Assembly (NCBI RefSeq): GCF_003581425.1
Contig: NZ_QXTG01000003.1
Coordinates: 293-64,292, forward strand
Length of the DNA stretch: 64,000 nucleotides
Source: Amnibacterium setariae
GTDB lineage: Bacteria > Actinomycetota > Actinomycetes > Actinomycetales > Microbacteriaceae
Reading direction: 5' to 3'
The notes below the pieces were generated by a model that was not told where the DNA came from, searched no databases, and saw only the letters and a program-made list of their open reading frames with translations. The translations under genes were made by a program, and so were the position numbers. Shown here piece by piece: positions 1 to 64,000 of the stretch (the first letter of the stretch is position 1; every line of letters begins with the position of its first letter).

Positions 1-3
1 GGG

Positions 4-47
4 AGGGGGAGGCCAGCCCGCAAGCGATTGCGGGCAGGCCTCCCCCT
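4..47. terminator. Long perfect hairpin, probable bidirectional terminator
   Basis: Outer arms at 4-14 and 37-47 pair perfectly over 11 bp. Inner arms at 16-23 and 28-35 pair over 8 bp, around a GCGA loop and one unpaired A on each side. It lies just past the stop codon of the small minus-strand gene at 66-317, so it probably ends that transcript and perhaps one arriving from outside the window. There is no clear T tract, as is usual for high-GC actinobacterial terminators. Confidence 0.75.
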
Positions 48-65
48 CTTCGCATTTCTGCGTGC

Positions 66-317
66 TCAGCCGGCCCTCGTGCTCGAGTCCTCGCCGAGGC
101 GGTCGACCCGCTGGTAGCGGTGCGCGCCCTCGACGCCGTCGCCGACGAGGCGCCAGGTGCCGGGGAAGTCGACGTGCGGGTTCTCGAGCAGCTCGGGGAC
201 CCCGTCGACGTCGTCGGGCAGGGACACGTCGTGGACCTCCGCGCGCGGGTCCTCGGTGCGGACGCCGGCGACGGAATCGGTGGGCAGGAACTCGACTCTG
301 AGCGATCTGGATGCCAT
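66..317 (-). CDS. Hypothetical protein, 83 aa
   Basis: A small protein with no recognised domain, no signal peptide and no membrane segment. The sequence from the chosen ATG opens MASRSLRVEF and is rich in Asp, Glu, Val and Arg, consistent with a small soluble fold. An upstream in-frame ATG at 437 would overlap the RIO kinase gene and add a low-complexity Arg/Gly stretch, so the internal ATG is preferred. No strong ribosome binding site is visible. The gene follows the RIO kinase on the same strand after 41 nt and may be co-transcribed with it, ending at the hairpin at 4-47. The function is unknown, but the codon pattern looks real. Confidence 0.6.
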   Translation of the reverse strand: MASRSLRVEFLPTDSVAGVRTEDPRAEVHDVSLPDDVDGVPELLENPHVDFPGTWRLVGDGVEGAHRYQRVDRLGEDSSTRAG

Positions 318-358
318 GTCCGGACCGTAGGGCCGTCGGCCTGCGGGCGCGCTTCGAA

Positions 359-1177
359 TCACCACGCCTCGGCGAGCACCGCGCCGAACACCTCCTCCCG
401 GTCCGCGGTCAGGCCGCGTCCGCGGAACCAGTCGCACACGTTCACGACGTCGCGGTGCAGGAAGTCCGCTCCGAGCGGGTTCGCGACGAGGTCGACGATC
501 TGCGGCAGGTCGATCACGACGACTCGTCCGTTATGGACGAGGAGGTTGTACGCCGACAGGTCCCCGTGGGCGAAGCCCCCGCGGGCGAAGGCGGAGAGGA
601 TGGCGCGGACCTGGGCGAACAGATCCTCCAGGTCGGCGCCGCGCAAGCGGGTCTGGGCGAGCCGGGGCGCCGCTTCGCGGCCGTCGCCGATGAATCCCAT
701 CACCACCTCGGTGCCGCTGATCTGCACCGGGTACTGCACGGGCACGCCGGCGTTCCAGGCCCGGCACAGGGCGTCGAACTCGGCGATCGCCCAGTGCCCA
801 GCGGCGACCTCGCGGCCGTAGGACGACTTCCGCGCCACGGCGCGCGCGTCGCGGGTGTTCCGCATCCGTCTGCCCTCCTCGTACGCGGAGGAGCGGTGGA
901 ACTCGCGGTGGTCGCTGCCCCGGTACCGCTTGGCGGCCAGCAGGCTGCCGGGCGTCCCGGGGACGGCCCGCTCGATCAGGAAGAGGTCCGCCTCCTTCCC
1001 GGACTTCACGATGCCGAGCTCAGTGTCGAGCGCGGCGGAGGAGGTCTCGAGCCAGTCCGGCCAGGGCCGCGGTCCTCGCTCGGTGGGGGTGGCGGCGGCC
1101 CAGGTGGACCAGCGCTGGTCGTCGTCGGGCTCGTAGTCGGGCAGCTGCCCGTCGAGCGCGAACGCGTCGAACGTCAT
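359..1177 (-). CDS. RIO-family atypical serine/threonine protein kinase, 272 aa
   Basis: A RIO-type kinase. The sequence shows a flexible ATP loop (SGKEADLFL, about residue 60), an AAKRY lysine strand, the catalytic loop HGDLSAYNLLVH with its Asp, and the metal-binding segment VVIDLPQIVDL. The length suits a bacterial RIO protein with an N-terminal acidic/Trp-rich extension and no membrane segment, so it should be cytoplasmic. RIO kinases act in ribosome maturation in eukaryotes and archaea; the role of bacterial members is poorly known. The ATG at 1177 has a GGAG about 10 nt upstream. A small open frame with a strong Shine-Dalgarno (1220-1276) and a promoter lie directly upstream, so translation may be influenced by a leader peptide. 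Confidence 0.88.
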   Translation of the reverse strand: MTFDAFALDGQLPDYEPDDDQRWSTWAAATPTERGPRPWPDWLETSSAALDTELGIVKSGKEADLFLIERAVPGTPGSLLAAKRYRGSDHREFHRSSAYEEGRRMRNTRDARAVARKSSYGREVAAGHWAIAEFDALCRAWNAGVPVQYPVQISGTEVVMGFIGDGREAAPRLAQTRLRGADLEDLFAQVRAILSAFARGGFAHGDLSAYNLLVHNGRVVVIDLPQIVDLVANPLGADFLHRDVVNVCDWFRGRGLTADREEVFGAVLAEAW

Positions 1178-1219
1178 GGGTGGTGGTCTCCGGAGAACGG
1201 GAGGCCGCCACGGTTCAGT

Positions 1220-1276
1220 TCAGGCGGCGACCTCGGGAAGGACGGGGGCGTGGGGGCGCGCGAAAGGGACAGCCAT
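1220..1276 (-). CDS. Possible 18-aa leader peptide upstream of RIO kinase
   Basis: A tiny open frame reading MAVPFARPHAPVLPEVAA. A GGAAGGAG Shine-Dalgarno (1287-1294) sits 10 nt before the ATG; an in-frame GTG at 1283-1285 would add three residues but lies only 1 nt from the Shine-Dalgarno. The frame ends 42 nt before the RIO kinase ATG. A credible promoter (1314-1343) places the transcript start only a few nucleotides upstream of the Shine-Dalgarno, so this is the first frame a ribosome would meet. It may be a regulatory leader peptide or a real micropeptide. Translation is not proven, and the Pro/Ala-rich composition could be chance. Confidence 0.4.
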   Translation of the reverse strand: MAVPFARPHAPVLPEVAA

Positions 1277-1313
1277 CGTGCTCACGCTCCTTCCGTCTCT
1301 CGGGATCGGGCTC

Positions 1314-1343
1314 ACCATAGCTCCGCACGTCCCCGCGGGTCGA
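1314..1343 (-). promoter_or_regulatory. Putative promoter for leader ORF and RIO kinase
   Basis: Read on the minus strand, TCGACC (1338-1343) and TATGGT (1314-1319) are separated by 18 bp and resemble vegetative -35 and -10 boxes. The predicted start of transcription near 1306 lies about 12 nt before the Shine-Dalgarno of the leader ORF. Confidence 0.45.
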
Positions 1344-1350
1344 CCCCTCC

Positions 1351-1391
1351 TCGCTGGTCGAGGTGCGAGCGCAGCGGGCCTCGAGACCACC
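1351..1391. repeat. Dispersed 41-bp intergenic repeat, copy 1
   Basis: The reverse complement of this stretch matches 48723-48764 with about seven differences over 41 bp; the shared core is CGCTCGCACCTCGA. Both copies lie between genes. This looks like a family of dispersed intergenic repeats; its function is unknown. Confidence 0.55.
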
Positions 1392-1398
1392 AGGCGCC

Positions 1399-1863
1399 TC
1401 AGGACGACTGCAGCGCCTCCGACACCATGTCGGCGAGGCGTTCCGGGAACACCGTCTCCTCGGTCGCCCGGAGCTCCGCGAGAGTCCACCAGCGGAACCC
1501 GCTCAGGGCCCGCTGCTCGAGCTCGGTCCATCCCGCCGTCGTCGGCTCGAACGCGGGGACTCGGGCGGTGAAGTACTGCTCCCGCTGCTCGATCAGCCGG
1601 CCGTCGAAGGGGAACACGGAGGACCTGCGGGCGACCGGGCCGGTCAGCCGCTCGACGCGGTGCCCGGTCTCCTCGAACGCCTCCCGCAGCGCGGCCGTCC
1701 TCGCGTCCTCGCCCGGCTCCAGCCCGCCGCCGGGCGTCAGCCACCAGGTGCCGGCCTCCGGATCGGCGGGGTCCCCGCCGCGCACGAGCAGCACGCGGCC
1801 GTCGGGGTCGAGCAGCAGCACCCGGGCGGCGTTCCGGACCACGGGGCGCGGCGGCGTCTTCAC
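1399..1863 (-). CDS. NUDIX hydrolase, 154 aa
   Basis: A NUDIX hydrolase, cleaving a nucleoside diphosphate linked to another group; the substrate cannot be told. The Nudix box reads GGLEPGEDARTAALREAFEE followed by TGH (about residues 46-68) and carries the metal-binding REAFEE glutamates. The N-terminus has the usual beta-strand RVLLLDPDGRVLLVRG, and the C-terminal WWTLAELRA segment is also typical. The length is that of a single-domain member. ATG start at 1863; no strong Shine-Dalgarno is visible. It stands alone on the minus strand, 45 nt from the upstream cardiolipin synthase gene, so read-through from cls is possible. Confidence 0.93.
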   Translation of the reverse strand: MKTPPRPVVRNAARVLLLDPDGRVLLVRGGDPADPEAGTWWLTPGGGLEPGEDARTAALREAFEETGHRVERLTGPVARRSSVFPFDGRLIEQREQYFTARVPAFEPTTAGWTELEQRALSGFRWWTLAELRATEETVFPERLADMVSEALQSS

Positions 1864-1908
1864 GGCTCCACGGTACGGGCGCCGTCGGCGCCTCGGCGGG
1901 CTCCGCGG

Positions 1909-3369
1909 CTACTGCAGGGAGGCGGTCAGCCGGGCGACGTTGTCGAGCACGGACGAGCGCAGCGGCCGCGTCTCCCACTCGTCGAGCGTGAGTCGCCGGG
2001 CGGCACGGCGGTACCCCTCCTCGATCTGGTGGAGGTCCTGCACGAACGGTCTGCCGCGGACCATCATCGACACCTCGAGGTTGAGGGTGAACGAGCGCAT
2101 GTCGAGGTTGCTGGAGCCGACCACGGCGACGTCGTCGTCGATCGTGAAGTGCTTCGCGTGGAGGATCGTCGGCTTCCGGTACATCCAGATCACGACGCCG
2201 GCCTTGAGCAGCGTCTCGTAGTAGCTGCGCTGCGCGTGGAAGACGACCGCCTGGTCGCCGATCTCGCTGACGAACAGCTCGACCTCCACGCCCCGCTGCG
2301 CCGCGGTCGTGACGGCGTAGAGCATCGAGTCGTCGGGGACGAAGTACGGGCTCACGAGCACGATGCGGCGCTGCGCGGCGTAGATGAGGCCGTTGAACAG
2401 CCGCAGGTTGTTCTCGCCCTCGAAGCCCGGCCCGCTCGGCACGATCTGGCAGTCGAGATCCTCGTCGCCCACGGGGGCGACGGACTGCCGCGCCTCCCGC
2501 TCGAGCAGCTCGTCGGTCTCCGAGAACCAGTCGGACAGGAAGATCGTGTTCAGCTCGGCGACGACCGGGCCCTCGAGCCGGACCATCAGGTCCTTCCACT
2601 GCAGACCGCGGCGGCGGTTCGTCCAGCGGTCGTAGCTGCGATCGATCATGTTCTGCGAACCCATGAAGCCGATGCGGCCGTCGACGACGAGCACCTTGCG
2701 GTGGTTGCGGAGGTCCGGGCGCTGGTAGCGGCCGCGCCACGGCTGCACGGGCAGCAGCAGATGCCACTCGGCGCCCATCGTCTTCAGCCGGCGCAGCGTG
2801 CGGCGGTAGCCGCGCACGCGGAGCGACGCGATGTGGTCGAGCAGCACCCGCACCTTCACGCCGCGGCGCACCGCGTCCTCGAGCGCGTCGAAGAAGACCG
2901 CCGTCGTCGCGTCCGCCGACAGGATGTAGAACTCCACGTGCACGAAGTGCTCCGCCGTGCGGACCGCCGCCGCCATCTCGTGGATCGAGCGGTCGTAGTC
3001 GCCGAAGAGCCGGGCCGTGTTGCCGCCGAGCAGGGGCATCGCGCCGAGCCGGCGGTTGAGCGCCGTCAGGGAGGCGAACCAGGGCGGCCACTCGGGCAGC
3101 TCCTCCGCGAGCCGGATCCCCTCCGTCGCGTTCATCACGTACCGGTTGATCTGCTGCTGCTTCCGCCGGCGGCGCCGCGGCAGCTTCGTGCTGCCGAACA
3201 GCAGGAACGCGATCACGCCCGCGTACGGGATGAAGAAGATCGCGAGCAGCCAGGCCGTCGCGGTCGCCGGTCGGCGGTTCTTCGGCACGAAGACCACCGC
3301 GAGCACCCGGATCGCGATGTCGACGGCGACGATCACGTAGGGCAGCGCCAGCGACAGACCGGCACCCAT
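1909..3369 (-). CDS. cls: Cardiolipin synthase, 486 aa
   Basis: A membrane-bound phospholipase-D-superfamily enzyme that joins phospholipids to make cardiolipin. Two N-terminal membrane helices (about residues 5-25 and 38-60) are followed by two HKD motifs: HRKVLVVDGRIGFMGSQN near residue 223 and HAKHFTIDDDVAVVGSSN near residue 400. Both keep the catalytic His, Lys and Asp. The length matches typical bacterial cardiolipin synthases. The cytoplasmic linker after the second helix is strongly basic (LPRRRRRKQQQ), as expected near an anionic membrane. The ATG at 3369 yields a sensible N-terminal helix. It is monocistronic or leads into the NUDIX gene. Confidence 0.95.
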   Translation of the reverse strand: MGAGLSLALPYVIVAVDIAIRVLAVVFVPKNRRPATATAWLLAIFFIPYAGVIAFLLFGSTKLPRRRRRKQQQINRYVMNATEGIRLAEELPEWPPWFASLTALNRRLGAMPLLGGNTARLFGDYDRSIHEMAAAVRTAEHFVHVEFYILSADATTAVFFDALEDAVRRGVKVRVLLDHIASLRVRGYRRTLRRLKTMGAEWHLLLPVQPWRGRYQRPDLRNHRKVLVVDGRIGFMGSQNMIDRSYDRWTNRRRGLQWKDLMVRLEGPVVAELNTIFLSDWFSETDELLEREARQSVAPVGDEDLDCQIVPSGPGFEGENNLRLFNGLIYAAQRRIVLVSPYFVPDDSMLYAVTTAAQRGVEVELFVSEIGDQAVVFHAQRSYYETLLKAGVVIWMYRKPTILHAKHFTIDDDVAVVGSSNLDMRSFTLNLEVSMMVRGRPFVQDLHQIEEGYRRAARRLTLDEWETRPLRSSVLDNVARLTASLQ

Positions 3370-3429
3370 GCTGCGAGTGTATTGGCGCCCTGAAGGCCGC
3401 CCGAGCCCGAGAACGGGGGCTCGGGCGGG

Positions 3430-3918
3430 TCAGCGGAAGTTCACGAACTGCAGGTCGAGGTCGAGGTCCGCGCCCTTCAGCAGGGCGATCGTCGCCTGCA
3501 GGTCGTCGCGGCTCTTCGACTGCACCCGGACCTCGTCGCCCTGGATCTGCGCCTTGACGCTCTTCGGGCCCTCGTCGCGGATGAGCTTCGTGACCTTCTT
3601 GGCGTTGTCGCTGTCGATGCCGTTCTTCAGCTTCGCCTCGATCCGGAACTCCTTGCCGGAGGGGAAGGGCTCGCCCACGTCGAGCGACTTCAGCGAGATC
3701 CCGCGCTTGATGAGCTTCGACTCGAGCACGTCGAGCACGGCCTTCACCCGCTCCTCGCTCGAGGCCCTGAGCAGGAACTGCTCGCCCTTCAGCTCGAGCG
3801 AGGCGCCGACGCCCTTGAAGTCGTAGCGCTGGTCGATCTCCTTGCGGGCCTGGTTGGCGGCGTTGTCCGCCTCCATCTGGTCCACCTTGCTGACGACGTC
3901 GAACGAGCTATCGGCCAT
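3430..3918 (-). CDS. yajQ: YajQ-family nucleotide-binding protein, 162 aa
   Basis: A YajQ/DUF520 protein. Family members bind nucleotides, and some bind cyclic di-GMP to alter transcription factor activity. The sequence starts [20 protein letters not shown] and continues with the family signature [14 protein letters not shown] and the C-terminal LQFVNFR. The length equals the usual 160-165 residues. The ATG at 3918 is chosen because the family begins with this motif; a longer in-frame start at 3984 would add 22 unrelated residues. A Shine-Dalgarno is not obvious. The gene is alone on its strand and diverges from tRNA-Tyr. It is soluble and cytoplasmic. Confidence 0.95.
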
Positions 3919-4070
3919 GGGCCGCGATTCTAGGAGGCCCGCCGCCCGAGCGACTGGGCCGGTCCGGCGCCCGGGCGTCGGCACGCACGGCCGCCTCGGG
4001 GTGCACGCGCTGCGCGCCCTGGACGCGTGGTTTCGCGCGCGCTCCGGCGACGGGTATCCTCGTCAGGCGC

Positions 4071-4100
4071 CTCGGGCCAGCCTGCACAGGCTGGCCCGAG
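4071..4100. repeat. 12-bp perfect palindrome upstream of tRNA-Tyr
   Basis: Arms 4071-4082 and 4089-4100 pair perfectly around the loop TGCACA. The hairpin ends 6 nt before the mature 5' end of tRNA-Tyr, so it may fold in the precursor and affect 5' processing. It could instead terminate read-through or be a protein-binding site. Confidence 0.5.
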
Positions 4101-4106
4101 CAGCCA

Positions 4107-4188
4107 GGCGGGTTACCCAAGCGGCCAAAGGGATCTGACTGTAAATCAGCCGGCTCAGCCTTCGGGGGTTCGAATCCCTCACCCGCCA
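4107..4188 (+). tRNA. tRNA-Tyr (GTA)
   Basis: An 82-nt class II tRNA. Acceptor arms GGCGGGT and ACCCGCC pair, and the discriminator is A at 4188. The anticodon loop CTGTAAA gives anticodon GTA, and the long variable arm (CCGGCTCAGCCTTCGG region) is the hallmark of bacterial tRNA-Tyr. The T loop TTCGAAT is canonical. CCA is not encoded. Confidence 0.97.
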
Positions 4189-4195
4189 CGGCGAA

Positions 4196-4238
4196 CAGCA
4201 GCCCCGGTCCACGCGAGCAGCGAGGACCGGGGCTGCTG
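4196..4238. terminator. 15-bp stem terminator between tRNA-Tyr and a converging gene
   Basis: Arms 4196-4210 and 4224-4238 form a perfect 15-bp GC-rich stem with a 13-nt loop. It lies after tRNA-Tyr on the plus strand and just past the stop codon of the minus-strand gene at 4257-4415, so it can serve both. Confidence 0.8.
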
Positions 4239-4256
4239 GCGTTCGCGGGGTGCGCC

Positions 4257-4415
4257 TCAGCTGCGCGGTCGGCCGAGGAGGTACGAGAGCCCCATGGCGA
4301 CGCTGAAGAGCAGCGACGTGACGCCGACGCGGTTGCGCCAGACGGAGGCCGGCGACTCCCGGTACGAGTAGGAGACGGGCTGGTCGCGGAACAGCTCGGC
4401 CGGCTCGTCGGTCAC
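4257..4415 (-). CDS. Small single-pass membrane protein, 52 aa
   Basis: A hypothetical small membrane protein. About 28 polar residues (TDEPAELFRDQPVSYSY) are followed by one hydrophobic helix (VGVTSLLFSVAMGLSYLLG) and a basic tail. The GTG at 4415 is chosen because TACACT, a -10-like box, lies 8 nt upstream (4424-4429 on the plus strand) and no Shine-Dalgarno is present, which fits a leaderless mRNA. A longer in-frame ATG at 4523 would start inside a palindromic repeat and add an Arg-rich stretch, so it is not preferred. A CCCCC/GGGGG palindrome (4437-4448) lies just upstream of the -10 box and may bind a regulator. Function unknown. Confidence 0.6.
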   Translation of the reverse strand: MTDEPAELFRDQPVSYSYRESPASVWRNRVGVTSLLFSVAMGLSYLLGRPRS

Positions 4416-4489
4416 GGTGGAGGAGTGTACAAAACGCCCCCTGGGGGGTGCGCGCCGTCGGGTGCGCCGCACGCCTCCTCGTGCAACCC

Positions 4490-4544
4490 GGAGCGGCTGC
4501 TGCGACGCCGCGCGGCGTCGCACGAGCCGCTCCGCGTCGCACGA
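4490..4544. repeat. Palindromic repeat, left copy framing the AbiEi-like gene
   Basis: Positions 4490-4533 are a near-perfect 44-bp palindrome (20 of 22 pairs). Positions 4501-4544 are the reverse complement of 5606-5649 with one mismatch in 44. Together with the right copy this forms an inverted repeat flanking the gene at 4633-5652. Confidence 0.85.
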
Positions 4545-4632
4545 GCGGATCGATCCGACCGGAGGGAGCGGGATCGACTCCTCCCCAGGCGGCAGCGCGT
4601 CGGCACGGCCGGGAGGTCGTCAGGATGCCCGC

Positions 4633-5652
4633 GTGAACCCGTGGCAGCTCGAGATCATCGTCGTCCGCGAGGGCTCGCACGGCGGCGGCGAGCGACGGGA
4701 GCTGACCCGGGACGTCGGACGCGGGCTGCTGGTGCGACTGCGGCAGGGGGCCTACGTCGAGCGGGAGGCGTTCGCCGCGATGACGCCCGAGGACCAGCAC
4801 CTCGTGCGGATGCGCGCCTTCGCGGCGGTCGCCCGCGGCCCCGTGGTGTTCTCCGCCTTCTCCGCGGCCGTGGCGCACGGCCTGCCGGTGCTCCGAGCGC
4901 GCCTCGCCTCGGTGCACACGGCCGTCGGCGATCGCCGTGAGCGCGGGCAGGAGGGCGTGACGGCGCACCTGCTGCCCGTGACCGCGCCGGAGGTGGTCCG
5001 GATCGGCGGGATCCTCGTCACCTCGATCGCCCGGACGGTCGTCGACATCGCCGGCGGCGCACCCTTCGACGAGGGCGTGATGGCCGCCGACGCCGCGTTG
5101 CGCCTGGGGACGGTGCGCGAGGAGCTCGAGGCGGCGCACGACCTGGTGGCACCGCGGCGGGCCGCCCGGCGGATCCGAGAGGTCGTCGCCTTCGCCCACC
5201 CCGGCGGGGAGTCCGCGGCCGAGTCGGGCAGTCGCGCGCTGATGCTGCGGCTCGGGATCGCGCCTCCACGCCTCCAGCACCGGCTCGTGCTCGACGACGG
5301 CAGCGAGGTGTTCCTCGACTTCCTGTTCGCGCAGGTCCGGGTCGGCGGCGAGGCCGACGGCGACGTGAAGTACCTCGACCCGCGGCTCGCTCCGGCGGGT
5401 GCGGGCCGGGCGGTGGTGAAGGAGAAGCGACGCGAGGACGAGGTCCGGACGCGGGTGGCCGGCCTCGCGCGCTGGGGCTGGGCGGAGTCACGGCGGCCTG
5501 ACCTCCTCCGCCGCGTCCTGCAGCGCGTGGGCGTGGAGCCGTCGGTGCCGCGCGCGACGCTCGCCGACTACGCCGCGCTCGCTCGAGGTGCGCGCCCGAG
5601 CTTCGTCGTGCGACGCGGAGCGGCTCGTGTGACGCCGCGCGGCGTCGCATGA
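4633..5652 (+). CDS. AbiEi-like antitoxin-domain protein with DUF559/PD-(D/E)XK-like C-terminus, 339 aa
   Basis: This resembles the orphan actinobacterial proteins that combine an N-terminal AbiEi-type winged-helix region with a C-terminal DUF559/Vsr-like nuclease fold. N-terminal: GRGLLVRLRQGAYVEREAF, then a middle region with SAFSAAVAHGLPVL and TSIARTVVDIAG. C-terminal: VFLDFLFAQVRVGGEADGD followed by KYLDP and KEKRREDEVR, the strand-Asp-Lys pattern of the nuclease-like domain. The GTG at 4633 gives the usual N-terminus; no clear Shine-Dalgarno is seen. No AbiEii toxin gene is adjacent. The last residues (RRGAARVTPRGVA) are encoded by the right-hand inverted repeat, so the repeat supplies the stop codon. 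The role is uncertain: regulator, defence protein or degraded nuclease. Confidence 0.7.
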   Translation: MNPWQLEIIVVREGSHGGGERRELTRDVGRGLLVRLRQGAYVEREAFAAMTPEDQHLVRMRAFAAVARGPVVFSAFSAAVAHGLPVLRARLASVHTAVGDRRERGQEGVTAHLLPVTAPEVVRIGGILVTSIARTVVDIAGGAPFDEGVMAADAALRLGTVREELEAAHDLVAPRRAARRIREVVAFAHPGGESAAESGSRALMLRLGIAPPRLQHRLVLDDGSEVFLDFLFAQVRVGGEADGDVKYLDPRLAPAGAGRAVVKEKRREDEVRTRVAGLARWGWAESRRPDLLRRVLQRVGVEPSVPRATLADYAALARGARPSFVVRRGAARVTPRGVA

Positions 5653-5660
5653 GCCGCGGA
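5606..5660. repeat. Palindromic repeat, right copy framing the AbiEi-like gene
   Basis: This is the inverted counterpart of 4501-4544, with 43 of 44 bases identical over 5606-5649. It is itself palindromic around 5638/5639. It encodes the C-terminal residues and stop codon of the AbiEi-like gene. Confidence 0.85.
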
Positions 5661-5680
5661 GCGGTGCACGAGGCGCGAGG

Positions 5681-5890
5681 TCAGCCCGGGACGACCTCCG
5701 TCACCAGACCGGCCCGGTCGGTGACGAGGGTGATGCGGTCCGGCCGGTACTCGAGGGTCAGCACCACGTCCGGTCCCGCGATGCGGGGGCGGAGCCCCGC
5801 GTCCTCCACCTCCTGCTCGGCGGCGGCCGAGGGGAGCCCGACGAGGGCGGCGGAGTGCTCCGCCGCCCAGGTCCTGGGGTCGCTCGTCAT
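5681..5890 (-). CDS. Putative I78-family peptidase inhibitor, 69 aa
   Basis: A small protein resembling the I78 peptidase-inhibitor family (serine protease/elastase inhibitors). It has the core GLPSAAAEQEVEDAGLRPRI followed by GPDVVLTLEYRPDRI, LVTDRAG and VTEVVPG, close to the family pattern (T.DYRPDRLN...D). There is no signal peptide, so it should remain cytoplasmic unless exported with its partner. Its ATG (5888-5890) overlaps the stop codon of the upstream HtrA-like protease by one base (TGATG), implying translational coupling and an operon. The likely job, by inference, is to restrain that protease or protect cytoplasmic proteins from it. The absence of a signal peptide argues for caution. 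Confidence 0.65.
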   Translation of the reverse strand: MTSDPRTWAAEHSAALVGLPSAAAEQEVEDAGLRPRIAGPDVVLTLEYRPDRITLVTDRAGLVTEVVPG

Positions 5891-7287
5891 CAGTCCGCCG
5901 GTCCCGCGGTCAGCGTCACCGTCGCGGTCCGGCTGCCGCCGTCGGCGTCGGTCCAGGTGATCGTCACCCGATCGCTCGGCGCGTGCTGCTTGATCGCGGC
6001 GGACAGCGCGTCGCTCGCCGAGATCGTCGTGCCGTCCACCTTCGTGATCACGTCGCCCTTCGCGAGGGCGGTGTCCGCGGCGGCGGTGCCCGAGAGCACC
6101 TCGCCGACCACCGCGCGGTCGGTCTCGGTCGGGTCGAGCGAGACGCCGAGGAAGGCGGGCAGGCCGATCGTGATCTCGCTCGTGTCGTCGCCGGCGACGA
6201 TCTGCCGCGCGATGCCGAGCGCCGCGTCGATCGGGATCGCGTAGCCCGTCACGTCGGCGGAGCCGGAGGACGCCGCCGTCGTCACGCCCACGACGTCGCC
6301 GTCCTCGTTCTCCACCGCGCCGCCCGAGTCGCCGGAGACGACGTCGGCGCTGATCTCGATGAGGTCGTGCAGCGTCTCGCCCTGCGCGGAGCCCTCGCTG
6401 GAGGTGGTGATGGTCTGCCCGAGCGCGCTGACCTCGCCCGTCGCCGCGCTCAGCGTCCCGGTGCCGTTCGCGTTGCCCACCGCGGTCACCCCGTCGCCGA
6501 CCGACGGGTCGCTCGTCGCGATGTCCGCAGGAGTCAAGCCGGAGGCGTCCTCGAGCTGCAGCACCGCGACGTCCTTCGTCGCGTTCGTGCCCACGACCTT
6601 CGCCGCGTAGCTGCGCCCCGTCGACTCGTCCGTGACCTCGATCGCGGTGGAGCCGTCGATCACGTGGTTGTTCGTCAGGATGCGCCCGTTCGACGTGAGG
6701 ATGATCCCGGTGCCGGCCGCCTCCCCGCTCTCGTAGCCCAGCTGCGAGACGATCGTGACGAGACCCTTCACCTGGGCGGCCGTCGCGGTGGTCGAGCCGC
6801 TGTCGGAGGATCCGGACGAGCCCTGGCCGCTCTGACCGCCCTGCGAGCCCTGCCCGAACCGGCCGAAGCCGCCCTGCGAGCCGCCGAAGCCCTGACCGCC
6901 GAAGCCCTGCGAGCCGTTCGTGCCGCCCTGCGCGCCCGTCCCGCCCTGGCCGGAGGAGAAGCCCGAGCCGCCGTCGGCGCTCGTCGCGGTGGTGCTGCGC
7001 GCGAGCGCGAGCGACGCGACTGCTCCGCCTCCGGCGCCCGCCGTGAAGATCACGGCGGCGGCGATGCCGAGCGCCGCGAACCGGTGGTGCTTGCGGCGGG
7101 CCTGCTCGGTGCCGTCCGATGCGGCCGTGTCCGCGACGGGGGCGTCCGCGGCTGCGGCGGTCGGCCCGGTCGGGAGGGGCGCGGTCGCGTCCGCGCTGGG
7201 AGCCTCGGGGTGCGCGGCGTCCGCCGCAGGACGACGCTCGTCGTCGGGCGCGACGTCGAAGGGGTTCTGGTCGTTCACGGACCCCAT
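5890..7287 (-). CDS. HtrA/DegP-like membrane-anchored serine protease with PDZ domain, 465 aa
   Basis: A trypsin-like protease of the HtrA family. A cytoplasmic Asp/Ala-rich N-terminus (1-67) precedes one membrane helix (about 69-96) and a Gly/Gln/Ser-rich linker (about 105-165). The protease domain follows, with catalytic His208 (TNNHVID), Asp239 (KDVAVLQL) and Ser321 (SGDSGGAVEN), and the C-terminus carries a PDZ domain (about 375-462) with the GDVITKVDG signature. The protease and PDZ parts would face outside, where HtrA proteins handle misfolded envelope proteins. ATG start at 7287. It is coupled to the I78-like inhibitor gene downstream. The linker coding sequence is repetitive. Confidence 0.93.
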   Translation of the reverse strand: MGSVNDQNPFDVAPDDERRPAADAAHPEAPSADATAPLPTGPTAAAADAPVADTAASDGTEQARRKHHRFAALGIAAAVIFTAGAGGGAVASLALARSTTATSADGGSGFSSGQGGTGAQGGTNGSQGFGGQGFGGSQGGFGRFGQGSQGGQSGQGSSGSSDSGSTTATAAQVKGLVTIVSQLGYESGEAAGTGIILTSNGRILTNNHVIDGSTAIEVTDESTGRSYAAKVVGTNATKDVAVLQLEDASGLTPADIATSDPSVGDGVTAVGNANGTGTLSAATGEVSALGQTITTSSEGSAQGETLHDLIEISADVVSGDSGGAVENEDGDVVGVTTAASSGSADVTGYAIPIDAALGIARQIVAGDDTSEITIGLPAFLGVSLDPTETDRAVVGEVLSGTAAADTALAKGDVITKVDGTTISASDALSAAIKQHAPSDRVTITWTDADGGSRTATVTLTAGPAD

Positions 7288-7415
7288 GCAACGCCTCCCT
7301 CCGAAGAGCGCCTCCTGCGCCCGCCATGCGTCCCGCTGGAGTCCGCTGGGAGGACCCTATGAAGCGGTGGTCGCCCTGCCCGGCGGCGCGGAAGCGGGTA
7401 CGGCAGGCTTGCCGC

Positions 7416-8216
7416 ATGGCTCACGAGGAACTGCTCGAGATCGCCCGCTCCGTGGCGGAGGAGGCCGGCGCGCTCGCCGCCCGGCTCCGGCGGGAGGGCG
7501 TGGAGGTCGCGGCCACGAAGTCGTCGCCCATCGACATCGTCACGGCGGCGGACCGCGCGACCGAGGACCTGATCCGCGGCCGCCTCGCGGCGCTCCGGCC
7601 GGCAGACGGCTTCCTCGGCGAGGAGTCCGGCGGCGAGGCCGGCACGAGCGGGCTCACCTGGGTGGTCGACCCCATCGACGGCACGGTCAACTACCTCTAC
7701 GACCTGCCGAACTGGTCGGTGTCGATCGCGGTCGTCGAGGGCGACCCGGACCCGGAGACCTGGACGGCGCTCGCCGGCGCGGTCGCCGCGCCGCAGCTCG
7801 GCGAGCTCTACACCGCCTCCGCGGGCGGGGGCGCCTTCGTGGGGGACCGGCGGCTGCAGGTGCGGGAGGCGGTCCCGCTGAACCGCGCGCTGGTCGCCAC
7901 CGGCTTCCACTACACGCAGGAGATCCGCACGAATCAGGCGCGGGTCGCGCAGCCGCTGCTCGCGCGCGTGCGGGACCTGCGGCGCGCGGGCGGCGCGGCG
8001 ATCGACCTCGCCTACGTCGCCGCGGGTCGCATCGACGCCTACTTCGAGCAGGGCCTGAACCCGTGGGACCAGGCGGCCGGCGCCCTGCTCGTGCGCGAGG
8101 CGGGCGGCGTCGTCCGCGGCCTCGACTCTCCGGCGGCGAACCACCGCATGACCATCGCCGGCCAGGCCGACGTCGTCGACGAGCTGCTCGCCTCGCTCCG
8201 GGAGCTCGGCGCCTGA
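7416..8216 (+). CDS. Inositol monophosphatase family protein, 266 aa
   Basis: A Mg-dependent phosphatase of the inositol monophosphatase/SuhB/CysQ superfamily. Motifs seen: FLGEESGG, WVVDPIDGTVNYLYDLPNW (metal- and phosphate-binding Asp residues) and the second signature LNPWDQAAGALLVREAGG. The length of 266 residues is standard. The chosen ATG gives MAHEELLEIARSVAEEAG, the usual first helix; longer in-frame starts reach into the promoter region of the divergent protease. The substrate may be inositol-1-phosphate, histidinol phosphate or another sugar phosphate; sequence alone does not decide. The small acidic gene at 8252 follows on the same strand. Confidence 0.92.
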   Translation: MAHEELLEIARSVAEEAGALAARLRREGVEVAATKSSPIDIVTAADRATEDLIRGRLAALRPADGFLGEESGGEAGTSGLTWVVDPIDGTVNYLYDLPNWSVSIAVVEGDPDPETWTALAGAVAAPQLGELYTASAGGGAFVGDRRLQVREAVPLNRALVATGFHYTQEIRTNQARVAQPLLARVRDLRRAGGAAIDLAYVAAGRIDAYFEQGLNPWDQAAGALLVREAGGVVRGLDSPAANHRMTIAGQADVVDELLASLRELGA

Positions 8217-8251
8217 GCGCGCTCCGAGCCGGCGGCCCTACTGTCGGCGCG

Positions 8252-8533
8252 ATGAGGAAGCACCCGGAGGATCCGATCCAGTCCGACCCCGAGGCCGACC
8301 CGTCGGAGCGGTACGACACCGACTACAGCCCCTCCAGCGAGCGCGAGACGGAGGAGCTGCAGGACGACCAGGACGACAGCCCGGCCCTGCAGGACCCGGA
8401 CATCGACCGGTCGGCGATCCGGCTGCTGCCCGGCACGGGCGACTACACGGACGACGGCGACGTCGACGTGGATCCCGGCGAGATCCACATGCCGCGGCTC
8501 CCCGGCCGCTCGGACGACCGCCCGCCCGCCTGA
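8252..8533 (+). CDS. Acidic hypothetical protein, 93 aa
   Basis: A highly acidic small protein with many Asp/Glu residues (EELQDDQDDSP, DDGDVDVDPGE) and no hydrophobic segment, likely intrinsically disordered. No family is recognised. The ATG at 8252 has a TACTGT box (8239-8244) 7 nt upstream and no Shine-Dalgarno, the arrangement of a leaderless actinobacterial mRNA. It lies 35 nt after the inositol-phosphatase-family gene but probably has its own promoter. Confidence 0.65.
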   Translation: MRKHPEDPIQSDPEADPSERYDTDYSPSSERETEELQDDQDDSPALQDPDIDRSAIRLLPGTGDYTDDGDVDVDPGEIHMPRLPGRSDDRPPA

Positions 8534-8601
8534 CCCGCAGCGCTCGCGCAGGGTCCGCCCTGCAGCATGGTGCGTCCGCTCGGACGGGAAGGAGGAGGCG
8601 G

Positions 8602-9546
8602 GTGTCGACGACGGATCTGACCGCGGCGCGGCTCACGCGCCCCGGCCCGGACGGCGCGCGCATCCTCCTCCTCGCCGGTCGCACCTGGCTCGAGGCGACG
8701 GGCTCGGCCGATGAGCACCGCGCGCCCGTCCGCCTGCTCGACCGGCTCTGGCTCTCCACGCGTCGCGGCATCGAGCTCGACGTGGTCTGCGGCGTGGGCA
8801 GGGTCCTCAAGCTCCTCGGCTCGTTCGGCGGGGCCTGGAACATGGCGGCCTACGACGCCGTGGTGCTGCTCCCGGATCTCGGCGGCTCGCCGCTCTCCGC
8901 GCGCGTGCAGCGCGTCATCGAGCGGATCGCCCGGGTCACCCGCGTGCTCGGCGTGTCCGACGGCGCCATCTGCAGCGGCCCGGCCACCACGGTCGCCGTC
9001 GGCTCGGTCATCGGCTGGGACGAGATCCGGATCGCGCCGCGGCCGGGCGAGTGCCCCGCCGGCCTCGTCGCCGACCGAGTGGGCGCCGCGCTGCTCGGCG
9101 TGCTCGACCGCCCCGCGATCGCTCCCGTCGAGCCCGTCGTGCACGACAGCGTCGCCGAGCACCTGCAGCGCATCGCCGCCATCGCCTCCTCGGCCCTGCT
9201 CGTCGGGTCCGCCGCGATCGCGGTGCTCGTCGGCGGCCGCACGCGCACGCTCGCCGCCGTGGGCCCCGCGCTCACCGACCAGGCGTGCGTCCGCGCCGCC
9301 GCCGTCCGCCCGCTCGTCGTCCTCGACACGCTCGCCGACGCCGGACCCGCGCGCGACGTCCGCCCGGGCGGCGGCGTGCGCTTCTTCGCCGCGCACCCGC
9401 TCGAGCTCGCCGACGGCTCCGCGATGGGCACGCTGTCCGTCTTCGACCGGGAGCCCCGCTGCGAGGACGAGTTCGATCCCGAGATCCTGCGGGACCTCGC
9501 GCTGCTCGCGAGCGCCGAGCTGCAGTACGCAGGCGCCCCGGCCTGA
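8602..9546 (+). CDS. GAF-domain protein, 314 aa
   Basis: A soluble protein with a C-terminal GAF domain (about residues 190-305). The pattern AAIASSALLVGSAAIAVLVG, then VLDTLADAG, AHPLELADGSAMGTLSVFDR and the closing helix ILRDLALLASAELQY is characteristic. The N-terminal half (about 1-165) shows alternating strands and helices (ARILLLAGRTWL, AYDAVVLLPDLGGS, VTRVLGVSDG) but no recognised catalytic motif. The GTG start at 8602 has a strong GGAAGGAGG 3 nt upstream. The next gene encodes a Ser/Thr kinase that also ends in a GAF domain, so the two may form a sensing pair. The ligand is unknown. Confidence 0.75.
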   Translation: MSTTDLTAARLTRPGPDGARILLLAGRTWLEATGSADEHRAPVRLLDRLWLSTRRGIELDVVCGVGRVLKLLGSFGGAWNMAAYDAVVLLPDLGGSPLSARVQRVIERIARVTRVLGVSDGAICSGPATTVAVGSVIGWDEIRIAPRPGECPAGLVADRVGAALLGVLDRPAIAPVEPVVHDSVAEHLQRIAAIASSALLVGSAAIAVLVGGRTRTLAAVGPALTDQACVRAAAVRPLVVLDTLADAGPARDVRPGGGVRFFAAHPLELADGSAMGTLSVFDREPRCEDEFDPEILRDLALLASAELQYAGAPA

Positions 9547-9637
9547 CCCGTCCGGCGCGGAGGTCGGCTCCGCGGATGTGTGACGATGCTGGAGCCGGGA
9601 CCACCCGTCCGGTGCCGCACCGTCCGAGGACCGCTCG

Positions 9638-10999
9638 ATGCCCCGAACCGAACCGCCCGCCGTCGCGGGCCGGTACCGCATCGGCGAGGTGATCGGCCGC
9701 GGCGGCCGCGCGACCGTCTACGAGGCCCAGGACCCGCTGCTCGGGCGGAAGGTGGCGCTGAAGCTCTTCACGGCGACCGCGACGTCGCCCGAGGAGGTCC
9801 GCCTGCAGGAGGCGGAGGCGCGCCTCGTCGCCGGTCTCGACCACTTCGCGCTGACGACGCTGTTCGACGCGGGCGTCGACACCAGCGACCCCGAGGGCCC
9901 CCGCATCTTCCTCGTGATGGAGCGCGTGGCCGGCACCGACCTGCGCCGCCGGCTGCGCGAGGGGCCGCTGACCCCGGGCCAGACCGCGACGCTCGGGTCC
10001 GACCTGGCGCAGGGCCTCGAAGCCGTCCACGACGCGGGCTTCCTCCACCGGGACATCAAGCCGGCGAACGTGCTCCTCGCCCGGCGGGGCCCCTCCTCCC
10101 GCATCCGCGGGAAGCTGACCGACTTCGGCATCGCCACGATCATCGGCGGCGCGGCCGAGGGGGAGTTCACGACCGGCACCGCCGCCTACCTCGCCCCCGA
10201 GCAGGTGCTCGGGCAGGACCCGACGCCCGCCTGGGACGTCTACGCCCTCGGGCTCGTGCTGCTCGAGGCGGTCACGGGCGCGGTCGTCTTCCCGGGCGGC
10301 GTCGACGAGTCGGCCCTCGCCCGCCTCGACCGCGACCCCGAGATCCCCGACTCGGTGCCCGAGGTGCTCGCGCGGGCGCTCGCGGCGATGACGGCCCGTG
10401 ACCCCGCCGATCGGCCCACCGCCGCCGAGGCCTCCGTGGCACTGCAGGACGCGTTCGTCGCCGGGCTCGTCGAGGCGCGTCGGGTGGACCCGGACGTGCT
10501 GACGGACGCCGAGCCCGAGCGGCTCGCGGCCGTGCGGCGGGTCAGCGTGCTCGACACCCGGACCGACGAGGCCGTCGAGCGGATCGTGCGCCTCGCCCGA
10601 CGCCTGCTCGACGTGCCGCTCGTGCTGGTCTCGATCGTCGACGGCGACCGCGAGTGGTTCCTGTCCCACCGCGGGCTCGAGCTCGCGCAGGTGCCGCGGA
10701 ACGCCTCGTTCGCCGCGGAGACCGTGACCTCCGGGACCGGCTGGACCGCCCCCGACCTGACGGCGGACGAGCGCGCCGACGGCCACCCCCTGCTCGAGGC
10801 CGACCCGCAGCTGCGCGCGTACGCGGCGGCGCCGCTGACCACCTTCGACGGGCACACCATCGGGGCGATCGCGGCGCTCGACCGGCGCGTGCGGACGTTC
10901 ACGGAGGAGGAGACGGCGGATCTCGCCGACCTCGCCGCGGTGACGATGCGCGAGCTCGACCTCCGCCTGCTCGGCCGGCGCGTCCTCTTCGACCGCTGA
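9638..10999 (+). CDS. Soluble Ser/Thr protein kinase with C-terminal GAF domain, 453 aa
   Basis: A Hanks-type kinase (about 10-275) fused to a GAF domain (about 295-445). The kinase has GRGGRATVYEA (P-loop), catalytic Lys42 in VALKLF, HRDIKPANVLL with Asp139, DFG at 162-164, and GTAAYLAPEQV in the activation segment. The GAF part follows with ERLAAVRRVSVLDTRTDEAV, VSIVDGDREWFLSHRGL, FAAETV and PLTTFDGHTIGAIAALD. No membrane helix is present, unlike PknA/PknB, so signals are probably cytoplasmic and sensed by the GAF domain. ATG start at 9638. It lies 91 nt after the stand-alone GAF gene. It ends 4 nt before the convergent LacI gene. Confidence 0.92.
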   Translation: MPRTEPPAVAGRYRIGEVIGRGGRATVYEAQDPLLGRKVALKLFTATATSPEEVRLQEAEARLVAGLDHFALTTLFDAGVDTSDPEGPRIFLVMERVAGTDLRRRLREGPLTPGQTATLGSDLAQGLEAVHDAGFLHRDIKPANVLLARRGPSSRIRGKLTDFGIATIIGGAAEGEFTTGTAAYLAPEQVLGQDPTPAWDVYALGLVLLEAVTGAVVFPGGVDESALARLDRDPEIPDSVPEVLARALAAMTARDPADRPTAAEASVALQDAFVAGLVEARRVDPDVLTDAEPERLAAVRRVSVLDTRTDEAVERIVRLARRLLDVPLVLVSIVDGDREWFLSHRGLELAQVPRNASFAAETVTSGTGWTAPDLTADERADGHPLLEADPQLRAYAAAPLTTFDGHTIGAIAALDRRVRTFTEEETADLADLAAVTMRELDLRLLGRRVLFDR

Positions 11000-11003
11000 C
11001 CCG

Positions 11004-12044
11004 TCAGCGCAGCGGCACCGCTGAGGCGGCGGGCGGCGCGGTCGATGCGCGGACGACGAAGCGCGTCGACAGCTCCTCGTGCGGCGGCTGCGCGCCCTCG
11101 TCCTGGCGTGCGAGCCGGAGGAGCATCCGCACCGCGGCCGCGCCCAGGTCCGCGATCGGCTGCCGCACCGTCGTCAGCGGCGGCGCCGCCCAGGTCGCCT
11201 CGGGCAGGTCGTCGAAGCCGATCACGCTGAGGTCGTCCGGCACCCGGAGGCCGACCCGGTGCGCCGCGTCGTACACGCCGATTGCCGTGAGGTCGCTGCA
11301 GCAGAAGACGGCGGTCGGCCGGTCGGCGCGCGCGAGCATCGGCTCGGCGACCGCGGCGGCGTCCTCGCGGCGCCAGTCCGCGTAGCCGACGTCGACCAGG
11401 GCCGCGCCCGGGGTCGACGCGAGGCCCGACCGGAAGCCGTCGATGCGGGCCTGGCTGTAGCGGTGCGTGCGGCCGCCGCCGATCGCGGCGAACCGGCGAT
11501 GGCCCAGCCCGATCAGGTGCTCGGCGGCGGACCGCCCGCCCTCCCAGTTGGTCACCCCGACGCTGGCCGCGTGCTCGGGCGGCCGGCTCATCGGGTCCAT
11601 CAGCACGAAGCGCCGGCCCGCGGCATGGAGCACGTCGAGCTGCGCGGGCGTGGGGTCGACGAGCGCGATCACCGCACCGGCCGAGCTGCGCCGCAGGACC
11701 CGCTGCACCCATGCCCCGTCGCGGCGCGCGATCGTCAGCACGACGTCGTGGTCCATCGCCGTGGCGGCCTCCTCGACGCCGCCGAGGGCCTGGTGCACCC
11801 AGCTGCCGTGCACGTCGCTCAGCACGAAGTCGACCATCGCGGGCTCGAGGCCGCGCGCGGGCCGGCCGGGGCGGGGGACGTACCCCGTCTCGCGCACGGC
11901 CTCCATGACCGCGCTCCTGGTCGCCGCGGAGACGTCCGTGCCGCCCCGCAGCACCTTCGACACGGTGGGCACGCTCGTGCCGGCCAGCGCGGCGACGTCG
12001 GCGAGCGTGCGGCGGCGGTCGTCGACCGGCGGGGGTGCGGACAC
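11004..12044 (-). CDS. LacI-family transcriptional regulator, 346 aa
   Basis: A LacI/GalR regulator. The N-terminal helix-turn-helix reads TLADVAALAGTSVPTVSKVL and is followed by a hinge and a periplasmic-binding-protein-like sensor domain (about 65-335) with FVLMDP, AIGGGRTH, AVFCCSDLTAIGVYDAA and SVIGFDDLPEATWAAPPLT. The gene diverges from a sugar-binding lipoprotein (12206). The 161-bp gap holds two TTGCGCAA operator-like sites, so it probably represses itself and that gene until a plant-derived sugar binds. ATG start at 12044. No ATPase or permease is adjacent. Confidence 0.95.
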   Translation of the reverse strand: MSAPPPVDDRRRTLADVAALAGTSVPTVSKVLRGGTDVSAATRSAVMEAVRETGYVPRPGRPARGLEPAMVDFVLSDVHGSWVHQALGGVEEAATAMDHDVVLTIARRDGAWVQRVLRRSSAGAVIALVDPTPAQLDVLHAAGRRFVLMDPMSRPPEHAASVGVTNWEGGRSAAEHLIGLGHRRFAAIGGGRTHRYSQARIDGFRSGLASTPGAALVDVGYADWRREDAAAVAEPMLARADRPTAVFCCSDLTAIGVYDAAHRVGLRVPDDLSVIGFDDLPEATWAAPPLTTVRQPIADLGAAAVRMLLRLARQDEGAQPPHEELSTRFVVRASTAPPAASAVPLR

Positions 12045-12062
12045 GGCAGCACTCTAGGGGTG

Positions 12063-12076
12063 GAGTTGCGCAACTC
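12063..12076. promoter_or_regulatory. LacI-type operator, site 1 (perfect palindrome)
   Basis: GAGTTGCGCAACTC is a perfect 14-bp palindrome with the central CpG usual for LacI-family sites. It lies 19 nt upstream of the LacI start codon, which fits autoregulation. Confidence 0.6.
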
Positions 12077-12153
12077 GAAGAAGCGGCGTGGATCCTTGTG
12101 CCGGGTGATCCCGCCATGCATCATCGGTGGACCAAGCATCGTCCGGCCTGTTG

Positions 12154-12161
12154 TTGCGCAA
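12154..12161. promoter_or_regulatory. LacI-type operator, site 2
   Basis: The same core TTGCGCAA recurs 88 bp from site 1, within a less symmetric context. It lies 45 nt before the start of the sugar-binding lipoprotein gene, so it probably controls that gene; a DNA loop between the two sites is possible. Confidence 0.5.
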
Positions 12162-12205
12162 GTCGGCGGAGATCGTCAGCGAAGGCGCTGGCGGGAGGAG
12201 GCGGC

Positions 12206-13510
12206 ATGTCGACGACGACCACGCAGATCTCGAGGCGCGCGTTCGCCGCACTCGCCGGGAGCGCCTTCGCGACGCTCGGCCTGGCGGCGTGCTCGAGCGG
12301 GGGCGGCGGCGCGAGCGGCCCGATCAAGTTCTGGAACATGCCCTGGGGCGCGCCCGCGTTCGCGACGCTCGACAAGAAGATCACCGAGGCGTACAAGCCG
12401 TCGGGGAAGCTGCCCGACGCCGTGTACCAGTCGGTGCAGTGGCAGGCCTTCACGCAGACGTTCTCGACGGCCGTCGCCTCCAACACCGGGCCGGCGGTCA
12501 GCAGCGGCAGCGGCACGCAGGCCTTCTCGTTCGCCAAGCAGGGCAAGATCGCGTACGCGGACCACCTGCTCGACTCCTGGAAGTCGAACGGCATCTACGA
12601 CGACTTCCTGCCCGGGATCCTCGACACGATGAAGACGCCGAAGGGCTACGCGGCGGTGCCCTACAACCTCGACATGCGGGTGCTCTGGTACTCGAAGTCC
12701 CTGCTCGAGAAGGCCGGGGCGGACGTGCCGACCGACTGGCAGTCCAACCTCGACGCGTGCGCCGCGCTGAAGAAGATCGGCGTCTACGGGTTCGGCCTGA
12801 GCGCCGGGGCGCAGGGGAACGCGTTCCAGGCGATCGTCAGCCTGATGATCAACAACGGCGGCGGCATCTTCGACGAGGAGCAGAAGCCGAACCTCCTCAC
12901 CCCCGCCAACATCCAGGCGATCGAGTACGTGCAGGAGCTCGTCCGCAAGGGCTACGCCGACCCGAAGAGCACCGGCTACTCGACCTCGAACACCCAGGCG
13001 CAGTGGAAGGCCGGCAAGTTCGGCATGCAGATCGAGGCCCCGGGCCTCGCGGCCAACCTCGGCGGCTCGCTGCTGACCGACGTGGTGGTGGGCGAGCCGC
13101 TGACCGCCGCGGCCGGCACGAAGGGGACGCTGTCGTTCCCGAACAACATCATGATGTACACGAACACCCCGACCCAGAAGGGATCGGAGGCGTTCCTGAC
13201 CTACTACTACAAGGCGATGGCCCCGCTGTGGACGCAGAAGACCGGCGTCGGCCTGCCCGTGCTGAAGTCGATCGCCGAGACGCCCGAGTTCCGCTCCGAC
13301 GCGAACGCGGCGAAGATCGTGGACGTCTGGCAGCCGGTCGCGAAGACCTGGGCCGCCCCGGGCGGCGCGGCCCTGTTCGCGAACGTCACGACGGTCGACA
13401 GCACCACGCCGATGACGAACTTCGCGCAGACGGTGGTCGCGGCGAAGACGTCGCCGAAGGACGCGTTGACGACCCTGCAGAAGGCGCTGGTCGCGGCGAT
13501 CGCCCGCTGA
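12206..13510 (+). CDS. ABC transporter sugar-binding lipoprotein (orphan), 434 aa
   Basis: A family-1 extracellular solute-binding protein for a CUT1-type sugar importer. The signal peptide has a twin-arginine-like SRRAFAALAG followed by the lipobox LAAC with Cys29, so it is probably a lipid-anchored, possibly Tat-exported protein. The mature part shows IKFWNMPWG, GYAAVPYNLDMRVLWYSKSL and AGKFGMQIE typical of the family. ATG start with GGGAGGAGG 4 nt upstream. No permease genes follow; esterases do instead. It may share permeases with the system at 18.2-20.0 kb or with one elsewhere. Control by the divergent LacI is likely from the TTGCGCAA sites. Confidence 0.92.
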   Translation: MSTTTTQISRRAFAALAGSAFATLGLAACSSGGGGASGPIKFWNMPWGAPAFATLDKKITEAYKPSGKLPDAVYQSVQWQAFTQTFSTAVASNTGPAVSSGSGTQAFSFAKQGKIAYADHLLDSWKSNGIYDDFLPGILDTMKTPKGYAAVPYNLDMRVLWYSKSLLEKAGADVPTDWQSNLDACAALKKIGVYGFGLSAGAQGNAFQAIVSLMINNGGGIFDEEQKPNLLTPANIQAIEYVQELVRKGYADPKSTGYSTSNTQAQWKAGKFGMQIEAPGLAANLGGSLLTDVVVGEPLTAAAGTKGTLSFPNNIMMYTNTPTQKGSEAFLTYYYKAMAPLWTQKTGVGLPVLKSIAETPEFRSDANAAKIVDVWQPVAKTWAAPGGAALFANVTTVDSTTPMTNFAQTVVAAKTSPKDALTTLQKALVAAIAR

Positions 13511-13535
13511 TCGTCGCGCCCAGCCCGGTGGCGGG

Positions 13536-14513
13536 ATGATTCGTGCCGTGTACACGGATCTCCCGCTCGCCGAGCTGCAGTCGCTCCGCACCTCCGCCGT
13601 CGCCCCGGACGACCTCGACGCCTTCTGGCGCCGCACCGTCGACGCGTCCCGGGCGAAGGCGGCGCCGCCCGTCGTGGTGCCGGTGGACACCGGGCTGACG
13701 ACCCTCGACGTGTTCGACGTGACCTTCTCGGGCTTCGAGGGGCAGCCGATCCGCGCGTGGCTGCGCGTCCCCGCGGGCGCGACGGGGCCGCTGCCGACGG
13801 TCGTGCAGTACGTGGGGTACGGCGGCGGCCGGGGGCACGCCGTCGACGAGCTGCAGCTCGCCTCCGCCGGGTTCGCGCACCTGCACATGGACACCCGCGG
13901 GCAGGGGTCGGGCTGGAGCCCGGGGGACACCCCGGACGTCGCGCCCGACACCGGCGCGCAGGCTCCGGGCGTCATGACCCGCGGCATCGGCTCGCCCGAG
14001 ACCTACTACTACCGGCGCCTCATGACCGACGCGGTGCTGGCCGTCGACGCGGCGAGGCAGCTGGAGCAGGTCGACGGCGACCGGATCGCCGTGAAGGGCG
14101 GGAGCCAGGGCGGGGCGCTCGCGATCGCGGCCAGCGCCTTCTCGCCGCACGTCAAGGCGGCGCTCGTGCGCGTGCCGTTCCTCGCGGACTTCCCCCGGGC
14201 GATCGTCATCACGGACGCCTACCCGTTCCGCGAGGTCACCGACTGGCTGCGCATCCACCGCGGCCGCGCCGACGAGGCGCTGTCGACCCTCGCCTACTTC
14301 GACTCGTCCCTGCTCGCGCAGCGCGCGTCGGTGCCGGGCGACTTCACGGTCGGGCTCATGGACGAGATCACGCCGCCCTCCACCGTCTACGCGGCGTACA
14401 ACGCCTGGGCGGGCGAGAAGCAGATGACGGTCTGGCAGTACAACGGCCACGACGGCGGCGGCCTCGACGACCTCCCCCGCGAGCTCGACTTCCTGCGACG
14501 CCACCTCGCCTGA
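13536..14513 (+). CDS. Acetyl xylan esterase / cephalosporin-C deacetylase family hydrolase, 325 aa
   Basis: An alpha/beta hydrolase of the AXE1 family, which removes acetyl groups from short xylo-oligosaccharides and related acetylated sugars, usually in the cytoplasm. It shows the family start YTDLPLAELQ, the oxyanion segment VQYVGYGGGRG, HMDTRGQGSGWSPGDTPD, the nucleophile GGSQGG, and the His loop YNGHDGGG. The length of 325 residues is standard and there is no signal peptide. The ATG at 13536 lies 25 nt after the binding-protein gene; a GTG 12 nt inside is an alternative. The neighbourhood suggests uptake and deacetylation of plant hemicellulose fragments. Confidence 0.88.
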   Translation: MIRAVYTDLPLAELQSLRTSAVAPDDLDAFWRRTVDASRAKAAPPVVVPVDTGLTTLDVFDVTFSGFEGQPIRAWLRVPAGATGPLPTVVQYVGYGGGRGHAVDELQLASAGFAHLHMDTRGQGSGWSPGDTPDVAPDTGAQAPGVMTRGIGSPETYYYRRLMTDAVLAVDAARQLEQVDGDRIAVKGGSQGGALAIAASAFSPHVKAALVRVPFLADFPRAIVITDAYPFREVTDWLRIHRGRADEALSTLAYFDSSLLAQRASVPGDFTVGLMDEITPPSTVYAAYNAWAGEKQMTVWQYNGHDGGGLDDLPRELDFLRRHLA

Positions 14514-14663
14514 CGCCGGGGGCGTCGTGGGCACCCGCTTGCGTCGGTGCACGCTTCCGTCGTCGACTGTTCACACGGTGTCGGCAGGCTCCGGCTCGAG
14601 GACCGGAGCGCCTCCGGGAGGGCCCCGGAGCGATGCGCCGCGCGCCGCCGAGGAGGAGGACCG

Positions 14664-15488
14664 ATGGGGACGATCACCACGAACGACGGTGTCGAGATCT
14701 TCTACAAGGACTGGGGGTCGGGACAGCCGATCGTGTTCAGCCACGGCTGGCCCCTGTCGGCCGACGACTGGGACACGCAGCTGCTGTTCTTCCTCCAGCA
14801 CGGGTACCGGGTGATCGCGCACGACCGGCGCGGGCACGGCCGCTCGACCCAGACGGGCGAGGGGCACGACATGGACCACTACGCGGCGGACCTCGCGGCG
14901 CTCACCGAGCACCTGGACCTCCACGACGCGATCCACGTCGGCCACTCCACCGGCGGCGGCGAGGTCGTGCACTACATCGCGCAGCACGGGGAGTCCCGCG
15001 TCGCGCGGGCCGTGCTGATCAGCGCGGTGCCGCCGATCATGGTGCAGACCGAGTCGAACCCGGGCGGCCTGCCGAAGAGCGTCTTCGACGACCTGCAGGC
15101 GCAGCTCGCCGCGAACCGGTCGAACTTCTACCGCGCGCTGCCGTCCGGGCCCTTCTACGGCTACAACCGGCCCGGCGTCGAGGCGTCGGAGGCGATCATC
15201 GAGAACTGGTGGCGCCAGGGCATGATGGGCGGCGCGAAGGCGCACTACGACGGGATCGTCGCGTTCTCGCAGACGGACTTCACCGAGGACCTGAAGAAGA
15301 TCACGGTGCCCGTGCTCGTCATGCACGGCGAGGACGACCAGATCGTCCCCTACGCCGACTCCGGGCCCCTGTCCGCCGAGCTGGTGCAGAACGGCACGCT
15401 GAAGTCCTACCCGGGCTTCCCGCACGGCATGCCGACCACGCAGGCCGACGTGATCAACGCGGACCTGCTGGAGTGGCTCCGCGCCTGA
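14664..15488 (+). CDS. Alpha/beta hydrolase, non-heme chloroperoxidase type, 274 aa
   Basis: A cofactor-free haloperoxidase/esterase-type alpha/beta hydrolase. It opens [20 protein letters not shown] and carries [10 protein letters not shown], the nucleophile elbow GHSTGGGE, the acid loop [11 protein letters not shown] and the His in PGFPHGM. The length of 274 residues fits the family. The ATG at 14664 has GGAGGAGGA a few nt upstream, so the shorter start is preferred over an upstream in-frame ATG. In this family the halogenating activity is usually incidental and the real substrate is an ester. It is 150 nt after the AXE-like gene and is followed by a clear terminator. Confidence 0.9.
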
Positions 15489-15498
15489 CCGGACCCGG

Positions 15499-15527
15499 GT
15501 GCCGGGCCGCGTCGCGCGGCCCGGCAC
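15499..15527. terminator. 12-bp stem terminator between convergent genes
   Basis: Arms 15499-15510 and 15516-15527 pair perfectly around a 5-nt loop, 11 nt after the hydrolase stop codon and 40 nt past the stop of the convergent LacI gene. Confidence 0.7.
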
Positions 15528-15566
15528 GCGCCGCGGCGAACATATGCCGCGATCGGGATGATCGAG

Positions 15567-16592
15567 TCAGGGGAGGGTCGTCCGGACCGGCGCGACGCTC
15601 GCGCCCTCGCCGAGCACGCAGGGCAGCAGGGTGCGGATGGGCTCCGCGTCCGCGTCCTCGACCAGGTCGATGAGGGCCCGCGCGGCGGCGTGCCCGAGGT
15701 CGTAGCCGGGCGGCGCGGAGTGCACGAGCGGAGGCTCGCAGAGCGCCGCCGTCCGGGACGCCATGCCGAGCGCCAGCACCGAGACGTCCCTCGGCACGGA
15801 GCGACCGGTCGCCCGGATGCCGCGGAGCAGTCCGGGGGCCGCTTCGTCGTTCGCGATGAGCACGGCGGTCACGTCGGGGTGGTCGCGCAGCAGGTCCTCC
15901 GCGAGCTCGGCTCCGCCGGCCGGATCCCTCGCCGTCATGGCGACGACCGCTGTCGCGCCGTGCGCGACGGCCCATTCCCGGTACGCCCGCTCGAGGCGTA
16001 CGGGCGGGCCGTAGGCCGACTCGCCGAGCGCACCCGGGTGCTCGAGCACGAGGGCGATGCGCTCGTGGCCCAGCCCCGCGAGGTGGTCCAGGTTCTCGTG
16101 CGCCGTCGTCTCGAAGTCGATGTCCGCGTAGGCGTAGGCGCTCGGGTCCGCCGTCCGGCCGATGAGCACGAACGGGATCCCGGCGGCCTCGAGCATCGGC
16201 ACGCGCGGGTCCTCGAGCTGCACCTCCATCGCGAGCACGCCGTCGACGAGGCCGCCGTCCAGGTACTCGCGGAGCGCGGCGGGGTCGTTCGCGACGGGCC
16301 AGAGCACCAGGTGGTGGTCGCGCTCCGCCGCGCCGACGGACGCGCCGTGGACGAACTCCATCGCGCTCGCGTTGCCGCGGGTGTCGAGCTCCGGGAACAG
16401 CAGCGCGATGATCCGCGACCGCCGGCTGGCCAGCGCTCGAGCGAGCACGTTGCGGGTGAAGCCGAGCTCGGTCATGGCCGACTCGACCCGGGCCCGCGTC
16501 GCCTCGGAGACCCGCTTCGTCCCGTTGACCACGAACGACACGGTCGCGATGGAGACGTTCGCGCGCTCGGCGACGTCCTGCATCCGCACCAT
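15567..16592 (-). CDS. LacI-family transcriptional regulator, 341 aa
   Basis: A LacI/GalR repressor with the helix-turn-helix VRMQDVAERANVSIATVSF and hinge TRNVLARALASRRS, then a sugar-sensing domain with IALLFPELD, VDGVLAMEVQ, FVLIGRTAD, HERIALVLEHPGAL and VTAVLIANDEAAPGLL. The ATG at 16592 is chosen because GAGGAG lies 8 nt upstream and the helix-turn-helix then starts at residue 3; a longer in-frame ATG at 16823 would span the promoter of the divergent operon. It diverges from the arabinoside operon and very likely represses it, with an operator-like TAAAGCGCTTAA between them. Confidence 0.95.
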   Translation of the reverse strand: MVRMQDVAERANVSIATVSFVVNGTKRVSEATRARVESAMTELGFTRNVLARALASRRSRIIALLFPELDTRGNASAMEFVHGASVGAAERDHHLVLWPVANDPAALREYLDGGLVDGVLAMEVQLEDPRVPMLEAAGIPFVLIGRTADPSAYAYADIDFETTAHENLDHLAGLGHERIALVLEHPGALGESAYGPPVRLERAYREWAVAHGATAVVAMTARDPAGGAELAEDLLRDHPDVTAVLIANDEAAPGLLRGIRATGRSVPRDVSVLALGMASRTAALCEPPLVHSAPPGYDLGHAAARALIDLVEDADAEPIRTLLPCVLGEGASVAPVRTTLP

Positions 16593-16636
16593 CGGCGATC
16601 TCCTCGCGGTCGACCATAGCGCGGCGAATGGTTCGG

Positions 16637-16648
16637 TAAAGCGCTTAA
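16637..16648. promoter_or_regulatory. LacI-type operator for arabinoside operon
   Basis: TAAAGCGCTTAA is a near-perfect palindrome around a central CpG, sitting 8 bp upstream of the -35 box at 16657 and 44 nt upstream of the LacI start. This is a plausible site for the adjacent repressor. Confidence 0.6.
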
Positions 16649-16656
16649 AAAAATCG

Positions 16657-16686
16657 TTGACAGCCGGGACGGGCCGGGCGAATGAT
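16657..16686 (+). promoter_or_regulatory. Promoter of the arabinoside operon
   Basis: A consensus TTGACA (16657-16662) is followed after 18 bp by AATGAT (16681-16686). Transcription from here would leave a leader of about 220 nt before the binding-protein ATG at 16916. Confidence 0.6.
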
Positions 16687-16915
16687 GCTCCGCAACGCCC
16701 GACCGGGGCGGCGCGATCGACGGGGATCGAAGAGCGGTGCGTCATCAGTCGACGACGAGTGAGCGCTCCCTTCCGCTGCCCGCCGTGCTCCTCCGCGGTC
16801 CCGCCGGGCGCTCGTCCACGCACCGAAGCACATCACCTGACCGACGACGCGGGACCGCTGCGCCCTGACGCAGCCCCGCCCGTCCCGCCTTCCGCAGCAA
16901 AGGAGCTCACCGAAG

Positions 16916-18130
16916 ATGAACCCGATCCGGATCATCGCCGCGGCCGCCGCCGTGGCGCTCGTCCCCGTCGCACTGACCGCCTGCTCGTCCGGCTCCGGAG
17001 GGGGAGGAGGAGGTGGCGGCGGCGGCTCCACGCTGACGATCGAGGACTACTACCAGGCGAGCTACGACCCGATCTACCAGACGTGCGCGAAGCAGGTCGG
17101 CGCCAAGGTGAAGATCAACCACGTCGCCGGTGCCGGCCTCATCGCCAAGGTGCTGCAGCAGGCGTCGTCGCGCACGCTGCCCGACGTGCTCATGCTCGAC
17201 AACCCCGACGTGCAGCAGATCGCGGCGTCGGGCGCGCTCGCTCCCCTGAACGACTACGGGCTGAACGCCGACGGGCTCGTGCCGGCCGTGAAGGCCGCGA
17301 ACTCCTACAAGGGCGACCTCTACGGCCTCGAGCCGGTCACGAACTCGATCGCGCTCTACTACAACAAGAAGCTGCTGTCCGACGCCGGCGTCACCCCGCC
17401 GAAGACGTGGGACGAGCTGCGGGCCGCCGCGAAGAAGCTGACCAGCGGCAAGACCTACGGCTTCGCGATGAGCAACATCAACACGTACGAGGGCACCTGG
17501 CAGTTCCTGCCGTTCTTCTGGTCGAACGGCGGGGACGAGAAGGACATCGCCACCCCGCAGGCCACGCAGGCGCTGCAGTTCGTGCTCGACCTGCAGAACG
17601 ACGGCGCGATGTCGAAGAGCTCGATCAACTGGGCCCAGGCCGACGTCGACAACCAGTTCATCGCGGGCAAGGCCGCGATGATGATCAACGGCCCCTGGCA
17701 GCTGCCGTCCCTGAACGCGGCGAAGGGGCTCGAGTTCGACAGCGTGCCGATCCCGACCCGGACCGGTGACCCGACCGTCGCACCGCTCGGCGGCGAGGCG
17801 TTCACCGTCCCGCAGACGCGCGACAAGGACCGGATGAAGCTCGCCGCGAAGTTCGTCGGCTGCCTGTCCTCCGCGAAGATGCAGACCACGATCGCCGGCG
17901 TCACCGGCAACGTGCCGACGAACGAGTCGGCGGCCGACGAGTGGGCGAAGTCGCATCCGCAGGTCGCGTCGTTCGTGACCACCGTGAAGACGGCCCGCGC
18001 CCGCACCGGCGAGCTCGGACCCGACTGGCCGAAGGCCGCCACGAAGATCTACACCGCCGTGCAGCTCGCCCTCACGGGCAAGGCCGCCCCGTCCGCCGCG
18101 CTGCAGCAGGCGCAGTCCCAGAGCCAGTGA
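16916..18130 (+). CDS. ABC transporter sugar-binding lipoprotein, 404 aa
   Basis: First gene of the operon: a CUT1 solute-binding lipoprotein. The signal peptide is followed by lipobox LTAC with Cys23 and an unusual run of ten Gly residues that acts as a tether. The mature domain has typical segments (PDVLMLDNPDVQQIAASG, ALYYNKKLL, AAMMINGPWQLP, PLGGEAFTVPQ). AAGGAG lies 10 nt before the ATG. A stem-loop after the stop codon (18137-18172) probably limits permease expression relative to this protein. From its neighbours, the ligand is probably an arabinose-containing oligosaccharide or glycoside. Confidence 0.95.
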   Translation: MNPIRIIAAAAAVALVPVALTACSSGSGGGGGGGGGGSTLTIEDYYQASYDPIYQTCAKQVGAKVKINHVAGAGLIAKVLQQASSRTLPDVLMLDNPDVQQIAASGALAPLNDYGLNADGLVPAVKAANSYKGDLYGLEPVTNSIALYYNKKLLSDAGVTPPKTWDELRAAAKKLTSGKTYGFAMSNINTYEGTWQFLPFFWSNGGDEKDIATPQATQALQFVLDLQNDGAMSKSSINWAQADVDNQFIAGKAAMMINGPWQLPSLNAAKGLEFDSVPIPTRTGDPTVAPLGGEAFTVPQTRDKDRMKLAAKFVGCLSSAKMQTTIAGVTGNVPTNESAADEWAKSHPQVASFVTTVKTARARTGELGPDWPKAATKIYTAVQLALTGKAAPSAALQQAQSQSQ

Positions 18131-18136
18131 TGCGAC

Positions 18137-18172
18137 GGGAGGGGGCGACCCGCTCGGGCGCCGCCCCCTCCC
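18137..18172 (+). promoter_or_regulatory. Intercistronic stem-loop after binding-protein gene
   Basis: Arms 18137-18147 and 18162-18172 pair perfectly over 11 bp. Such hairpins after binding-protein genes usually stabilise the upstream message or partly terminate transcription, giving binding protein in excess over permeases. Confidence 0.65.
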
Positions 18173-18197
18173 TCCGCTCGCGGAGGGGAGGAGCACG

Positions 18198-19148
18198 ATG
18201 ACCGTGTCCGCACGGGCGGGGGTCGCCGCCGGTCCGCTGGTCGCCTCCGGGCGACCGGGCAGGAGCAGGGCGAGGCTCGCCTCAGGAGTCACCCGGTGGC
18301 TGTTCATCGCCCCGGCGGTGGTGTTCGTCGCCGTCTTCTTCGGCTACCCCGTGGTGAAGAACGTCCTCATGTCCTTCCAGGACTACACGACGAGGACCTT
18401 CTTCACCGGCGAGGCGCCGTGGGTCGGCCTCGCGAACTACGCGCAGACCTTCGGCAGCGCGGTGTTCACGACGACGCTCGTGAACACCGCGCTGTTCACG
18501 ATCGGCTCGATCGTGATGCAGTTCGTCATCGGCCTGGGGCTCGCACTGTTCTTCCGGCGGAACTTCCCGCTGTCCGGATTCCTCCGCGGGCTGCTGCTCC
18601 TGCCGTGGCTGCTGCCCCTGATCGCCTCGAGCGCGGTGTGGAAGTGGCTGCTCGACCAGGACAGCGGCGCGATCAACCAGTTCCTCGGGCTGTTCGGCGT
18701 GCCGGCGGTCCCGTGGCTGGTCAGCCCGGGCCTCGCGCTCGTCGCGGTGATCGGAGTGAACATCTGGCTCGGCATCCCGTTCAACACGACGATCCTCTAC
18801 AGCGGCCTGCAGTCCGTCCCGCCGGAGCTCTACGAGGCGGCGTCGCTCGACGGCGCCACCGGGGTCAAGGCGTTCCGGTACGTCACGTGGCCGTCCATCC
18901 GCTCGGTGGTCAGCGTCGTCATCGTGCTGGGCATCGTCTACACCCTGAAGGTCGTCGACATCATCCTCGGCCTCACCGGCGGCGGACCGGCGAACTCCAC
19001 CCAGACGCTCGCGACGAACGCGTACCACCAGTCGTTCGTCAACTTCGAGTTCGGCATCGGGGCCGCGATCAGCAACGTGCTGATCGTCGTGTCGTTCCTC
19101 TTCGCCGTCGTCTACATCTCGATCTCCCGGAAGGCGGCCGACGAATGA
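18198..19148 (+). CDS. ABC sugar transporter permease, MalF/UgpA type, 316 aa
   Basis: An inner-membrane permease of a CUT1 importer. Six hydrophobic segments are visible, beginning WLFIAPAVVFVAVFFGYPVV. The EAA loop that docks on the ATPase reads YEAASLDGATGVKAFRYVTW. ATG start with GGGAGGAG 4 nt upstream. The stop overlaps the next permease start (ATGA), so the two halves are translated together. The ATPase is missing from the operon, as is common in actinobacteria where one MsiK-type ATPase serves many sugar importers. Confidence 0.95.
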   Translation: MTVSARAGVAAGPLVASGRPGRSRARLASGVTRWLFIAPAVVFVAVFFGYPVVKNVLMSFQDYTTRTFFTGEAPWVGLANYAQTFGSAVFTTTLVNTALFTIGSIVMQFVIGLGLALFFRRNFPLSGFLRGLLLLPWLLPLIASSAVWKWLLDQDSGAINQFLGLFGVPAVPWLVSPGLALVAVIGVNIWLGIPFNTTILYSGLQSVPPELYEAASLDGATGVKAFRYVTWPSIRSVVSVVIVLGIVYTLKVVDIILGLTGGGPANSTQTLATNAYHQSFVNFEFGIGAAISNVLIVVSFLFAVVYISISRKAADE

Positions 19149-19996
19149 CCTCGACGACCATCCGCGTGCCGCTGCCGCGGAAGCACCGCGGGCGGGCGCG
19201 GTCCATCCCGATGACGGCGCTCGGCATCGTGTTCCTCGGGCTCATGGTGTTCCCCGTCTACTGGATGGTGAACAGCAGCCTGCAGGCCACGGCCGGCGCC
19301 GCGACGGCGACGTGGTTCCCGACGAACCCGACGTTCTCGGGCTACGTCGCCGCGTTCCAGCAGCAGGGGGGCAACTTCGTCTCGAGCATGATCATCGGCC
19401 TCGGCACCGTCGTCGTCACGCTGCTCGTCGCGACGCCGGCCGCCTACGGGCTGGCGCGGTTCCGCATGCGCGGGACGCGGGTGTTCCTGCTGGTGCTGCT
19501 CGTCACCCAGATGATCCCGACGATCGTGATCGCGAACGCGCTCTACACGCTGTTCAACGACGTGGGCCTGCTGAACACCTACGCGGGCCTGATCCTCGCG
19601 GACAGCGCCGTGCAGATCCCGTTCTCGATCCTGCTGATGCGGGCCTTCATGGAGTCGATCCCGCCGAGCCTCGTCGAGGCGGCGCTCGTCGACGGGGCGA
19701 ACGACTTCCGCGCGTTCCTCTCCATCGTGGTGCCCATCAGCCGCAACGCCATCGTCACGGCCGCGCTGTTCACGTTCCTGGGCGCGTGGGGCGACTTCCT
19801 CATCGCGCTGACGCTGACGTCGACGGATGCGGTGCGGCCGATCACGCTCGGCATCTACAACTACATCGGCTCGAACGTCACGGACTGGGGACCCGTCATG
19901 GCGACGGCCGTGCTCGCGTCGCTCCCCGCCGCGGTGCTCCTCGTCGTCGCCCAGCGGTACATCGCCGCCGGCGCGCTCGGCGGCGCCGTCAAGTGA
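19145..19996 (+). CDS. ABC sugar transporter permease, MalG/UgpE type, 283 aa
   Basis: The second permease subunit. It has the family N-terminal helix IPMTALGIVFLGLMVFPVYW followed by MVNSSLQ, and the EAA loop VEAALVDGANDFRAFLSIVV. Six membrane segments and the length match the family. The ATG at 19145 overlaps the preceding stop codon by 4 nt; an in-frame extension upstream would read antisense-like Arg-rich sequence. It pairs with the preceding gene to form the channel. A short hairpin (20001-20017) follows before the ThuA-like gene. Confidence 0.95.
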   Translation: MTSTTIRVPLPRKHRGRARSIPMTALGIVFLGLMVFPVYWMVNSSLQATAGAATATWFPTNPTFSGYVAAFQQQGGNFVSSMIIGLGTVVVTLLVATPAAYGLARFRMRGTRVFLLVLLVTQMIPTIVIANALYTLFNDVGLLNTYAGLILADSAVQIPFSILLMRAFMESIPPSLVEAALVDGANDFRAFLSIVVPISRNAIVTAALFTFLGAWGDFLIALTLTSTDAVRPITLGIYNYIGSNVTDWGPVMATAVLASLPAAVLLVVAQRYIAAGALGGAVK

Positions 19997-20000
19997 ACCT

Positions 20001-20017
20001 CCCCGCGTCGCGCGGGG
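20001..20017 (+). promoter_or_regulatory. Short intercistronic hairpin
   Basis: CCCCGCG and CGCGGGG pair around a TCG loop just after the permease stop codon. It probably tunes expression of the downstream catabolic genes. Confidence 0.45.
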
Positions 20018-20040
20018 CCTCGGAAGGAAGGACGGTCCGC

Positions 20041-20841
20041 ATGGGCCAGAACGATCGACCTCGCACCGTCGTGGTGTGGGGCGAGAACCGCCACGAGCAG
20101 GTCGAGGAGCACGTCAGGGCCCTCTACCCGGACGGCATGCACGAGACGATCCGGTCCGCCGTCGAGGAGCACCTCGGCGGGTCGGTCTCGGTGTCGACCG
20201 CGACGCTCGACCAGCCCGAGCACGGCCTCGACGCGGACCGTCTCGCCGACGTGGACGTGCTCGTCTGGTGGGGGCACGCCGCCCACGGCGAGGTGCGCGA
20301 CGACGTGGTGGAGCGCGTGCACCAGCGCGTCCTCGAGGGCATGGGGCTCGTCGTGCTCCACTCGGGGCACTGGTCGAAGCTCTTCGTGAAGCTGATGGGC
20401 ACCACCTGCACCCTGCGCTGGCGCAGCGAGCACGACCGCGAGCTCGTGTGGACGGTCAACCCGACGCACCCGATCGCACAGGGGGTGCCGAATCCGATCG
20501 TCATCCCGGAGCAGGAGATGTACGGCGAGTTCTTCGACGTCCCGGTGCCCGACGAGCTCGTCTTCATCAGCTCGTTCTCCGGCGGGGAGGTGTTCCGCAG
20601 CGGCATGACCTTCCGACGCGGCCACGGGAAGATCTTCTACTTCAGCCCCGGGGACCAGGACTTCCCCGTCTACCACCACCCCGACGTGCGACGCGTCATC
20701 GCGAACGGGGTGGACTGGGTGGCGCCCGCCCTCCCGGCACCCGCGCTGCCGACCCTGCTCCGCTACGAGTCCGGCGAGTTCTTCGAGGGGCACGACTACC
20801 GCGGTGCGATGAACGCGGACGACCGGGTGGCACGCTCGTGA
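20041..20841 (+). CDS. ThuA-like protein, 266 aa
   Basis: A ThuA-domain protein (glutamine-amidotransferase-like fold), a family linked to trehalose and other sugar utilisation whose biochemical role is unclear. Visible segments: RTVVVWGENRHEQ at the start, VDVLVWWGHAAHGEV, GLVVLHSGHWSKLF, GEFFDVPVPDELVFIS and a C-terminal GKIFYFSPGDQDFPVYHHPD. The length is standard. GGAAGGAAGG lies about 9 nt before the ATG at 20041. The stop overlaps the GTG of the next gene. In many actinobacterial sugar operons ThuA-like and Gfo/Idh/MocA proteins are adjacent, as here, suggesting a joint oxidative sugar conversion. Confidence 0.9.
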   Translation: MGQNDRPRTVVVWGENRHEQVEEHVRALYPDGMHETIRSAVEEHLGGSVSVSTATLDQPEHGLDADRLADVDVLVWWGHAAHGEVRDDVVERVHQRVLEGMGLVVLHSGHWSKLFVKLMGTTCTLRWRSEHDRELVWTVNPTHPIAQGVPNPIVIPEQEMYGEFFDVPVPDELVFISSFSGGEVFRSGMTFRRGHGKIFYFSPGDQDFPVYHHPDVRRVIANGVDWVAPALPAPALPTLLRYESGEFFEGHDYRGAMNADDRVARS

Positions 20842-21944
20842 GCGCGCCCCTGCGCCTCGTGCTCGTCGGGGCGGGGCAGATGGGCCGGGCGTGGATCCGC
20901 GCGATCGACCGCGCCGACGACGCCGAGCTCGTCGGCCTGGTCGACCTCGACCCGCGCGCGGTGGAGGCCGCGCTGGCCGCGCGTGGCCCCTCCGTGGCGT
21001 CCGGGACCGACGCGGTCGCGCTCGCCCGGGCCGAGGGCGCGGACGGGATCGTCGACGTGACGGTGCCCGTCGCGCACCTCCCCGTCAACCTCGCGGCGCT
21101 CGACGCGGGCTACCCGGTGCTGTGCGAGAAGCCCGTCACGCCCACCGTCCGGGACGCGCTGATCCTGGTCGCGGCGTCCGAGACCACCGGGCGCCTGCTC
21201 ATGGTCAGCCAGTCGCGCCGCTACTACGCAGCGCTCGACGAGCTGCGCCGTCGCGCCGCCGACCTCGGCGGTGCGGAGCTGCTCAGCACCGAGTTCCTCA
21301 AGGCGCCGCACTTCGGCGGGTTCCGTGAGGAGATGGACCACCCCCTGCTCGTCGACATGGCGATCCACTCGTTCGACGTGGCCCGCGCGGTGCTCGACCG
21401 CGTGCCGCTGACCGTCGACTGCCGCTCGTTCAACCCGTCGTGGAGCTGGTTCCGCGGCGATGCGGCGGCCGAGGCCCTCTTCGAGTTCGAGGGCGGGGCG
21501 CGGTTCCAGTACTTCGGCAGCTGGGTCGCGCCAGGCCTCGAGACCTCCTGGAACGGTTCGTGGCGCGCAGGGACCGCGCGGGGCACGGTCACCTGGGACG
21601 GCGAGTCCGCCGTCGAGGTGCAGGAGGGCGACGGGCCGGTCGAGCGCCTCGACGTCGTCCCCGCCCCGCACGAATCGATCGAGGGATCCCTCGCCGAGTT
21701 CCTGGCGGCCGTCCGGTCGGGCGCCTCGCCCTCCGGCGAGATCCACGCGAACGTCTGGACGCTCGCGATGGTGGAGGCGGCGGTGCGGTCCGCGGAGACG
21801 CGGACCACCGTCGACATCCCGGCGCTCATCGACGACGCCCGCGACCAGGCGCTGGCCACCGACATCCGCGACGATCTCCGGACCGTGCTGGCGTCGTGGT
21901 CGAGCCCGCACGAGCGGCTGCTGCGCACCGCGGTGCGCGCATGA
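20838..21944 (+). CDS. Gfo/Idh/MocA-family oxidoreductase, 368 aa
   Basis: An NAD(P)-dependent sugar oxidoreductase. The Rossmann start is LRLVLVGAGQMGRAWIRAI, the family marker CEKPVTPTV is at about residue 97, and a C-terminal substrate domain follows with MDHPLLVDMAIHSFDVARAV and NPSWSWFRGDAAAEALFEFE. The GTG start overlaps the previous stop codon (GTGA), giving translational coupling. With the ThuA-like and GH127 genes it probably acts on the released arabinose-type sugar or its aglycone partner; the exact substrate cannot be read from sequence. Confidence 0.92.
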   Translation: MSAPLRLVLVGAGQMGRAWIRAIDRADDAELVGLVDLDPRAVEAALAARGPSVASGTDAVALARAEGADGIVDVTVPVAHLPVNLAALDAGYPVLCEKPVTPTVRDALILVAASETTGRLLMVSQSRRYYAALDELRRRAADLGGAELLSTEFLKAPHFGGFREEMDHPLLVDMAIHSFDVARAVLDRVPLTVDCRSFNPSWSWFRGDAAAEALFEFEGGARFQYFGSWVAPGLETSWNGSWRAGTARGTVTWDGESAVEVQEGDGPVERLDVVPAPHESIEGSLAEFLAAVRSGASPSGEIHANVWTLAMVEAAVRSAETRTTVDIPALIDDARDQALATDIRDDLRTVLASWSSPHERLLRTAVRA

Positions 21945-23851
21945 AGGAGAGGGGCCTCGTGGACGACGTGGTGAAGGGGCCGCTGTCGCCGACGGCGGGG
22001 GGCACCGCCGCGCTGCGACCGGTCGGCGTCGACGGGGCGACGATCACGGGCGGCTTCTGGGCCGAGCGGCTGGCCGCGAACGCCGCCGTCTCCATCCCGC
22101 AGGGGTGGGACCAGCTGCACCGGGCCGGCAACGTCGGCAACCTCGAACGGGCGGCCGGCGGCGGCACGGGAGAGGCGGTCGGTGACGTCTTCGCCGACTC
22201 GGACGTCTACAAGTGGCTCGAAGCGGTCGCATGGGAGATCGCGCGCACGGGGGACGAGGCCCTGCTCGAGCGGCAGCGCGAGCTCACCCGACTGGTCGCC
22301 GCGGCGCAGGCCGAGGACGGGTACCTCGACTCCGTGGTGCAGCTGCGGGGGATCGCCCGCTACTCCGAGCTCGGCTGGACCCACGAGCTCTACTGCGCCG
22401 GCCACCTCGTCCAGGCCGCCGTCGCGCAGCGTCGCGGCACCGGGGACACGGCGCTCCTCGACGTCGCCGTCCGGCTCGCCGACCACCTCGTCGCGACCTT
22501 CGGGCCGGACGGCTCGCACGAGCTCGACGGCCACCCGGAGATCGAGACCGCGCTCGTGGAGCTGTACCGGGAGACCGGCACCCGCGCCTACCTCGACCTG
22601 GCGGGCTGGTTCGTGGACGCGCGCGGCCGCGGAACGGTCGCCGCCTACGGCCGCGACTCGACCTACTTCTCCGACCGGGTGCCCGTCCGGGAGGCGACCA
22701 CGGTCGAGGGGCACGCGGTGCGCGCCGTGTACCTGGCGGAGGGCGCCGCGGACGTCGCGATCGAGACCGGCGAGGACGAGCTGCTCGCCGCCGTCGCCCG
22801 GCAGTTCGCGGCGATGGTCGGCACGAAGCAGTACGTCACGGGCGGCCTCGGCGCCCGCTGGGAGGGCGAGGCGTTCGGCGACCCGTACGAGCTGCCGTCC
22901 GACCGCGCCTACGCGGAGAGCTGCGCGGCGATCGGCGGCCTCCAGTGGGCGCACCGCATGCTCGTCGCGACGGGAGACGAGCGGTACGCCGACCAGGTCG
23001 AGCGGATGCTGCTGAACGGGATGCTGCCCGGGGTCTCGCTCGCGGGCGGCGAGTTCTTCTACGTCAACGCGCTGCAGGTGCGGAACGGCGCCGAGCCGGA
23101 CGATCAGCGGAACCCCGTGAACGGGAGGCTCGGCTGGTTCAGCACGGCCTGCTGCCCGCCGAACATCATGCGCACGCTGTCGAGCCTCGGTGCCTACGTC
23201 GCGACCACCGGCGTCGACGGGGACTCGCTGCAGGTCCACCAGTACGTGCAGGGCACGGTCCGCGGCGCCGGCCTCGTCCTCGACGTCGAGACGGACTTCC
23301 CGCGCGACGGGCGCGTGCTCGTCACCGTCCGGTCGGCGCCGGAGGGGGAGGCGGAGCTGGGGCTCCGCGTGCCCGGCTGGGCGTCGGGCGCGACGCTCGA
23401 CGGGGAGCCCGTCGAACCCGGGCTCGCGCGCCGGCGCCGGCTGTGGAGCGCGGGTGACCGCCTCGAGCTGGTGCTGCCGACGGCGCCGCGGCTGATCGCG
23501 GCCGACGACCGCATCGACGGCATCCGCGACTCCGTCGCCATCGCTGCGGGTCCGCTCGTCTTCGCGGTCGAGCAGGTCGACCTGCCGGTGGGCGCGCAGG
23601 TCGACGACCTCCACCTCGACGTCGACGCACCGCTCCGCCTCGGCGGGTCCGACGCGGCGCTCGCGGCGCCGGTGGTCCTGGCGTCGGGCTGGGTGCACCG
23701 GCACGTCGAGCGACCGGAGCCCTACGCGGCCCTCGGCGGCGGGGAGGACGACGGAGTCGAGCGGGAGCCCGTGCCGATCCGTGCGGTGCCGTACTTCGCC
23801 TGGGCGAACCGGGGCGCCGACGCGATGCGAGTCTGGATCCCGGCGGGCTGA
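21941..23851 (+). CDS. GH127 family beta-L-arabinofuranosidase-like enzyme, 636 aa
   Basis: A glycoside hydrolase of family 127 (formerly DUF1680), whose characterised members release beta-L-arabinofuranose from plant hydroxyproline-rich glycoproteins. The zinc/cysteine active site is intact: Glu326 and Cys328 in YAESCAAIGG, and Cys404/Cys405 in STACCPPNIMR, which correspond to the metal-binding Glu/Cys residues and the nucleophilic Cys. N-terminal GGFWAERLA and DSDVYKWLEAVA are also typical. There is no signal peptide, so it works in the cytoplasm on imported sugar. The ATG overlaps the previous stop by 4 nt. Last gene of the operon, followed by a terminator. Confidence 0.92.
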   Translation: MKERGLVDDVVKGPLSPTAGGTAALRPVGVDGATITGGFWAERLAANAAVSIPQGWDQLHRAGNVGNLERAAGGGTGEAVGDVFADSDVYKWLEAVAWEIARTGDEALLERQRELTRLVAAAQAEDGYLDSVVQLRGIARYSELGWTHELYCAGHLVQAAVAQRRGTGDTALLDVAVRLADHLVATFGPDGSHELDGHPEIETALVELYRETGTRAYLDLAGWFVDARGRGTVAAYGRDSTYFSDRVPVREATTVEGHAVRAVYLAEGAADVAIETGEDELLAAVARQFAAMVGTKQYVTGGLGARWEGEAFGDPYELPSDRAYAESCAAIGGLQWAHRMLVATGDERYADQVERMLLNGMLPGVSLAGGEFFYVNALQVRNGAEPDDQRNPVNGRLGWFSTACCPPNIMRTLSSLGAYVATTGVDGDSLQVHQYVQGTVRGAGLVLDVETDFPRDGRVLVTVRSAPEGEAELGLRVPGWASGATLDGEPVEPGLARRRRLWSAGDRLELVLPTAPRLIAADDRIDGIRDSVAIAAGPLVFAVEQVDLPVGAQVDDLHLDVDAPLRLGGSDAALAAPVVLASGWVHRHVERPEPYAALGGGEDDGVEREPVPIRAVPYFAWANRGADAMRVWIPAG

Positions 23852-23873
23852 GCGGGGGAGGGTCGTCCGGCGA

Positions 23874-23893
23874 GATCGGCGGGGGCGCCGATC
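23874..23893 (+). terminator. Terminator of the arabinoside operon
   Basis: GATCGGCG and CGCCGATC pair around a GGGG loop 22 nt after the GH127 stop codon. Confidence 0.6.
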
Positions 23894-23965
23894 GCCGCCG
23901 GTCACTCGACCGTGGCACGCTCGTGGGCGCGACGGCGGCACCGCGGTCGGGAGCCGGAGGCAGCC

Positions 23966-24037
23966 ATGACCAGCACCGAGACGGGACGCGTCGCCGCCCG
24001 GGCGCACCGCGCCGACCTCCTCTTGCCGCGGGCCTGA
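23966..24037 (+). CDS. Possible 23-aa peptide ORF upstream of MarR gene
   Basis: A short frame MTSTETGRVAARAHRADLLL plus PRA, with GGAGG 5 nt before its ATG. It ends 20 nt before the GTG of the MarR-type gene. It may be a leader peptide controlling the operon or a chance frame. The good Shine-Dalgarno, in contrast to the poor one of the MarR gene, is the main support. Confidence 0.35.
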   Translation: MTSTETGRVAARAHRADLLLPRA

Positions 24038-24057
24038 CGGCCGGTCGGGTCGGAGCA

Positions 24058-24492
24058 GTGGACGGACCTCAGGCGGCCGGGCGGCGCGAGAGCCCGACCG
24101 TGGCGCTGCTCGCGCTCGCGTCGATCGCCGAGCGGCGCCTCGAGGCGGAACTGCGCTCGCGCCGGCTGACGCTGCGCAAGTACGCGGTGCTCGGGCACAT
24201 CGCCGGTACGGCGCAGATCTCCTACAGCGAGATCGCCCGTCGATCGGGCATCACCGTGCAGAGCGCGCACGCGCTGGTCCGCGCGCTGATCGACGAGGGG
24301 CTGGTCGAGGCCGCCGAGACCGGGACCGGCGTCGCTGCGCACCTCTCCGTGTCGGCCGGCGGTCGCGATCTGCTCGACGAGATGGCGGCGGCGGTCGAGC
24401 GGCTCGACGCCGAGCTGTTCGCCGGGCCGCCGCTCGCGCCGCTCGAGGAAGCGCTCCGCCGCGCGGCACGGGAAGGTCCTCCTCGACGCTGA
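24058..24492 (+). CDS. MarR-like winged-helix regulator, 144 aa
   Basis: A MarR-type regulator. The DNA-binding region reads LRKYAVLGHIAGTAQISYSE followed by IARRSGITVQSAHALVRAL and VEAAETGTGVAAHLSVSAGG, the recognition helix and wing of the family; flanking helices serve dimerisation. The GTG at 24058 is a tentative start: only GGAG 2 nt upstream is visible. Two membrane-protein genes follow, and the 48-nt gap contains a large palindrome with two TCAG-N5-CTGA sites, so it probably controls the downstream genes and perhaps itself. The signal is unknown. Confidence 0.8.
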   Translation: MDGPQAAGRRESPTVALLALASIAERRLEAELRSRRLTLRKYAVLGHIAGTAQISYSEIARRSGITVQSAHALVRALIDEGLVEAAETGTGVAAHLSVSAGGRDLLDEMAAAVERLDAELFAGPPLAPLEEALRRAAREGPPRR

Positions 24493-24532
24493 CCTTCAGT
24501 TAGGCTGATGCCAGCATCAGTCGAACTGAAGG
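24493..24532. promoter_or_regulatory. 40-bp palindrome, probable MarR operator overlapping the RBS
   Basis: The two 20-bp halves match at 17 positions. Each half contains its own TCAG-N5-CTGA palindrome, as expected for two MarR dimers side by side. The AAGGAG Shine-Dalgarno of the next gene overlaps the right end, so in RNA the hairpin could also hide the ribosome binding site or act as a terminator. Confidence 0.6.
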
Positions 24533-24540
24533 AGTTCCGC

Positions 24541-24999
24541 GTGGGCCCCGTCCTCCTCGTCGTGCACGTGCTCGCGGCCGTCCTGTTCGTGGGGCCCGCC
24601 GCCGTGTCGGCATCGCTGTTCCCGGCGGCCGTGCCGCTCGGTGTCGGAGAGGCGCGGCGACCCCGCGACGAGCGCCGCAGCGCGGACGCGGCGCGCCTCC
24701 TGCACCGCGTCTCCCGCGTGTACGGGCTGCTCGCCGTCTCGGTCCCGGTCGCGGGCATCGTGCTGGGGCTGCTGTGGGGGAAGTTCGACGAGGCCTGGCT
24801 CGTCGTCGCGCTGGGCCTGACCGTCGCTGCCGGCGTGCTGCTCGCGGTCCGGATCGTCCCCGGCCAGGCCGCGATGCTGCGACGCCCGCCCGGCCGCCGC
24901 GAGGTCGCGTCCGCGGCGGCGCTCGTCGGGGTCTTCAACCTGCTCTGGGTGGTCGTCCTGGTGCTCATGGTGCTGCAGCCCGGCGCTCCGGAGCGATGA
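24541..24999 (+). CDS. Four-helix integral membrane protein, 152 aa
   Basis: A membrane protein with four hydrophobic segments (VLLVVHVLAAVLFVGPAAVS; GLLAVSVPVAGIVLGLLWG; WLVVALGLTVAAGVLLAV; ALVGVFNLLWVVVLVLMVL). The first segment with its His resembles DUF2269-like proteins, but this assignment is weak. The GTG at 24541 is chosen because AAGGAG lies 6 nt upstream; an in-frame ATG at 24508 lies inside the palindromic operator. It is co-expressed with the MarR gene and overlaps the next gene by 4 nt. Possibly an efflux or redox-related membrane component under MarR control. Confidence 0.7.
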   Translation: MGPVLLVVHVLAAVLFVGPAAVSASLFPAAVPLGVGEARRPRDERRSADAARLLHRVSRVYGLLAVSVPVAGIVLGLLWGKFDEAWLVVALGLTVAAGVLLAVRIVPGQAAMLRRPPGRREVASAAALVGVFNLLWVVVLVLMVLQPGAPER

Positions 25000-25277
25000 T
25001 GCGGCGCGGACGGCCCGTGCTCGTGGCGCTGGGCCTCCTCGAGCTGGTCACGCTGGCCGCGCTGCTGGCCAACCTCGTGACGGTGCACGACCTGGTCGTC
25101 GCTCGGATCCTGGGGCCCGTGCACGGCGCGGTCTACCTGGTCGTCGCCCTCGTCGCACTGCTCGCTCCGGGCCTGCGCTGGCCCGTACGGCTGCTCGGGC
25201 TGCTCCCGGTCGTCGGGGGAGCGGCGGTCGCCTGGCGCGTCCGGCGGGCCGAGCCGGCGGAGGGCGACGCGGGATGA
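24996..25277 (+). CDS. Small membrane protein, DUF3817-like, 93 aa
   Basis: A protein with three hydrophobic segments. The motif ELVTLAALLANLVTVHD followed by GPVHGAVYLVVALVALL resembles the DUF3817 family of small membrane proteins. The ATG overlaps the previous stop codon (ATGATG), so it is translationally coupled; a second ATG follows immediately. Presumably it works with the preceding membrane protein. Function unknown. Confidence 0.7.
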   Translation: MMRRGRPVLVALGLLELVTLAALLANLVTVHDLVVARILGPVHGAVYLVVALVALLAPGLRWPVRLLGLLPVVGGAAVAWRVRRAEPAEGDAG

Positions 25278-25337
25278 GGGACGGCGTCGGCGTCCGCGGA
25301 CGCCGTTCCGGCTCGGGGACCGCGCCGCCCTCGGCCC

Positions 25338-25979
25338 TCAGGCCGCCAGTCGGAACGTCGTCGCGAACCGGTCGAGGAGCAGCCCGTCGCCCGAGCGGAC
25401 CCGGACGAGCCCGTCGGTGATCGCGCGTTGCGGCGCGATCTCGCCGGTGATGAGGCGGTGGATGGCCCGGCCGCCCTCGAACACGAGGTCCGCGGGGCCC
25501 GGCCCGCGCTGGACGTCGAGCGCGGGACCGTCGACGCGGATGAGCAGCTCGGCGGCGTCGAGCCGTGCGGCGTAGGCGGTCGGCGGCAGCCCGGCGGCCG
25601 CCTCCGGCCGGAACGCGCTGCGCAGGTCCATCGTCATCGAGTCCGGACTGATCGCCTGCTCGTCGCGGGCGCCGCCCATCGCCTTGAACCCCCAGGCGCC
25701 GAGCGCGAGCACCACGGGCTCGAGCTCCCGGCCGAACGGCGTCAGCTCGTAGACGATCACCCGCGACCGCGGCGCTCGACGCAGCACGCCGGCCTCCTGC
25801 AGCTCCTTCAATCGGGACGCGAGGATGTTCGTCGGGATGCGGGGGAGGCCCGCGGCGAGCTCCCCGTACCGGCGGGGCCCGACCAGGAGGTCGCGCACGA
25901 TGAGCAGCGCCCACCGCTCGCCGATCAGCTCGAGGGCCCGGGTGATCCCGGAGGACTGGCCGTAGTCGCGCGCCGCCAT
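25338..25979 (-). CDS. HxlR-family transcriptional regulator with SCP2-like C-terminus, 213 aa
   Basis: An HxlR-type winged-helix regulator: ITRALELIGERWALLIVRDL, GPRRYGELAAGLPRIPTNIL, SRLKELQEAGVL and YELTPFGRELEPVV are canonical and occupy residues 10-95. The rest (about 110-213) resembles a sterol-carrier-like small-molecule domain often fused to such regulators. ATG start at 25979, only 7 nt after the VOC gene stop, so the two are one operon. Two adjacent palindromes upstream of the VOC gene (26456-26488) are likely operators for it. Confidence 0.9.
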   Translation of the reverse strand: MAARDYGQSSGITRALELIGERWALLIVRDLLVGPRRYGELAAGLPRIPTNILASRLKELQEAGVLRRAPRSRVIVYELTPFGRELEPVVLALGAWGFKAMGGARDEQAISPDSMTMDLRSAFRPEAAAGLPPTAYAARLDAAELLIRVDGPALDVQRGPGPADLVFEGGRAIHRLITGEIAPQRAITDGLVRVRSGDGLLLDRFATTFRLAA

Positions 25980-25986
25980 CGCGGCG

Positions 25987-26424
25987 TCAGGCCTGCTGCT
26001 GGCTCGTGAACGCCTCGGGGCCCTGTTCCGCGGCCCGGGGGTCCATCCATCCGAAGTCGACGACGTTCCCGTCGGGGTCGGCGAGGCCCTGCTGGTACAT
26101 GAAGCCGAAATCCTGCGGCTCGCCGAGGCGCTTCCCGCCCGCGGCGACGCCGGCGGCGACCCGGGCGTCGACCTCGTCCCGGCTCTCGACGAAGATCGCG
26201 GTGCCCGCGGTGGGGCTCTTCGCCGGGTCCCCGATCGGGAGCTCGGTCATCGTCTGGAAGAACTCCCGCGTGAGGATCATGAAGTAGCTGTGGTCCGGCT
26301 CGACCACGACGCAGGCCGCGTTGTGGTCCGTGAACAGCGGGTTGATGGTGAAGCCGATCGCCTCGTAGAACGCCTTCGCGCGCTCCAGGTCGGTGACGGG
26401 CACGTTGACGAACATCGACGGCAT
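25987..26424 (-). CDS. VOC-superfamily (glyoxalase-like) protein, 145 aa
   Basis: A glyoxalase/bleomycin-resistance-fold protein of the VOC superfamily. It opens MPSMFVNVPVTDLERAKAFY and has GFTINPLFTDHNAACVVVEP, then FMILTREFF and a second half with GFMYQQGLADPDGNVVDFGW. This family of about 140 residues is often annotated as a lactoylglutathione-lyase relative without proven activity. GAGGAGG sits 4 nt before the ATG at 26424, which decides the start over a longer frame. It is co-transcribed with the HxlR regulator and probably part of its electrophile/stress response. Confidence 0.88.
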   Translation of the reverse strand: MPSMFVNVPVTDLERAKAFYEAIGFTINPLFTDHNAACVVVEPDHSYFMILTREFFQTMTELPIGDPAKSPTAGTAIFVESRDEVDARVAAGVAAGGKRLGEPQDFGFMYQQGLADPDGNVVDFGWMDPRAAEQGPEAFTSQQQA

Positions 26425-26455
26425 CGGGGCCTCCTCGGTCCGCATCGACCCTCGA

Positions 26456-26488
26456 TGTGGACGGCGTCCACACTTGCAAAGAACAAGT
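26456..26488 (-). promoter_or_regulatory. Two abutting palindromes, probable HxlR operators and promoter
   Basis: TGTGGACGGCGTCCACA (26456-26472) is a perfect 17-bp palindrome. ACTTG-N7-CAAGT (26472-26488) shares its edge base with it. A TTGACG -35-like box on the minus strand (26493-26498) lies just upstream, so a bound HxlR protein could block the VOC-hxlR promoter. Confidence 0.6.
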
Positions 26489-26551
26489 AGCACGTCAAGG
26501 GCTCGTCGCGCCCCCGCGAAGAGCCGGCCCGGCCCGTCGGCCGGAGGAGGG

Positions 26552-27526
26552 TCAGGTCGGCTCGTCGGGATCGTCCACCGCGGCGGTGAACTGGCGGGCG
26601 ACCTCGACGACCGCCGCACGGAGCTCCTCCCCGCCCTCGACGCGGAAGGGGAACGGCACGACCGACAGCCACTCCCGCGCGTACATGCCGGGGCTGCTCG
26701 TCGTGCCGACCAGCACGCAGCCCGCCTCGTGCGACTCGAGCCGGCCCATCGGCGGCCGGATCCACGGCCGCACCTCCTCGATCGGAGCGGAGAACACCAC
26801 CCGCGTCGGGTAGCGCCACCCCGCGCCGAGGTTCTCGCCGAGCGCGGCCACCGGGTCGAGGTCGTCCGGCGGGTCGAACCGGCGGGTCGTGCGCCGCACC
26901 GACCGGATCCGGTCGGCGCGATAGGTGCGGATCGCGTCCACGTGGTGCGCCCAGCAGAGCAGGTACCAGCGGCCGTGGCGCGCGACCACGCTCCACGGGT
27001 CGACGTCGAGCTCCAGCTCCGCGCCGCGCTCGCTGCGGTACTCGATCACCACGCCGCGGCGCGCGGCGATCGCGCCGATCAGCTCGTTCGTCAGCAGCGG
27101 GTCCGGCTGCTGGTCGGCCCGCTCGTCCGGGGTCGCGGCCGCGCGCTCACGGAGCAGCGCCGCCTGCCGGCCGACCGCGTCGGGCAGTGCGCGCACGACC
27201 TTCTGCAGCGCGCCGCCGATCAGGTCGTCGTCCCGTCCCGCCTCCGGCCTGCCGCCCAGCACCTGGAGCACGAGGCCGAGCGCCTCCTCCTCCGTGAAGC
27301 CGACCGGGGCGAGCGTCGTGCCCCGGCCGAGGCGGTAGCCGCCTGAGGGGCCGCGGGCGCCCTCGATCGTGATGCCGGCGTCTCGGAGGGTGGCGACGTA
27401 CCGGCGCGCCGCGCGCTCGGTCACCCCGAGGCGCTCCGCGAGGGCCTCCGCGGAGATCCCCGGATGCAGCCGGAGGACGTCGAGCGCCCGGATCGCCCGA
27501 GCGGTCGGGCTCGGGCTGTCCTCCAT
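26552..27526 (-). CDS. YafY-type HTH/WYL-domain transcriptional regulator, 324 aa
   Basis: An HTH_11-WYL regulator. N-terminal RAIRALDVLRLHPGISAEAL followed by AERLGVTERAARRYVATLR is the winged helix; the WYL domain is seen in ARHGRWYLLCWAHHVDAIRT followed by YRADRIRSV (about residues 185-215), and a C-terminal WCX-like extension carries VVFSAPIEEVRPWIRPP. WYL proteins often sense nucleic-acid or nucleotide ligands. ATG start at 27526. A short possible gene (27559-27777) precedes it by 32 nt. The target is not evident. Confidence 0.93.
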   Translation of the reverse strand: MEDSPSPTARAIRALDVLRLHPGISAEALAERLGVTERAARRYVATLRDAGITIEGARGPSGGYRLGRGTTLAPVGFTEEEALGLVLQVLGGRPEAGRDDDLIGGALQKVVRALPDAVGRQAALLRERAAATPDERADQQPDPLLTNELIGAIAARRGVVIEYRSERGAELELDVDPWSVVARHGRWYLLCWAHHVDAIRTYRADRIRSVRRTTRRFDPPDDLDPVAALGENLGAGWRYPTRVVFSAPIEEVRPWIRPPMGRLESHEAGCVLVGTTSSPGMYAREWLSVVPFPFRVEGGEELRAAVVEVARQFTAAVDDPDEPT

Positions 27527-27558
27527 CGCAGCAGGCTAGGGCGCTCCGGCGGCCTCGA

Positions 27559-27777
27559 TCAGCAGAAGGGGCCGGGCAGGTCGCGGCGGGGAGGGGTCGG
27601 GACGGTCGCGCCCGACGCGACCGGGGATCGGCGCAGGCGATGCTGCGCCCACAGGACGAGCGCCGGGGCGTGGGCCGCCCAGCCCACCGGCCCGTGGGTC
27701 AGTCGCACGAGGGCGAGGGTGGTGATCGGACCACTCGGTCGGACCGCGGGTGCGGTCGTGGTGTTCGCGCTGTTCAT
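27559..27777 (-). CDS. Hypothetical protein, 72 aa
   Basis: A possible small gene upstream of the WYL regulator. The translation starts MNSANTTTAPAVRPSGPITT and contains WAAHAPALVLWAQHRL; no domain is recognised. TACCGT lies 7 nt before the ATG with no Shine-Dalgarno, the leaderless arrangement seen at several genes in this window. Composition is Pro/Ala/Arg rich, so a chance frame cannot be excluded. Confidence 0.4.
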   Translation of the reverse strand: MNSANTTTAPAVRPSGPITTLALVRLTHGPVGWAAHAPALVLWAQHRLRRSPVASGATVPTPPRRDLPGPFC

Positions 27778-27937
27778 GCGGTCGACGGTAGAAGCAGATC
27801 CGGACGGAATCGGTCCGCATCTCGATCGCAACCGCAGGTACCGGACGTGAAGCGTCCGCAATGCATCCCCGCGGCGGTCCGTCGTCGTGGCCCCGGTGCC
27901 GGAGGTCGATCGGCGGAGGCGGCGCACGGTCCCGCCG

Positions 27938-28102
27938 TCAGTCCGGGCGCGCCTTTGCCCAGAGGCGCGGCCCCGTGTGCCCGTTCGAGCATCGCCACGC
28001 GGACGCGCCGTCGCCGGCCTCCTCGGCGGTCGCGAGGATCGCCCATGCGTCGCAGCCCGCACGAGGGCAGGGGACCGCTCGGTGGATGACGGGCCCGGTC
28101 AC
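27938..28102 (-). CDS. Small Cys/His protein, possible zinc ribbon, 54 aa
   Basis: The chosen GTG gives VTGPVIHRAVPCPRAGCDAW, then a short Ala/Glu linker and WRCSNGHTGPRLWAKARPD. The arrangement C-x4-C-(about 20)-C-x3-H resembles a small zinc-binding module. It lies 22 nt after the desaturase stop codon on the same strand and is probably co-transcribed with it. There is no clear Shine-Dalgarno, but the frame shows consistent codon bias and four potential metal ligands. Confidence 0.5.
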   Translation of the reverse strand: MTGPVIHRAVPCPRAGCDAWAILATAEEAGDGASAWRCSNGHTGPRLWAKARPD

Positions 28103-28124
28103 CGGGGCTCCAGCGCGGCGCGCA

Positions 28125-29228
28125 TCAGGCGGTGCGGAGGGTCCGCGCCGCAGGGCAGTCGAACGGGTCGGCGTGACGGACGCCGACCTGGTGGATGTGG
28201 CGCAGCACGATCCCCCAGGCCGTGCCGAACCGGTTCTCCTCGTAGGCGATGCCGAGCCGTGCGCAGTGCGCTCGGACGAGCGGCCGGACGCGGCGCAGGT
28301 TGGCGCTCGGCATCGACGGGAAGAGGTGGTGCTCGATCTGGAGGTTCAGGCCGCCCATGACGTGCTCCATCGGCAGACCGCCGCTGATGTTCCGCGAGGT
28401 GAGCACCTGTCTGCGGAGGTAGTCGACCTTCTCGTCGCGGCCGATGATGCGCATGCCGGTGTGGTTGAGCGAGAACGTGCCGCCCATGTAGACGCCGAAC
28501 AGCGCGACCTGCACGAGGAGGAAGACGGTGCCGAGCAGCGGGCCGAGCACGAGGACGAGCAGGGCCGCGAAGCCGATCAGTCGGATCGCGATCATCACGC
28601 CCTCCTGCAGTCGATGGGGGTGCTTCTCCCCGCCCAGCACCGCGTTTACGGCGCTCAGGTGCAGGTCGGCGCCCGCCAGGGCGAGGATCGGCAGGTAGAA
28701 GTACCCCTGGCGCGCGGTCAGGCGACGGCGGAGTCCCGAAGGGCGGGCCTCCGCGTCGGGAACGAAGACGATCGCGCCCGGGAGGATGTCCCCGTCGCGC
28801 CCGAGCGTGTTCGGGTTCGCGTGATGGCGCGTGTGCTTGTTCATCCACCAGCCGTAGCTGAGACCGACCACGAGGTCGGCCAGCACGCGTGAGACGAGCT
28901 CGCCGCGAGGCCCGGAGGAGAAGATCTGCTTGTGCGCGCTGTCGTGCGCGAGGAAGGCGACCTGGGTGCAGAGCACTGCGAAGTAGGCCGCGACGAGCAG
29001 CTGCCACCACGTCCGACCGAGCGTGAGCAGCAGGGCGAGGCCGACGGCGAACAGCGCGGCCAGCACGATGCCGCGGAGGGCGTACGAGCCGGGACGGCGA
29101 TCCAGCAGGCCCGACTCCTTCACCTGCCCGATCAGCACGGCGTAGTCCTGGGCGTGCGCCGCCTGCGCTCCGCCGGACCGGGTGGTGCGCGGCTCGGTGC
29201 TGCGGATGGACGGGACTGCGACGCTCAT
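28125..29228 (-). CDS. Membrane acyl-lipid fatty acid desaturase, 367 aa
   Basis: A membrane di-iron desaturase that introduces double bonds into acyl chains. The three His boxes are present: HDSAHK near residue 95, HTRHHANP near 132-136, and IEHHLFP near 300; a Gln/Glu-type third box is usual in front-end desaturases. Four hydrophobic helices flank them. The ATG at 29228 gives MSVAVPSIRST; TACCGT lies 6 nt upstream, compatible with leaderless expression, and GGGAG abuts the ATG. An in-frame upstream ATG at 29330 adds a Pro/Arg-rich stretch and is less likely. Probable role: adjusting membrane fluidity, for example in the cold. Confidence 0.93.
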   Translation of the reverse strand: MSVAVPSIRSTEPRTTRSGGAQAAHAQDYAVLIGQVKESGLLDRRPGSYALRGIVLAALFAVGLALLLTLGRTWWQLLVAAYFAVLCTQVAFLAHDSAHKQIFSSGPRGELVSRVLADLVVGLSYGWWMNKHTRHHANPNTLGRDGDILPGAIVFVPDAEARPSGLRRRLTARQGYFYLPILALAGADLHLSAVNAVLGGEKHPHRLQEGVMIAIRLIGFAALLVLVLGPLLGTVFLLVQVALFGVYMGGTFSLNHTGMRIIGRDEKVDYLRRQVLTSRNISGGLPMEHVMGGLNLQIEHHLFPSMPSANLRRVRPLVRAHCARLGIAYEENRFGTAWGIVLRHIHQVGVRHADPFDCPAARTLRTA

Positions 29229-29407
29229 CTCCCGACGGTACGGACGCGGCGCAGCCGGCACATCCCCCGGGCGGGGTGCCTCCCGGCCCCCTGCTCCGGT
29301 ACTGCGGCACGGAAGGACTGTCGTGCGCACCGCGCCTGACGGAGGGGAGCCGCGGGTGCCCCGACGACGGCGAAGGCCCGGAGTTCCAGAGGAATCCGGG
29401 CCTGGCG

Positions 29408-29481
29408 TAGCGGGGGCGGGACTTGAACCCGCGACACCACGATTATGAGCCGTGTGCTCTAACCACCTGAGCTACCCCGCC
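29408..29481 (-). tRNA. tRNA-Met (CAT)
   Basis: A 74-nt tRNA with acceptor GGCGGGG/CCCCGCT (G-U at the end), D arm GCTCAGGTGGTTAGAGC, anticodon loop CTCATAA (CAT) and T loop TTCAAGT. It lacks the three G-C pairs of initiator tRNA below the anticodon, so it is elongator Met; tRNA-Ile2, modified at C34, is the alternative. Confidence 0.92.
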
Positions 29482-29522
29482 GCGAGGACCTGCGGCCGCG
29501 GGGTGCGCGACCGGCCTGTCCG

Positions 29523-29594
29523 AGCCCCGAAAGAGGATTGAACTCTTGACCTTCTCCTTACCATGGAGATGCTCTACCACTGAGCTATCGGGGC
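29523..29594 (-). tRNA. tRNA-Thr (GGT)
   Basis: A 72-nt tRNA with acceptor GCCCCGA/TCGGGGC, anticodon arm TCTCC-ATGGTAA-GGAGA giving GGT, T loop TTCAATC and discriminator T. It lies 41 nt upstream of tRNA-Met on the same strand, and the two are probably transcribed together. Confidence 0.96.
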
Positions 29595-29902
29595 CTGCAT
29601 CGAGCCCGTCGCCGGGCCGGAAGCGACGACGACTCTAGCATCCCGCTCCCCGCTCCCTCTCCGCCTGCCGGCTCCGTGTCGCCTCGCGCCGGAGGGGTGC
29701 GCCGGCCGCCCTTCCGCTGCCACGAGGCGGTGGCGGCGTGGCGCTCCGAGCCCCTGTCCGAGGGGCGTGGGATCGTGGCGTCCAGCCCGCGACACGCCGC
29801 CCGAGCGTGTTCCGCAGCCCGTCGAGCCGCATGGTTCCGGGCGACACGCTGAGAACCCTCCGACACAACATCTAGGGGCTCGATTCTCCGGACCCCCCGG
29901 GA
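29595..29902. other. Intergenic region without a supported gene
   Basis: No convincing protein gene. On the minus strand a TAGAGT box (29632-29637 on the plus strand) lies about 38 nt upstream of tRNA-Thr and may be its -10 element. Open frames here have Arg/Pro-rich composition typical of random high-GC DNA. The plus-strand promoter at 29903 begins the small-peptide unit. Confidence 0.6.
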
Positions 29903-29908
29903 TATAGT
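29879..29908 (+). promoter_or_regulatory. Promoter of the 27-aa peptide unit
   Basis: TATAGT (29903-29908) is a near-consensus -10 box. A weak TCGATT -35 (29880-29885) lies 17 bp upstream. The predicted transcript starts near 29915. Confidence 0.6.
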
Positions 29909-29914
29909 GGTTCC

Positions 29915-30010
29915 ACTCGCTCCTCGAGCGGGGGCCGCACATCGTGCGGGAGCAGTGCACACCCGCCGCCGACTGGGGAAGGTCGACGGCAGCGAGCGGA
30001 AGGAGCGGTC
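29915..30010 (+). promoter_or_regulatory. Highly structured 5' leader of the 27-aa peptide
   Basis: Three consecutive hairpins can form: about 29916-29932 (7 bp, CTC loop), 29935-29949 (CCGCAC/GTGCGG, ATC loop) and 29965-29990 (GCCG..GAC/GTC..CGGC, 8-nt loop with one C-A mismatch). Nearly the whole leader is paired up to the GGAAGGAG ribosome binding site. It may be a cis-regulatory RNA, or the transcript may be a small RNA that also encodes a peptide. Confidence 0.5.
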
Positions 30011-30094
30011 ATGAACTTCGACACGGAGAGCATCGACGGCTACGCGATTCCGGTCGACCCGATGGATCTGCTGCAGTGCGACAGCTGCCAGTGA
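30011..30094 (+). CDS. 27-aa micropeptide with C-terminal CxxC
   Basis: The peptide begins MNFDTESIDGYAIPVDP and ends MDLLQCDSCQ. It has a strong GGAAGGAG 5 nt before the ATG, a near-consensus -10 box about 100 nt upstream, and a 16-bp terminator 32 nt after the stop, so it is the only coding frame of its transcript. The peptide is acidic (five Asp/Glu against no Lys or Arg), unlike chance frames in this genome, which are Arg/Ala/Pro rich. The C-terminal CDSC could bind a metal or form a disulfide. No signal peptide, maturation enzyme or exporter is adjacent. I do not recognise the family; a signalling, metal-related or regulatory role is speculative. Confidence 0.65.
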   Translation: MNFDTESIDGYAIPVDPMDLLQCDSCQ

Positions 30095-30126
30095 CGAGGT
30101 CGATCACCGATCGCTGACCACGGTCA

Positions 30127-30165
30127 CGAAGGGCCCCTGCGAATCCCGATCGCAGGGGCCCTTCG
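30127..30165 (+). terminator. Strong intrinsic terminator after the 27-aa peptide
   Basis: Arms 30127-30142 and 30150-30165 pair perfectly over 16 bp around a 7-nt loop. The stem lies 32 nt after the peptide stop codon and may also serve the convergent aldo/keto reductase gene. Confidence 0.85.
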
Positions 30166-30257
30166 CCGTACCCGGCCGGTCGTCGCGCGGTGGCCCGGGC
30201 GTCACGCGGTGCGCATGCGGACCGCGCGACGGCACAGGGACCGCGCGACGACGCGGA

Positions 30258-31130
30258 TCACGCGGAGAGGGTGGCGAGCTCCTCGTCCGTCAGCTCGAGC
30301 GTCGCCGCGGCGGCGGAGTCGCGGATCGTCTCCGGCCGCGAGGCGCCCGGGATCGGGATCACGACCGGGGCGAGCGACAGCTCCCACGCCAGCGCGACCT
30401 GCTGCGGGCTGACGCCGTGCACGTCGGCGACGGTCTGGAACGCCGCGTTCTGCGAGCCGAGGCCGGGCGCGTTGCCGATGCCGCCGAGCGGGCTGTAGGG
30501 GAGGAAGGCGAGGCCGAGGTCCGCGCAGAGGCGCAGCTCGTCGAGCGACGAGCGGAACGACGGCGAGAACTGGTTCTGCACCGACACGATGCGGCCGTCG
30601 GTGAGCTCCATGGCCTCCTCGATCTGGTCGGTGCTGACGTTCGACAGCCCCGCCATCCGGATCACGCCGTCGTCGAGCAGGTGCACGAGCGCCCCGACCG
30701 ACTCCGAGAACTTCACCCGCGGGTCCGGGCGGTGGAACTGGTAGAGGTCGATGGCCTCGACGTCGAGCGCCTGCCGCGACGCCTCCGCGGCCTCGATGAT
30801 GTGCCGCGCGGAGCCGTCCTGCGTCCAGGAGCCGTCCCCCGGGCGGAGGTGACCGCCCTTCGTGGCGACGAGCACCTGGCTCGCGTCGCCCTCGTAGGAG
30901 TCGAGCGCGGCGCGGATGAGGCGCTCGTTGTGGCCGACCTCGCCGGCGAGGAGGTGGTAGCTGTCCGCGGTGTCGATCAGCGTGACGTCGGCGTCGAGCG
31001 CCGCGTGGATCGTGGCGATCGCGCGCGGCTCGTCCGGGCGGCCCTCGATGGACAGCGGCATCGCGCCGAGGCCGATCGCGGAGACCGAGCGGGAGCCGAT
31101 CAGGCGGGCGGGGAGGGAGGTGGTGGTCAT
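30258..31130 (-). CDS. Aldo/keto reductase, 290 aa
   Basis: An NADPH-dependent aldo/keto reductase. It shows IGLGAMPLS, LIDTADSYHLLAGEVGHNER (catalytic Asp and Tyr), VLVATKGG (catalytic Lys), LYQFHRPDP (catalytic His), GLSNVS, VQNQFSP and the cofactor loop IPIPGASRPETI. The length of 290 residues matches the family. ATG start at 31130, sharing a 68-bp divergent region with the hadA-like gene. The substrate, some aldehyde or ketone, is unknown. Confidence 0.94.
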   Translation of the reverse strand: MTTTSLPARLIGSRSVSAIGLGAMPLSIEGRPDEPRAIATIHAALDADVTLIDTADSYHLLAGEVGHNERLIRAALDSYEGDASQVLVATKGGHLRPGDGSWTQDGSARHIIEAAEASRQALDVEAIDLYQFHRPDPRVKFSESVGALVHLLDDGVIRMAGLSNVSTDQIEEAMELTDGRIVSVQNQFSPSFRSSLDELRLCADLGLAFLPYSPLGGIGNAPGLGSQNAAFQTVADVHGVSPQQVALAWELSLAPVVIPIPGASRPETIRDSAAAATLELTDEELATLSA

Positions 31131-31198
31131 CCCACGAGTGTCCGTGAGCGGCCTCGTGCATCGCCTGGGCGGCCGGTGCGCGTGACTACCATGCAGGC

Positions 31199-31645
31199 GT
31201 GACCCTCGCCAACGATCTCCAGGGCCGGGTGTACCCCGACACCGAGCCCTACCTCGTGGGGCGGGAGAAGGTGCGCGAGTTCGCCCGCGCCGTCGGTTCC
31301 TCGGACCCGCTCAGCCTCGACCCGGAGGCCGCCCTCGCCGCCGGGTACGCGGACGTCGTCGCGCCGCCGACGTTCCCCGTCGTCGTCCAGGACCTGACCC
31401 TCGCGCAGCTGCTCGCCGACGAGACGGCCGGGGTGGACTTCTCCCGGGTCGTGCACGGCGAGCAGCGCTTCGCCTTCAGCCGCCCGATCGTGGCGGGCGA
31501 CCTGCTGACCGCCACGATGACGGTGACCGACGTGAAGGCGCTCGGCGGCAACGCCATGGTCACCGCCGAGTCGGTGCTGCGCGACGGCGGCGGTCAGCAC
31601 GTCGTCACGGCGACCTCGACGCTCGTGATCCGGGGCGACGCGTGA
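31199..31645 (+). CDS. MaoC-type dehydratase N-terminal-like protein (HadA-like), 148 aa
   Basis: A hot-dog-fold protein of the FAS1_DH_region/HadA type. It opens MTLANDLQGRVYPDTEPYLV (GTG start) and has VGREKVREFARAVGSSDP, VVAPPTFPVVV and RVVHGEQRFAFSRPIVAGDL. It lacks the catalytic D-x4-H motif, as expected for the non-catalytic partner; the next gene supplies it. Together they should dehydrate 3-hydroxyacyl thioesters. TACCAT lies 6 nt before the GTG, so the mRNA is probably leaderless. In actinobacteria hadA/B-type genes often precede the secE-nusG-rplK region, as here. Confidence 0.88.
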   Translation: MTLANDLQGRVYPDTEPYLVGREKVREFARAVGSSDPLSLDPEAALAAGYADVVAPPTFPVVVQDLTLAQLLADETAGVDFSRVVHGEQRFAFSRPIVAGDLLTATMTVTDVKALGGNAMVTAESVLRDGGGQHVVTATSTLVIRGDA

Positions 31646-32067
31646 GCGCCGGGGGCGAGCGGCTCTCGGTCGGCGACGTCGTCGCGACCGGCGGCTTCGA
31701 CCTCGACCGGGACGACCTCGTCCGCTACGCGGGCGCGTCCGGGGACTTCAACCCCATCCACTACCGCGACGACGTCGCCACCTCCGTGGGCCTGCCCGGC
31801 GTGCTCGCGCACGGGATGCTGACGATGGGGCTCGCCGTGCAGCCCGTCGTGGAGCGCTTCGGTGCCGACCGGATCCGCGACTACGGGGTGCGCTTCACCC
31901 GCCCCGTGCCGGTGCCTCCCGAGGGCTCGGTCCGCCTCGAGATCGAGGCGAAGGTCGGGCAGCTGACCGACGACGAGGCCCGCATCGACGTCACCGCGAA
32001 GGTCGCCGGCCAGACCGTGCTCGGGCGGGCGCAGGTCCGCGTCGCGCTGGGGCAGCAGGACCGATGA
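31642..32067 (+). CDS. MaoC-family dehydratase (HadB-like), 141 aa
   Basis: The catalytic hot-dog dehydratase. It has YAGASGDFNPIHYRDDVA with the Asp-x4-His active site, then GLPGVLAHGMLTMGLAVQP and VRFTRPVPVP. The length is standard for HadB-type proteins. The GTG overlaps the previous stop codon (GTGA), and its own stop overlaps murB, so all three genes form one tightly coupled operon. The substrate is presumably a 3-hydroxyacyl-ACP or -CoA. Confidence 0.92.
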   Translation: MSAGGERLSVGDVVATGGFDLDRDDLVRYAGASGDFNPIHYRDDVATSVGLPGVLAHGMLTMGLAVQPVVERFGADRIRDYGVRFTRPVPVPPEGSVRLEIEAKVGQLTDDEARIDVTAKVAGQTVLGRAQVRVALGQQDR

Positions 32068-33278
32068 GCGCCGACGCCGCCGCGGGACAGGACCTGCGGC
32101 TCGCCGACCTGACGACCCTGCACGTCGGCGGGCCCGCACGCCGGGTCGTCGTCGCGACCACGGTCGACGAGGTCGTGCGGACGGCCCTGAGCGCGTGGGC
32201 CGACGAGGAGCCGCTGCTCGTGCTCGGCGGGGGCTCGAACGTCGTGATCGGCGACGAGGGCTTCGACGGCACGGTGCTCGTCGTCGCGACCCGCGGCATC
32301 GAGCGCCTCGAGGGCGCCGCCCACGCCGTGGCGGGACCGCCCGCGACGGACGCCGACCGCCTCCGCACGCTCGAGCGCTCGCTGCGCCCCGTGCAGCAGC
32401 GGGAGCCCGTGCGGATCCGCGTCCAGGCGGGGGAGTCGTGGGACGGCCTCTGCGCCGTCGCCGTCGAGCAGGGCTGGAGCGGCATCGAGGCGCTCTCCGG
32501 CGTGCCCGGCTCCTGCGGCGCCGCCCCGATCCAGAACATCGGCGCCTACGGCCAGGAGCTGGCGGCCACGCTCGCCGCGGTCGAGTTCCTCGACCGCGAG
32601 ACCGGGGAGATCCGCCGGCTCCCCGCCTCCGAGCTGCGGCTCGGCTACCGCACGAGCGTGTTCAAGCAGGGGCTCGCGGGCGTGGTCCTGTCGATCGACC
32701 TCGTGCTCCACCGCGCCGTCGGCGACGGCCCCGTGCTCAGCTCGCCGGTCGCCTACGCGCAGCTCGCGGAGGCCCTCGGGGTGCCCCTCGGTGGCCGCGT
32801 CCCCATCGCCGCGCTCCGCGAGACCGTGCTCGCCCTCCGCAGCAGGAAGGGGATGGTCCTCGACCCCGAGGACCCCGAGTCGGTGAGCGTCGGCTCCTTC
32901 TTCACGAACCCGATCGTCAGCGAGCACTTCGCGGCGACGCTGCCCCGGGACGCGCCGCGCTGGCCGACCTCCGGCGACGAGCCCGACGTCGTGGTGCCGC
33001 TCGGCGCCGCGCTCCCGCCGCGACCGGACCGCGCGGGCGAGCCGCGGGTCAAGCTGTCGGCCGCGTGGCTCATCGAGCACGCGGGCGTGCAGCGCGGGTT
33101 CCGGCTGCCCGGCTCCGACGCGCACATCTCGAAGAAGCACACGCTCGCGATCGTGAACGGCGGCCACGCGACGGCGGCGCAGGTCGTCGAGCTGGCCCGC
33201 TACATCCAGCACCGGGTGCAGAGCGAGTTCGGCGTCGTGCTGCACCCCGAGCCGAACCTCATCGGCGCCACCGTCTGA
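32064..33278 (+). CDS. murB: UDP-N-acetylmuramate dehydrogenase MurB, 404 aa
   Basis: Reduces UDP-GlcNAc-enolpyruvate to UDP-MurNAc in peptidoglycan synthesis, using FAD and NADPH. Seen: TTLHVGGPARRVVVAT, the FAD loop LVLGGGSNVVIGDEGF, GVPGSCGAAPIQNIGAYGQE, GYRTSVFK and the active-site Ser in GSFFTNPIVS, with a C-terminal Glu (LHPEPNLIG). The length of 404 residues is somewhat longer than the E. coli enzyme because of insertions around residues 90-112 and 295-335, common in actinobacteria. ATG start overlapping the hadB-like stop codon by 4 nt. Cytoplasmic. Followed by a terminator. Confidence 0.96.
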   Translation: MSADAAAGQDLRLADLTTLHVGGPARRVVVATTVDEVVRTALSAWADEEPLLVLGGGSNVVIGDEGFDGTVLVVATRGIERLEGAAHAVAGPPATDADRLRTLERSLRPVQQREPVRIRVQAGESWDGLCAVAVEQGWSGIEALSGVPGSCGAAPIQNIGAYGQELAATLAAVEFLDRETGEIRRLPASELRLGYRTSVFKQGLAGVVLSIDLVLHRAVGDGPVLSSPVAYAQLAEALGVPLGGRVPIAALRETVLALRSRKGMVLDPEDPESVSVGSFFTNPIVSEHFAATLPRDAPRWPTSGDEPDVVVPLGAALPPRPDRAGEPRVKLSAAWLIEHAGVQRGFRLPGSDAHISKKHTLAIVNGGHATAAQVVELARYIQHRVQSEFGVVLHPEPNLIGATV

Positions 33279-33298
33279 CCCGGCTCGCGGCCGGTCGC

Positions 33299-33330
33299 CG
33301 GACATGGACGGCGTGCCGTCCATGTCCGGA
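33299..33330 (+). terminator. 14-bp perfect stem-loop after murB
   Basis: Arms 33299-33312 and 33317-33330 pair perfectly with a CGTG loop, 20 nt after the murB stop codon. Confidence 0.75.
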
Positions 33331-33392
33331 TCAGGTCCGCGGTTACCGTCCTGCTGCGCCCCTCGAACGGAGGGGGCGGAAGGGGCCGACCG

Positions 33393-34643
33393 GTGACACG
33401 CATCCTGCTGCGAGCGCACAAGGATCCCTTCCGGGTGGCCCGTCCGACGACGGTCTACCGCCGGAACCTCATCGGCGACAACGTCGGCAACCTCCTCTTC
33501 TCGAGCGCGAGCTACAAGCTGCTCCAGACCGCCGGCACCGAGATCGAGGTCGGCGGCATGAAGGGCGGCCGGGCGGAGGCGGAGCGGATCAACGCGACCG
33601 CCGACCACGTCGTCATCCCGCTCGCGAACGCGTTCCGACCGAGCTACCAGCAGACGCTCGACCGGATGTCCGAGACGATCGAGGCGCTGACCGTGCCCGT
33701 CACCGTGCTCGGGGTCGGCGCGCAGCTGCGGCTCGACGGCAAGGTCGAGCGCCTCGACGGCGTCAAGGCGTCGGTGCAGCGCTTCGTGCGCGCGGTCCTC
33801 GACCACGCGCCCTCGATCGGCGTCCGCGGCGAGTTCACGGAGGGCTACCTCCGCGGGCTCGGCTTCCGCGACGTCGACGTGATCGGCTGCCCCTCGGTCT
33901 TCCTCAAGGGCCCCGGGCTGCGGGTCGAGAAGCGGGTGCCGGCGCTCACCGCCGAGTCGCGCATCAGCCTCAACCTCTCCCCGTACGTGCCGGGCCTCGT
34001 GCCGATCGTCGAGCGGCACATGGAGCGGTACCCGAACCTCCGCTACGCGGCGCAGCACCGCGACGCGCTCGGGATGCTCCTCGACCGCGACCACCGACCC
34101 GCGCAGACGAAGACCGACCAGACCCGGCTGCCCACCCACCACGCGCACCCGCTGGTCCGCGACGGCCGCACGAGCTTCTTCGTCGACCCCGAGCCGTGGA
34201 TCCGCTACCTCGCCGGCTTCGACTACAGCCTCGGCACCCGCATCCACGGCAACATCGCCGCGCTGCTCGCCGGGACGCCCGCGACGGTGCTCGCGCACGA
34301 CTCGCGCACGCTCGAGCTCGTGCGCTTCTACGACATCCCGCACCGCCTGATGAAGCAGACGGGCCCGGACACGGACGCGGCCGAGCTCTACGAGGAGGCG
34401 GACTTCACCGCCTTCAACGACCGCCACCAGGCGCGCTTCGACCGGTTCGCGGAGTTCCTCGGCGCGCACGGGCTGCAGCACGTCTACGCGCCCGGTCAGG
34501 ACCCGGAGCACTTCGACCGCCGCGTCGCGGCCACGCGCTGGCCCGGGGACGTCGGCGCGACGCCGCCCCAGGTGCGGCCGGGCTTCCGGCTCGCGGACCT
34601 CGTCGGCCCGCGCATCCGCCGCTTCCGTACCGCCGCGGCCTGA
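33393..34643 (+). CDS. Polysaccharide pyruvyl transferase family protein, 416 aa
   Basis: A pyruvyltransferase-like protein (CsaB/WcaK superfamily), which would add pyruvate ketals to cell-surface polysaccharide. The N-terminus carries RRNLIGDNVGNLLFSSASYK; further typical segments are VLGVGAQLRL, GVRGEFTEGYLRGLG, VIGCPSVFLKGPG, ISLNLSPYVPG and the C-terminal SLGTRIHGNIAALLAGTPAT. GTG start at 33393; the GGAGGGGG upstream is distant. The gene stands alone between murB and the aminotransferase, an unusual place for a surface-polysaccharide enzyme, and no glycosyltransferase is nearby. Cytoplasmic. Confidence 0.88.
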   Translation: MTRILLRAHKDPFRVARPTTVYRRNLIGDNVGNLLFSSASYKLLQTAGTEIEVGGMKGGRAEAERINATADHVVIPLANAFRPSYQQTLDRMSETIEALTVPVTVLGVGAQLRLDGKVERLDGVKASVQRFVRAVLDHAPSIGVRGEFTEGYLRGLGFRDVDVIGCPSVFLKGPGLRVEKRVPALTAESRISLNLSPYVPGLVPIVERHMERYPNLRYAAQHRDALGMLLDRDHRPAQTKTDQTRLPTHHAHPLVRDGRTSFFVDPEPWIRYLAGFDYSLGTRIHGNIAALLAGTPATVLAHDSRTLELVRFYDIPHRLMKQTGPDTDAAELYEEADFTAFNDRHQARFDRFAEFLGAHGLQHVYAPGQDPEHFDRRVAATRWPGDVGATPPQVRPGFRLADLVGPRIRRFRTAAA

Positions 34644-34652
34644 TCGAGGGTC

Positions 34653-35261
34653 TCAGGCGGTCCTTCGCGTCGGCGCGCGCAGGACGAGGCGCAGCAGCGC
34701 CGCCGCCCCGGCGAACGCGCCGGCGACCAGGGCGACCCAGCCCGCGACGACGCCGTAGCCCTGCGCCGGACTGAGGAACGGGTAGGGCACCCACCCGTCG
34801 GTCGCGCCGCGCACCAGCACGACCGCGATCCACAGGAGCGGGTAGGCCAGCACGACCGGCAGGAGCCGAGCCGGGAGGGGGCGGCGGTCCGGCGCGAGCA
34901 CGAGGTCGACGAGCGCCGCGACCGGGGTCACGGCGTGCAGGACGACGTTCGCCCACGGCACGGGGATGCCGCCCGCCGCGTCGACCGGCGCGAGCAGCGT
35001 CCAGTAGACGACCCCGACGATCAGCAGGTACGTCGCGGCGCACCACCGCACGACGACCCAGCCCGTGGTGGCCGGCGAGCCGCGCAGCAGGCGCACGGCG
35101 CCGACCACCGCCACCACGGCGCCGATCACGTTCGACTGCACGGTGAAGAACCCGAAGAAGTTCGCGAGCGGAACCGGGGCGACGGCCGCGAACGTCGCCG
35201 CGACCGCGGCGACGACCAGGAGGGCGACGACGAGCCGGAGCGCGGCGGTCACGGGGTGCAC
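34653..35261 (-). CDS. Pr6Pr-type integral membrane protein, 202 aa
   Basis: A membrane protein with six predicted helices, resembling the actinobacterial Pr6Pr/FAR-17a-like family of unknown function. Notable segments: PLANFFGFFTVQSNVIGAVV, YWTLLAPVDA, PWANVVLHAVTPVAALVDLV, YPLLWIAVVLVRG and a C-terminal GYGVVAGWVALVAGAFAGAA. The GTG at 35261 is preceded by TAGCGT 7 nt upstream and no Shine-Dalgarno, suggesting a leaderless mRNA. It converges with the pyruvyltransferase gene (9-nt gap). Confidence 0.85.
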   Translation of the reverse strand: MHPVTAALRLVVALLVVAAVAATFAAVAPVPLANFFGFFTVQSNVIGAVVAVVGAVRLLRGSPATTGWVVVRWCAATYLLIVGVVYWTLLAPVDAAGGIPVPWANVVLHAVTPVAALVDLVLAPDRRPLPARLLPVVLAYPLLWIAVVLVRGATDGWVPYPFLSPAQGYGVVAGWVALVAGAFAGAAALLRLVLRAPTRRTA

Positions 35262-35321
35262 GACGCCGACGCTAGGGCCGGGACGGCCCCCGGGTCACGC
35301 TCCTCGTCACGAGGGACCGTT

Positions 35322-35422
35322 TCGCGGATCCGCAAGAACTGCCCGACACGCCGACGGCGCGCCTCCGGATGCGGCGTGTCGGGTCAGATCTGCGGATCCG
35401 CGGAGGATCTGCGGATCCGCGA
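35322..35422. repeat. Nested repeats and hairpin after aspartate aminotransferase gene
   Basis: GATCTGCGGATCCGCG occurs twice in direct orientation (35387-35402 and 35406-35421), and TCGCGGATCCGCA (35322-35334) is the inverted partner of 35410-35422. Between them a 12-bp stem (35342-35353 with 35372-35383) forms a terminator-like hairpin. It probably ends the aminotransferase transcript. Confidence 0.65.
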
Positions 35423-35425
35423 GGG

Positions 35426-36631
35426 TCAGCCGAAGAAGTCGGCGAGGCGGCGGACGCCCTCCGCGAGCTGGTCGTCGCCCAGCGCGTAGCTGAGGCGCAG
35501 GTAGCCGCTCGGGCCGAACGCCTCGCCCGGCACGACCGCGACCTCGAGCCGCTCGAGCAGCAGGTCGGCGAGCTCGAGGGTGGTCGTGGGCACGACCCCG
35601 CCCCACTCCTTCCCGAGCAGCGCGGTCACGTCCGGGTAGACGTAGAAGGCGCCCTGCGGGGTCGGGGTGCGGAAGCCGGGGATCGCGTTCAGCCCGTCGA
35701 CGATCGCCTTCCGCCGCCGGTCGAACGCCTGCCGCATCGCCTCGATCGGCTCGGTCGGGCCGGTCAGCGCCGCGATCGCCGCGCGCTGGGCGACGTTGTT
35801 CACGTTCGAGGAGAGGTGCGACTGCAGGTCGTTCGCGCCCTTGATCGCGGCGGCGGGGCCGATCATCCAGCCGACGCGCCACCCGGTCATCGCGTAGGTC
35901 TTCGCGACGCCGTTGACGAGCACCGTCTGGTCGGCGAGCTCCGGCACGGCCTCGACGATCGAGACCGCCTTCACGCCGTCGTAGACGAGGTTCTGGTAGA
36001 TCTCGTCGGTCATCACCCAGATGCCGTGCTCGAGCGCCCACTCGCCGATGGCGCGGGTCTCCTCCGGCGAGTAGACCGCGCCGGTCGGGTTCGACGGCGA
36101 CACGAACATCAGCAGCTTCGTGCGCGGGGTGCGCGCGGCCTCGAGCTGCCCGACCGTGACCTTGTACTCCTGGTCCGCGCCCGCGAAGACCTCGACGGGC
36201 ACGCCGCCCGCGAGCTTGACGACCTCCGGGTAGGTCACCCAGTACGGGGCGGGGATCAGGACCTCGTCGCCCTCGCCGACCAGGGTCTGCACGGTCTGGT
36301 AGACGGCGTGCTTGCCGCCGTTCGTGACGATGACCTGCGCCGGCGAGACCTCGAGGCCGCTGTCGCGCAGCGTCTTCGCCGCGATCGCCTCGCGCAGCTC
36401 GGGCAGGCCGGGCGCGGGCGTGTAGTGGTGGTTGCGCGGGTCGCGGGCGGCCCGCTCGGCGGCCTCGACGACGTGGGCGGGGGAGTCGAAGTCGGGCTCG
36501 CCCGCCGCGTAGCTGACCACGGGGCGTCCCGCGGCCTTCAGCGCCTTCGCCTTCGAATCGACCTTCAGCGTCGCGGACTCGGCGATGGCGGCGATGCGAG
36601 GCGAGATGGGGGCCGGAGCGGTGCGAGGCAC
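35426..36631 (-). CDS. Aspartate-type pyridoxal-phosphate aminotransferase, 401 aa
   Basis: A class I aminotransferase of the AspB/AspC (subgroup Ib) type, exchanging amino groups between aspartate and 2-oxoglutarate or related acids. Seen: [58 protein letters not shown], the PLP lysine in [18 protein letters not shown], and the C-terminal Arg in GYLRLSYAL. Two GTG codons are possible; the one at 36631 gives [12 protein letters not shown], with a TAGGCT box 8 nt upstream and no Shine-Dalgarno. In actinobacteria this gene commonly lies near tRNA-Trp-secE-nusG. Confidence 0.93.
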
Positions 36632-36757
36632 GGTCACCGAGCCTACCGGCGCACCCGAGCCGGCGTTCAGGCTGCGCCGAGCGGCGTTCAGGCGGAGGTC
36701 CAGTCCGACGACGAACCATCGCAGGGCGCCGGTCGTCGGCGCGAGGAAGAGGGAACC

Positions 36758-37525
36758 GTGCTGCTCGAGGGCAAGTCGATCGTCGTCACCGGGGGCAACT
36801 CCGGCATCGGGAAGGCCATCGTGCTCGCGATGGCGGCGGAGGGGGCGAACGTCGTCGTCGACTACGTCGCCCACGAGGACGCCACGGAGCAGCTGATCCG
36901 GCAGGTGGAGGCCGCGGGCGGCAAGGCGGTCGGGGTCGAGGCCGACATCTCCAGGTCGGACGACCTGCACCGGATGATGCAGACCGCCGTCGACTCGTTC
37001 GGGCGCCTGGACGTGCTCGTCAACAACGCCGGCATCGAGACCCGGCAGTCCCTGCTCGACACGACCGAGGAGGACTACGAGAAGGTGATGGCGGTCAACA
37101 TGAAGAGCGCGTTCTTCGCCTCGCAGGCGGCCGCCAAGCGGTTCATCGAGCAGGGCGACGGCGGTCTCGTGCTCAACATCTCCTCCGTGCACGAGGACTG
37201 GCCGATGCCCGGCAACATCGCCTACTGCGTCTCCAAGGGCGGCATGCGCATGCTCACCCGCACCGCGGGGGTCGAGCTCGGGCAGCACGGCATCCGGATG
37301 GTGAACATCGCGCCCGGAGCGGTCGACACGCCCATCAACGCCTCGACCACCTCGAACGAGGACCTGCTCGGGAAGCTGCAGGACGCGATCCCGCTGCACC
37401 GCCTGGCCGAGGCGAGCGACATCGCCGACGTCGCGGTGTTCCTCGCGTCGGGCCGCGCCTCGTACATGACCGCCACCACGGTGGTCGTCGACGGCGGGAT
37501 CATGCAGGGCAGCGTCGGGCTCTGA
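36758..37525 (+). CDS. Short-chain dehydrogenase/reductase, 255 aa
   Basis: A classical SDR resembling glucose 1-dehydrogenase. It has the cofactor motif [21 protein letters not shown], the active-site Ser in [10 protein letters not shown], Tyr-x3-Lys in YCVSKGGMR, and [11 protein letters not shown] near the C-terminus. The length is standard. GTG start with GAGGAAGAGGG upstream. An oxidoreductase for a sugar or polyol is likely; the exact substrate is unknown. It diverges from the aminotransferase and is followed by tRNA-Trp. Confidence 0.93.
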
Positions 37526-37618
37526 CGGCGCGCCCGCGGCGCCTCCGGAGGCCGCTGCTACACTTGCGGCGCCCGTGGGGTGCAGGCGTTCGCACGTCCC
37601 TGCCCTGCGAGCAGCCCT

Positions 37619-37691
37619 AGGGCGGTGGCTCAATTGGTAGAGCAGCGGTCTCCAAAACCGCAGGTTGCAGGTTCGAGTCCTGTCCGCCCTG
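37619..37691 (+). tRNA. tRNA-Trp (CCA)
   Basis: A 73-nt tRNA with acceptor AGGGCGG/CCGCCCT, D arm GCTCAATTGGTAGAGC, anticodon loop CTCCAAA (CCA), T loop TTCGAGT and discriminator G. A TACACT -10-like box lies at about 37559. Its position directly before secE is conserved in actinobacteria. Confidence 0.97.
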
Positions 37692-37722
37692 CGAGAAGAA
37701 CAGCGGCGAGAGGAGGACGCAG

Positions 37723-37995
37723 GTGGCACGCAGAGTGCTCGACGAGCCCGGCGAGGACGTCGTCGCGGTCGCGAAGCTCGAGCGGCAGGCTCGGCGCGGT
37801 CCCTTCGCCCGGATCGCCCTGTTCCTCCGGCAGGTCGTCGCCGAGCTGCGCAAGGTGGTCACCCCCACCTGGCGCGAGCTCGTCACCTACACCGCGGTCG
37901 TGCTCGGTTTCGTCGTCGTGATGATGGCGATCGTGTACGTGCTGGACATCGCGTTCGGCGCGCTCGTGGTGTGGGTGTTCGCCGGCTCCAGCTGA
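37723..37995 (+). CDS. secE: Preprotein translocase subunit SecE, 90 aa
   Basis: A small essential subunit of the SecYEG translocon. It has the conserved amphipathic segment [20 protein letters not shown] followed by one membrane helix ([20 protein letters not shown]). The basic N-terminus of about 38 residues is typical of actinobacteria. The GTG at 37723 begins [10 protein letters not shown], with GAGAGGAGG upstream. It lies 31 nt after tRNA-Trp and just upstream of nusG, the usual order. Confidence 0.95.
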
Positions 37996-38078
37996 CCGGC
38001 GCCCGCGACACCGCACGCCGCTGCCCGCGCACCCCCGCGGGCACGACAGACGTCATCGATCCAGAAGGAATCCGAACC

Positions 38079-39140
38079 GTGGCCAGAGACCCCCGCGACG
38101 ACCTCGACCTCGAGCCCGAGTACGAGCAGGACGCCGGGCCCGAGGAGGCCGACCCCGCGCTCGACTTCACCGACGACTCGCACCTGCCCAGCGCGCAGGA
38201 GGAGCTCGCCGAGGCGACGCGCGGCGAGCGGCTGAACCTGCTCACGGACGCCGACGAGGACGACGTGGACTTCGAGGAGGAGCTCGAGGCGATCGAGGAG
38301 GCGGCCGACCCGGCCGCCGACCGCGCCGTCGACGAGGCGCTCGAGGTGCACGACCCCGCCGACTACGAGGCCGCCGCCGAGGCGACCGACGACGAGAGCG
38401 ACGAGGCGTTCGAGGAGGCCGCGGCCGCCGGTTCGACCGAGGGCGTGTCCGAGGCAATCAGCGCCGACATCGCCGAGGACCAGCTCGACGCCGAGGCGGA
38501 GGACGCCGACGTCGACCCCTACGAGGCCTTCCGCCAGGAGCTCCGCGGCAAGCTCGGCAAGTGGTACGTCATCCACTCCTACGCCGGCTTCGAGAAGCGC
38601 GTGAAGCAGAACATCGAGCAGCGCAAGACGACGCTCGCGCAGGAGGACGCGATCTACGAGGTCCAGGTCCCGATGGAGGACGTGGTCGAGATCAAGAACG
38701 GCCAGCGCAAGCTGGTCAACCGCGTCCGCATCCCCGGCTACGTGCTCGTCCGCATGGACCTGAACGAGGAGTCGTGGTCGCTCGTCCGCCACACGCCGGG
38801 CGTCACCGGCTTCGTCGGCAACGCGCACAACCCGACGCCGCTGCGCTTCAACGAGGCGTTCGAGATGCTGAAGAGCACGGTGCAGGTCGCCGAGGCCCCG
38901 GTGAAGGCCGGCGCCGGCGCGACGAAGGGCGCCCGCGGCGCGACGGCCCGCCAGCCGATCCCGGCCGAGGTCGACTTCGAGACCGGCGAGACCATCACGA
39001 TCAAGGAGGGCTCGTTCGCGGGCCTGCCCGGCACGATCTCCGAGATCAAGCCGGAGAGCGGCAAGCTCACGGTCCTCGTCTCGCTCTTCGAGCGCGAGAC
39101 GCCGGTCGAGCTGTCCTTCGAGCAGGTCACCAAGCTCTGA
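38079..39140 (+). CDS. nusG: Transcription termination/antitermination protein NusG, 353 aa
   Basis: NusG with the long acidic N-terminal extension typical of actinobacteria (about 155 residues, mostly Asp, Glu and Ala). The NGN domain starts at [20 protein letters not shown] and includes [20 protein letters not shown] and [10 protein letters not shown]; the C-terminal KOW domain has [20 protein letters not shown]. It binds RNA polymerase and couples it to Rho or the ribosome. GTG start at 38079 with AAGGAA upstream. The double-hairpin element at 39150 begins 10 nt after the stop codon. Confidence 0.96.
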
Positions 39141-39149
39141 GTTCATGGT

Positions 39150-39230
39150 CTTCGATCCGCAAGCGGATCGAAGCCTGTGCCGTACCGGCGGGCACTGTGT
39201 TCATGCACACCGTGCCCGCCGGCTGACGGC
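39150..39230 (+). repeat. Double-hairpin 3'-UTR element, copy 1 (after nusG)
   Basis: Hairpin A: CTTCGATCCG-CAAG-CGGATCGAAG (39150-39173). A linker ending in GCCGT follows, then hairpin B: arms 39185-39195 and 39212-39222, enclosed by an outer helix GCCGT (39179-39183) with ACGGC (39226-39230) that leaves A on one side and CTG on the other. Copies 2 (40521) and 3 (59685) keep the architecture with compensating base changes. Confidence 0.8.
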
Positions 39231-39374
39231 GGCCGCTCGGACTCGTCCCGTTTCGGCGTAAGATCGTCCGTCGGCCTGCGCATCGCGGGTCCACGGCACC
39301 ACACCGCGCATCGGCGCGGCGGTGGGAGCAGGCGCGCAGCAGCCGCTGCACGTCTTCGAAGAAGGAGAAGAAGC

Positions 39375-39806
39375 ATGGCTCGCCAGAAGAAGGTGACCGG
39401 CCTGATCAAGCTCCAGATCAAGGCCGGCGCTGCCAACCCGGCGCCCCCGATCGGCCCCGCGCTCGGTCAGCACGGCGTCAACATCATGGAGTTCTGCAAG
39501 GCGTACAACGCCGCGACCGAGTCGCAGCGCGGCAACGTCATCCCGGTCGAGATCACCGTCTACGAGGACCGGACCTTCACGTTCGTCCTCAAGACCCCGC
39601 CCGCCGCGGAGCTGATCAAGAAGGCCGCCGGCGTCGCCAAGGGCTCGTCGACCCCGCACACCGCGAAGGTCGGCCGCCTCACCCGCGAGCAGGTCCGCGA
39701 GATCGCGCAGACCAAGCAGCCCGACCTGAACGCCAACGACCTCGACGCGGCCGCGAACATCATCGCCGGCACCGCGCGGTCCATGGGCATCACGGTCGAG
39801 CAGTAG
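39375..39806 (+). CDS. rplK: 50S ribosomal protein L11
   Basis: Ribosomal protein L11, 143 aa, part of the GTPase-associated stalk base on 23S rRNA. Conserved sequence [52 protein letters not shown] and the C-terminal [11 protein letters not shown]. The ATG at 39375 has GAAGGAG 7 nt upstream. It forms an operon with rplA, which starts 12 nt downstream. The gap from nusG (234 nt) contains the double-hairpin element and presumably a promoter. Confidence 0.98.
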
Positions 39807-39818
39807 GAGGCGGAAGTC

Positions 39819-40511
39819 ATGGCACAGAAGAGCAAGGCGTATCGCGCCGCGGCCGCGAAGATCGAGGCCGGCAAGTTCTACACTGCTGACGAGGCGCTGA
39901 ACCTCGCCAAGGAGACCGGGTCGGCCAAGTTCGACTCGACCGTCGAGGTCGCCCTCAAGCTGGGCGTCGACGTGCGCAAGGCGGACCAGATCGTGCGCGG
40001 CACGGTCTCCCTCCCGCACGGCACCGGCAAGACGCAGCGCGTCATCGTGTTCGCGATCGGCCCGGCCGCCGAGGCCGCCGTCGCCGCGGGCGCCGACGAG
40101 GTCGGCGGCGACGAGCTGATCGCCCGCGTCGCCGGCGGCTGGACCGACTTCGACGCCGCGGTCGCGACGCCGGACATGATGGGCAAGGTCGGTCGTCTCG
40201 GCCGCGTCCTCGGCCCGCGCGGTCTCATGCCGAACCCGCGAACCGGCACCGTCACCCCGGACGCGGCCCGCGCCGTGTCCGAGATCAAGGGCGGCCGGAT
40301 CGAGTTCCGCACCGACAAGCACTCCAACGTCCACTTCGTGGTCGGCAAGGCGGGCTTCTCGGAGGAGGCGCTGGCGGAGAACTTCAAGGCCGCGGTCGAC
40401 GAGATCGTCCGCCTGAAGCCGTCCGCCGCCAAGGGCCGCTACATCCAGAAGGCGTCGGTCTCGACGACCTTCGGTCCCGGCATCCCCCTGGACGTCGCCG
40501 AGCTCGTCTGA
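39819..40511 (+). CDS. rplA: 50S ribosomal protein L1
   Basis: Ribosomal protein L1, 230 aa, of the L1 stalk on 23S rRNA; in many bacteria it also represses its own operon. It has [52 protein letters not shown] and [21 protein letters not shown] start with AGGAGG 8 nt upstream. The stop codon is followed within 10 nt by a double-hairpin element almost identical to that after nusG, then a terminator. Confidence 0.98.
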
Positions 40512-40520
40512 GTTCACGGG

Positions 40521-40584
40521 CTTCGATCCGCGAGCGGATCGAAGCCGGTGTCGTACCGCAGCGCTGAACGCGCTGCGGCTGACG
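40521..40584 (+). repeat. Double-hairpin 3'-UTR element, copy 2 (after rplA)
   Basis: Hairpin A: CTTCGATCCG-CGAG-CGGATCGAAG (40521-40544). Hairpin B: CCGCAGCGC-TGAAC-GCGCTGCGG (40556-40578), enclosed by GTCGT/ACGAC in place of the GCCGT/ACGGC of the other copies, a compensatory change. The same A/CTG internal loop is present. The sequence from the stop codon through hairpin A is almost identical to that after nusG. Confidence 0.8.
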
Positions 40585-40605
40585 ACCGGCACATCGCGTT
40601 CGTGG

Positions 40606-40637
40606 AGAGCGGCAGGTCCCTCCGGGCCTGCCGCTCT
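40606..40637 (+). terminator. Terminator of the rplK-rplA operon
   Basis: An 11-bp stem (40606-40616 with 40627-40637) with a 10-nt loop. It can also serve the convergent oxidoreductase gene ending at 40670. Confidence 0.7.
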
Positions 40638-40669
40638 TCGCGTCCCCGGGCGGGAGGTGCGCGCGGGTC

Positions 40670-41680
40670 TCAGTAGTCGCAGATGCGGACGACGACCTTG
40701 CCCCGCACGTGGCCGCCCTCGACGAGGCGCTGCGCCTCCGCGATCCGGTCGAGCGGGAACACCTCCTGCACCGCGACGCGCAGGTCGCCGGAGTCGACGA
40801 GCCGGGAGATGACCGACAGCGTCGCCGCGTCCGGCACCGTGCGGTACGTCGTCGCGCGGACGCCCGCCGCCTCGGCGTCGGCGAGGAGCGTCGGCCAGCT
40901 GCCGCTCGGCACGTTGACGAGCAGCCCGCCGGGGCGCAGCACCCCGAGGGAGCGCGGTCCGGTGTGGTCCGCGCGGTCGCCGACGAGGTCGATCACCGCG
41001 TCCACGGGCGCGACGAGGTCCTCGAACCGCTCCGTCGTGTGGTCCACGACCTCCGCCGCTCCGAGCTCGCGCAGCCAGCCGGTGTTCGGCCCCGACGCGG
41101 TCGCGACGACGTGCGCGCCGAAGTAGGCGCCGAGCTGCACGGCGAGGTGCCCCACGCCTCCGGCGCCGGCGTGCACGAGCAGCCGCTGGCCCTCGTGGGC
41201 CTTCGCCAGCTCGACCACGGCGCCCCAGGCGGCGAGCGCCGCGAGGGGGAGCGCCGCCGCGTCCGCGTGGGACAGCACCTTCGGCTTCTCGGCGACGTGC
41301 TGCGCGGGCACGCTGAGGTACTCGGCGAAGCTGCCCGTGGAGCGGGGTGCGCCGCTCAGGCCGTAGACCTCGTCGCCGGGCTGGAGCCGGAACGCCTCGT
41401 ACGGCGAGGAGACGACGACCCCGCTGAAGTCGTGCCCCAGCACCGCCGGGAAGCCGGCGACGCCGGCCGCCTCCCCGGACCCGGCGCGGGTCTTCACGTC
41501 GATCGGGTTGAGGCCCGCCGCGATCACCCGGACGAGCAGCTCGCCGACGACCGGGACGGGGCGCGGCACCTCCGCGATCCGCAGACCGCCGGTGTCGCCG
41601 AAGTGGTCGAGCACGACGGCCCGCATCGTCTCGCGGTCGGTCGCCGAGGCCGCCGTCGCGATCTCCTCGTGGAGCGTCAT
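40670..41680 (-). CDS. Zinc-independent NADP-dependent alcohol dehydrogenase/quinone reductase family protein, 336 aa
   Basis: A medium-chain dehydrogenase of the quinone oxidoreductase type. It carries LVRVIAAGLNPIDVKTRAG, AVLGHDFSGVVV, LQPGDEVYGL, the cofactor loop VHAGAGGVGHLAVQLGAYFG, and VDAVIDLVGD, and lacks the Cys/His zinc ligands. The length is standard. GGAGG lies 4 nt before the ATG at 41680. An in-frame ATG at residue 19 (TMRAVVLDHFG) matches the usual family start and is an alternative. It reduces some quinone or enone using NADPH; the substrate is unknown. Confidence 0.92.
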   Translation of the reverse strand: MTLHEEIATAASATDRETMRAVVLDHFGDTGGLRIAEVPRPVPVVGELLVRVIAAGLNPIDVKTRAGSGEAAGVAGFPAVLGHDFSGVVVSSPYEAFRLQPGDEVYGLSGAPRSTGSFAEYLSVPAQHVAEKPKVLSHADAAALPLAALAAWGAVVELAKAHEGQRLLVHAGAGGVGHLAVQLGAYFGAHVVATASGPNTGWLRELGAAEVVDHTTERFEDLVAPVDAVIDLVGDRADHTGPRSLGVLRPGGLLVNVPSGSWPTLLADAEAAGVRATTYRTVPDAATLSVISRLVDSGDLRVAVQEVFPLDRIAEAQRLVEGGHVRGKVVVRICDY

Positions 41681-41890
41681 GGTGCCTCCGGTCCCTTCCT
41701 GGGCCTGGTGCTGCGTGCTCCATCCAATCCAGCGCGTGTTCCCGCCCTGTTACGGCCGCGTCACGCTCAGGGAAACGCGGGGCCGGGGCTTCTCATCACG
41801 GCCTCGTGCGGAGCATCATGCATTCCCAAGATCCGCATCACGGAGCCACAAGCGCTTCATAGGATTCCGCGGTCTCCTGGAGGAGTGAGC

Positions 41891-42646
41891 ATGACTCGAC
41901 CCGCAGCCTCCGACGCCTCCCCCCAGAGCCGCCCGCGCTTGAAGCACCCGGACGGCAGCCCGATCCGCGTGCTCGTGGTCGACGACGAGCCGACGCTCAC
42001 CGACCTGCTCCAGATGGCCCTCCGGTACGAGGGCTGGGAGGTCAAGACCGCGGCCGACGGGCGCCATGCGCTCACGCTCGCCCGCGAGTTCCGGCCCGAC
42101 GCGATCGTGCTCGACATGATGCTGCCGGACATCGACGGCATGCAGGTGCTGTCCCGCGTGCGGCAGGACGGTCAGCAGACCGCCGTGCTGTTCCTCACCG
42201 CGAAGGACTCGCTGGAGGACCGGATCAACGGCCTCACCGCGGGCGGCGACGACTACGTCACCAAGCCCTTCAGCCTGGAGGAGCTCGTCGCACGGCTCCG
42301 CGGCCTCATCCGCCGCTCGATGCTCACCGCGAGCGAGGAGGAGGACCCGCGCCTCGTCGTCGGCGACCTCGTGCTCGACGAGGACAGCCACGAGGTCTCC
42401 CGCGACGGCGACCAGATCGACCTCACCGCGACCGAGTTCGAGCTGCTCCGCTACCTGATGCGCAACCCGCGCCGCGTCCTGTCGAAGACGCAGATCCTCG
42501 ACCGGGTCTGGAACTACGACTTCGGCGGCAAGTCGAGCGTCGTCGAGATCTACATCTCCTACCTCCGTCGCAAGATCGACGCCGGTCGCAAGCCGATGAT
42601 CCACACGGTCCGCGGCGCCGGGTACATGCTGAAAGCCGCGGAGTGA
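41891..42646 (+). CDS. OmpR-family two-component response regulator, 251 aa
   Basis: A receiver-winged-helix response regulator. The receiver (about 25-140) has the acidic pair VVDDEPTLTD, phosphoacceptor Asp75 in LDMMLPD, Thr in FLTAKDS and Lys in YVTKPFSLEEL. The DNA-binding domain has DLTATEFELLRYLMRNPRRV, YISYLRRKID and TVRGAGYML. TGGAGGAG lies 6 nt before the ATG. Its stop overlaps the kinase start (GTGA), so the pair is translated together. The organisation resembles the MprA/MprB and TrcR/TrcS-like envelope-stress systems. Confidence 0.96.
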   Translation: MTRPAASDASPQSRPRLKHPDGSPIRVLVVDDEPTLTDLLQMALRYEGWEVKTAADGRHALTLAREFRPDAIVLDMMLPDIDGMQVLSRVRQDGQQTAVLFLTAKDSLEDRINGLTAGGDDYVTKPFSLEELVARLRGLIRRSMLTASEEEDPRLVVGDLVLDEDSHEVSRDGDQIDLTATEFELLRYLMRNPRRVLSKTQILDRVWNYDFGGKSSVVEIYISYLRRKIDAGRKPMIHTVRGAGYMLKAAE

Positions 42647-44151
42647 CCGCTCCGCGCGAGCGGAGACCGAACATGCACTTCTCGAGCTGGACGCTGCGAA
42701 GCCGGCTCATCGCCCTGACCGTGCTGCTCGTCGCCGTGACGAGCGTCTTCGTCGGCGGCGTCATGGCGTTCGTCATCAAGCAGTCGTTCGTCGCCAACTT
42801 CGACAACCAGCTGGCGAACAGCGTGCAGGGGATCAGCCGATCCCTGGCGAGCTCGGGCCAGATCGCCTCCGGCCAGTACGGCGTCGAGCCGGGGACGATC
42901 GTCGCCTACTACCCGACGTACGCCACGGCCGCCGGCGTGCAGTTCGGCACCAACGACGCCGTGCAGCTGACGCAGCGGCAGCTGCAGAACGTGGAGTCGT
43001 CGGCGGGTTCCGATCGTCTCCGTACCGGCGCGCCCGCCGCCTTCGCCACCGGCGACGTCGGGCCGCGCGAGTACCGGTTCACCACGGCGCCCGTAGGGCC
43101 GGGCGGATCCAACGGCGTACTCGTCGTCGGCAAGCCGACGAGCCTGCTGAACACCGAGATCGCCGGCGTGCTCGCACCGGTCGCCGCGGTGGTGATCCTC
43201 GCGATCGTCCTCGCGGGACTCCTCGCCGCGCTGATCATCGGCCGCGCGCTCCGGCCCCTAAGGCGGGTCGCCGCGGTCGCGTCGAACGTCGCGTCGCTGC
43301 CGCTCGAGCGCGGCGACGTCGAGCTGCCCGAGCGCGTGCCGGAGGAGGACACGAACCCGCACACCGAGGTCGGCCAGGTCGGCTCGGCGCTGAACAACCT
43401 GCTCGACTCCGTGCAGAGCGCGCTCGAGGTGCGGCAGGCGAGCGAGGAGAAGGTCCGCAACTTCGTCGCGGACGCGAGCCACGAGCTGCGCACGCCGCTC
43501 GCCTCCATCCGCGGCTACGCGGAGATCACCCGGCGGTTCGGCGGCGACCTGTCCGAGGACGTGCAGCACAACATCGGCCGCATCGAGTCCGAGGCGCAGC
43601 GCATGACGAGCCTGGTCGAGGACCTGCTGCTGCTCGCACGGCTCGACGCGGAGCGCGAGCTCGCGACGACCGACGTGGACCTGTCGCGCCTGCTCGTGGA
43701 CGTGGTCAGCGACGCGAACGCCGCGGGCCGGGACCACGAGTGGGAGCTCGACATCCCCGACGAGCCCGTCATCGTGCGCGGCGACGCCGCCAAGCTGCAG
43801 CAGGTGTTCACGAACCTCGTCGCGAACGCCCGCGTGCACACGCCCGCGGGCACGCGGGTCGTCGTCGAGCTCGCGGAGCCCCGCGACGGGCACGTGCTCG
43901 CCCGGGTGCGGGACGACGGCCCCGGCATCCCCGAGAAGCTGCGGCCGCAGCTGTTCGGCCGGTTCGTGCGCGGCGACTCCTCGCGCGCGCGGTCGACCGG
44001 GAGCACCGGGCTCGGCCTCTCCATCGTGAACGCGGTCGTGGAGGCGCACCACGGCACCGTGTCAGTCGCCTCCGAGCCGGGCACGACGATCTTCACCGTG
44101 CAGCTGCCGGTGCAGCAGCCCGCCGAGGCGAAGCAGCCCCAGCCCGCTTGA
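42643..44151 (+). CDS. Two-component sensor histidine kinase, 502 aa
   Basis: The membrane kinase partner of the regulator upstream. Two membrane helices (about 20-45 and 172-198) enclose an extracellular sensor domain of about 125 residues; HAMP follows with RALRPLRRVAAVASNVASLP. The phosphoacceptor His is in DASHELRTPLASI; N, G1 and G2 boxes are VFTNLVANARVHTP, RVRDDGPGIP and STGLGLSIVNAVV. GTG start with a 4-nt overlap. The C-terminal tail is Gln/Pro/Ala rich. The signal is unknown. Followed by a hairpin terminator. Confidence 0.95.
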   Translation: MTAPRERRPNMHFSSWTLRSRLIALTVLLVAVTSVFVGGVMAFVIKQSFVANFDNQLANSVQGISRSLASSGQIASGQYGVEPGTIVAYYPTYATAAGVQFGTNDAVQLTQRQLQNVESSAGSDRLRTGAPAAFATGDVGPREYRFTTAPVGPGGSNGVLVVGKPTSLLNTEIAGVLAPVAAVVILAIVLAGLLAALIIGRALRPLRRVAAVASNVASLPLERGDVELPERVPEEDTNPHTEVGQVGSALNNLLDSVQSALEVRQASEEKVRNFVADASHELRTPLASIRGYAEITRRFGGDLSEDVQHNIGRIESEAQRMTSLVEDLLLLARLDAERELATTDVDLSRLLVDVVSDANAAGRDHEWELDIPDEPVIVRGDAAKLQQVFTNLVANARVHTPAGTRVVVELAEPRDGHVLARVRDDGPGIPEKLRPQLFGRFVRGDSSRARSTGSTGLGLSIVNAVVEAHHGTVSVASEPGTTIFTVQLPVQQPAEAKQPQPA

Positions 44152-44163
44152 TCTCGATCTTCT

Positions 44164-44218
44164 CTTCCTACCTCCGGGGATCCGGCGCCTGCGGCGGTAG
44201 ATCCCCGACTGGAGGAAG
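44164..44218. terminator. Imperfect hairpin between convergent genes
   Basis: CTTCCT/AGGAAG (44164-44169 with 44213-44218) and CGGGGATC/GATCCCCG (44175-44182 with 44200-44207) pair with internal mismatches. It lies just after the kinase stop and just before the stop of the sugar-kinase gene. Confidence 0.55.
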
Positions 44219-44229
44219 AAACGGAGGGG

Positions 44230-45222
44230 TTACTTCTTCGTGAGGTGGGTGGCCTCGAGCAGGACGCGCTCCGGGTCCGGCGCCGCGACCGTCGGCACCG
44301 GCGCGTCCTCCAGGCCCGTGATCAGGGTCGTCGGGAGGGAGACCGCGAGCGCGCCCCAGGACACCGCCGTCGCGAGCGCGCGCTCCAGGTCGAGCTCGTG
44401 GCTGCCGTCCTCGCGGATCGAGTTGCCGAGGAAGCCGGCGAGGGTCGCGTCGCCGGCGCCCGTCGTGTTCACGAGCTGCGGCGCGACCGCCGCGCCCCAG
44501 ACCGCGTCGTCGGAGGTGATGGCCAGCGCGCCGTCGGCGCCCAGCGACACGAGCGCGACCTCCACGCCGCCGTGGTTGAGCTCTCGCCCCGCCTCCAGCG
44601 CCTCGCCGATCGTCGCGAGGTTGCGCCCGACGAGGTTCGCGAGCTCGTCGGCGTTCGGCTTGATCAGGTTCACGAGGCCGCTCGTGACGAGGCGGTCGAG
44701 CGGAACGCCGCTCGTGTCGAGCGCGACGCGGGCGCCGGCCTCCCGAACGCGCTCGAACAGTCCGGTCATGTCGACGTAGTCGTCCGTGTCGCTGTTGAAC
44801 GGGTGCGTGCCGGAGGCGCAGAGCCAGTCCGCGTCCATGTCCTGGATCTGCTCGACCGTGAGGTCGACGACGCGGTTCCAGTCGGTCGTCGACATCGGGA
44901 TCGCGGACTGGTTCACGTTGGTCGTGCGGCCGCCGTCCTCGACGATCGCGGTGTTCACGCGGATCCGGCCCTGGATCGGCATGATCCGCAGGATGTGCGG
45001 GAACGGGGTGCGGAACAGGAGGTGCTCGTCGTCCCGCCCGATCGGCATGACCGCCGCGGTGGGGTGCCGCGCGACGTGCAGCGTGCGCGAGACGTTGAGG
45101 CCCTTCCCGCTCATGTACTCGTGCACCTCGATGGCCCGGTTCACCTTGCCGGGCGCCATCGACGCGACGAGGTAGGTCCGGTCCAGCACCGGTGCCGGGG
45201 TCAGGGTGACGACGCCGCTCAC
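44230..45222 (-). CDS. PfkB-family sugar kinase (1-phosphofructokinase-like), 330 aa
   Basis: A PfkB/FruK-type carbohydrate kinase. It has VVTLTPAPVLDRTYLVASMA, the N-terminal signature MSGKGLNVSRTL, LIKPNADELANLVGR and the C-terminal anion-hole motif NTTGAGDATLAGFLG with the catalytic Asp. The length is standard. The GTG at 45222 has GGAGG 7 nt upstream. In place of the usual PTS fructose partners the neighbour is a DUF1275 protein, so the substrate could be fructose-1-phosphate, tagatose-6-phosphate or a related sugar phosphate. Confidence 0.88.
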   Translation of the reverse strand: MSGVVTLTPAPVLDRTYLVASMAPGKVNRAIEVHEYMSGKGLNVSRTLHVARHPTAAVMPIGRDDEHLLFRTPFPHILRIMPIQGRIRVNTAIVEDGGRTTNVNQSAIPMSTTDWNRVVDLTVEQIQDMDADWLCASGTHPFNSDTDDYVDMTGLFERVREAGARVALDTSGVPLDRLVTSGLVNLIKPNADELANLVGRNLATIGEALEAGRELNHGGVEVALVSLGADGALAITSDDAVWGAAVAPQLVNTTGAGDATLAGFLGNSIREDGSHELDLERALATAVSWGALAVSLPTTLITGLEDAPVPTVAAPDPERVLLEATHLTKK

Positions 45223-45282
45223 GAATGGCCCTCCTGGGGAGCTTCCGCCGCACGGGGCCGGGCCCGCGCGGTCTGCTGCACT

Positions 45283-45978
45283 CTACTTACCGGCGGCGGC
45301 CGCCACCGGGGCCCGACGGCTGCCGACCGCACCGAGCACGGCGACGACGACGAGCAGCAGCGCCGCGAGCGCGAGGCCCAGCCAGAACGCGATGAGCAGC
45401 AGCGCGGCGCCGGACAGCGCGCCGAGCGCGAGCAGCACGACCGCGGCGAGGCGCCGGAACCAGGTCTGGCCCGTGTGCCGCCCAAGCCGCGAGTCGAACG
45501 CGAGGGCCGCGAGCGTGGAGGTGATCACGACCGTCGTCACGTCCGTGACCGCGATGTGCCGGGCCGCGCCCGCCTGCATGCCCATCGCGACCGCGAGCAG
45601 CGCGGTCACCGGCAGCCCGATCGCGGGGTCGGCGGGCGTCGAGGTCGCGAAGGCGGTCGGGATCAGCGCCACGAGCAGCAGCGCAGCGACGATCGCGAGC
45701 ACGACCGTGTCGCGGCGGTGCCACCCCTTCGGGATGGCGCGGAGGAGCCGGCCGGCGACCGCCGCGCCCACGACGAATCCCGCGAGCGCCACGAGCGGGC
45801 CGACGATCGGCAGGTCGTCCTGCCCCGTGAGGCCCATGGCGAGGATCACCACGTTGCCGGTCATGTTCGCCGTGAAGACCTTGTCGAGCCCGAGGTAGCC
45901 GATCGCGTCGACGACGCCCGTCGAGAAGGTGAGGATCAGCATCAGGGCGAGGTGGAGCCTGTCCTGGTCGCGCAGCAT
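45283..45978 (-). CDS. DUF1275 (YoaK-family) membrane protein, 231 aa
   Basis: An integral membrane protein of the DUF1275/YoaK family with about six helices. The signatures TFSTGVVDAIGYLGLDKVFT followed by ANMTGNVVILAMGL, and VALAGFVVGAAVAGRLL, are family hallmarks. The function is unknown; membrane transport has been suggested for relatives. The ATG at 45978 is chosen because GGAGGG lies 10 nt upstream. It is read toward the sugar-kinase gene on the opposite side of a 60-nt gap and diverges from the formamidase-like gene. Confidence 0.88.
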   Translation of the reverse strand: MLRDQDRLHLALMLILTFSTGVVDAIGYLGLDKVFTANMTGNVVILAMGLTGQDDLPIVGPLVALAGFVVGAAVAGRLLRAIPKGWHRRDTVVLAIVAALLLVALIPTAFATSTPADPAIGLPVTALLAVAMGMQAGAARHIAVTDVTTVVITSTLAALAFDSRLGRHTGQTWFRRLAAVVLLALGALSGAALLLIAFWLGLALAALLLVVVAVLGAVGSRRAPVAAAAGK

Positions 45979-46092
45979 CGTGTGGGGTCCCTCCTGGTGC
46001 GCCCCCATCCAAGCGGTCCGCGGCTCCCGGGACCCCATCGGCGCGACCGCGCGGCCCGATACGATCGGCCGACCCGGACCCGCGGAGGTGGC

Positions 46093-47175
46093 ATGCGCTT
46101 CGACCTGTCGGGGTGGACCGCGGTCCAGCCCGGGACCGACGCCCGGATCTACCTGCCCTCCACCCCGGAGACCGTGCTCTGGGGCCGCCTGCCGTGCGGC
46201 GCCGACGAGCCGGTGCTGTCGATCGCCTCCGGCGAGGTCGTCACGGTCGACACGCTCTCGCACGAGGGGCTGCTGCCCGACCAGGGGCAGGATCCGGTCG
46301 CGTTCTTCGCCAGGGAGGGCGTGCCGCGGCGGCTCGTGCTCGAGGACGCGATCCGCGTCGCGGCGGAGTGCGCGCGGGACGAGCTCGACGGGCCGCACGT
46401 CGTGACGGGCCCGATCGCGGTGCGGGGCGCCCAGCCGGGCGACCTCCTCCGGATCGAGGTGCTCGAGCTCGAGCCGCGGGTGCCGTACGGCGTCGTCTCC
46501 AACCGGCACGGGCGCGGCGCCCTGCCGGGGGAGTACCCGGAGGGGGAGGAGTCGGTCAGCGTCTTCGCGGCGGTCGACGAGCGCGACGGCGGGCTCGTCG
46601 GCCTGCTGCCGCGCGCGGCCGGCTCGGACGCCGTCGCCCGCTTCCCGCTCGCACCGTTCCTCGGGATCATGGGCGTCGCGGCGGCGGGGGACGAGCGGCC
46701 GCACTCGGTGCCGCCGGGCGCCTACGGCGGCAACATCGACGTCAACCTGCTCGTCGCGGGCACCTCGCTGCTGCTGCCGGTGCAGGTCGAGGACGCGCTC
46801 GCGTACGTCGGGGACCCGCACTTCGCGCAGGGCGACGGCGAGGTCGCGCTGACCGCGATGGAGGCGTCGCTGCGGGCGACGCTCCGCTTCACCGTCGTGC
46901 CGCGCTCCGAGGCGCTCGACGCCTACGGCGTCGTCACCGGCCCCCTCGTCGAGACGCCCGAGTACCTCGTGCCGACCGGGCTCAGCGAGGACCTCGACGA
47001 GGCGGTCCAGCACTGCGTCCGCGCGGCGATCGAGCTGCTGCATGCCCGGTTCGGCATGGACCGGTCGAACGCCCTCGCCTACCTCTCCGCGGCCACCGAC
47101 TTCGACATCTCGCAGGTCGTCGACCTGGTCAAGGGCGTGCACGCGAAGATCCGGGTCGCCGACTTCGATGCCTGA
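46093..47175 (+). CDS. Acetamidase/formamidase family protein, 360 aa
   Basis: An FmdA/AmdA-type hydrolase, which releases ammonia from small amides. It has VVTVDTLSHEG, GAQPGDLLRIEVLELEPRVP, FLGIMGVAAAGDE, the motif YGGNIDVNLLVAGTSLLLPV, and GDPHFAQGDGEVALTAMEAS. The length is usual. The ATG at 46093 has GGAGG 4 nt upstream. It overlaps the AtzH-amidase gene by 8 nt. By position in the ureide cluster it may act on an amide made in purine breakdown such as oxamate or formamide, but this is an inference. Confidence 0.9.
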   Translation: MRFDLSGWTAVQPGTDARIYLPSTPETVLWGRLPCGADEPVLSIASGEVVTVDTLSHEGLLPDQGQDPVAFFAREGVPRRLVLEDAIRVAAECARDELDGPHVVTGPIAVRGAQPGDLLRIEVLELEPRVPYGVVSNRHGRGALPGEYPEGEESVSVFAAVDERDGGLVGLLPRAAGSDAVARFPLAPFLGIMGVAAAGDERPHSVPPGAYGGNIDVNLLVAGTSLLLPVQVEDALAYVGDPHFAQGDGEVALTAMEASLRATLRFTVVPRSEALDAYGVVTGPLVETPEYLVPTGLSEDLDEAVQHCVRAAIELLHARFGMDRSNALAYLSAATDFDISQVVDLVKGVHAKIRVADFDA

Positions 47176-48706
47176 CGTCGACGCCACGGCGCCGGTACGG
47201 GCGGACGCCGACCCGCCCGCCGGGCTGCTCGACGCCTTCTGGCGGTACGAGCGCGCTCTCATGGCGGACGACGTGCCCGGGCTCGACGCGCTCTTCGCGG
47301 ACGGCCCGTGGACGCTGCGCGGCGACGCGGGGGGCCTCCTCGTCGGCCACGACGCGATCTCCGCCTTCCGCCGGGGCCGCGGCGGCGCGCCGCAGCGGCG
47401 GATCGCCGCCGTGCACGTCCGCGTCCTCGGGCAGGACGACGCCGTCGTGGTCGCCGAGCTGGTCCCGCGGACCGGCGGCCGGGGGCAGCAGACGCAGGTC
47501 TGGCGCCGCGGCGAGCGGGGCTGGCAGGTGCTCGTCGCCCACGTGTCGGCGCCGGCGCCCGCGGTCGACGGCCGCGTGTGGCGCGAGGTCGGGACCCCGC
47601 TCGTCGCCGGCAGCGACGAGGGCCCGCTGTCCGGCGCGCGCGTCGCCGTGAAGGACCTCTTCGCGCTCGCCGGGCACCGCATCGGCGCGGGCGTGCCCGC
47701 CTGGCTGGCATCGGCTCGCCCCGAGCCGGCGACGGCGTCGGCGGTCCAGGTGCTGCTCGACGCCGGGGCCGACGTGACCGGGCTCGCGCGGACCGACGAG
47801 CTCGCCTACTCGATCGCGGGCGCGAACCCGCACCACGGCACCCCGCCGAACGCCCGCGTGCCCGGCGCCCTGCCCGGCGGATCCTCCAGCGGACCGGCGT
47901 CGGCGGTCGCGCTCGGTCAGGCGGACATCGGCCTCGCCACCGACACGGGCGGCTCGATCCGGGTGCCCGCCTCCTACCAGGGGCTGTGGGGGCTGCGGAC
48001 CACGCACGGCCGCGTCACGCGGGACGGCCTGGTCCCGCTCGCACCGAGCTTCGACACGATCGGTTGGCTGACGCGCGATCGCACGACGCTCGCCGTCGCC
48101 TCCCGCGTGTCGGGCGCCGGTGCGCCGGCCGAGCCCGCGCCCGAGCGGTTCGTCGTCGCGCCCGCCCTCCTCGGCGACCTCGACCCGGCCGTGCAGGAGG
48201 CGTTCGGCGCCTGGACCGCGGCGCACGCGTCGGCCGAGGAGGTCGACCTCGGCGACGTCGCGGCGGCGCAGGAGGCCTTCCGCGTCGTGCAGGCCCACGA
48301 GGCCTGGGGCGTGCACGGCGGGTGGCTCACCGCCCATCCCGACGCCGTCCGCGGCGCGGTCGCCGAGCGGTTCCGCGTCGCGGCCGGGATCACGGACGGC
48401 GAGGCCGCCCGTGCCCGCGCCGCCGTCGAGCGGCACCGGCAGCGGTTCGCCGACGCGCTGGACGGCGCGATCCTCGTGCTGCCGTCCGCCGCGTCCCCCG
48501 CTCCGCAGGCGACCGCCGATCCGACCGCCGTCGACGCCGTCCGCGCCCGCACCCTCCGGCTCACCTGCGTCGCGGGGATCCTCGGCGCACCGGCGCTCTC
48601 CATGCCGCTGCTCGAGGTCGATGGCGCGCCGCTGGGCGTGTGTCTCGTCGGCCCGCGGCACGGCGACGACGCCCTCGTCCACCGCGCGGCCGCCTTCGAG
48701 CGCTGA
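47168..48706 (+). CDS. AtzH/HpxZ (DUF3225)-amidase fusion protein, 512 aa
   Basis: A two-domain enzyme. The N-terminal part (about 18-130) is an AtzH/HpxZ-like domain: LLDAFWRYERALMADDVPGL then LFADGPWTLRGDAGG, VGHDAISAFRRGRGG and RRIAAVHVRVLG. The C-terminal part is an amidase-signature enzyme with catalytic Lys in RVAVKDLFALAG, the cis-Ser in GGSSSGPASAVA and the Ser nucleophile in DTGGSIRVPAS. In Klebsiella separate hpxZ and hpxY genes of these two types lie in the operon that degrades oxalurate, which is the product of the PucG reaction; here they are joined. ATG start at 47168. Oxalurate, or a related ureide, is the likely substrate. Confidence 0.85.
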   Translation: MPDVDATAPVRADADPPAGLLDAFWRYERALMADDVPGLDALFADGPWTLRGDAGGLLVGHDAISAFRRGRGGAPQRRIAAVHVRVLGQDDAVVVAELVPRTGGRGQQTQVWRRGERGWQVLVAHVSAPAPAVDGRVWREVGTPLVAGSDEGPLSGARVAVKDLFALAGHRIGAGVPAWLASARPEPATASAVQVLLDAGADVTGLARTDELAYSIAGANPHHGTPPNARVPGALPGGSSSGPASAVALGQADIGLATDTGGSIRVPASYQGLWGLRTTHGRVTRDGLVPLAPSFDTIGWLTRDRTTLAVASRVSGAGAPAEPAPERFVVAPALLGDLDPAVQEAFGAWTAAHASAEEVDLGDVAAAQEAFRVVQAHEAWGVHGGWLTAHPDAVRGAVAERFRVAAGITDGEAARARAAVERHRQRFADALDGAILVLPSAASPAPQATADPTAVDAVRARTLRLTCVAGILGAPALSMPLLEVDGAPLGVCLVGPRHGDDALVHRAAAFER

Positions 48707-48722
48707 CGGGTCGGGCCTGCGG

Positions 48723-48764
48723 GGTGACCTCGAGGCTCGCCGCGCTCGCACCTCGATCAGCGGG
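48723..48764. repeat. Dispersed 41-bp intergenic repeat, copy 2
   Basis: It matches the reverse complement of 1351-1391. A partner half (TCGAGACCACC, about 48784-48795) can pair with the start of the repeat, so this copy can fold as a long hairpin that may terminate the amidase transcript. Confidence 0.55.
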
Positions 48765-48807
48765 ACGCGGCCGGCCGGCGCGCGTCGAGACCACCTCGAC
48801 ACCTGCC

Positions 48808-48830
48808 TGAAACACCTGTTCCAGTACGAT
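48808..48830 (+). promoter_or_regulatory. Probable RpiR operator and -10 box before pucG
   Basis: TGAAAC-ACCT-GTTCCA (48808-48823) is an imperfect palindrome like operators of RpiR-type regulators. A TACGAT -10-like box (48825-48830) follows directly. A second related half-site (ACGTCCGTTCCA, 48842-48853) lies just before the AAGGAGG of pucG. Confidence 0.5.
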
Positions 48831-48863
48831 CGGCTTCAGCAACGTCCGTTCCAAGGAGGCAGG

Positions 48864-50087
48864 ATGCCCGCCGGTCCGATCGACCCGCCCGCCCGGCTGC
48901 TGATGGGGCCCGGCCCCATCTCCATGTACCCGCGCGTGCTGCAGGCGATGTCCGCACAGCTCGTCGGGCAGTACGACCCGTTCATGACGGCGACGATGAC
49001 CGAGACGCAGGCGCTCTACCGCGAGGTGTTCGCGACCCGGAACGAGGCGACGCTGCTCGTCGACGGCACCTCGCGCGCCGGTATCGAGGCCGCCCTCGTC
49101 TCCCTCATCACGCCGGGCGACCGGGTGCTCGTGCCCCGCTTCGGCCGCTTCGGGCACCTGCTCGTCGAGATCGCGGAGCGCTGCGGCGCCGAGGTGCACG
49201 CCATCGACGTGCCGTGGGGCGAGGTCTTCGACCCGGCCGCGATCGAGGCGGCGGTCCGCGAGGTGCGTCCGGCGCTCGTCGCGATCGTGCACGGCGACAC
49301 GTCCACGACCGTCGCGCAGCCGCTCGAGGGCCTCGGTGCGATCTGCCGCGAGCACGGTGCGCTGCTCTACTGCGACACGACCGCGTCGCTCGGCGGCAAC
49401 GACTTCCGGACCGACGAGTGGGGGCTCGACGCCGTGACCGCGGGGCTGCAGAAGTGCCTCGGCGGGCCCTCCGGCTCCGCACCGATCACCCTGTCCGAGC
49501 GGGCCGTCGCGGTGATCGAGTCCCGGAAGAGCATCGAGGCCGGCATCCGGGTCGAGGGCGATCCCGTGCGCCAGGACCGGATCCGCTCCAACTACTTCGA
49601 CCTCGGCCAGATCCTCGACTACTGGGGACCGAAGCGGCTCAACCACCACACCGAGGCCACGACGATGCTCTACGGCGCCCGCGAGTGCGCCCGCATCCTG
49701 CTCGAGGAGGGCCTCGACGCCTCCGTCGCCCGCCACCGGCTGCACGGCGGCGCGATGCTCGCCGGCGTGCAGGGGCTCGGGCTCGAGCCGTTCGGCGACC
49801 TCGCGCACCGCATGACGAACGTCGTGGGCGTGCGGATCCCCGAGGGCGTCGTCGGCGACGCCGTGCGGGCCGAGCTGCTCGCGGACTACGGCATCGAGAT
49901 CGGCACCTCCTTCGGCCCGCTGCACGGGAAGGTGTGGCGGATCGGGACCATGGGGTACAACGCCCGGCGCGACGCCGTGCTCGTCACCCTCGCCGCGCTG
50001 GAGGCGGTGCTGCGGCGCCACGGCGTCGGCGTGCCGACCGGCGGCGGCACCGAGGCGGCCCTCGACGTCTACCGGGCGGCCGCATGA
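48864..50087 (+). CDS. pucG: (S)-ureidoglycine-glyoxylate aminotransferase-like enzyme, 407 aa
   Basis: A fold-type I PLP aminotransferase of the serine-pyruvate/alanine-glyoxylate class. It opens with LLMGPGPISMYPRVLQAM and has QLVGQYDPFMTATM, VDGTSRAGIEAALVSLI, VHGDTSTTVAQPLEGLG, TTASLGGNDFRTDEW and the PLP lysine in AGLQKCLGGPSGSAP. In the ureide context (allantoate hydrolase next, amidase before) it is best read as PucG, converting ureidoglycine and glyoxylate to oxalurate and glycine. AAGGAGG sits 4 nt before the ATG. The stop overlaps the next start by 4 nt. Confidence 0.85.
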   Translation: MPAGPIDPPARLLMGPGPISMYPRVLQAMSAQLVGQYDPFMTATMTETQALYREVFATRNEATLLVDGTSRAGIEAALVSLITPGDRVLVPRFGRFGHLLVEIAERCGAEVHAIDVPWGEVFDPAAIEAAVREVRPALVAIVHGDTSTTVAQPLEGLGAICREHGALLYCDTTASLGGNDFRTDEWGLDAVTAGLQKCLGGPSGSAPITLSERAVAVIESRKSIEAGIRVEGDPVRQDRIRSNYFDLGQILDYWGPKRLNHHTEATTMLYGARECARILLEEGLDASVARHRLHGGAMLAGVQGLGLEPFGDLAHRMTNVVGVRIPEGVVGDAVRAELLADYGIEIGTSFGPLHGKVWRIGTMGYNARRDAVLVTLAALEAVLRRHGVGVPTGGGTEAALDVYRAAA

Positions 50088-51313
50088 CCGGCGCTGCCCG
50101 GGCCCTCGAGCGCTGCGACGTGCTCGCCGGCTTCTCCTCGCTCGACGGGGCGCTCGAACGCGTGCCGTTCTCCGAGGAGCACCGCGCGGTGAACGCCCTC
50201 GTCGGCGAGTGGATGCGCGAGGCCGGGCTCGTCGTGCACCAGGACGCCGCAGGCAACCTCTGCGGGCGGATGGAGGGCGCGCGGCCCGGCCTCCCCGCGC
50301 TGGTGCTCGGCAGCCACCTCGACACGGTCACCGACGCGGGCCGGTACGACGGGATGCTCGGCGTGCTGCTCGCGATCGAGGTCGCGCACCGGATCGAGCC
50401 GGGCGCGCTGCCGTTCGCGCTCGAGCTGGTCGCGTTCACCGACGAGGAGGGCACCCGGTTCGGGAACGCGCTGTTCGGCTCCCGGGCCTTCGCGGGCCGG
50501 GTCGACGACGCCTGGCTCGCCACGGCCGACCGCGGCGGGGTCACGGTCGCGGAGGCGATGACCCGCTTCGGGCTCGACCCGGCGCGGATCGGGGAGGCCG
50601 CACGCCGCCCCGAGGAGCTCGTCGGCTACCTCGAGACCCACATCGAGCAGGGCCCGCAGCTGCTCGACGCCGACCGCGCGCTCGCGGTCGTGCCCGCCAT
50701 CGCGGGCGCGCGGCGCTTCGCCCTGCAGGTCACCGGCCGCGCCGGCCACGCCGGCGGGACCCCCTACGGCCGGCGCCGCGACGCGCTCGTCGCGGCCGCC
50801 GAGATCGTCGCCGCGGTCGAGCGGGTCGCCATCGAGACCGGCACGATCGGCACGGTCGGCCGCATCCGCGCCTACCCCGGCGGCATCAACGTCGTGCCCG
50901 GGATCTGCCGGTTCTCGCTCGACCTCCGAGCGGAGACGGACGCGGCCCGCGACGCCGCCTTCGCCCGCATCGAGGCGGTCGCGCAGGAGGTCTGCGCCCG
51001 ACGCGGCACGACCTGGAGCGCGGAGGAGCTCTACCGGGCGGACGCCACCACGTGCGACCCGGCGCTCGTCGCCGCCGTCGAGGAGGGGGTCCGCGCGACC
51101 GGCGACGCGACCCCGATGCGGATCTGGAGCCGCGCCGGCCACGACGGCATGGCCGTGGCCGACGTGACCGGCGTCGCGATGCTCTTCCTCCGCTGCGGGA
51201 ACGACGGCGTCAGCCACCACCCCGACGAGACGGTGACCCTCGAGGACACGGCGGCCGCGCTGGACGCCTTCGAGGCGGCGGTCCGCGCCGTCGCCCGCCG
51301 GGACGCGGCGTGA
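50084..51313 (+). CDS. allC: Allantoate amidohydrolase-type M20 zinc hydrolase, 409 aa
   Basis: An M20-family metallohydrolase of the AllC/hydantoinase group. Metal-binding residues are in GSHLDTVTDAGRYDGMLGV (His and Asp), DEEGTRFGNALFGSRAF (Glu pair), THIEQGPQL and the C-terminal SHHPDETVTLED. The dimerisation lid is present (ARRFALQVTGRAGHAGGTPY). The length suits the family. ATG overlaps the pucG stop codon (ATGA). Its position between pucG and an RpiR regulator supports allantoate as substrate, giving ureidoglycine, ammonia and CO2; N-carbamoyl amino acids are the alternative. Confidence 0.88.
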   Translation: MTGAARALERCDVLAGFSSLDGALERVPFSEEHRAVNALVGEWMREAGLVVHQDAAGNLCGRMEGARPGLPALVLGSHLDTVTDAGRYDGMLGVLLAIEVAHRIEPGALPFALELVAFTDEEGTRFGNALFGSRAFAGRVDDAWLATADRGGVTVAEAMTRFGLDPARIGEAARRPEELVGYLETHIEQGPQLLDADRALAVVPAIAGARRFALQVTGRAGHAGGTPYGRRRDALVAAAEIVAAVERVAIETGTIGTVGRIRAYPGGINVVPGICRFSLDLRAETDAARDAAFARIEAVAQEVCARRGTTWSAEELYRADATTCDPALVAAVEEGVRATGDATPMRIWSRAGHDGMAVADVTGVAMLFLRCGNDGVSHHPDETVTLEDTAAALDAFEAAVRAVARRDAA

Positions 51314-52137
51314 CCGCGCCGGGCACGCTCGTCGAGCGCATCGACGCGGCCTGGACGGCGCTCGGGCCGCAGGAGCAGCGCGTCGCCGGCTTCCTCCGCG
51401 CGCGGCCCGACGAGTCCGCGCTCTACAACGCCGCCGAGCTCGCTCGCCGGACCGGCGTCTCGAAGGCCACCGTCTCCCGCACATTCCAGCGGCTCGGCTT
51501 CGCCGGCGCGCAGGAGGCGCGGGACCTGCTGCGCGCGCAGCGCGGCGCCGGGCTGCCGGTCGTCGTCGACGACCCGGACGACGCGGTCGCCGCGCAGGCC
51601 TCGCGGGACGCCGCGAACGTGCAGCGGCTCGCGGCCGAGACCGACCGGGCCGCGCTCGACGCCGCGGCGCACGCCGTCGCCGTCGCCCGGCAGGTCGTCG
51701 TCCTCGGCTTCCGGTCCGGCTTCCCGGTCGCGATGCTGCTGCGGCAGGCGCTCGTCCAGGCCCGGCCCGACGTCCGGCTGGTCCCGGAGCACGGGCAGAC
51801 GCTGGGGGAGGAGCTCGTCGGGCTCGGCGCGGACGACGTCGTCGTGGTCGTCGGGCTGCGGCGGCGGCCGGCCTCGTTCGACGACGTGCTCCGCGCGCTC
51901 GACACCGCGCCCTCCCGCACGCTGCTGCTCGCCGACCCCTCGCTCGGGCCGACGCCCGCGGACTGGCGGTTCGACGCCGCGATCGAGTCGGCGTCGCCGT
52001 TCGACTCCTACGCCGCGCCGCTGGCCCTGGTCAGCGCCCTCGCGGGCCGGGTGCTCGCCGGGCTCGACGGCGCCGGAGCGGCGCGGGTCGCGGCCGTGCG
52101 GGCCGCCTACGCGGACCTCGGCGAGCTCGGCGCCTGA
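51310..52137 (+). CDS. RpiR-family transcriptional regulator, 275 aa
   Basis: An RpiR-type regulator with an N-terminal helix-turn-helix (RVAGFLRARPDESALYNAAE followed by LARRTGVSKATVSRTFQRLG) and a C-terminal SIS-like sugar/ligand-binding domain (ARQVVVLGFRSGFPVAMLLR, ADDVVVVVGLRRRPASFDDV). GTG start overlapping the previous stop by 4 nt, so it is the third gene of the pucG-allC-rpiR operon. The likely ligand is a ureide such as allantoin or allantoate, and the TGAAAC-N4-GTTCCA site before pucG is a probable target. Confidence 0.9.
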   Translation: MTAPGTLVERIDAAWTALGPQEQRVAGFLRARPDESALYNAAELARRTGVSKATVSRTFQRLGFAGAQEARDLLRAQRGAGLPVVVDDPDDAVAAQASRDAANVQRLAAETDRAALDAAAHAVAVARQVVVLGFRSGFPVAMLLRQALVQARPDVRLVPEHGQTLGEELVGLGADDVVVVVGLRRRPASFDDVLRALDTAPSRTLLLADPSLGPTPADWRFDAAIESASPFDSYAAPLALVSALAGRVLAGLDGAGAARVAAVRAAYADLGELGA

Positions 52138-52143
52138 CGCCGG

Positions 52144-52695
52144 TCAGCGGCGGTCGACGTCCTCGCCGTCGTAGAGGTCGCTGCACTCGACCCAGGCGAC
52201 GTCGTGCAGCTCGAGGTACCGCCGGCCGCCCTCGTCGCCGTGCAGCGCCTCCCGGAACCCGTCCCAGTGGTCCCGGCCGAGCAGCACCGGATGCCCCGGC
52301 CGGTCGTCGTAGGCCGCGCGGACGAGCGCCTCCCGCTGCACGCCCCGCTCGAGGACCCGCTCGACGACGGCCGGCGGCATGCCCGGCAGGTCGACGAGCG
52401 AGATCAGCGCCGCGTCCGCCTCCGGCAGCGCCGCGATGCCCTCGGCGAGGGAGGCGCCCATCCCGGAGCGCCAGTGCGCGGCTCGCACGACCGTCGCCTC
52501 CGGAGGCACGAGCGGCTCGGCCTCGTCCGCACCCGCGCCGAGCACCACGACCGCGGCGTCGCAGCCGCCCGCGAGCAGCACGCGCACCGCGCGCGCCACC
52601 CAGGGCTCGCCGTCGGGCGTCCGCGCGAGCGACTTCGGGCCGCCGAAGCGGTCGCCCGCACCGGCGGCGAGCACGAGCCCGACGACGTCCGTCAT
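52144..52695 (-). CDS. MobA-like nucleotidyltransferase, 183 aa
   Basis: A member of the MobA/MocA nucleotidyltransferase family that activates molybdenum cofactor. It opens with VVGLVLAAGAGDRFGGPKSL (nucleotide-binding loop), then VVVLGAGADEAEPLV, AHWRSGMGASLAEGIAALPE, ALISLVDLPGMPP and GHPVLLGRDHW. GGAGG lies 6 nt before the ATG. It converges with the RpiR gene. Relatives produce the cytosine dinucleotide form of the cofactor needed by xanthine dehydrogenase, the enzyme that would feed the urate pathway here, although that dehydrogenase is not in the window. Confidence 0.88.
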   Translation of the reverse strand: MTDVVGLVLAAGAGDRFGGPKSLARTPDGEPWVARAVRVLLAGGCDAAVVVLGAGADEAEPLVPPEATVVRAAHWRSGMGASLAEGIAALPEADAALISLVDLPGMPPAVVERVLERGVQREALVRAAYDDRPGHPVLLGRDHWDGFREALHGDEGGRRYLELHDVAWVECSDLYDGEDVDRR

Positions 52696-52746
52696 GCCGT
52701 TCCTCCTGTTCGCCCGCAAGCGGTTGCGGCCCGTACCGTTCTCCCG

Positions 52747-53979
52747 ATGAGCACCACCCGGACGCGGCCCTCCGCGGAGCTGCGGCACTGGCGCGACGCG
52801 GTCTTCACGATCTTCGCGCTCTGCGGCTTCGTGTTCGCGACGTGGGCGAGCCGGGTGCCGACGGTGCGGGACCTGCTCGGCGCGAGCACGCAGGAGATGG
52901 GCTTCCTGATCCTCGGCATGAGCGCCGGCTCGATCGTCGGCGTCGTCGCCGCGAGCCACGTCGTCGCCCGCCTCGGCGCGACCCGCACGATCCTCTGGGT
53001 CTACAGCGCCGTCGCCGCCGGGATGATCCTGCTCGGCCCGATCGTCGCCTTCGTCCCGGCGTTCCTGCCGATCTTCCTCGTGCTCATCGTGCTCGGCCTG
53101 GCCAGCGTCGTCGACGTCGCGATGAACCTGTCGGGCGCCGCGAACGAGCGCGCGATCGGCCGCACGATCATGCCGCTGTTCCACGCCGCCTTCTCCGGGG
53201 GCACCGTGCTCGGCGCTGCGATCGGCGCGTTCCTCGAGCACCTCGACGTGCCGATCGGCGTGCACTTCACCGCCATCGGGATCGTCGCGCTCGTCGTGAA
53301 CCTCGTGCTCGTGCGCTTCCTGCAGCCCGCGGAGCAGCCGCTCGAGGAGGGCGCCGAGCCCGGCCCGAGCGGCTTCCGCAGCCGCCTCGCCGTCTGGAAG
53401 GACCCGCGGGTCATCCTGATCGGCGTCATCGTGCTCGGCATGGCGTTCGTGGAGGGCAGCGCGAACGACTGGCTCAGCCTCGCGATGGTGGACGGGCACG
53501 GCTTCGACAACGCGGGCGGCGCCGCCGTGCTCAGCCTCTTCCTCGCCGCGATGACGGCCGGCCGCATCGGCGGCGTCTTCGTGCTCGACCGCTTCGGGCG
53601 GGTGCCCGTGCTGCGCGCCTCGGCCGCGCTCGCCGTGGTCGGCCTGCTGCTCGTGATCGTCGTCCCGGTCGACGCGATCGTGATCGTCGGCGTCGTGCTC
53701 TGGGGCGTCGGCGCCTCCCTCGGCTTCCCCGTCGGGATGTCCGCGGCCGCCGACGACCCGCGGACGGCGACCGCGACGGTGGGCGCGGTCGCGACCATCG
53801 GCTACACCGCGTTCCTCGTCGGTCCGCCCCTCATCGGGCTGATCGGCGAGCACACGGGCATCCTGCTCGCGCTGCTCGTGGTGCTCGTCCTCATCGCGGC
53901 GGCCGGCCTCGCGTCGGGCGCCGCCCGGCCGATCGCTCGGCCCGCAGCCGCCCCGGTCCCGGCGGAGCCGACGGCCTAG
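52747..53979 (+). CDS. Major facilitator superfamily transporter, 410 aa
   Basis: A 12-helix MFS transporter. Hydrophobic segments start at AVFTIFALCGFVFATWASRV and end at LLALLVVLVLIAAAGLASG; loop motif A-like VVARLGATRTIL is present. TACCGT lies 7 nt before the ATG at 52747 with no Shine-Dalgarno, so the mRNA is probably leaderless. It shares a 51-bp divergent region with the MobA-like gene and leads into the uric-acid genes uraD and pucM (10-nt gap), hence an import or export role for a purine or ureide is possible but unproven. Confidence 0.88.
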   Translation: MSTTRTRPSAELRHWRDAVFTIFALCGFVFATWASRVPTVRDLLGASTQEMGFLILGMSAGSIVGVVAASHVVARLGATRTILWVYSAVAAGMILLGPIVAFVPAFLPIFLVLIVLGLASVVDVAMNLSGAANERAIGRTIMPLFHAAFSGGTVLGAAIGAFLEHLDVPIGVHFTAIGIVALVVNLVLVRFLQPAEQPLEEGAEPGPSGFRSRLAVWKDPRVILIGVIVLGMAFVEGSANDWLSLAMVDGHGFDNAGGAAVLSLFLAAMTAGRIGGVFVLDRFGRVPVLRASAALAVVGLLLVIVVPVDAIVIVGVVLWGVGASLGFPVGMSAAADDPRTATATVGAVATIGYTAFLVGPPLIGLIGEHTGILLALLVVLVLIAAAGLASGAARPIARPAAAPVPAEPTA

Positions 53980-53989
53980 TCTGAGCCGG

Positions 53990-54478
53990 GTGATCGACGC
54001 CGCCTCGCCCGACGCCCGCGACCGCCTGTCGGCCGCCCTCGGCATCGCCCGGTGGGTCGACGAGGTCGCCGCCGGGTCGCCCTACGCCTCCCTCGACGTG
54101 CTCGTCGACGCGGGGGAGCGGGCCGCCGCCGACCTCACCGACGCGGAGCTCGACGAGGCGGTCGGGCACCACCCCCGGATCGGCGAGCGCGCCGCCGGCG
54201 AGGGCGCCTCGTCCCGGCTGTCCGCGGGCGAGCAGGCGGGGCTGGGCCGCAACGACGAGGGCGTCGACGCGGCCATCGCGCGGGGCAACGAGGTCTACGA
54301 GGAGCGCTTCGGCCGCGTCTTCCTGATCCGCGCGGCCGGCCGGTCGCGGCAGGAGGTGCTCGACGAGCTGCAGCGGCGGCTCAAGAACGACGACGCCGCG
54401 GAGACGGCGGAGGCGAAGGACCAGCTGCGGCAGATCGCCGCGCTGCGCCTCCGCGCGCTGTTCGGGGAGGACGCATGA
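53990..54478 (+). CDS. uraD: 2-oxo-4-hydroxy-4-carboxy-5-ureidoimidazoline (OHCU) decarboxylase, 162 aa
   Basis: Converts OHCU to (S)-allantoin, the last step of urate breakdown to allantoin. Family motifs: VGHHPRIGERAAGEGASSRL with the catalytic His, SAGEQAGLGRNDE, and NEVYEERFGRVFLIRAAGRS. The length of 162 residues is standard. GTG start at 53990; TAGTCT lies 7 nt upstream with no Shine-Dalgarno, pointing to a leaderless mRNA. The stop overlaps the pucM start by 4 nt, so the two genes are translated together. Confidence 0.95.
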   Translation: MIDAASPDARDRLSAALGIARWVDEVAAGSPYASLDVLVDAGERAAADLTDAELDEAVGHHPRIGERAAGEGASSRLSAGEQAGLGRNDEGVDAAIARGNEVYEERFGRVFLIRAAGRSRQEVLDELQRRLKNDDAAETAEAKDQLRQIAALRLRALFGEDA

Positions 54479-54807
54479 GCCAGGTCACCACCCACGTGCT
54501 CGACGCCGCCTTCGGCACGCCCGCCGTCGGCGTCGGCGTGACGCTGGACCGGCAGACGGCCGACGGGTGGAGCGAGGTCGGCAGCGGGGCGACGGACAAG
54601 GACGGCCGCATCCCCGAGCTCGGCCCGGACCGCCTCGAGGGCGGCATCCACCGCCTCACCTTCGCGACGGGCGACTACTTCGACGCCACCGGGCGGCCGA
54701 GCTTCTACCCGGAGGTGCAGGTGCACTTCCGCCTCTCGGGCACCGAGCACTACCACGTGCCCCTGCTGCTGAGCCCCTTCAGCTACAGCACCTACCGCGG
54801 GTCCTGA
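54475..54807 (+). CDS. uraH: 5-hydroxyisourate hydrolase, 110 aa
   Basis: A transthyretin-like enzyme that hydrolyses 5-hydroxyisourate, the urate oxidase product, to OHCU. It has the N-terminal THVLDAAFGTPAVGVGVTL, FATGDYFDATGRPSFYPEV and the C-terminal hallmark SYSTYRGS. The length of 110 residues is standard. ATG start overlapping uraD's stop codon (ATGA). With uraD downstream of an MFS gene, and with urate oxidase and allantoinase nearby, it forms the urate branch of the region. Confidence 0.96.
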   Translation: MSQVTTHVLDAAFGTPAVGVGVTLDRQTADGWSEVGSGATDKDGRIPELGPDRLEGGIHRLTFATGDYFDATGRPSFYPEVQVHFRLSGTEHYHVPLLLSPFSYSTYRGS

Positions 54808-54814
54808 CCCCGCC

Positions 54815-55522
54815 TCAGCGCTCGGGCAGCAGCTCGTCGAGGGAGCGGATGACGGCGTCCGGCCGCGGGCCGTCGGGCGGCAGCGCGACGCCCGCGCGGT
54901 CGAGCCAGACGCCGCGGATGCCCGTCTCGAGGGCGCCCGGCATGTCGTGCCACAGGTTGTCGCCCACGAACCACACGTCTTCGGGGCCGATCCCCGCGGC
55001 CGCGAGCGCGACGGCGAAGACGGCCGGGTCGGGCTTCTTGACCCCGGCCTCGCTCGACACCGTCAGCGGATCGAACCGGCCGGTCAGCCCGACCGCGTCG
55101 AGCTTGCCGCGCTGCACCGCGCCGGAGCCGTTCGTGACCATGCCGACGCGGATCCCCTCCGCCGCGAGCCGGTCCAGGGCGGGCAGCACGTCGGGGAAGA
55201 GGCGGAGGGACGCGCGCTCCTGTCGTCGCCACTCCGACCAGGCGCGCTCCAGCAGGGCCGGGTCCTCCAGCCCGCACTCGGCGAGGGTCTCGCGCCACGC
55301 CTCCCGGCCGATCTCCTCGCCGGCACGGCCGCCGAGCATGTAGTCGTCCTCGACCTCCGGCCAGCGCCGCTGCCACACCGCGGTGTTCGCGGCGACCAGC
55401 TCGTCCGGCGAGACGCCGGGCACCTCGGCCGCGATCGCCTCGCACGTCGCCCGCATGGCGGACGGGAGCCCCGCGCCGTCGACCAGCGTGCCGTCGAGGT
55501 CGAAGAGCACGAGCGCGGGCAT
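54815..55522 (-). CDS. HAD-superfamily hydrolase, 235 aa
   Basis: A haloacid-dehalogenase-type phosphatase. Motif I is LVLFDLDGTLVDG, motif II is VTNGSGAVQRGKL, motif III/IV is GVKKPDPAVF followed by WFVGDNLWHDMPGALETGI. The cap domain is of the C1 type. The length suits a phosphoglycolate-phosphatase or pyrimidine-nucleotidase relative. ATG start at 55522. It lies downstream of urate oxidase on the same strand, separated by a nested-repeat element, and converges with uraH. The substrate is unknown. Confidence 0.92.
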   Translation of the reverse strand: MPALVLFDLDGTLVDGAGLPSAMRATCEAIAAEVPGVSPDELVAANTAVWQRRWPEVEDDYMLGGRAGEEIGREAWRETLAECGLEDPALLERAWSEWRRQERASLRLFPDVLPALDRLAAEGIRVGMVTNGSGAVQRGKLDAVGLTGRFDPLTVSSEAGVKKPDPAVFAVALAAAGIGPEDVWFVGDNLWHDMPGALETGIRGVWLDRAGVALPPDGPRPDAVIRSLDELLPER

Positions 55523-55555
55523 GCGCCCATCCTGGCGATGACCGGCCCTCGGGAG

Positions 55556-55636
55556 CGATCGAGCAGGACATTCTCGGTCGAGCAGGACCCCCGCGCCCGT
55601 CCCGTCCTGCCGGATCGACGAGGTCCTGCTGGATCG
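55556..55636. repeat. Nested inverted/direct repeat element
   Basis: Four copies of a 14-bp unit: direct at 55556-55569 and 55575-55588 (CGATCGAGCAGGAC type), and inverted at 55604-55617 and 55623-55636. Both direct pairs are spaced by 19 bp. The outer pair extends to 17 bp (55553-55569 with 55623-55639) with one mismatch. It lies in the gap between two minus-strand genes, 22 nt past the urate oxidase stop, and could be a terminator or a protein-binding array. Confidence 0.75.
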
Positions 55637-55658
55637 CTCGGGTGGAGCGCGACGGTGC

Positions 55659-56558
55659 TCAGACCAGGCCGGTGTAGCCGTGCCAGGCCTCGCCCGCCGG
55701 CGCCGCGCCCTCGCGCACCGCCGAGGCCTGGATGAGGCCGTACGGGCGGTCGTCGGCGTGGAACACCTCGTTCTCGTTCGGCTCGTCGAAGCGCGAGAAG
55801 TCGACGAGGAAGTGGTGCTTGTTCGGCGCGACGAGGCGGATCTCGGCGATCGGGGGGAACGCCTCGAGCGCCGCGCGGCCCATGTGCCAGAGCGTCTGCT
55901 GGAGCGCGAAGGAGTCGAGCGTCGCGAACTCCGCCAGCATCAGCGCCTTCACCGCGGCGTACACGCCGTTCCAGTCGGTGTCCGCCGCGGCGTCGGTCAG
56001 CCGCCACTGCGCGGTCAGCGACGTCGCCATGATCCGGTCGTCCGTGGGCTGCAGCGTCGTGTACTCGTCGACCAGGAAGTCCTTGAAGTGGCTGCCCGTG
56101 CTCTTCAGCACGACCAGGTCCTTGAACCCCTGGACGACGTGCGTAGCGTCCGCCTCCAGGGTGATCGCGGCCGTCCGCACCTCCTGCCCGGTGCGCACGA
56201 AGGTGTGGTCGTGCGGCCGGCCGTCGACCTCGACGCGGGTCCAGTCGTACCGCTCGATCTCGACGCGCGCGCCCTCCACCGGCTCGACGTCGTCGACGAA
56301 GTGGTGCGCGAGCGCGAGGCCGTAGACCTCGATCGGGTCCGGGGCCACCTTCTTCGCCCACACGTACGCGCTGTTCTTCTGCGTGTCGGTCGGCAGCACC
56401 CGCCGCTGGTCGCCGTCGAGGTAGGCCTCCTCCCACGGTCCGCGCAGGGCGGAGGAGACGTTGAGGTCCGTGATCTCGTGGCGCGGCGAGTCGCGGACGA
56501 TGCGGACGAGCCGCGTCTCCGCCTTGCCGTACTGGTGGGGACCGAGCACGATCGACAT
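55659..56558 (-). CDS. uox: Urate oxidase (uricase), 299 aa
   Basis: Cofactor-free uricase that oxidises urate to 5-hydroxyisourate and H2O2. It starts MSIVLGPHQYGKAETRLVRI (catalytic Lys region) and has VLPTDTQKNSAYVWAKK with the catalytic Thr, VVLKSTGSHFKDFLVDEYTT, SLTAQWRL and PNKHHFLVDFSRF. The length matches bacterial uricases of about 300 residues. The ATG at 56558 agrees with the family start. A Shine-Dalgarno is weak. It diverges from the GNAT gene; the partners uraH and uraD lie downstream across the HAD gene. Confidence 0.95.
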   Translation of the reverse strand: MSIVLGPHQYGKAETRLVRIVRDSPRHEITDLNVSSALRGPWEEAYLDGDQRRVLPTDTQKNSAYVWAKKVAPDPIEVYGLALAHHFVDDVEPVEGARVEIERYDWTRVEVDGRPHDHTFVRTGQEVRTAAITLEADATHVVQGFKDLVVLKSTGSHFKDFLVDEYTTLQPTDDRIMATSLTAQWRLTDAAADTDWNGVYAAVKALMLAEFATLDSFALQQTLWHMGRAALEAFPPIAEIRLVAPNKHHFLVDFSRFDEPNENEVFHADDRPYGLIQASAVREGAAPAGEAWHGYTGLV

Positions 56559-56630
56559 GCGGCGACTCTCGCATCGCGATGTGTCCCGCGTGTAACGACT
56601 CCGGGTCGGCCTCGGCCCCTTCACCACGGG

Positions 56631-57419
56631 ATGCGCATGACCGACGCCGACGACCTCCTCCGCGCCTACGACGAGCAGCTCCGCGGCGACGCGGAGGCGC
56701 TCGGCGCCGCGCAGCGGTTCCGCCTCGGCCCGCTCTGGATCGGGGTGTTCGCGGGCGGCCGCGGCTTCATCTCCTACCGGGACCTCGGCGGCCTGTCGCC
56801 GAAGGGCGTCGACGGCCTGGTCCGCGCCGCGCTCGCGATGGTCGCCGCGGAGCCGTCGGTCGTCGAGATCGAGTGGAAGACGCGCGGCCACGACGCGGCG
56901 GAGGGCCTGCACGAGGCGCTCGTGCGCGCGGGTTTCGAGCCGCAGGAGCCGGAGTCGATCATGCTCGGCGCGGCCGAGCTGCTCGCGCTCGACCTGCCGC
57001 TGCCCGACGGGGTGACCCTGCGGTCGGTGACCGACGAGGAGGACGTCCGCGTCGCCTCGTACGCGGCCGACCGGCTGTTCGGCGACGAGCCCGACGAGGC
57101 GCGCGTCGCGGACCTCCTCGACCGCATCGCGCGCGGCGCAGAGCTGTGGGTCGCGGAGGCGGACGGCCGGGTCGTGTCGACCGGCCGGCTCGAGCCCGTG
57201 CCCGGGATCGACTTCGCGGGGGTCTGGGGCGGCGCGACCGACCCGGCGTGGCGGCGCCGCGGGATCTACCGCGCCCTCACCGCCGCACGGGCGAAGTCCG
57301 CGGTGCGGCGCGGCGTCCGCTTCATCAACAGCGACTCGACCGAGTACTCGCGCCCGATCCTCGAGCGCAGCGGCTTCGTGAAGGTGTCCACCACGACCCC
57401 GTACGAGTGGCACCGCTGA
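56631..57419 (+). CDS. GNAT-family N-acetyltransferase, 262 aa
   Basis: A GNAT acetyltransferase. The acetyl-CoA-binding motif is seen in AGVWGGATDPAWRRRGIYRA followed by LTAARAKSAVRRGVRFINSD, and the last segment SRPILERSGFVKVSTTTPY is also typical. The N-terminal half (about 1-130) is not a recognised domain but resembles the degenerate first repeat of tandem GNAT proteins. ATG at 56631 (or 56637 in frame). The stop codon TGA forms the first bases of the long terminator. Substrate unknown. Confidence 0.85.
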   Translation: MRMTDADDLLRAYDEQLRGDAEALGAAQRFRLGPLWIGVFAGGRGFISYRDLGGLSPKGVDGLVRAALAMVAAEPSVVEIEWKTRGHDAAEGLHEALVRAGFEPQEPESIMLGAAELLALDLPLPDGVTLRSVTDEEDVRVASYAADRLFGDEPDEARVADLLDRIARGAELWVAEADGRVVSTGRLEPVPGIDFAGVWGGATDPAWRRRGIYRALTAARAKSAVRRGVRFINSDSTEYSRPILERSGFVKVSTTTPYEWHR

Positions 57420-57477
57420 TTCCGTTTTGAAGGAGTTCTGCGCGAATCGCGGCGAGAACTCCTTCAAAACGGAATCA
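57417..57477. terminator. 23-bp perfect bidirectional terminator containing both stop codons
   Basis: Arms 57417-57439 and 57455-57477 are exact reverse complements over 23 bp with a 15-nt loop. The stop codon of the plus-strand GNAT gene opens the left arm, and the stop codon of the minus-strand allantoinase gene closes the right arm. The stem contains an A/T-rich stretch (TTTTGAAGGA) unusual in this genome, which gives U-runs to both transcripts. Confidence 0.9.
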
Positions 57478-58800
57478 GGCGGGGCGGGTGAGCAGGCGGC
57501 CCCGCGGCGGACCGTCCAGGTCGACGGGGGCGCCCGCGAGGTACGTGCGCCGCACGACGCCGACGAGGTCGTGGTCGAGGTAGGCGCTGACCGGGTTGCG
57601 GAAGCGCAGCTCCTCCCGCACGACCCGGTGCGGCGCCGTCGGCGCGAAGACCACGAGGTCGGCCCGGGCCCCCGCGGCGATCCGCCCTCGATCGGTCAGG
57701 CCGACGAAGTCGGCCGAGCGCTGCGAGAACCAGCCCACGACCCGCTCGAGGGGCACGCCCCGGTGCCGCGCCTCGGACCACACCGCCGGCAGCCCGAACT
57801 GCAGGCCCGCGATCCCGCCCCAGGCGACCTGGAAGTCGCCGTCGCCCGCGAACTTCCGCTCCGGCGTCGAGGGGGAGTGGTCGCTGACGACGAGGTCGAT
57901 CGTGCCGTCGAGCAGCGCCGCCCAGAGCGCGTCCTGGTTCGCCGCGTCGCGGATCGGCGGGCAGCACTTGTACTGCGTCGCGCCGTCCGGGATCCCGCCC
58001 TCGTCGAAGACGAGGTAGTGCGGGCAGGTCTCGGCCGTGAGCCGCAGCCCCTCCGCCTTCGCGGCGCGGATGAGCGGGAGCGCCGAGGCGGCCGAGAGGT
58101 GCAGGACGTGCGCGCGGCCGCCGGTGCGGCGCAGGCCGTCGACGACCGCCGCGATCGCCGCCGTCTCCGCCTCCTCGGGCCGGGAGGCGACGAACGCGGG
58201 GTAGTGCCGTCCGCCCGCGTTCTCGTGCCGGGCGAGCACGTCCGGGTCCTCCGCGTGCACGATCAGGAGGCCGTCGAAGGCGGCGAGCTCGTCGAGCGCC
58301 GCGTCGAGCCCCGCCCGCTCGAGGTGCGGGAACTCGTCCACGCCCGAGGGCGCCAGGAAGCACTTGAAGCCGAAGACGCCCTCGTCCCACAGCGGCCGGA
58401 GGTGTCCGAGGGAGGCCGGCACCGCGCCGCCCCAGAAGCCGACGTCGACGAAGGACGCGGGCGCGGCGGCGGCCCGCTTCACCTCGAGCGCCGGCACGTC
58501 CACGGTCGGCGGGATCGAGTTCAGCGGCATGTCGATCAGCGTCGTGACCCCGCCCGCGGCAGCGGCGGCGGTCGCCGTGCGGAACCCCTCCCACTCCGTG
58601 CGGCCGGGCTCGTTCACGTGCACGTGCGTGTCGACGAGGCCGGGCAGCAGGACCTCGTCCTGCGCGAGGCGGACCGCGGAGGCGGGCGCGTCCTCGAGCG
58701 CCCCGACCGCGGCGATCGTGCCGCCCTCCACGACGACGGCGGCGGGGCGGAAGGCGCCGTCGACGAGCACGCGCTCGGCGGCGATCACGAGGTCGGTCAT
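57475..58800 (-). CDS. allB: Allantoinase, 441 aa
   Basis: A metal-dependent amidohydrolase that opens the allantoin ring to allantoate. Key motifs: LLPGLVDTHVHVNEPGRTEW (metal-binding His pair), GFKCFLAPSG with the carboxylated-lysine position, IVHAEDPDVL, VLHLSAASAL, SDHSPSTPERK (metal Asp) and DRGRIAAGARADLVVF near the C-terminus. The length is usual for allantoinase. The ATG at 58800 has GGAG a few nt upstream. It diverges from the dienelactone hydrolase gene and completes the urate-to-allantoate path with uox, uraH and uraD. Confidence 0.95.
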   Translation of the reverse strand: MTDLVIAAERVLVDGAFRPAAVVVEGGTIAAVGALEDAPASAVRLAQDEVLLPGLVDTHVHVNEPGRTEWEGFRTATAAAAAGGVTTLIDMPLNSIPPTVDVPALEVKRAAAAPASFVDVGFWGGAVPASLGHLRPLWDEGVFGFKCFLAPSGVDEFPHLERAGLDAALDELAAFDGLLIVHAEDPDVLARHENAGGRHYPAFVASRPEEAETAAIAAVVDGLRRTGGRAHVLHLSAASALPLIRAAKAEGLRLTAETCPHYLVFDEGGIPDGATQYKCCPPIRDAANQDALWAALLDGTIDLVVSDHSPSTPERKFAGDGDFQVAWGGIAGLQFGLPAVWSEARHRGVPLERVVGWFSQRSADFVGLTDRGRIAAGARADLVVFAPTAPHRVVREELRFRNPVSAYLDHDLVGVVRRTYLAGAPVDLDGPPRGRLLTRPA

Positions 58801-58908
58801 GGCGCTCCAGACGGTCGGGTCGGCGCGATTCAAGCAGCGCCGTCTTTCCGGCATGTGACGGATCCGGCCCTGCGCGGGCGCTCGGGAACCGCGGGCGAGG
58901 ATGACGGC

Positions 58909-59682
58909 ATGACCTACGACGCCGTGCTGCAGACCGTCCTCGACCGCGAACCCGAGCCCGCCGGAGGTGTCGTCGGCACCGAGGTCGACTACGACGCCGA
59001 CGGCACGCCGGCCCGCGGCTACCTCGCCGTGCCGGGCGACGCGACCGGTCCGCTGCCCGCCGTGCTCGTCGTGCACGACTGGCTCGGCGTCACGGACGCG
59101 ACCCGCATGCGCTGCGACATGCTGGCCCGCATCGGCTACGTCGCGTTCGCCGCCGACGTCTACGGGGCCGACCTGCGCCCCTCCGACGCCGAGGCGTCCC
59201 AGGCGGCCGGCCGGTTCTACGGCGACCGCGAGCTGTGGCGCGGCCGGCTGGCCGCCGCGCTGCAGCGGCTGCAGGCCGAGCCCGCGGCGGACACCGAGCG
59301 GCTCGCAGCGATCGGGTACTGCTTCGGCGGCTCCTCCGCCCTCGAGCTCGCCCGCATCGGCGCGGACCTCCGCGCCGTGGTGAGCTTCCACGGCGGCCTC
59401 CCCACCGGCGCGGAGGGGGAGGCCGCGAGGATCCGGGCGAAGCTGCTCGTCCTCACCGGTGCCGCGGACCCGGTCGTGCCCGACGAGGCCGTGAAGGCCT
59501 TCGAGGACGAGATGCGCACGGCGCCCGACCTCGACTGGCAGGTGGTCACCTACTCGGGCGCGATGCACGCCTTCACGGTGCCGACCGCGGACGCGCCCGA
59601 CCACGGCGCCGCGTACGACGAGCGCGCCGACCGCCGCAGCTGGACCGCGATGAAGGACTTCTTCGCCGAAGCCCTGGGCTGA
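58909..59682 (+). CDS. Dienelactone hydrolase family protein, 257 aa
   Basis: An alpha/beta hydrolase of the dienelactone-hydrolase family with a Cys nucleophile in the elbow GYCFGGSSAL, Asp in TGAADPVVPDEAV and His in SGAMHAFTV. N-terminal YLAVPGDATGPLPAVLVVHD and ADVYGADLRP are typical. The length is 257 residues. ATG start at 58909. Relatives hydrolyse dienelactones or small esters; the substrate here is unknown. The double-hairpin element (copy 3) begins 3 nt after its stop codon. Confidence 0.9.
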   Translation: MTYDAVLQTVLDREPEPAGGVVGTEVDYDADGTPARGYLAVPGDATGPLPAVLVVHDWLGVTDATRMRCDMLARIGYVAFAADVYGADLRPSDAEASQAAGRFYGDRELWRGRLAAALQRLQAEPAADTERLAAIGYCFGGSSALELARIGADLRAVVSFHGGLPTGAEGEAARIRAKLLVLTGAADPVVPDEAVKAFEDEMRTAPDLDWQVVTYSGAMHAFTVPTADAPDHGAAYDERADRRSWTAMKDFFAEALG

Positions 59683-59684
59683 TC

Positions 59685-59753
59685 GCTTCGGATGCGCGAG
59701 CGCATCCGAAGCCGTGCCGTACCGGAGGCGCTGAACGCGCCTCCGGCTGACGG
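59685..59753 (+). repeat. Double-hairpin 3'-UTR element, copy 3 (after dienelactone hydrolase)
   Basis: Hairpin A: GCTTCGGATGCG-CGAG-CGCATCCGAAGC (59685-59712); its stem differs from copies 1 and 2 by paired changes. Hairpin B: CCGGAGGCGC-TGAAC-GCGCCTCCGG (59722-59746), enclosed by GCCGT/ACGGC with the A/CTG internal loop. The linker sequence CCGTGCCGTACCGG is nearly the same as in copy 1. Confidence 0.8.
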
Positions 59754-59775
59754 CCGTCCCACCGGCTCCCACACA

Positions 59776-59816
59776 CGGCAACGCCCCGCTCCTCGTCGAG
59801 GAGCGGGGCGTTGCCG
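59776..59816. terminator. 20-bp perfect stem terminator
   Basis: A 41-bp palindrome with one central base (59776-59795 with 59797-59816). It lies between the dienelactone hydrolase gene and the convergent FMN reductase gene, and can stop both. Confidence 0.85.
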
Positions 59817-59834
59817 GGTCCGGAGAGCCGAGGC

Positions 59835-60416
59835 TCAGGCCGGGACGGTCTCGTTCGCGTGGATGGACTTCAGCGCACCGGTCCACGCCTCGAGCTGCGT
59901 GAACATGATGTCCGCGCTCGCGTCGTGCTGCGGGCCCGGCGTGAACGTCGACATGTTCTCGAAGTCGGTGAACAGGCTGAAGCCGAGCTGCTGGCGGACG
60001 TGCGCGAGCTGGAGCTCGGAGGCGACGAGGCGGAGCTGCTCGACCGCGCGGGCGCCCTGGTAGGCGCCGTAGCTGACGAAGGCCGCGGCCTTGTTGTTGA
60101 AGGGGTGGTAGATCGAGTCGAGCGCGTTCTTCAGCACGGCGGAGAAGCTGTGGTTGTACTCCGGCGTGACGAAGACGTACCCGTCGAACTCGGCCACCTT
60201 GTCGGCCCACTTGACGACGGCCGGGTCGGTCGGCGGCACGTAGGCGGGGGACACCGGCGCCTCGAAGAAGGGCATCGGGTAGTCGCGGAGGTCGACGAGC
60301 TCGTAGTCGGCTGCGGCGCGCTCGGCGCCCTTGGCCACCACCCAGTCGGCGACGGCGGCGCCGTTGCGCGGCTCGCGGGTGCTGCCGAGGATGACGGCGA
60401 TCTTGAGGTCGGCCAT
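59835..60416 (-). CDS. NADPH-dependent FMN reductase, 193 aa
   Basis: A flavodoxin-fold NAD(P)H:FMN reductase. It has KIAVILGSTREPRNGAAVAD, YELVDLRDYPMPFFEAPVSP, YVFVTPEYNHSFSAVLKNAL and VSYGAYQGARAVEQLR. The length is standard. ATG start at 60416. It diverges from a MarR gene across an 85-bp region with overlapping promoter and palindrome, so it is likely repressed by that MarR and induced by quinones or oxidants. Confidence 0.93.
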   Translation of the reverse strand: MADLKIAVILGSTREPRNGAAVADWVVAKGAERAAADYELVDLRDYPMPFFEAPVSPAYVPPTDPAVVKWADKVAEFDGYVFVTPEYNHSFSAVLKNALDSIYHPFNNKAAAFVSYGAYQGARAVEQLRLVASELQLAHVRQQLGFSLFTDFENMSTFTPGPQHDASADIMFTQLEAWTGALKSIHANETVPA

Positions 60417-60451
60417 GGTTTCCTTTCACGGGAACGGTTGATCCGTCCACC

Positions 60452-60478
60452 AATATAGCCGAACCGGTGACACGTCAA
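60452..60478 (-). promoter_or_regulatory. FMN reductase promoter with overlapping palindrome
   Basis: On the minus strand TTGACG (60473-60478) and TATATT (60452-60457) are separated by 15 bp, and TGAC-AC-GTCA (60468-60477) overlaps the -35 box, a likely MarR site. A TACCAT box (60490-60495) lies 6 nt before the MarR ATG in the other direction. Confidence 0.5.
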
Positions 60479-60501
60479 CGACCAGGTGATACCATTCAGG
60501 C

Positions 60502-60984
60502 ATGTCGCAGGGGATGGGCCTGGACCCCGCCGATTGGGCCATGTGGCGCGAGGTCACGAGCATGCGCTCGCAGGTCGACCGCGCGCTCGAGCAGCGCCTC
60601 CAGCGCGACGCGGGCATCTCCGCCGCGGACTTCGACGTGCTGCGCAGCCTCGCCGACGCCGAGGGGCGCCGCCTCCGGGCCGGCGCGCTGGCCGAGGTGC
60701 TCGGCTGGGAGAAGAGCCGGATCTCGCACCAGGTCCGGCGGATGGCGGAGCGCGGGCTCGTCGAGCGCGCCGACTGCCCGACCGATCTCCGCGGCACCTG
60801 GGTCGTGCTGACCGATGCCGGCGCCGACGCCTTCGCCGCGGCCTCCTGCGGCTACGTCGAGACGCTCGACGCCGCGGTCTTCTCGAAGATCGACCCGGAC
60901 GACAAGCGCGCGCTGCGCCGGGTCGCCGTCTCGGTGACCGACGGGCTGCTCGCACCCGACGTCCAGCCTTCGCCGACCCGCTGA
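60502..60984 (+). CDS. MarR-family transcriptional regulator, 160 aa
   Basis: A MarR regulator. It has QRLQRDAGISAADFDVLRSL, LAEVLGWEKSRISHQVRRMA (recognition helix) and ERADCPTDLRGTWVVLTDAG (wing). The length is typical. The ATG at 60502 has TACCAT 6 nt upstream and no Shine-Dalgarno, so a leaderless mRNA is likely; several in-frame ATG codons near the start are alternatives. It diverges from the FMN reductase gene and probably represses it. Two Cys residues (76 nt apart in the wing and C-terminal half) might sense oxidants, but this is only a guess. Confidence 0.93.
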   Translation: MSQGMGLDPADWAMWREVTSMRSQVDRALEQRLQRDAGISAADFDVLRSLADAEGRRLRAGALAEVLGWEKSRISHQVRRMAERGLVERADCPTDLRGTWVVLTDAGADAFAAASCGYVETLDAAVFSKIDPDDKRALRRVAVSVTDGLLAPDVQPSPTR

Positions 60985-61015
60985 TGCCAGGGTGATCCGC
61001 GTCGAAAGGACTCGG

Positions 61016-61231
61016 ATGAACCCCATCAAGGCTTTGGTCGATGCCGGCTTCAAGAGCGAGTACGCCTACTGGGGCGGCTTCGTCTCCATCGGGCTGAGCT
61101 TCGCGTCGTGGGGGCTGTCCCAGATGAAGGACCCGCGCGACAAGGCGCAGTCCGACCGCTGGGGCATCTTCGTCGGCCACTGGGCGCCGACGTTCTTCGC
61201 CCTGGGCGTCGCGCTCAAGCTCGAGGAGTAA
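61016..61231 (+). CDS. Small membrane-associated hypothetical protein, 71 aa
   Basis: A conserved-looking small protein: MNPIKALVDAGFKSEYAYWG, then a hydrophobic segment GFVSIGLSFASWGLS, a charged loop MKDPRDKAQSDRWG and a second hydrophobic segment FVGHWAPTFFALGVALKLEE. GAAAGGA lies 5 nt before the ATG at 61016. The codon pattern and composition are those of a real gene. It resembles small actinobacterial proteins of unknown function. Confidence 0.75.
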   Translation: MNPIKALVDAGFKSEYAYWGGFVSIGLSFASWGLSQMKDPRDKAQSDRWGIFVGHWAPTFFALGVALKLEE

Positions 61232-61300
61232 CCGGACCGGGCGGGGGAGGCGGGCCGGGATCCCGCTCTCCCCGCCTTCCGTCCGTCGTCGGCGCACCCG

Positions 61301-61969
61301 TCAGGGGCCGCCGAGCCAGTGGTCGATCCGGTGGTGGTCCGGGGTGAACCCGTTGGCCACGCCCCACAGCACGGCCCGCGTCCGGCTGTCCGCGCCGATC
61401 TTGCGGTACACGGACCGGATGTAGGACTTCACGGTGTTCGGGCTGAGGTACGTCAGCCGTGCCACCTCCGCGTTGCTCTTGCCCTGCGTGATCAGGGCCA
61501 GGATCTCCGACTCGCGGTCCGTGAGCCCCTGCTCGCGACCGGGCCAGTCGAGGCCCGGGGCGCTGCGCACGCGGCCCGTCACCTCGGTCACCACGACCTC
61601 GCCCGCGTGGATGAGCTCGATGGCGCCCACGAGCTCCTCCGCGCCCATCGCCTTCGACAGGTAGCCGCGGGCGCCGAGACGCAGCGCCTGCTCGACCAGC
61701 TCGGGGTGGAAGTTCCAGGTGTAGAGCGCGACGCAGCCGGCGCCGTCGCTCCCGAGCAGCGCGGCGACCTCCTCGTGGTCGGATTCCGGCTGCGCGAACG
61801 AGTCGTAGAGCACGACGTCGATCCGGTCGTCGAGGGCGGCGTTGGCGTCGATCTCGGCGACCACGACGCGGTCGCGGTGCGCGTCGAAGAGGTGCGCGAG
61901 GCCGATCAGGACGACGTCGTAGTCGTCGACGAGCGCGATCGTGATCGGCGGGGCCTCGACGTCCGTCAT
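61301..61969 (-). CDS. LuxR/NarL-family response regulator, 222 aa
   Basis: A response regulator with a receiver (about 8-130) and a LuxR-type helix-turn-helix (about 155-215). Receiver residues: acidic pair in IALVDDYDVV, Asp in VVLYDSFAQ, Thr/Trp in ALYTWNF and Lys in GYLSKAMGAEEL. The output domain has GLTDRESEILALITQGKSNA followed by EVARLTYLSPNTVKSYIRSV. ATG start at 61969 with TACTTT 6 nt upstream and no Shine-Dalgarno. No histidine kinase is adjacent, so it is an orphan. A palindrome lies immediately upstream of the -10 box. Confidence 0.92.
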   Translation of the reverse strand: MTDVEAPPITIALVDDYDVVLIGLAHLFDAHRDRVVVAEIDANAALDDRIDVVLYDSFAQPESDHEEVAALLGSDGAGCVALYTWNFHPELVEQALRLGARGYLSKAMGAEELVGAIELIHAGEVVVTEVTGRVRSAPGLDWPGREQGLTDRESEILALITQGKSNAEVARLTYLSPNTVKSYIRSVYRKIGADSRTRAVLWGVANGFTPDHHRIDHWLGGP

Positions 61970-61980
61970 GGCCGGAAAGT

Positions 61981-61996
61981 ACACCCCCAGGGGTGT
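61981..61996. promoter_or_regulatory. ACACCCC-N2-GGGGTGT palindrome at LuxR-type promoter
   Basis: A perfect inverted repeat overlapping the first base of the putative -10 box (AAAGTA, 61976-61981, read as TACTTT on the minus strand). It may be an autoregulatory operator. A similar CCCCC/GGGGG palindrome precedes the small membrane protein gene at 4415. Confidence 0.5.
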
Positions 61997-62086
61997 GCCG
62001 CCGGGATCGCGCCGCTGGTCGACTGACGGCGATCCGACTTCCGGATCGAGGACGCGCGTCTCGGACGCGCAGGACAGGAGGCCGTC

Positions 62087-62365
62087 ATGGGCGTCATCGG
62101 CACCCTCATCACCGTCATCATCGTCGGGCTGATCGCGGGCTTCATCGCCCGGGCGATCGTGCCCGGCCGGCAGAGCATGGGTATCGGCGCGACGATCCTG
62201 CTCGGGATCGTCGGCTCCTTCGTCGGCGGCTTCCTCGGCTTCCTGATCTTCGGGAAGGACGCCGGCGACGGGTTCCTGCAGCCGTCCGGGATCATCGGGT
62301 CGATCATCGGCGCGATCATCGCCCTGCTGATCTACGGTGCGGTCACGGGGCGGCGCCGCGCCTGA
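62087..62365 (+). CDS. GlsB/YeaQ/YmgE-family stress membrane protein, 92 aa
   Basis: A small membrane protein of the transglycosylase-associated (GlsB/YeaQ/YmgE) family, induced by envelope stress in other bacteria. Three glycine-rich helices: [40 protein letters not shown] then [16 protein letters not shown], and [26 protein letters not shown] lies 5 nt before the ATG. It diverges from the LuxR-type gene. Confidence 0.95.
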
Positions 62366-62396
62366 CCTCGTCGCCCGCATGCGGTTCGATGGGCGG

Positions 62397-62990
62397 GTGA
62401 CCGGCGCGATCCTCGACCCCGTCCTCCTCGTCGGCGAGCACGTGCGGCTGGAGCCGCTCGGGCCGCAGCACGTGGAGGGCCTGGCGCGCGCCTCCGCCGA
62501 CGGCGAGGTCTGGCGGAAGTGGACCACGTGGGTCCCCGCCCCGGGGCAGATGGCCGCGACGATCGAGGAGCGGATCGCGGACCACGCCCGCGGCCGCATG
62601 GTCCCGTGGGCCACCTGCCTGCCGGACGGCACGCCGGTCGGCATGACCTCCTACTGGGACGTCGACGCCCCGAACCGACGCGTCGAGATCGGCGCCACCT
62701 GGCTCGGCGCCTCCGCCCAGGGGACGAAGGTGAACCCGGAGGCGAAGCTCCTGCAGCTGACGCGGGCGTTCGAGGACCTCGACTGCATCGCCGTCGAGTT
62801 CCGCACGCACTGGCACAACCGCCAGTCGCGCCGCGCGATCGAGGCGCTCGGCGCGAAGCAGGACGGCGTGCTGCGGAACCACCGGATCATGCCGGACGGC
62901 ACCCTCCGCGACACCGTCGTCTACTCGATCGTCCGCGACGAGTGGCCGACGGTGCGCGCCGGGCTGCGCGCCCGGCTCCGATCCGCCTGA
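62397..62990 (+). CDS. GNAT-family acetyltransferase (RimJ/RimL type), 197 aa
   Basis: An acetyltransferase related to RimJ/RimL. It has LLVGEHVRLEPLGPQHVEGL at the start, GMTSYWDVDAPNRRVEIGAT then WLGASAQGTKVNPEAKLLQL (acetyl-CoA site), and HWHNRQSRRAIEALGAKQDG then VLRNHRIMPDGTLRDTVVY. The length is standard. The GTG at 62397 gives the family N-terminus; an in-frame ATG at 62379 would add six residues. It lies 31 nt after the GlsB-like gene and may be co-transcribed. Substrate unknown; protein N-terminal or small-molecule acetylation is possible. Confidence 0.9.
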   Translation: MTGAILDPVLLVGEHVRLEPLGPQHVEGLARASADGEVWRKWTTWVPAPGQMAATIEERIADHARGRMVPWATCLPDGTPVGMTSYWDVDAPNRRVEIGATWLGASAQGTKVNPEAKLLQLTRAFEDLDCIAVEFRTHWHNRQSRRAIEALGAKQDGVLRNHRIMPDGTLRDTVVYSIVRDEWPTVRAGLRARLRSA

Positions 62991-63044
62991 GCGCGCCCTC
63001 GCTAGGCTGCTCCGGGCCTCGAGGACCGGGGCCGGAGAGGCACC

Positions 63045-64000
<956 letters not shown>

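Follow-up and report, generated by a model that had tools for sequence, protein, structure and literature searches.

The window, a 64-kb stretch of the 3.48-Mb Amnibacterium setariae genome, carries on its forward strand a short, physically isolated transcription unit. Its ORF (30011-30094, stop included) encodes a 27-residue peptide, MNFDTESIDGYAIPVDPMDLLQCDSCQ, followed by the stop codon. Upstream lie two NrdR-like boxes, ACACAACATCTAGGGG at 29863-29878 and CCCCGGGATATAGTGG at 29895-29910, separated by a 16-bp spacer; they are the only pair scoring at least 19/32 within the 64 kb. A -10-like TATAGT (29903-29908) lies within the second box. The untranslated leader spans 29911-30010 and includes the Shine-Dalgarno sequence GGAAGGAG at 29998-30005, and a terminator-like stem-loop with a 16-bp stem occupies 30127-30165, 32 nt past the stop. 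Genes for tRNA-Met and tRNA-Thr lie upstream on the reverse strand (29407-29594). These tRNA genes are recurrent neighbours, both being found in 28 of 80 named loci as they are here, and stand outside the mechanism proposed below.

A sequence-only reading had described a complete stand-alone unit, and the ORF, TATAGT, Shine-Dalgarno sequence and 16-bp stem it listed are all present. It started the unit at 29879, which excludes the first regulatory box (29863-29878), a box kept across stand-alone copies, and it overlooked the position of TATAGT inside the second. Its terminator stands as a stem that folds better than shuffled sequence (z -5.4, 0/200), but the stem has no T-run, and consensus scanners called neither a promoter nor a terminator at the unit. 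Its leader hairpins can be drawn, but folding is not above chance (z -0.54, 61/200 shuffles), nor is the leader conserved as a structured RNA. In an alignment of seven same-genus loci, 11% of leader positions are invariant, as against 87% of the CDS, and variable sites number 2/0/7 at codon positions 1/2/3 (27 each). The peptide is conserved rather than the RNA, the reverse of what would have spoken against a coding unit. At gathering score, Rfam finds tRNAs and nothing else across the whole window.

Homologous frames, which that reading had looked to close relatives to provide, occur in all seven same-genus genomes, the window's own included, at 93-100% identity; the acidic CxxC micropeptide is conserved. 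It contains neither Lys nor Arg, a trait described earlier as unlike chance frames; both residues are absent from only 3 of 58 ORFs of 20-40 residues with an ATG start in the window, and from 78 of 79 related peptides. Searched singly against 60 genomes, the peptide has matches at E<=1 in 24, five of them chance-like (E 0.28-0.92) and two (G045, G058) fused tails of the kind described below. A profile built from 17 tails, in which both Cys of CDSCQ are invariant in 17/17 aligned rows, matches 137 of 299 genomes sampled within the family, two copies being commonest. Among 396 genomes sampled across the phylum, just 3 match the same profile, one of them the window's own; of the other two matches, one lies inside a 909-codon frame and one is weak. 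Among 62 unique 27-codon stand-alone or operonic CDSs, pN/pS is 0.087 over codons 11-27 and 0.63 over the preceding codons, and among 63 unique viral copies it is 0.116 over the last 18 codons. Because the motif DPM[DE]xLQC served to find the loci, these ratios and part of the box counts below are inflated as evidence; purifying selection is also visible, free of motif ascertainment, in the seven-locus same-genus alignment. The unit is real and coding. No known family claims the peptide (one chance-level match in Pfam, none in NCBIfam or PHROGs), and across the records examined the ORF of about 27 residues is mostly unannotated or labelled hypothetical. One locus in a record labelled "Acidobacteria bacterium" (L294, JABBOB010000081.1) is Amnibacterium-like, stand-alone and identical over 100% of the peptide; it is probably a mislabelled MAG or a bin contaminant.

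Sequence comparison shows the peptide to be a homologue of DPMDxLQCxSCQ, the redox tail at the C-terminus of the alpha chain in class I ribonucleotide reductase (RNR). Outside Microbacteriaceae the tail is covalently fused to alpha in 28 of 29 loci (25 of 26 parsed, and three unparsed ones fused on inspection), a narrow set since it comprises the best 29 of 62 matching genomes other than the window's own and 24 of its loci come from one genus. The sole non-fused locus among them is L396, where the tail lies in a different frame. A representative fused chain ends in DTEVVDGVACPVDPMEALQCESCQ, compared with FDTESIDGYAIPVDPMDLLQCDSCQ in the window peptide. A second copy of the tail in the window's own genome lies between the genes for RNR alpha and beta. 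This alpha scores 1613 bits against NCBIfam NF005101, and its best PDB match is P. aeruginosa NrdA (5im3). For the operon's beta the PDB gives C. trachomatis NrdB as best match, and beta has Phe at the radical-Tyr position, its EEANHCMSF aligning with EEAVHTHTF of C. trachomatis. The sequence-only reading, which had offered a redox-binding micropeptide among its options, did not recognise the RNR tail, the paralogue between nrdA and nrdB, or the phage and plasmid copies; the Cys pair of the tail is probably redox-active.

In Microbacteriaceae with this type of RNR the alpha chain lacks this tail. Among 36 nrd loci from the family, 33 were parsed and 32 gave complete alpha C-termini (the alpha motif searched for is absent from L163, L176 and L181), and none of the 32 ends in CxxC. 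No Cys at all follows the YYLH motif in 31 of the 32; the exception, with one Cys, is L068, the nrdA locus of G015, where the alpha frame continues beyond the tail ORF. This read-through is possibly a sequencing frameshift, because the assembly is 86% complete. In the alpha of the window's genome, Cys 225, 439 and 454 (numbered from ITVVKR) are retained; by the roles known for E. coli we take these to be the active-site cysteines, and the chain has just one further Cys, four in total. All three are present in 17 of 18 listed alphas. L063, the nrdA locus of G002, is the one without the middle (NLC) cysteine; its assembly is fragmented, and the absence may be an error or a real change.

Tail ORFs between nrdA and nrdB encode about 22-40 residues and are separate from alpha, starting, over all candidate starts, from -53 to +58 nt relative to the alpha stop, often with a 1- or 4-nt overlap. 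Because relative frame and offset vary between genera, the tail is an ORF in its own right, often a coupled one, and a programmed frameshift from alpha into the tail is excluded. Two further candidates were rejected. Open frames of 844 and 1475 codons at some Microbacteriaceae tails are not fusions, the tail frame differing from that of alpha, and a basic RRGFG docking motif is not specific to split alphas, being found in most fused ones too.

Tail and alpha occur together. Among 299 genomes surveyed from the family, 130 have an NF005101-type alpha, and every one of these also has a tail gene; the alpha cut, best E <= 1e-190, was our own choice, and 123 of the 130 pass the curated cut-off. Seven of the 299 have a tail match with no full alpha match, five of them being incomplete or fragmented assemblies and two showing weak matches. 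When places of tail and nrdA were compared by eye in the 43 alpha-bearing genomes of a set of 45, four (G021, G081, G150, G165) had tail copies only away from nrdA. G021 is a single contig, 98% complete, whose only tail gene is distant from nrdA. In G021 and G081 this alpha is the sole PF02867 protein found; G150 has one extra, sub-threshold PF02867 match, and G165 has a second RNR alpha, so that its tail need not be essential. In genomes of this kind, gene arrangement makes action of the tail in trans look forced.

Paired boxes like those of the window occur at both kinds of tail gene. We scored them against ACACWATATATWGTGT, which we take to be the NrdR consensus. Every one of the 21 nrdA operons has a pair scoring at least 21, as do 56 of the 57 parsed stand-alone copies (59 given); shuffling each sequence ten times gave no pair above 20. 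In the overlapping set of named loci, 77 of 80 are stand-alone by motif test, and 75 of the 77 have a pair scoring at least 21, 73 of these at 32-33 bp. Two boxes at a permitted spacer and overlapping the promoter are the arrangement expected of an NrdR-regulon member, given the consensus assumed here, and the genome encodes NrdR. Spacers are mostly 16-17 bp, and spacers of 14-17 bp permit NrdR binding (PMC12051234). NrdR would be predicted to bind and control the unit. Within about 2 kb downstream, 60 of the 80 named loci have an ORF, labelled by eye, which we take to be maoC-like.

Other elements were seen in these promoters. In genera other than the window's, many stand-alone promoters have a palindrome-like GGAATGACA-N4-TGTCATTCC between the boxes, and GGAATGACAnnnnTGTCATTCC or a similar sequence takes that position in many genera (stand-alone promoters L009-L013 and L123-L162). 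The GGAATGACAnnnnTGTCATTCC-type element is absent from the Amnibacterium stand-alone copies and the nrdA operon promoters compared, and is possibly the site of a second regulator. Three tail copies distant from nrdA, L184 (in G112), L317 and L340, have no paired boxes; these are possibly mobile-element copies.

The tail also occurs in phages and plasmids. A scan of viral contigs gave 355 stretches with the pattern, of which 346 were confirmed. In 80 stretches kept, the tail frame is open for merely 27-204 codons, beta occurs in one, and the motif test found no alpha signature. PF02867 is likewise absent from all ten viral records tested, six of them IMG/VR entries and possibly fragments; one of the ten contains PF00268, hence tail plus beta, and the other nine have the tail alone. 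On one 58.9-kb IMG/VR contig (L219:3946-5078), a complete class Ic-like beta is followed by the tail, with no alpha match. Four named phages, CMP1, phiPsal1, CN1A and Pan2, have the tail. Taken singly, the tblastn matches to them are weak (E from 0.008 to 1), and the assignment depends on the ORFs read out of the records and on their placement: directly 3' of the holin gene in CMP1 and phiPsal1, and, in CN1A, after endolysin and holin genes and then a metallophosphatase gene. The Pan2 tail reads MDDFDTIDGFACPNDPADLVSCESCQ, and the annotated CDS Pan2_27 is in a different frame (L287:3995-4075). The cyanobacterial host label of Pan2, a Pseudanabaena phage, is unexpected, the other three infecting Microbacteriaceae.

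An ORF of at least 50 residues ends close to the tail start in 78 of 83 parsed viral or phage loci (84 given). By motif, 34 of these upstream ORFs are terminase-like and 21 holin-like. Ten of them compared with PHROGs gave two terminases, two holins, one endolysin, one RNR small subunit, one minor tail protein, one family of unknown function and two without a match. Plasmid copies come from 19 records (Clavibacter 15, Leifsonia 3, Gryllotalpicola 1). On the plasmid of Leifsonia sp. ZF2019 (L402:4962-5063), the 33-residue tail WP_223361114.1 is named "ribonucleotide-diphosphate reductase subunit beta", probably a misnomer for a product far too short to be beta. On a mobile-looking contig (L189:2249-2628), the tail ORF overlaps the start of an NrdH gene at TGATG, the NrdH scoring 96 bits against a cut-off of 85.75; as a sign of how the tail may be re-reduced, this neighbour is only suggestive. 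A second tail copy on the same contig lies near an SSB-like ORF.

RNR has an established need for a Cys pair at the C-terminus that re-reduces the disulfide of the active site. Class I RNRs are described as having a double-cysteine C-terminus on alpha "almost exclusively" (PMC9669993), and of 2022 class I sequences 1737 have CXXC (PMC9531940); from the latter count, some class I sequences in that set are without the pair. In class I the alpha tail is normally attached covalently, and here it is encoded separately. For class II, a precedent is described in Pseudomonas aeruginosa (PMC4520616): in this B12-dependent RNR, NrdJb, of 229 residues and encoded in one operon with NrdJa, performs thiol-disulfide exchange in trans. 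Given the need for a Cys pair, the NrdJb precedent and the class I norm, the most fitting reading of the window peptide is a class I tail that has become detached.

As with NrdJa and NrdJb, the catalytic chain and the cysteine-tail chain would be separate polypeptides, and the alpha here has no terminal Cys pair. Unlike NrdJab, the enzyme is class I rather than class II, the tail is a peptide of about 27 residues rather than a subunit of about 230, an extra stand-alone gene has NrdR-like boxes, and there are phage and plasmid copies. By this analogy the Amnibacterium tail would work like NrdJb, but it is no member of the NrdJb family. With the CxxC tail of class I alpha it shares the homologous DPMxxLQCxSCQ, and the chemistry is presumably the same. 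The Chlamydia trachomatis class Ic RNR, an enzyme with a Mn/Fe cofactor, resembles the system in beta (the best PDB match and the Phe) and differs in that the tail is separate in Microbacteriaceae. Phage RNR genes split by introns, inteins and homing endonucleases are described in PMC3653736; those are interrupted full subunits, and the likeness is that RNR genes come in pieces, whereas the viral records tested here have the tail alone (9/10) or tail plus beta (1/10). Among the titles and abstract openings listed from open-licence PMC text, none describes a separate class I tail peptide.

The reading we hold to be very probably correct is that of a detached, trans-acting RNR tail that passes electrons from NrdH or thioredoxin to alpha, with an NrdR-controlled extra copy and with phage and plasmid copies in support; on it the isolated unit is functionally part of RNR. 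The tail would have disappeared from the alpha chain itself while the three active-site Cys were retained, and each turnover would leave an active-site disulfide in need of re-reduction. Free peptide would come from two sources, the ORF between nrdA and nrdB and the NrdR-controlled stand-alone unit. It would enter the alpha active site, exchange disulfides through its CxxC and leave, the oxidised peptide being re-reduced by NrdH or thioredoxin. Induction of the stand-alone copy together with nrdAB would raise the ratio of peptide to alpha, and phage and plasmid copies would support the host enzyme. Going further, we incline, by a modest degree, to the view that the free peptide of about 25 residues is an exchangeable redox co-substrate whose dose is set by NrdR, the phage or plasmid mini-gene keeping host RNR turning.

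Several observations sit uneasily with the trans-acting tail. Phage copies adjoin late genes (terminase, holin, endolysin), whereas demand for dNTPs is expected earlier; a redox role alone leaves the two host copies unaccounted for; and the second RNR alpha of G165, the seven genomes with a tail match and no full alpha match, and the one-genus bias of the fused set (24/29) also count against it.

The separate transcription unit and the phage copies would also fit a regulator or decoy, a free tail that, rather than carrying electrons for turnover, tunes or inhibits RNR by titrating or competing with the reductant, beta or the tail from the operon; phages would use it to redirect dNTP synthesis. 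Small RNR inhibitors of the Sml1 type exist and offer a precedent. The CxxC is retained, however, in the copies read (found partly through CxxC), and G021 has its only tail away from nrdA, with this alpha as its sole PF02867 protein. Since all 32 complete alpha C-termini are without the tail, some tail peptide must serve the redox job, and we consider a regulator or decoy improbable. Two copies in most tail-bearing genomes appear redundant, as they would if the stand-alone copy were a non-functional duplicate of the operonic tail. Such a relic is very unlikely in view of the purifying selection (pN/pS with its ascertainment caveat, the same-genus alignment free of it), the conserved promoter boxes, the recurrent maoC-like neighbour (60/80) and the genomes with no nrdA-adjoining tail. 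A small, acidic peptide with a CxxC could also be a signalling peptide, a metal-binding micropeptide or a RiPP precursor with no tie to RNR, a reading already disfavoured and given slighter credence still when set against the homology with fused alphas, the co-occurrence with alpha in 130/130 genomes and the shared NrdR-like boxes. That the unit is a dual-function small RNA, as once proposed, or a structured leader in which the ORF is incidental, is already refuted as a main function and hardly credible: hairpins drawn in a minimum-free-energy fold are set against the leader z-score, the invariance and codon-position figures and the tRNA-only Rfam result given above.

Class I RNR is a textbook enzyme with a tethered tail. 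A lineage in which the tail is detached would allow long-standing questions, whether the tail acts in cis or in trans and what limits re-reduction, to be tested by adding or withholding synthetic peptide. The finding suggests that an ORF of about 27 residues can belong to an essential enzyme, and that a micro-gene serving dNTP supply can be present in phages that have no RNR alpha; if true, the tail mini-gene would be among the shortest auxiliary metabolic genes. The tail sequence is also a marker that may tie viral contigs to Microbacteriaceae hosts.
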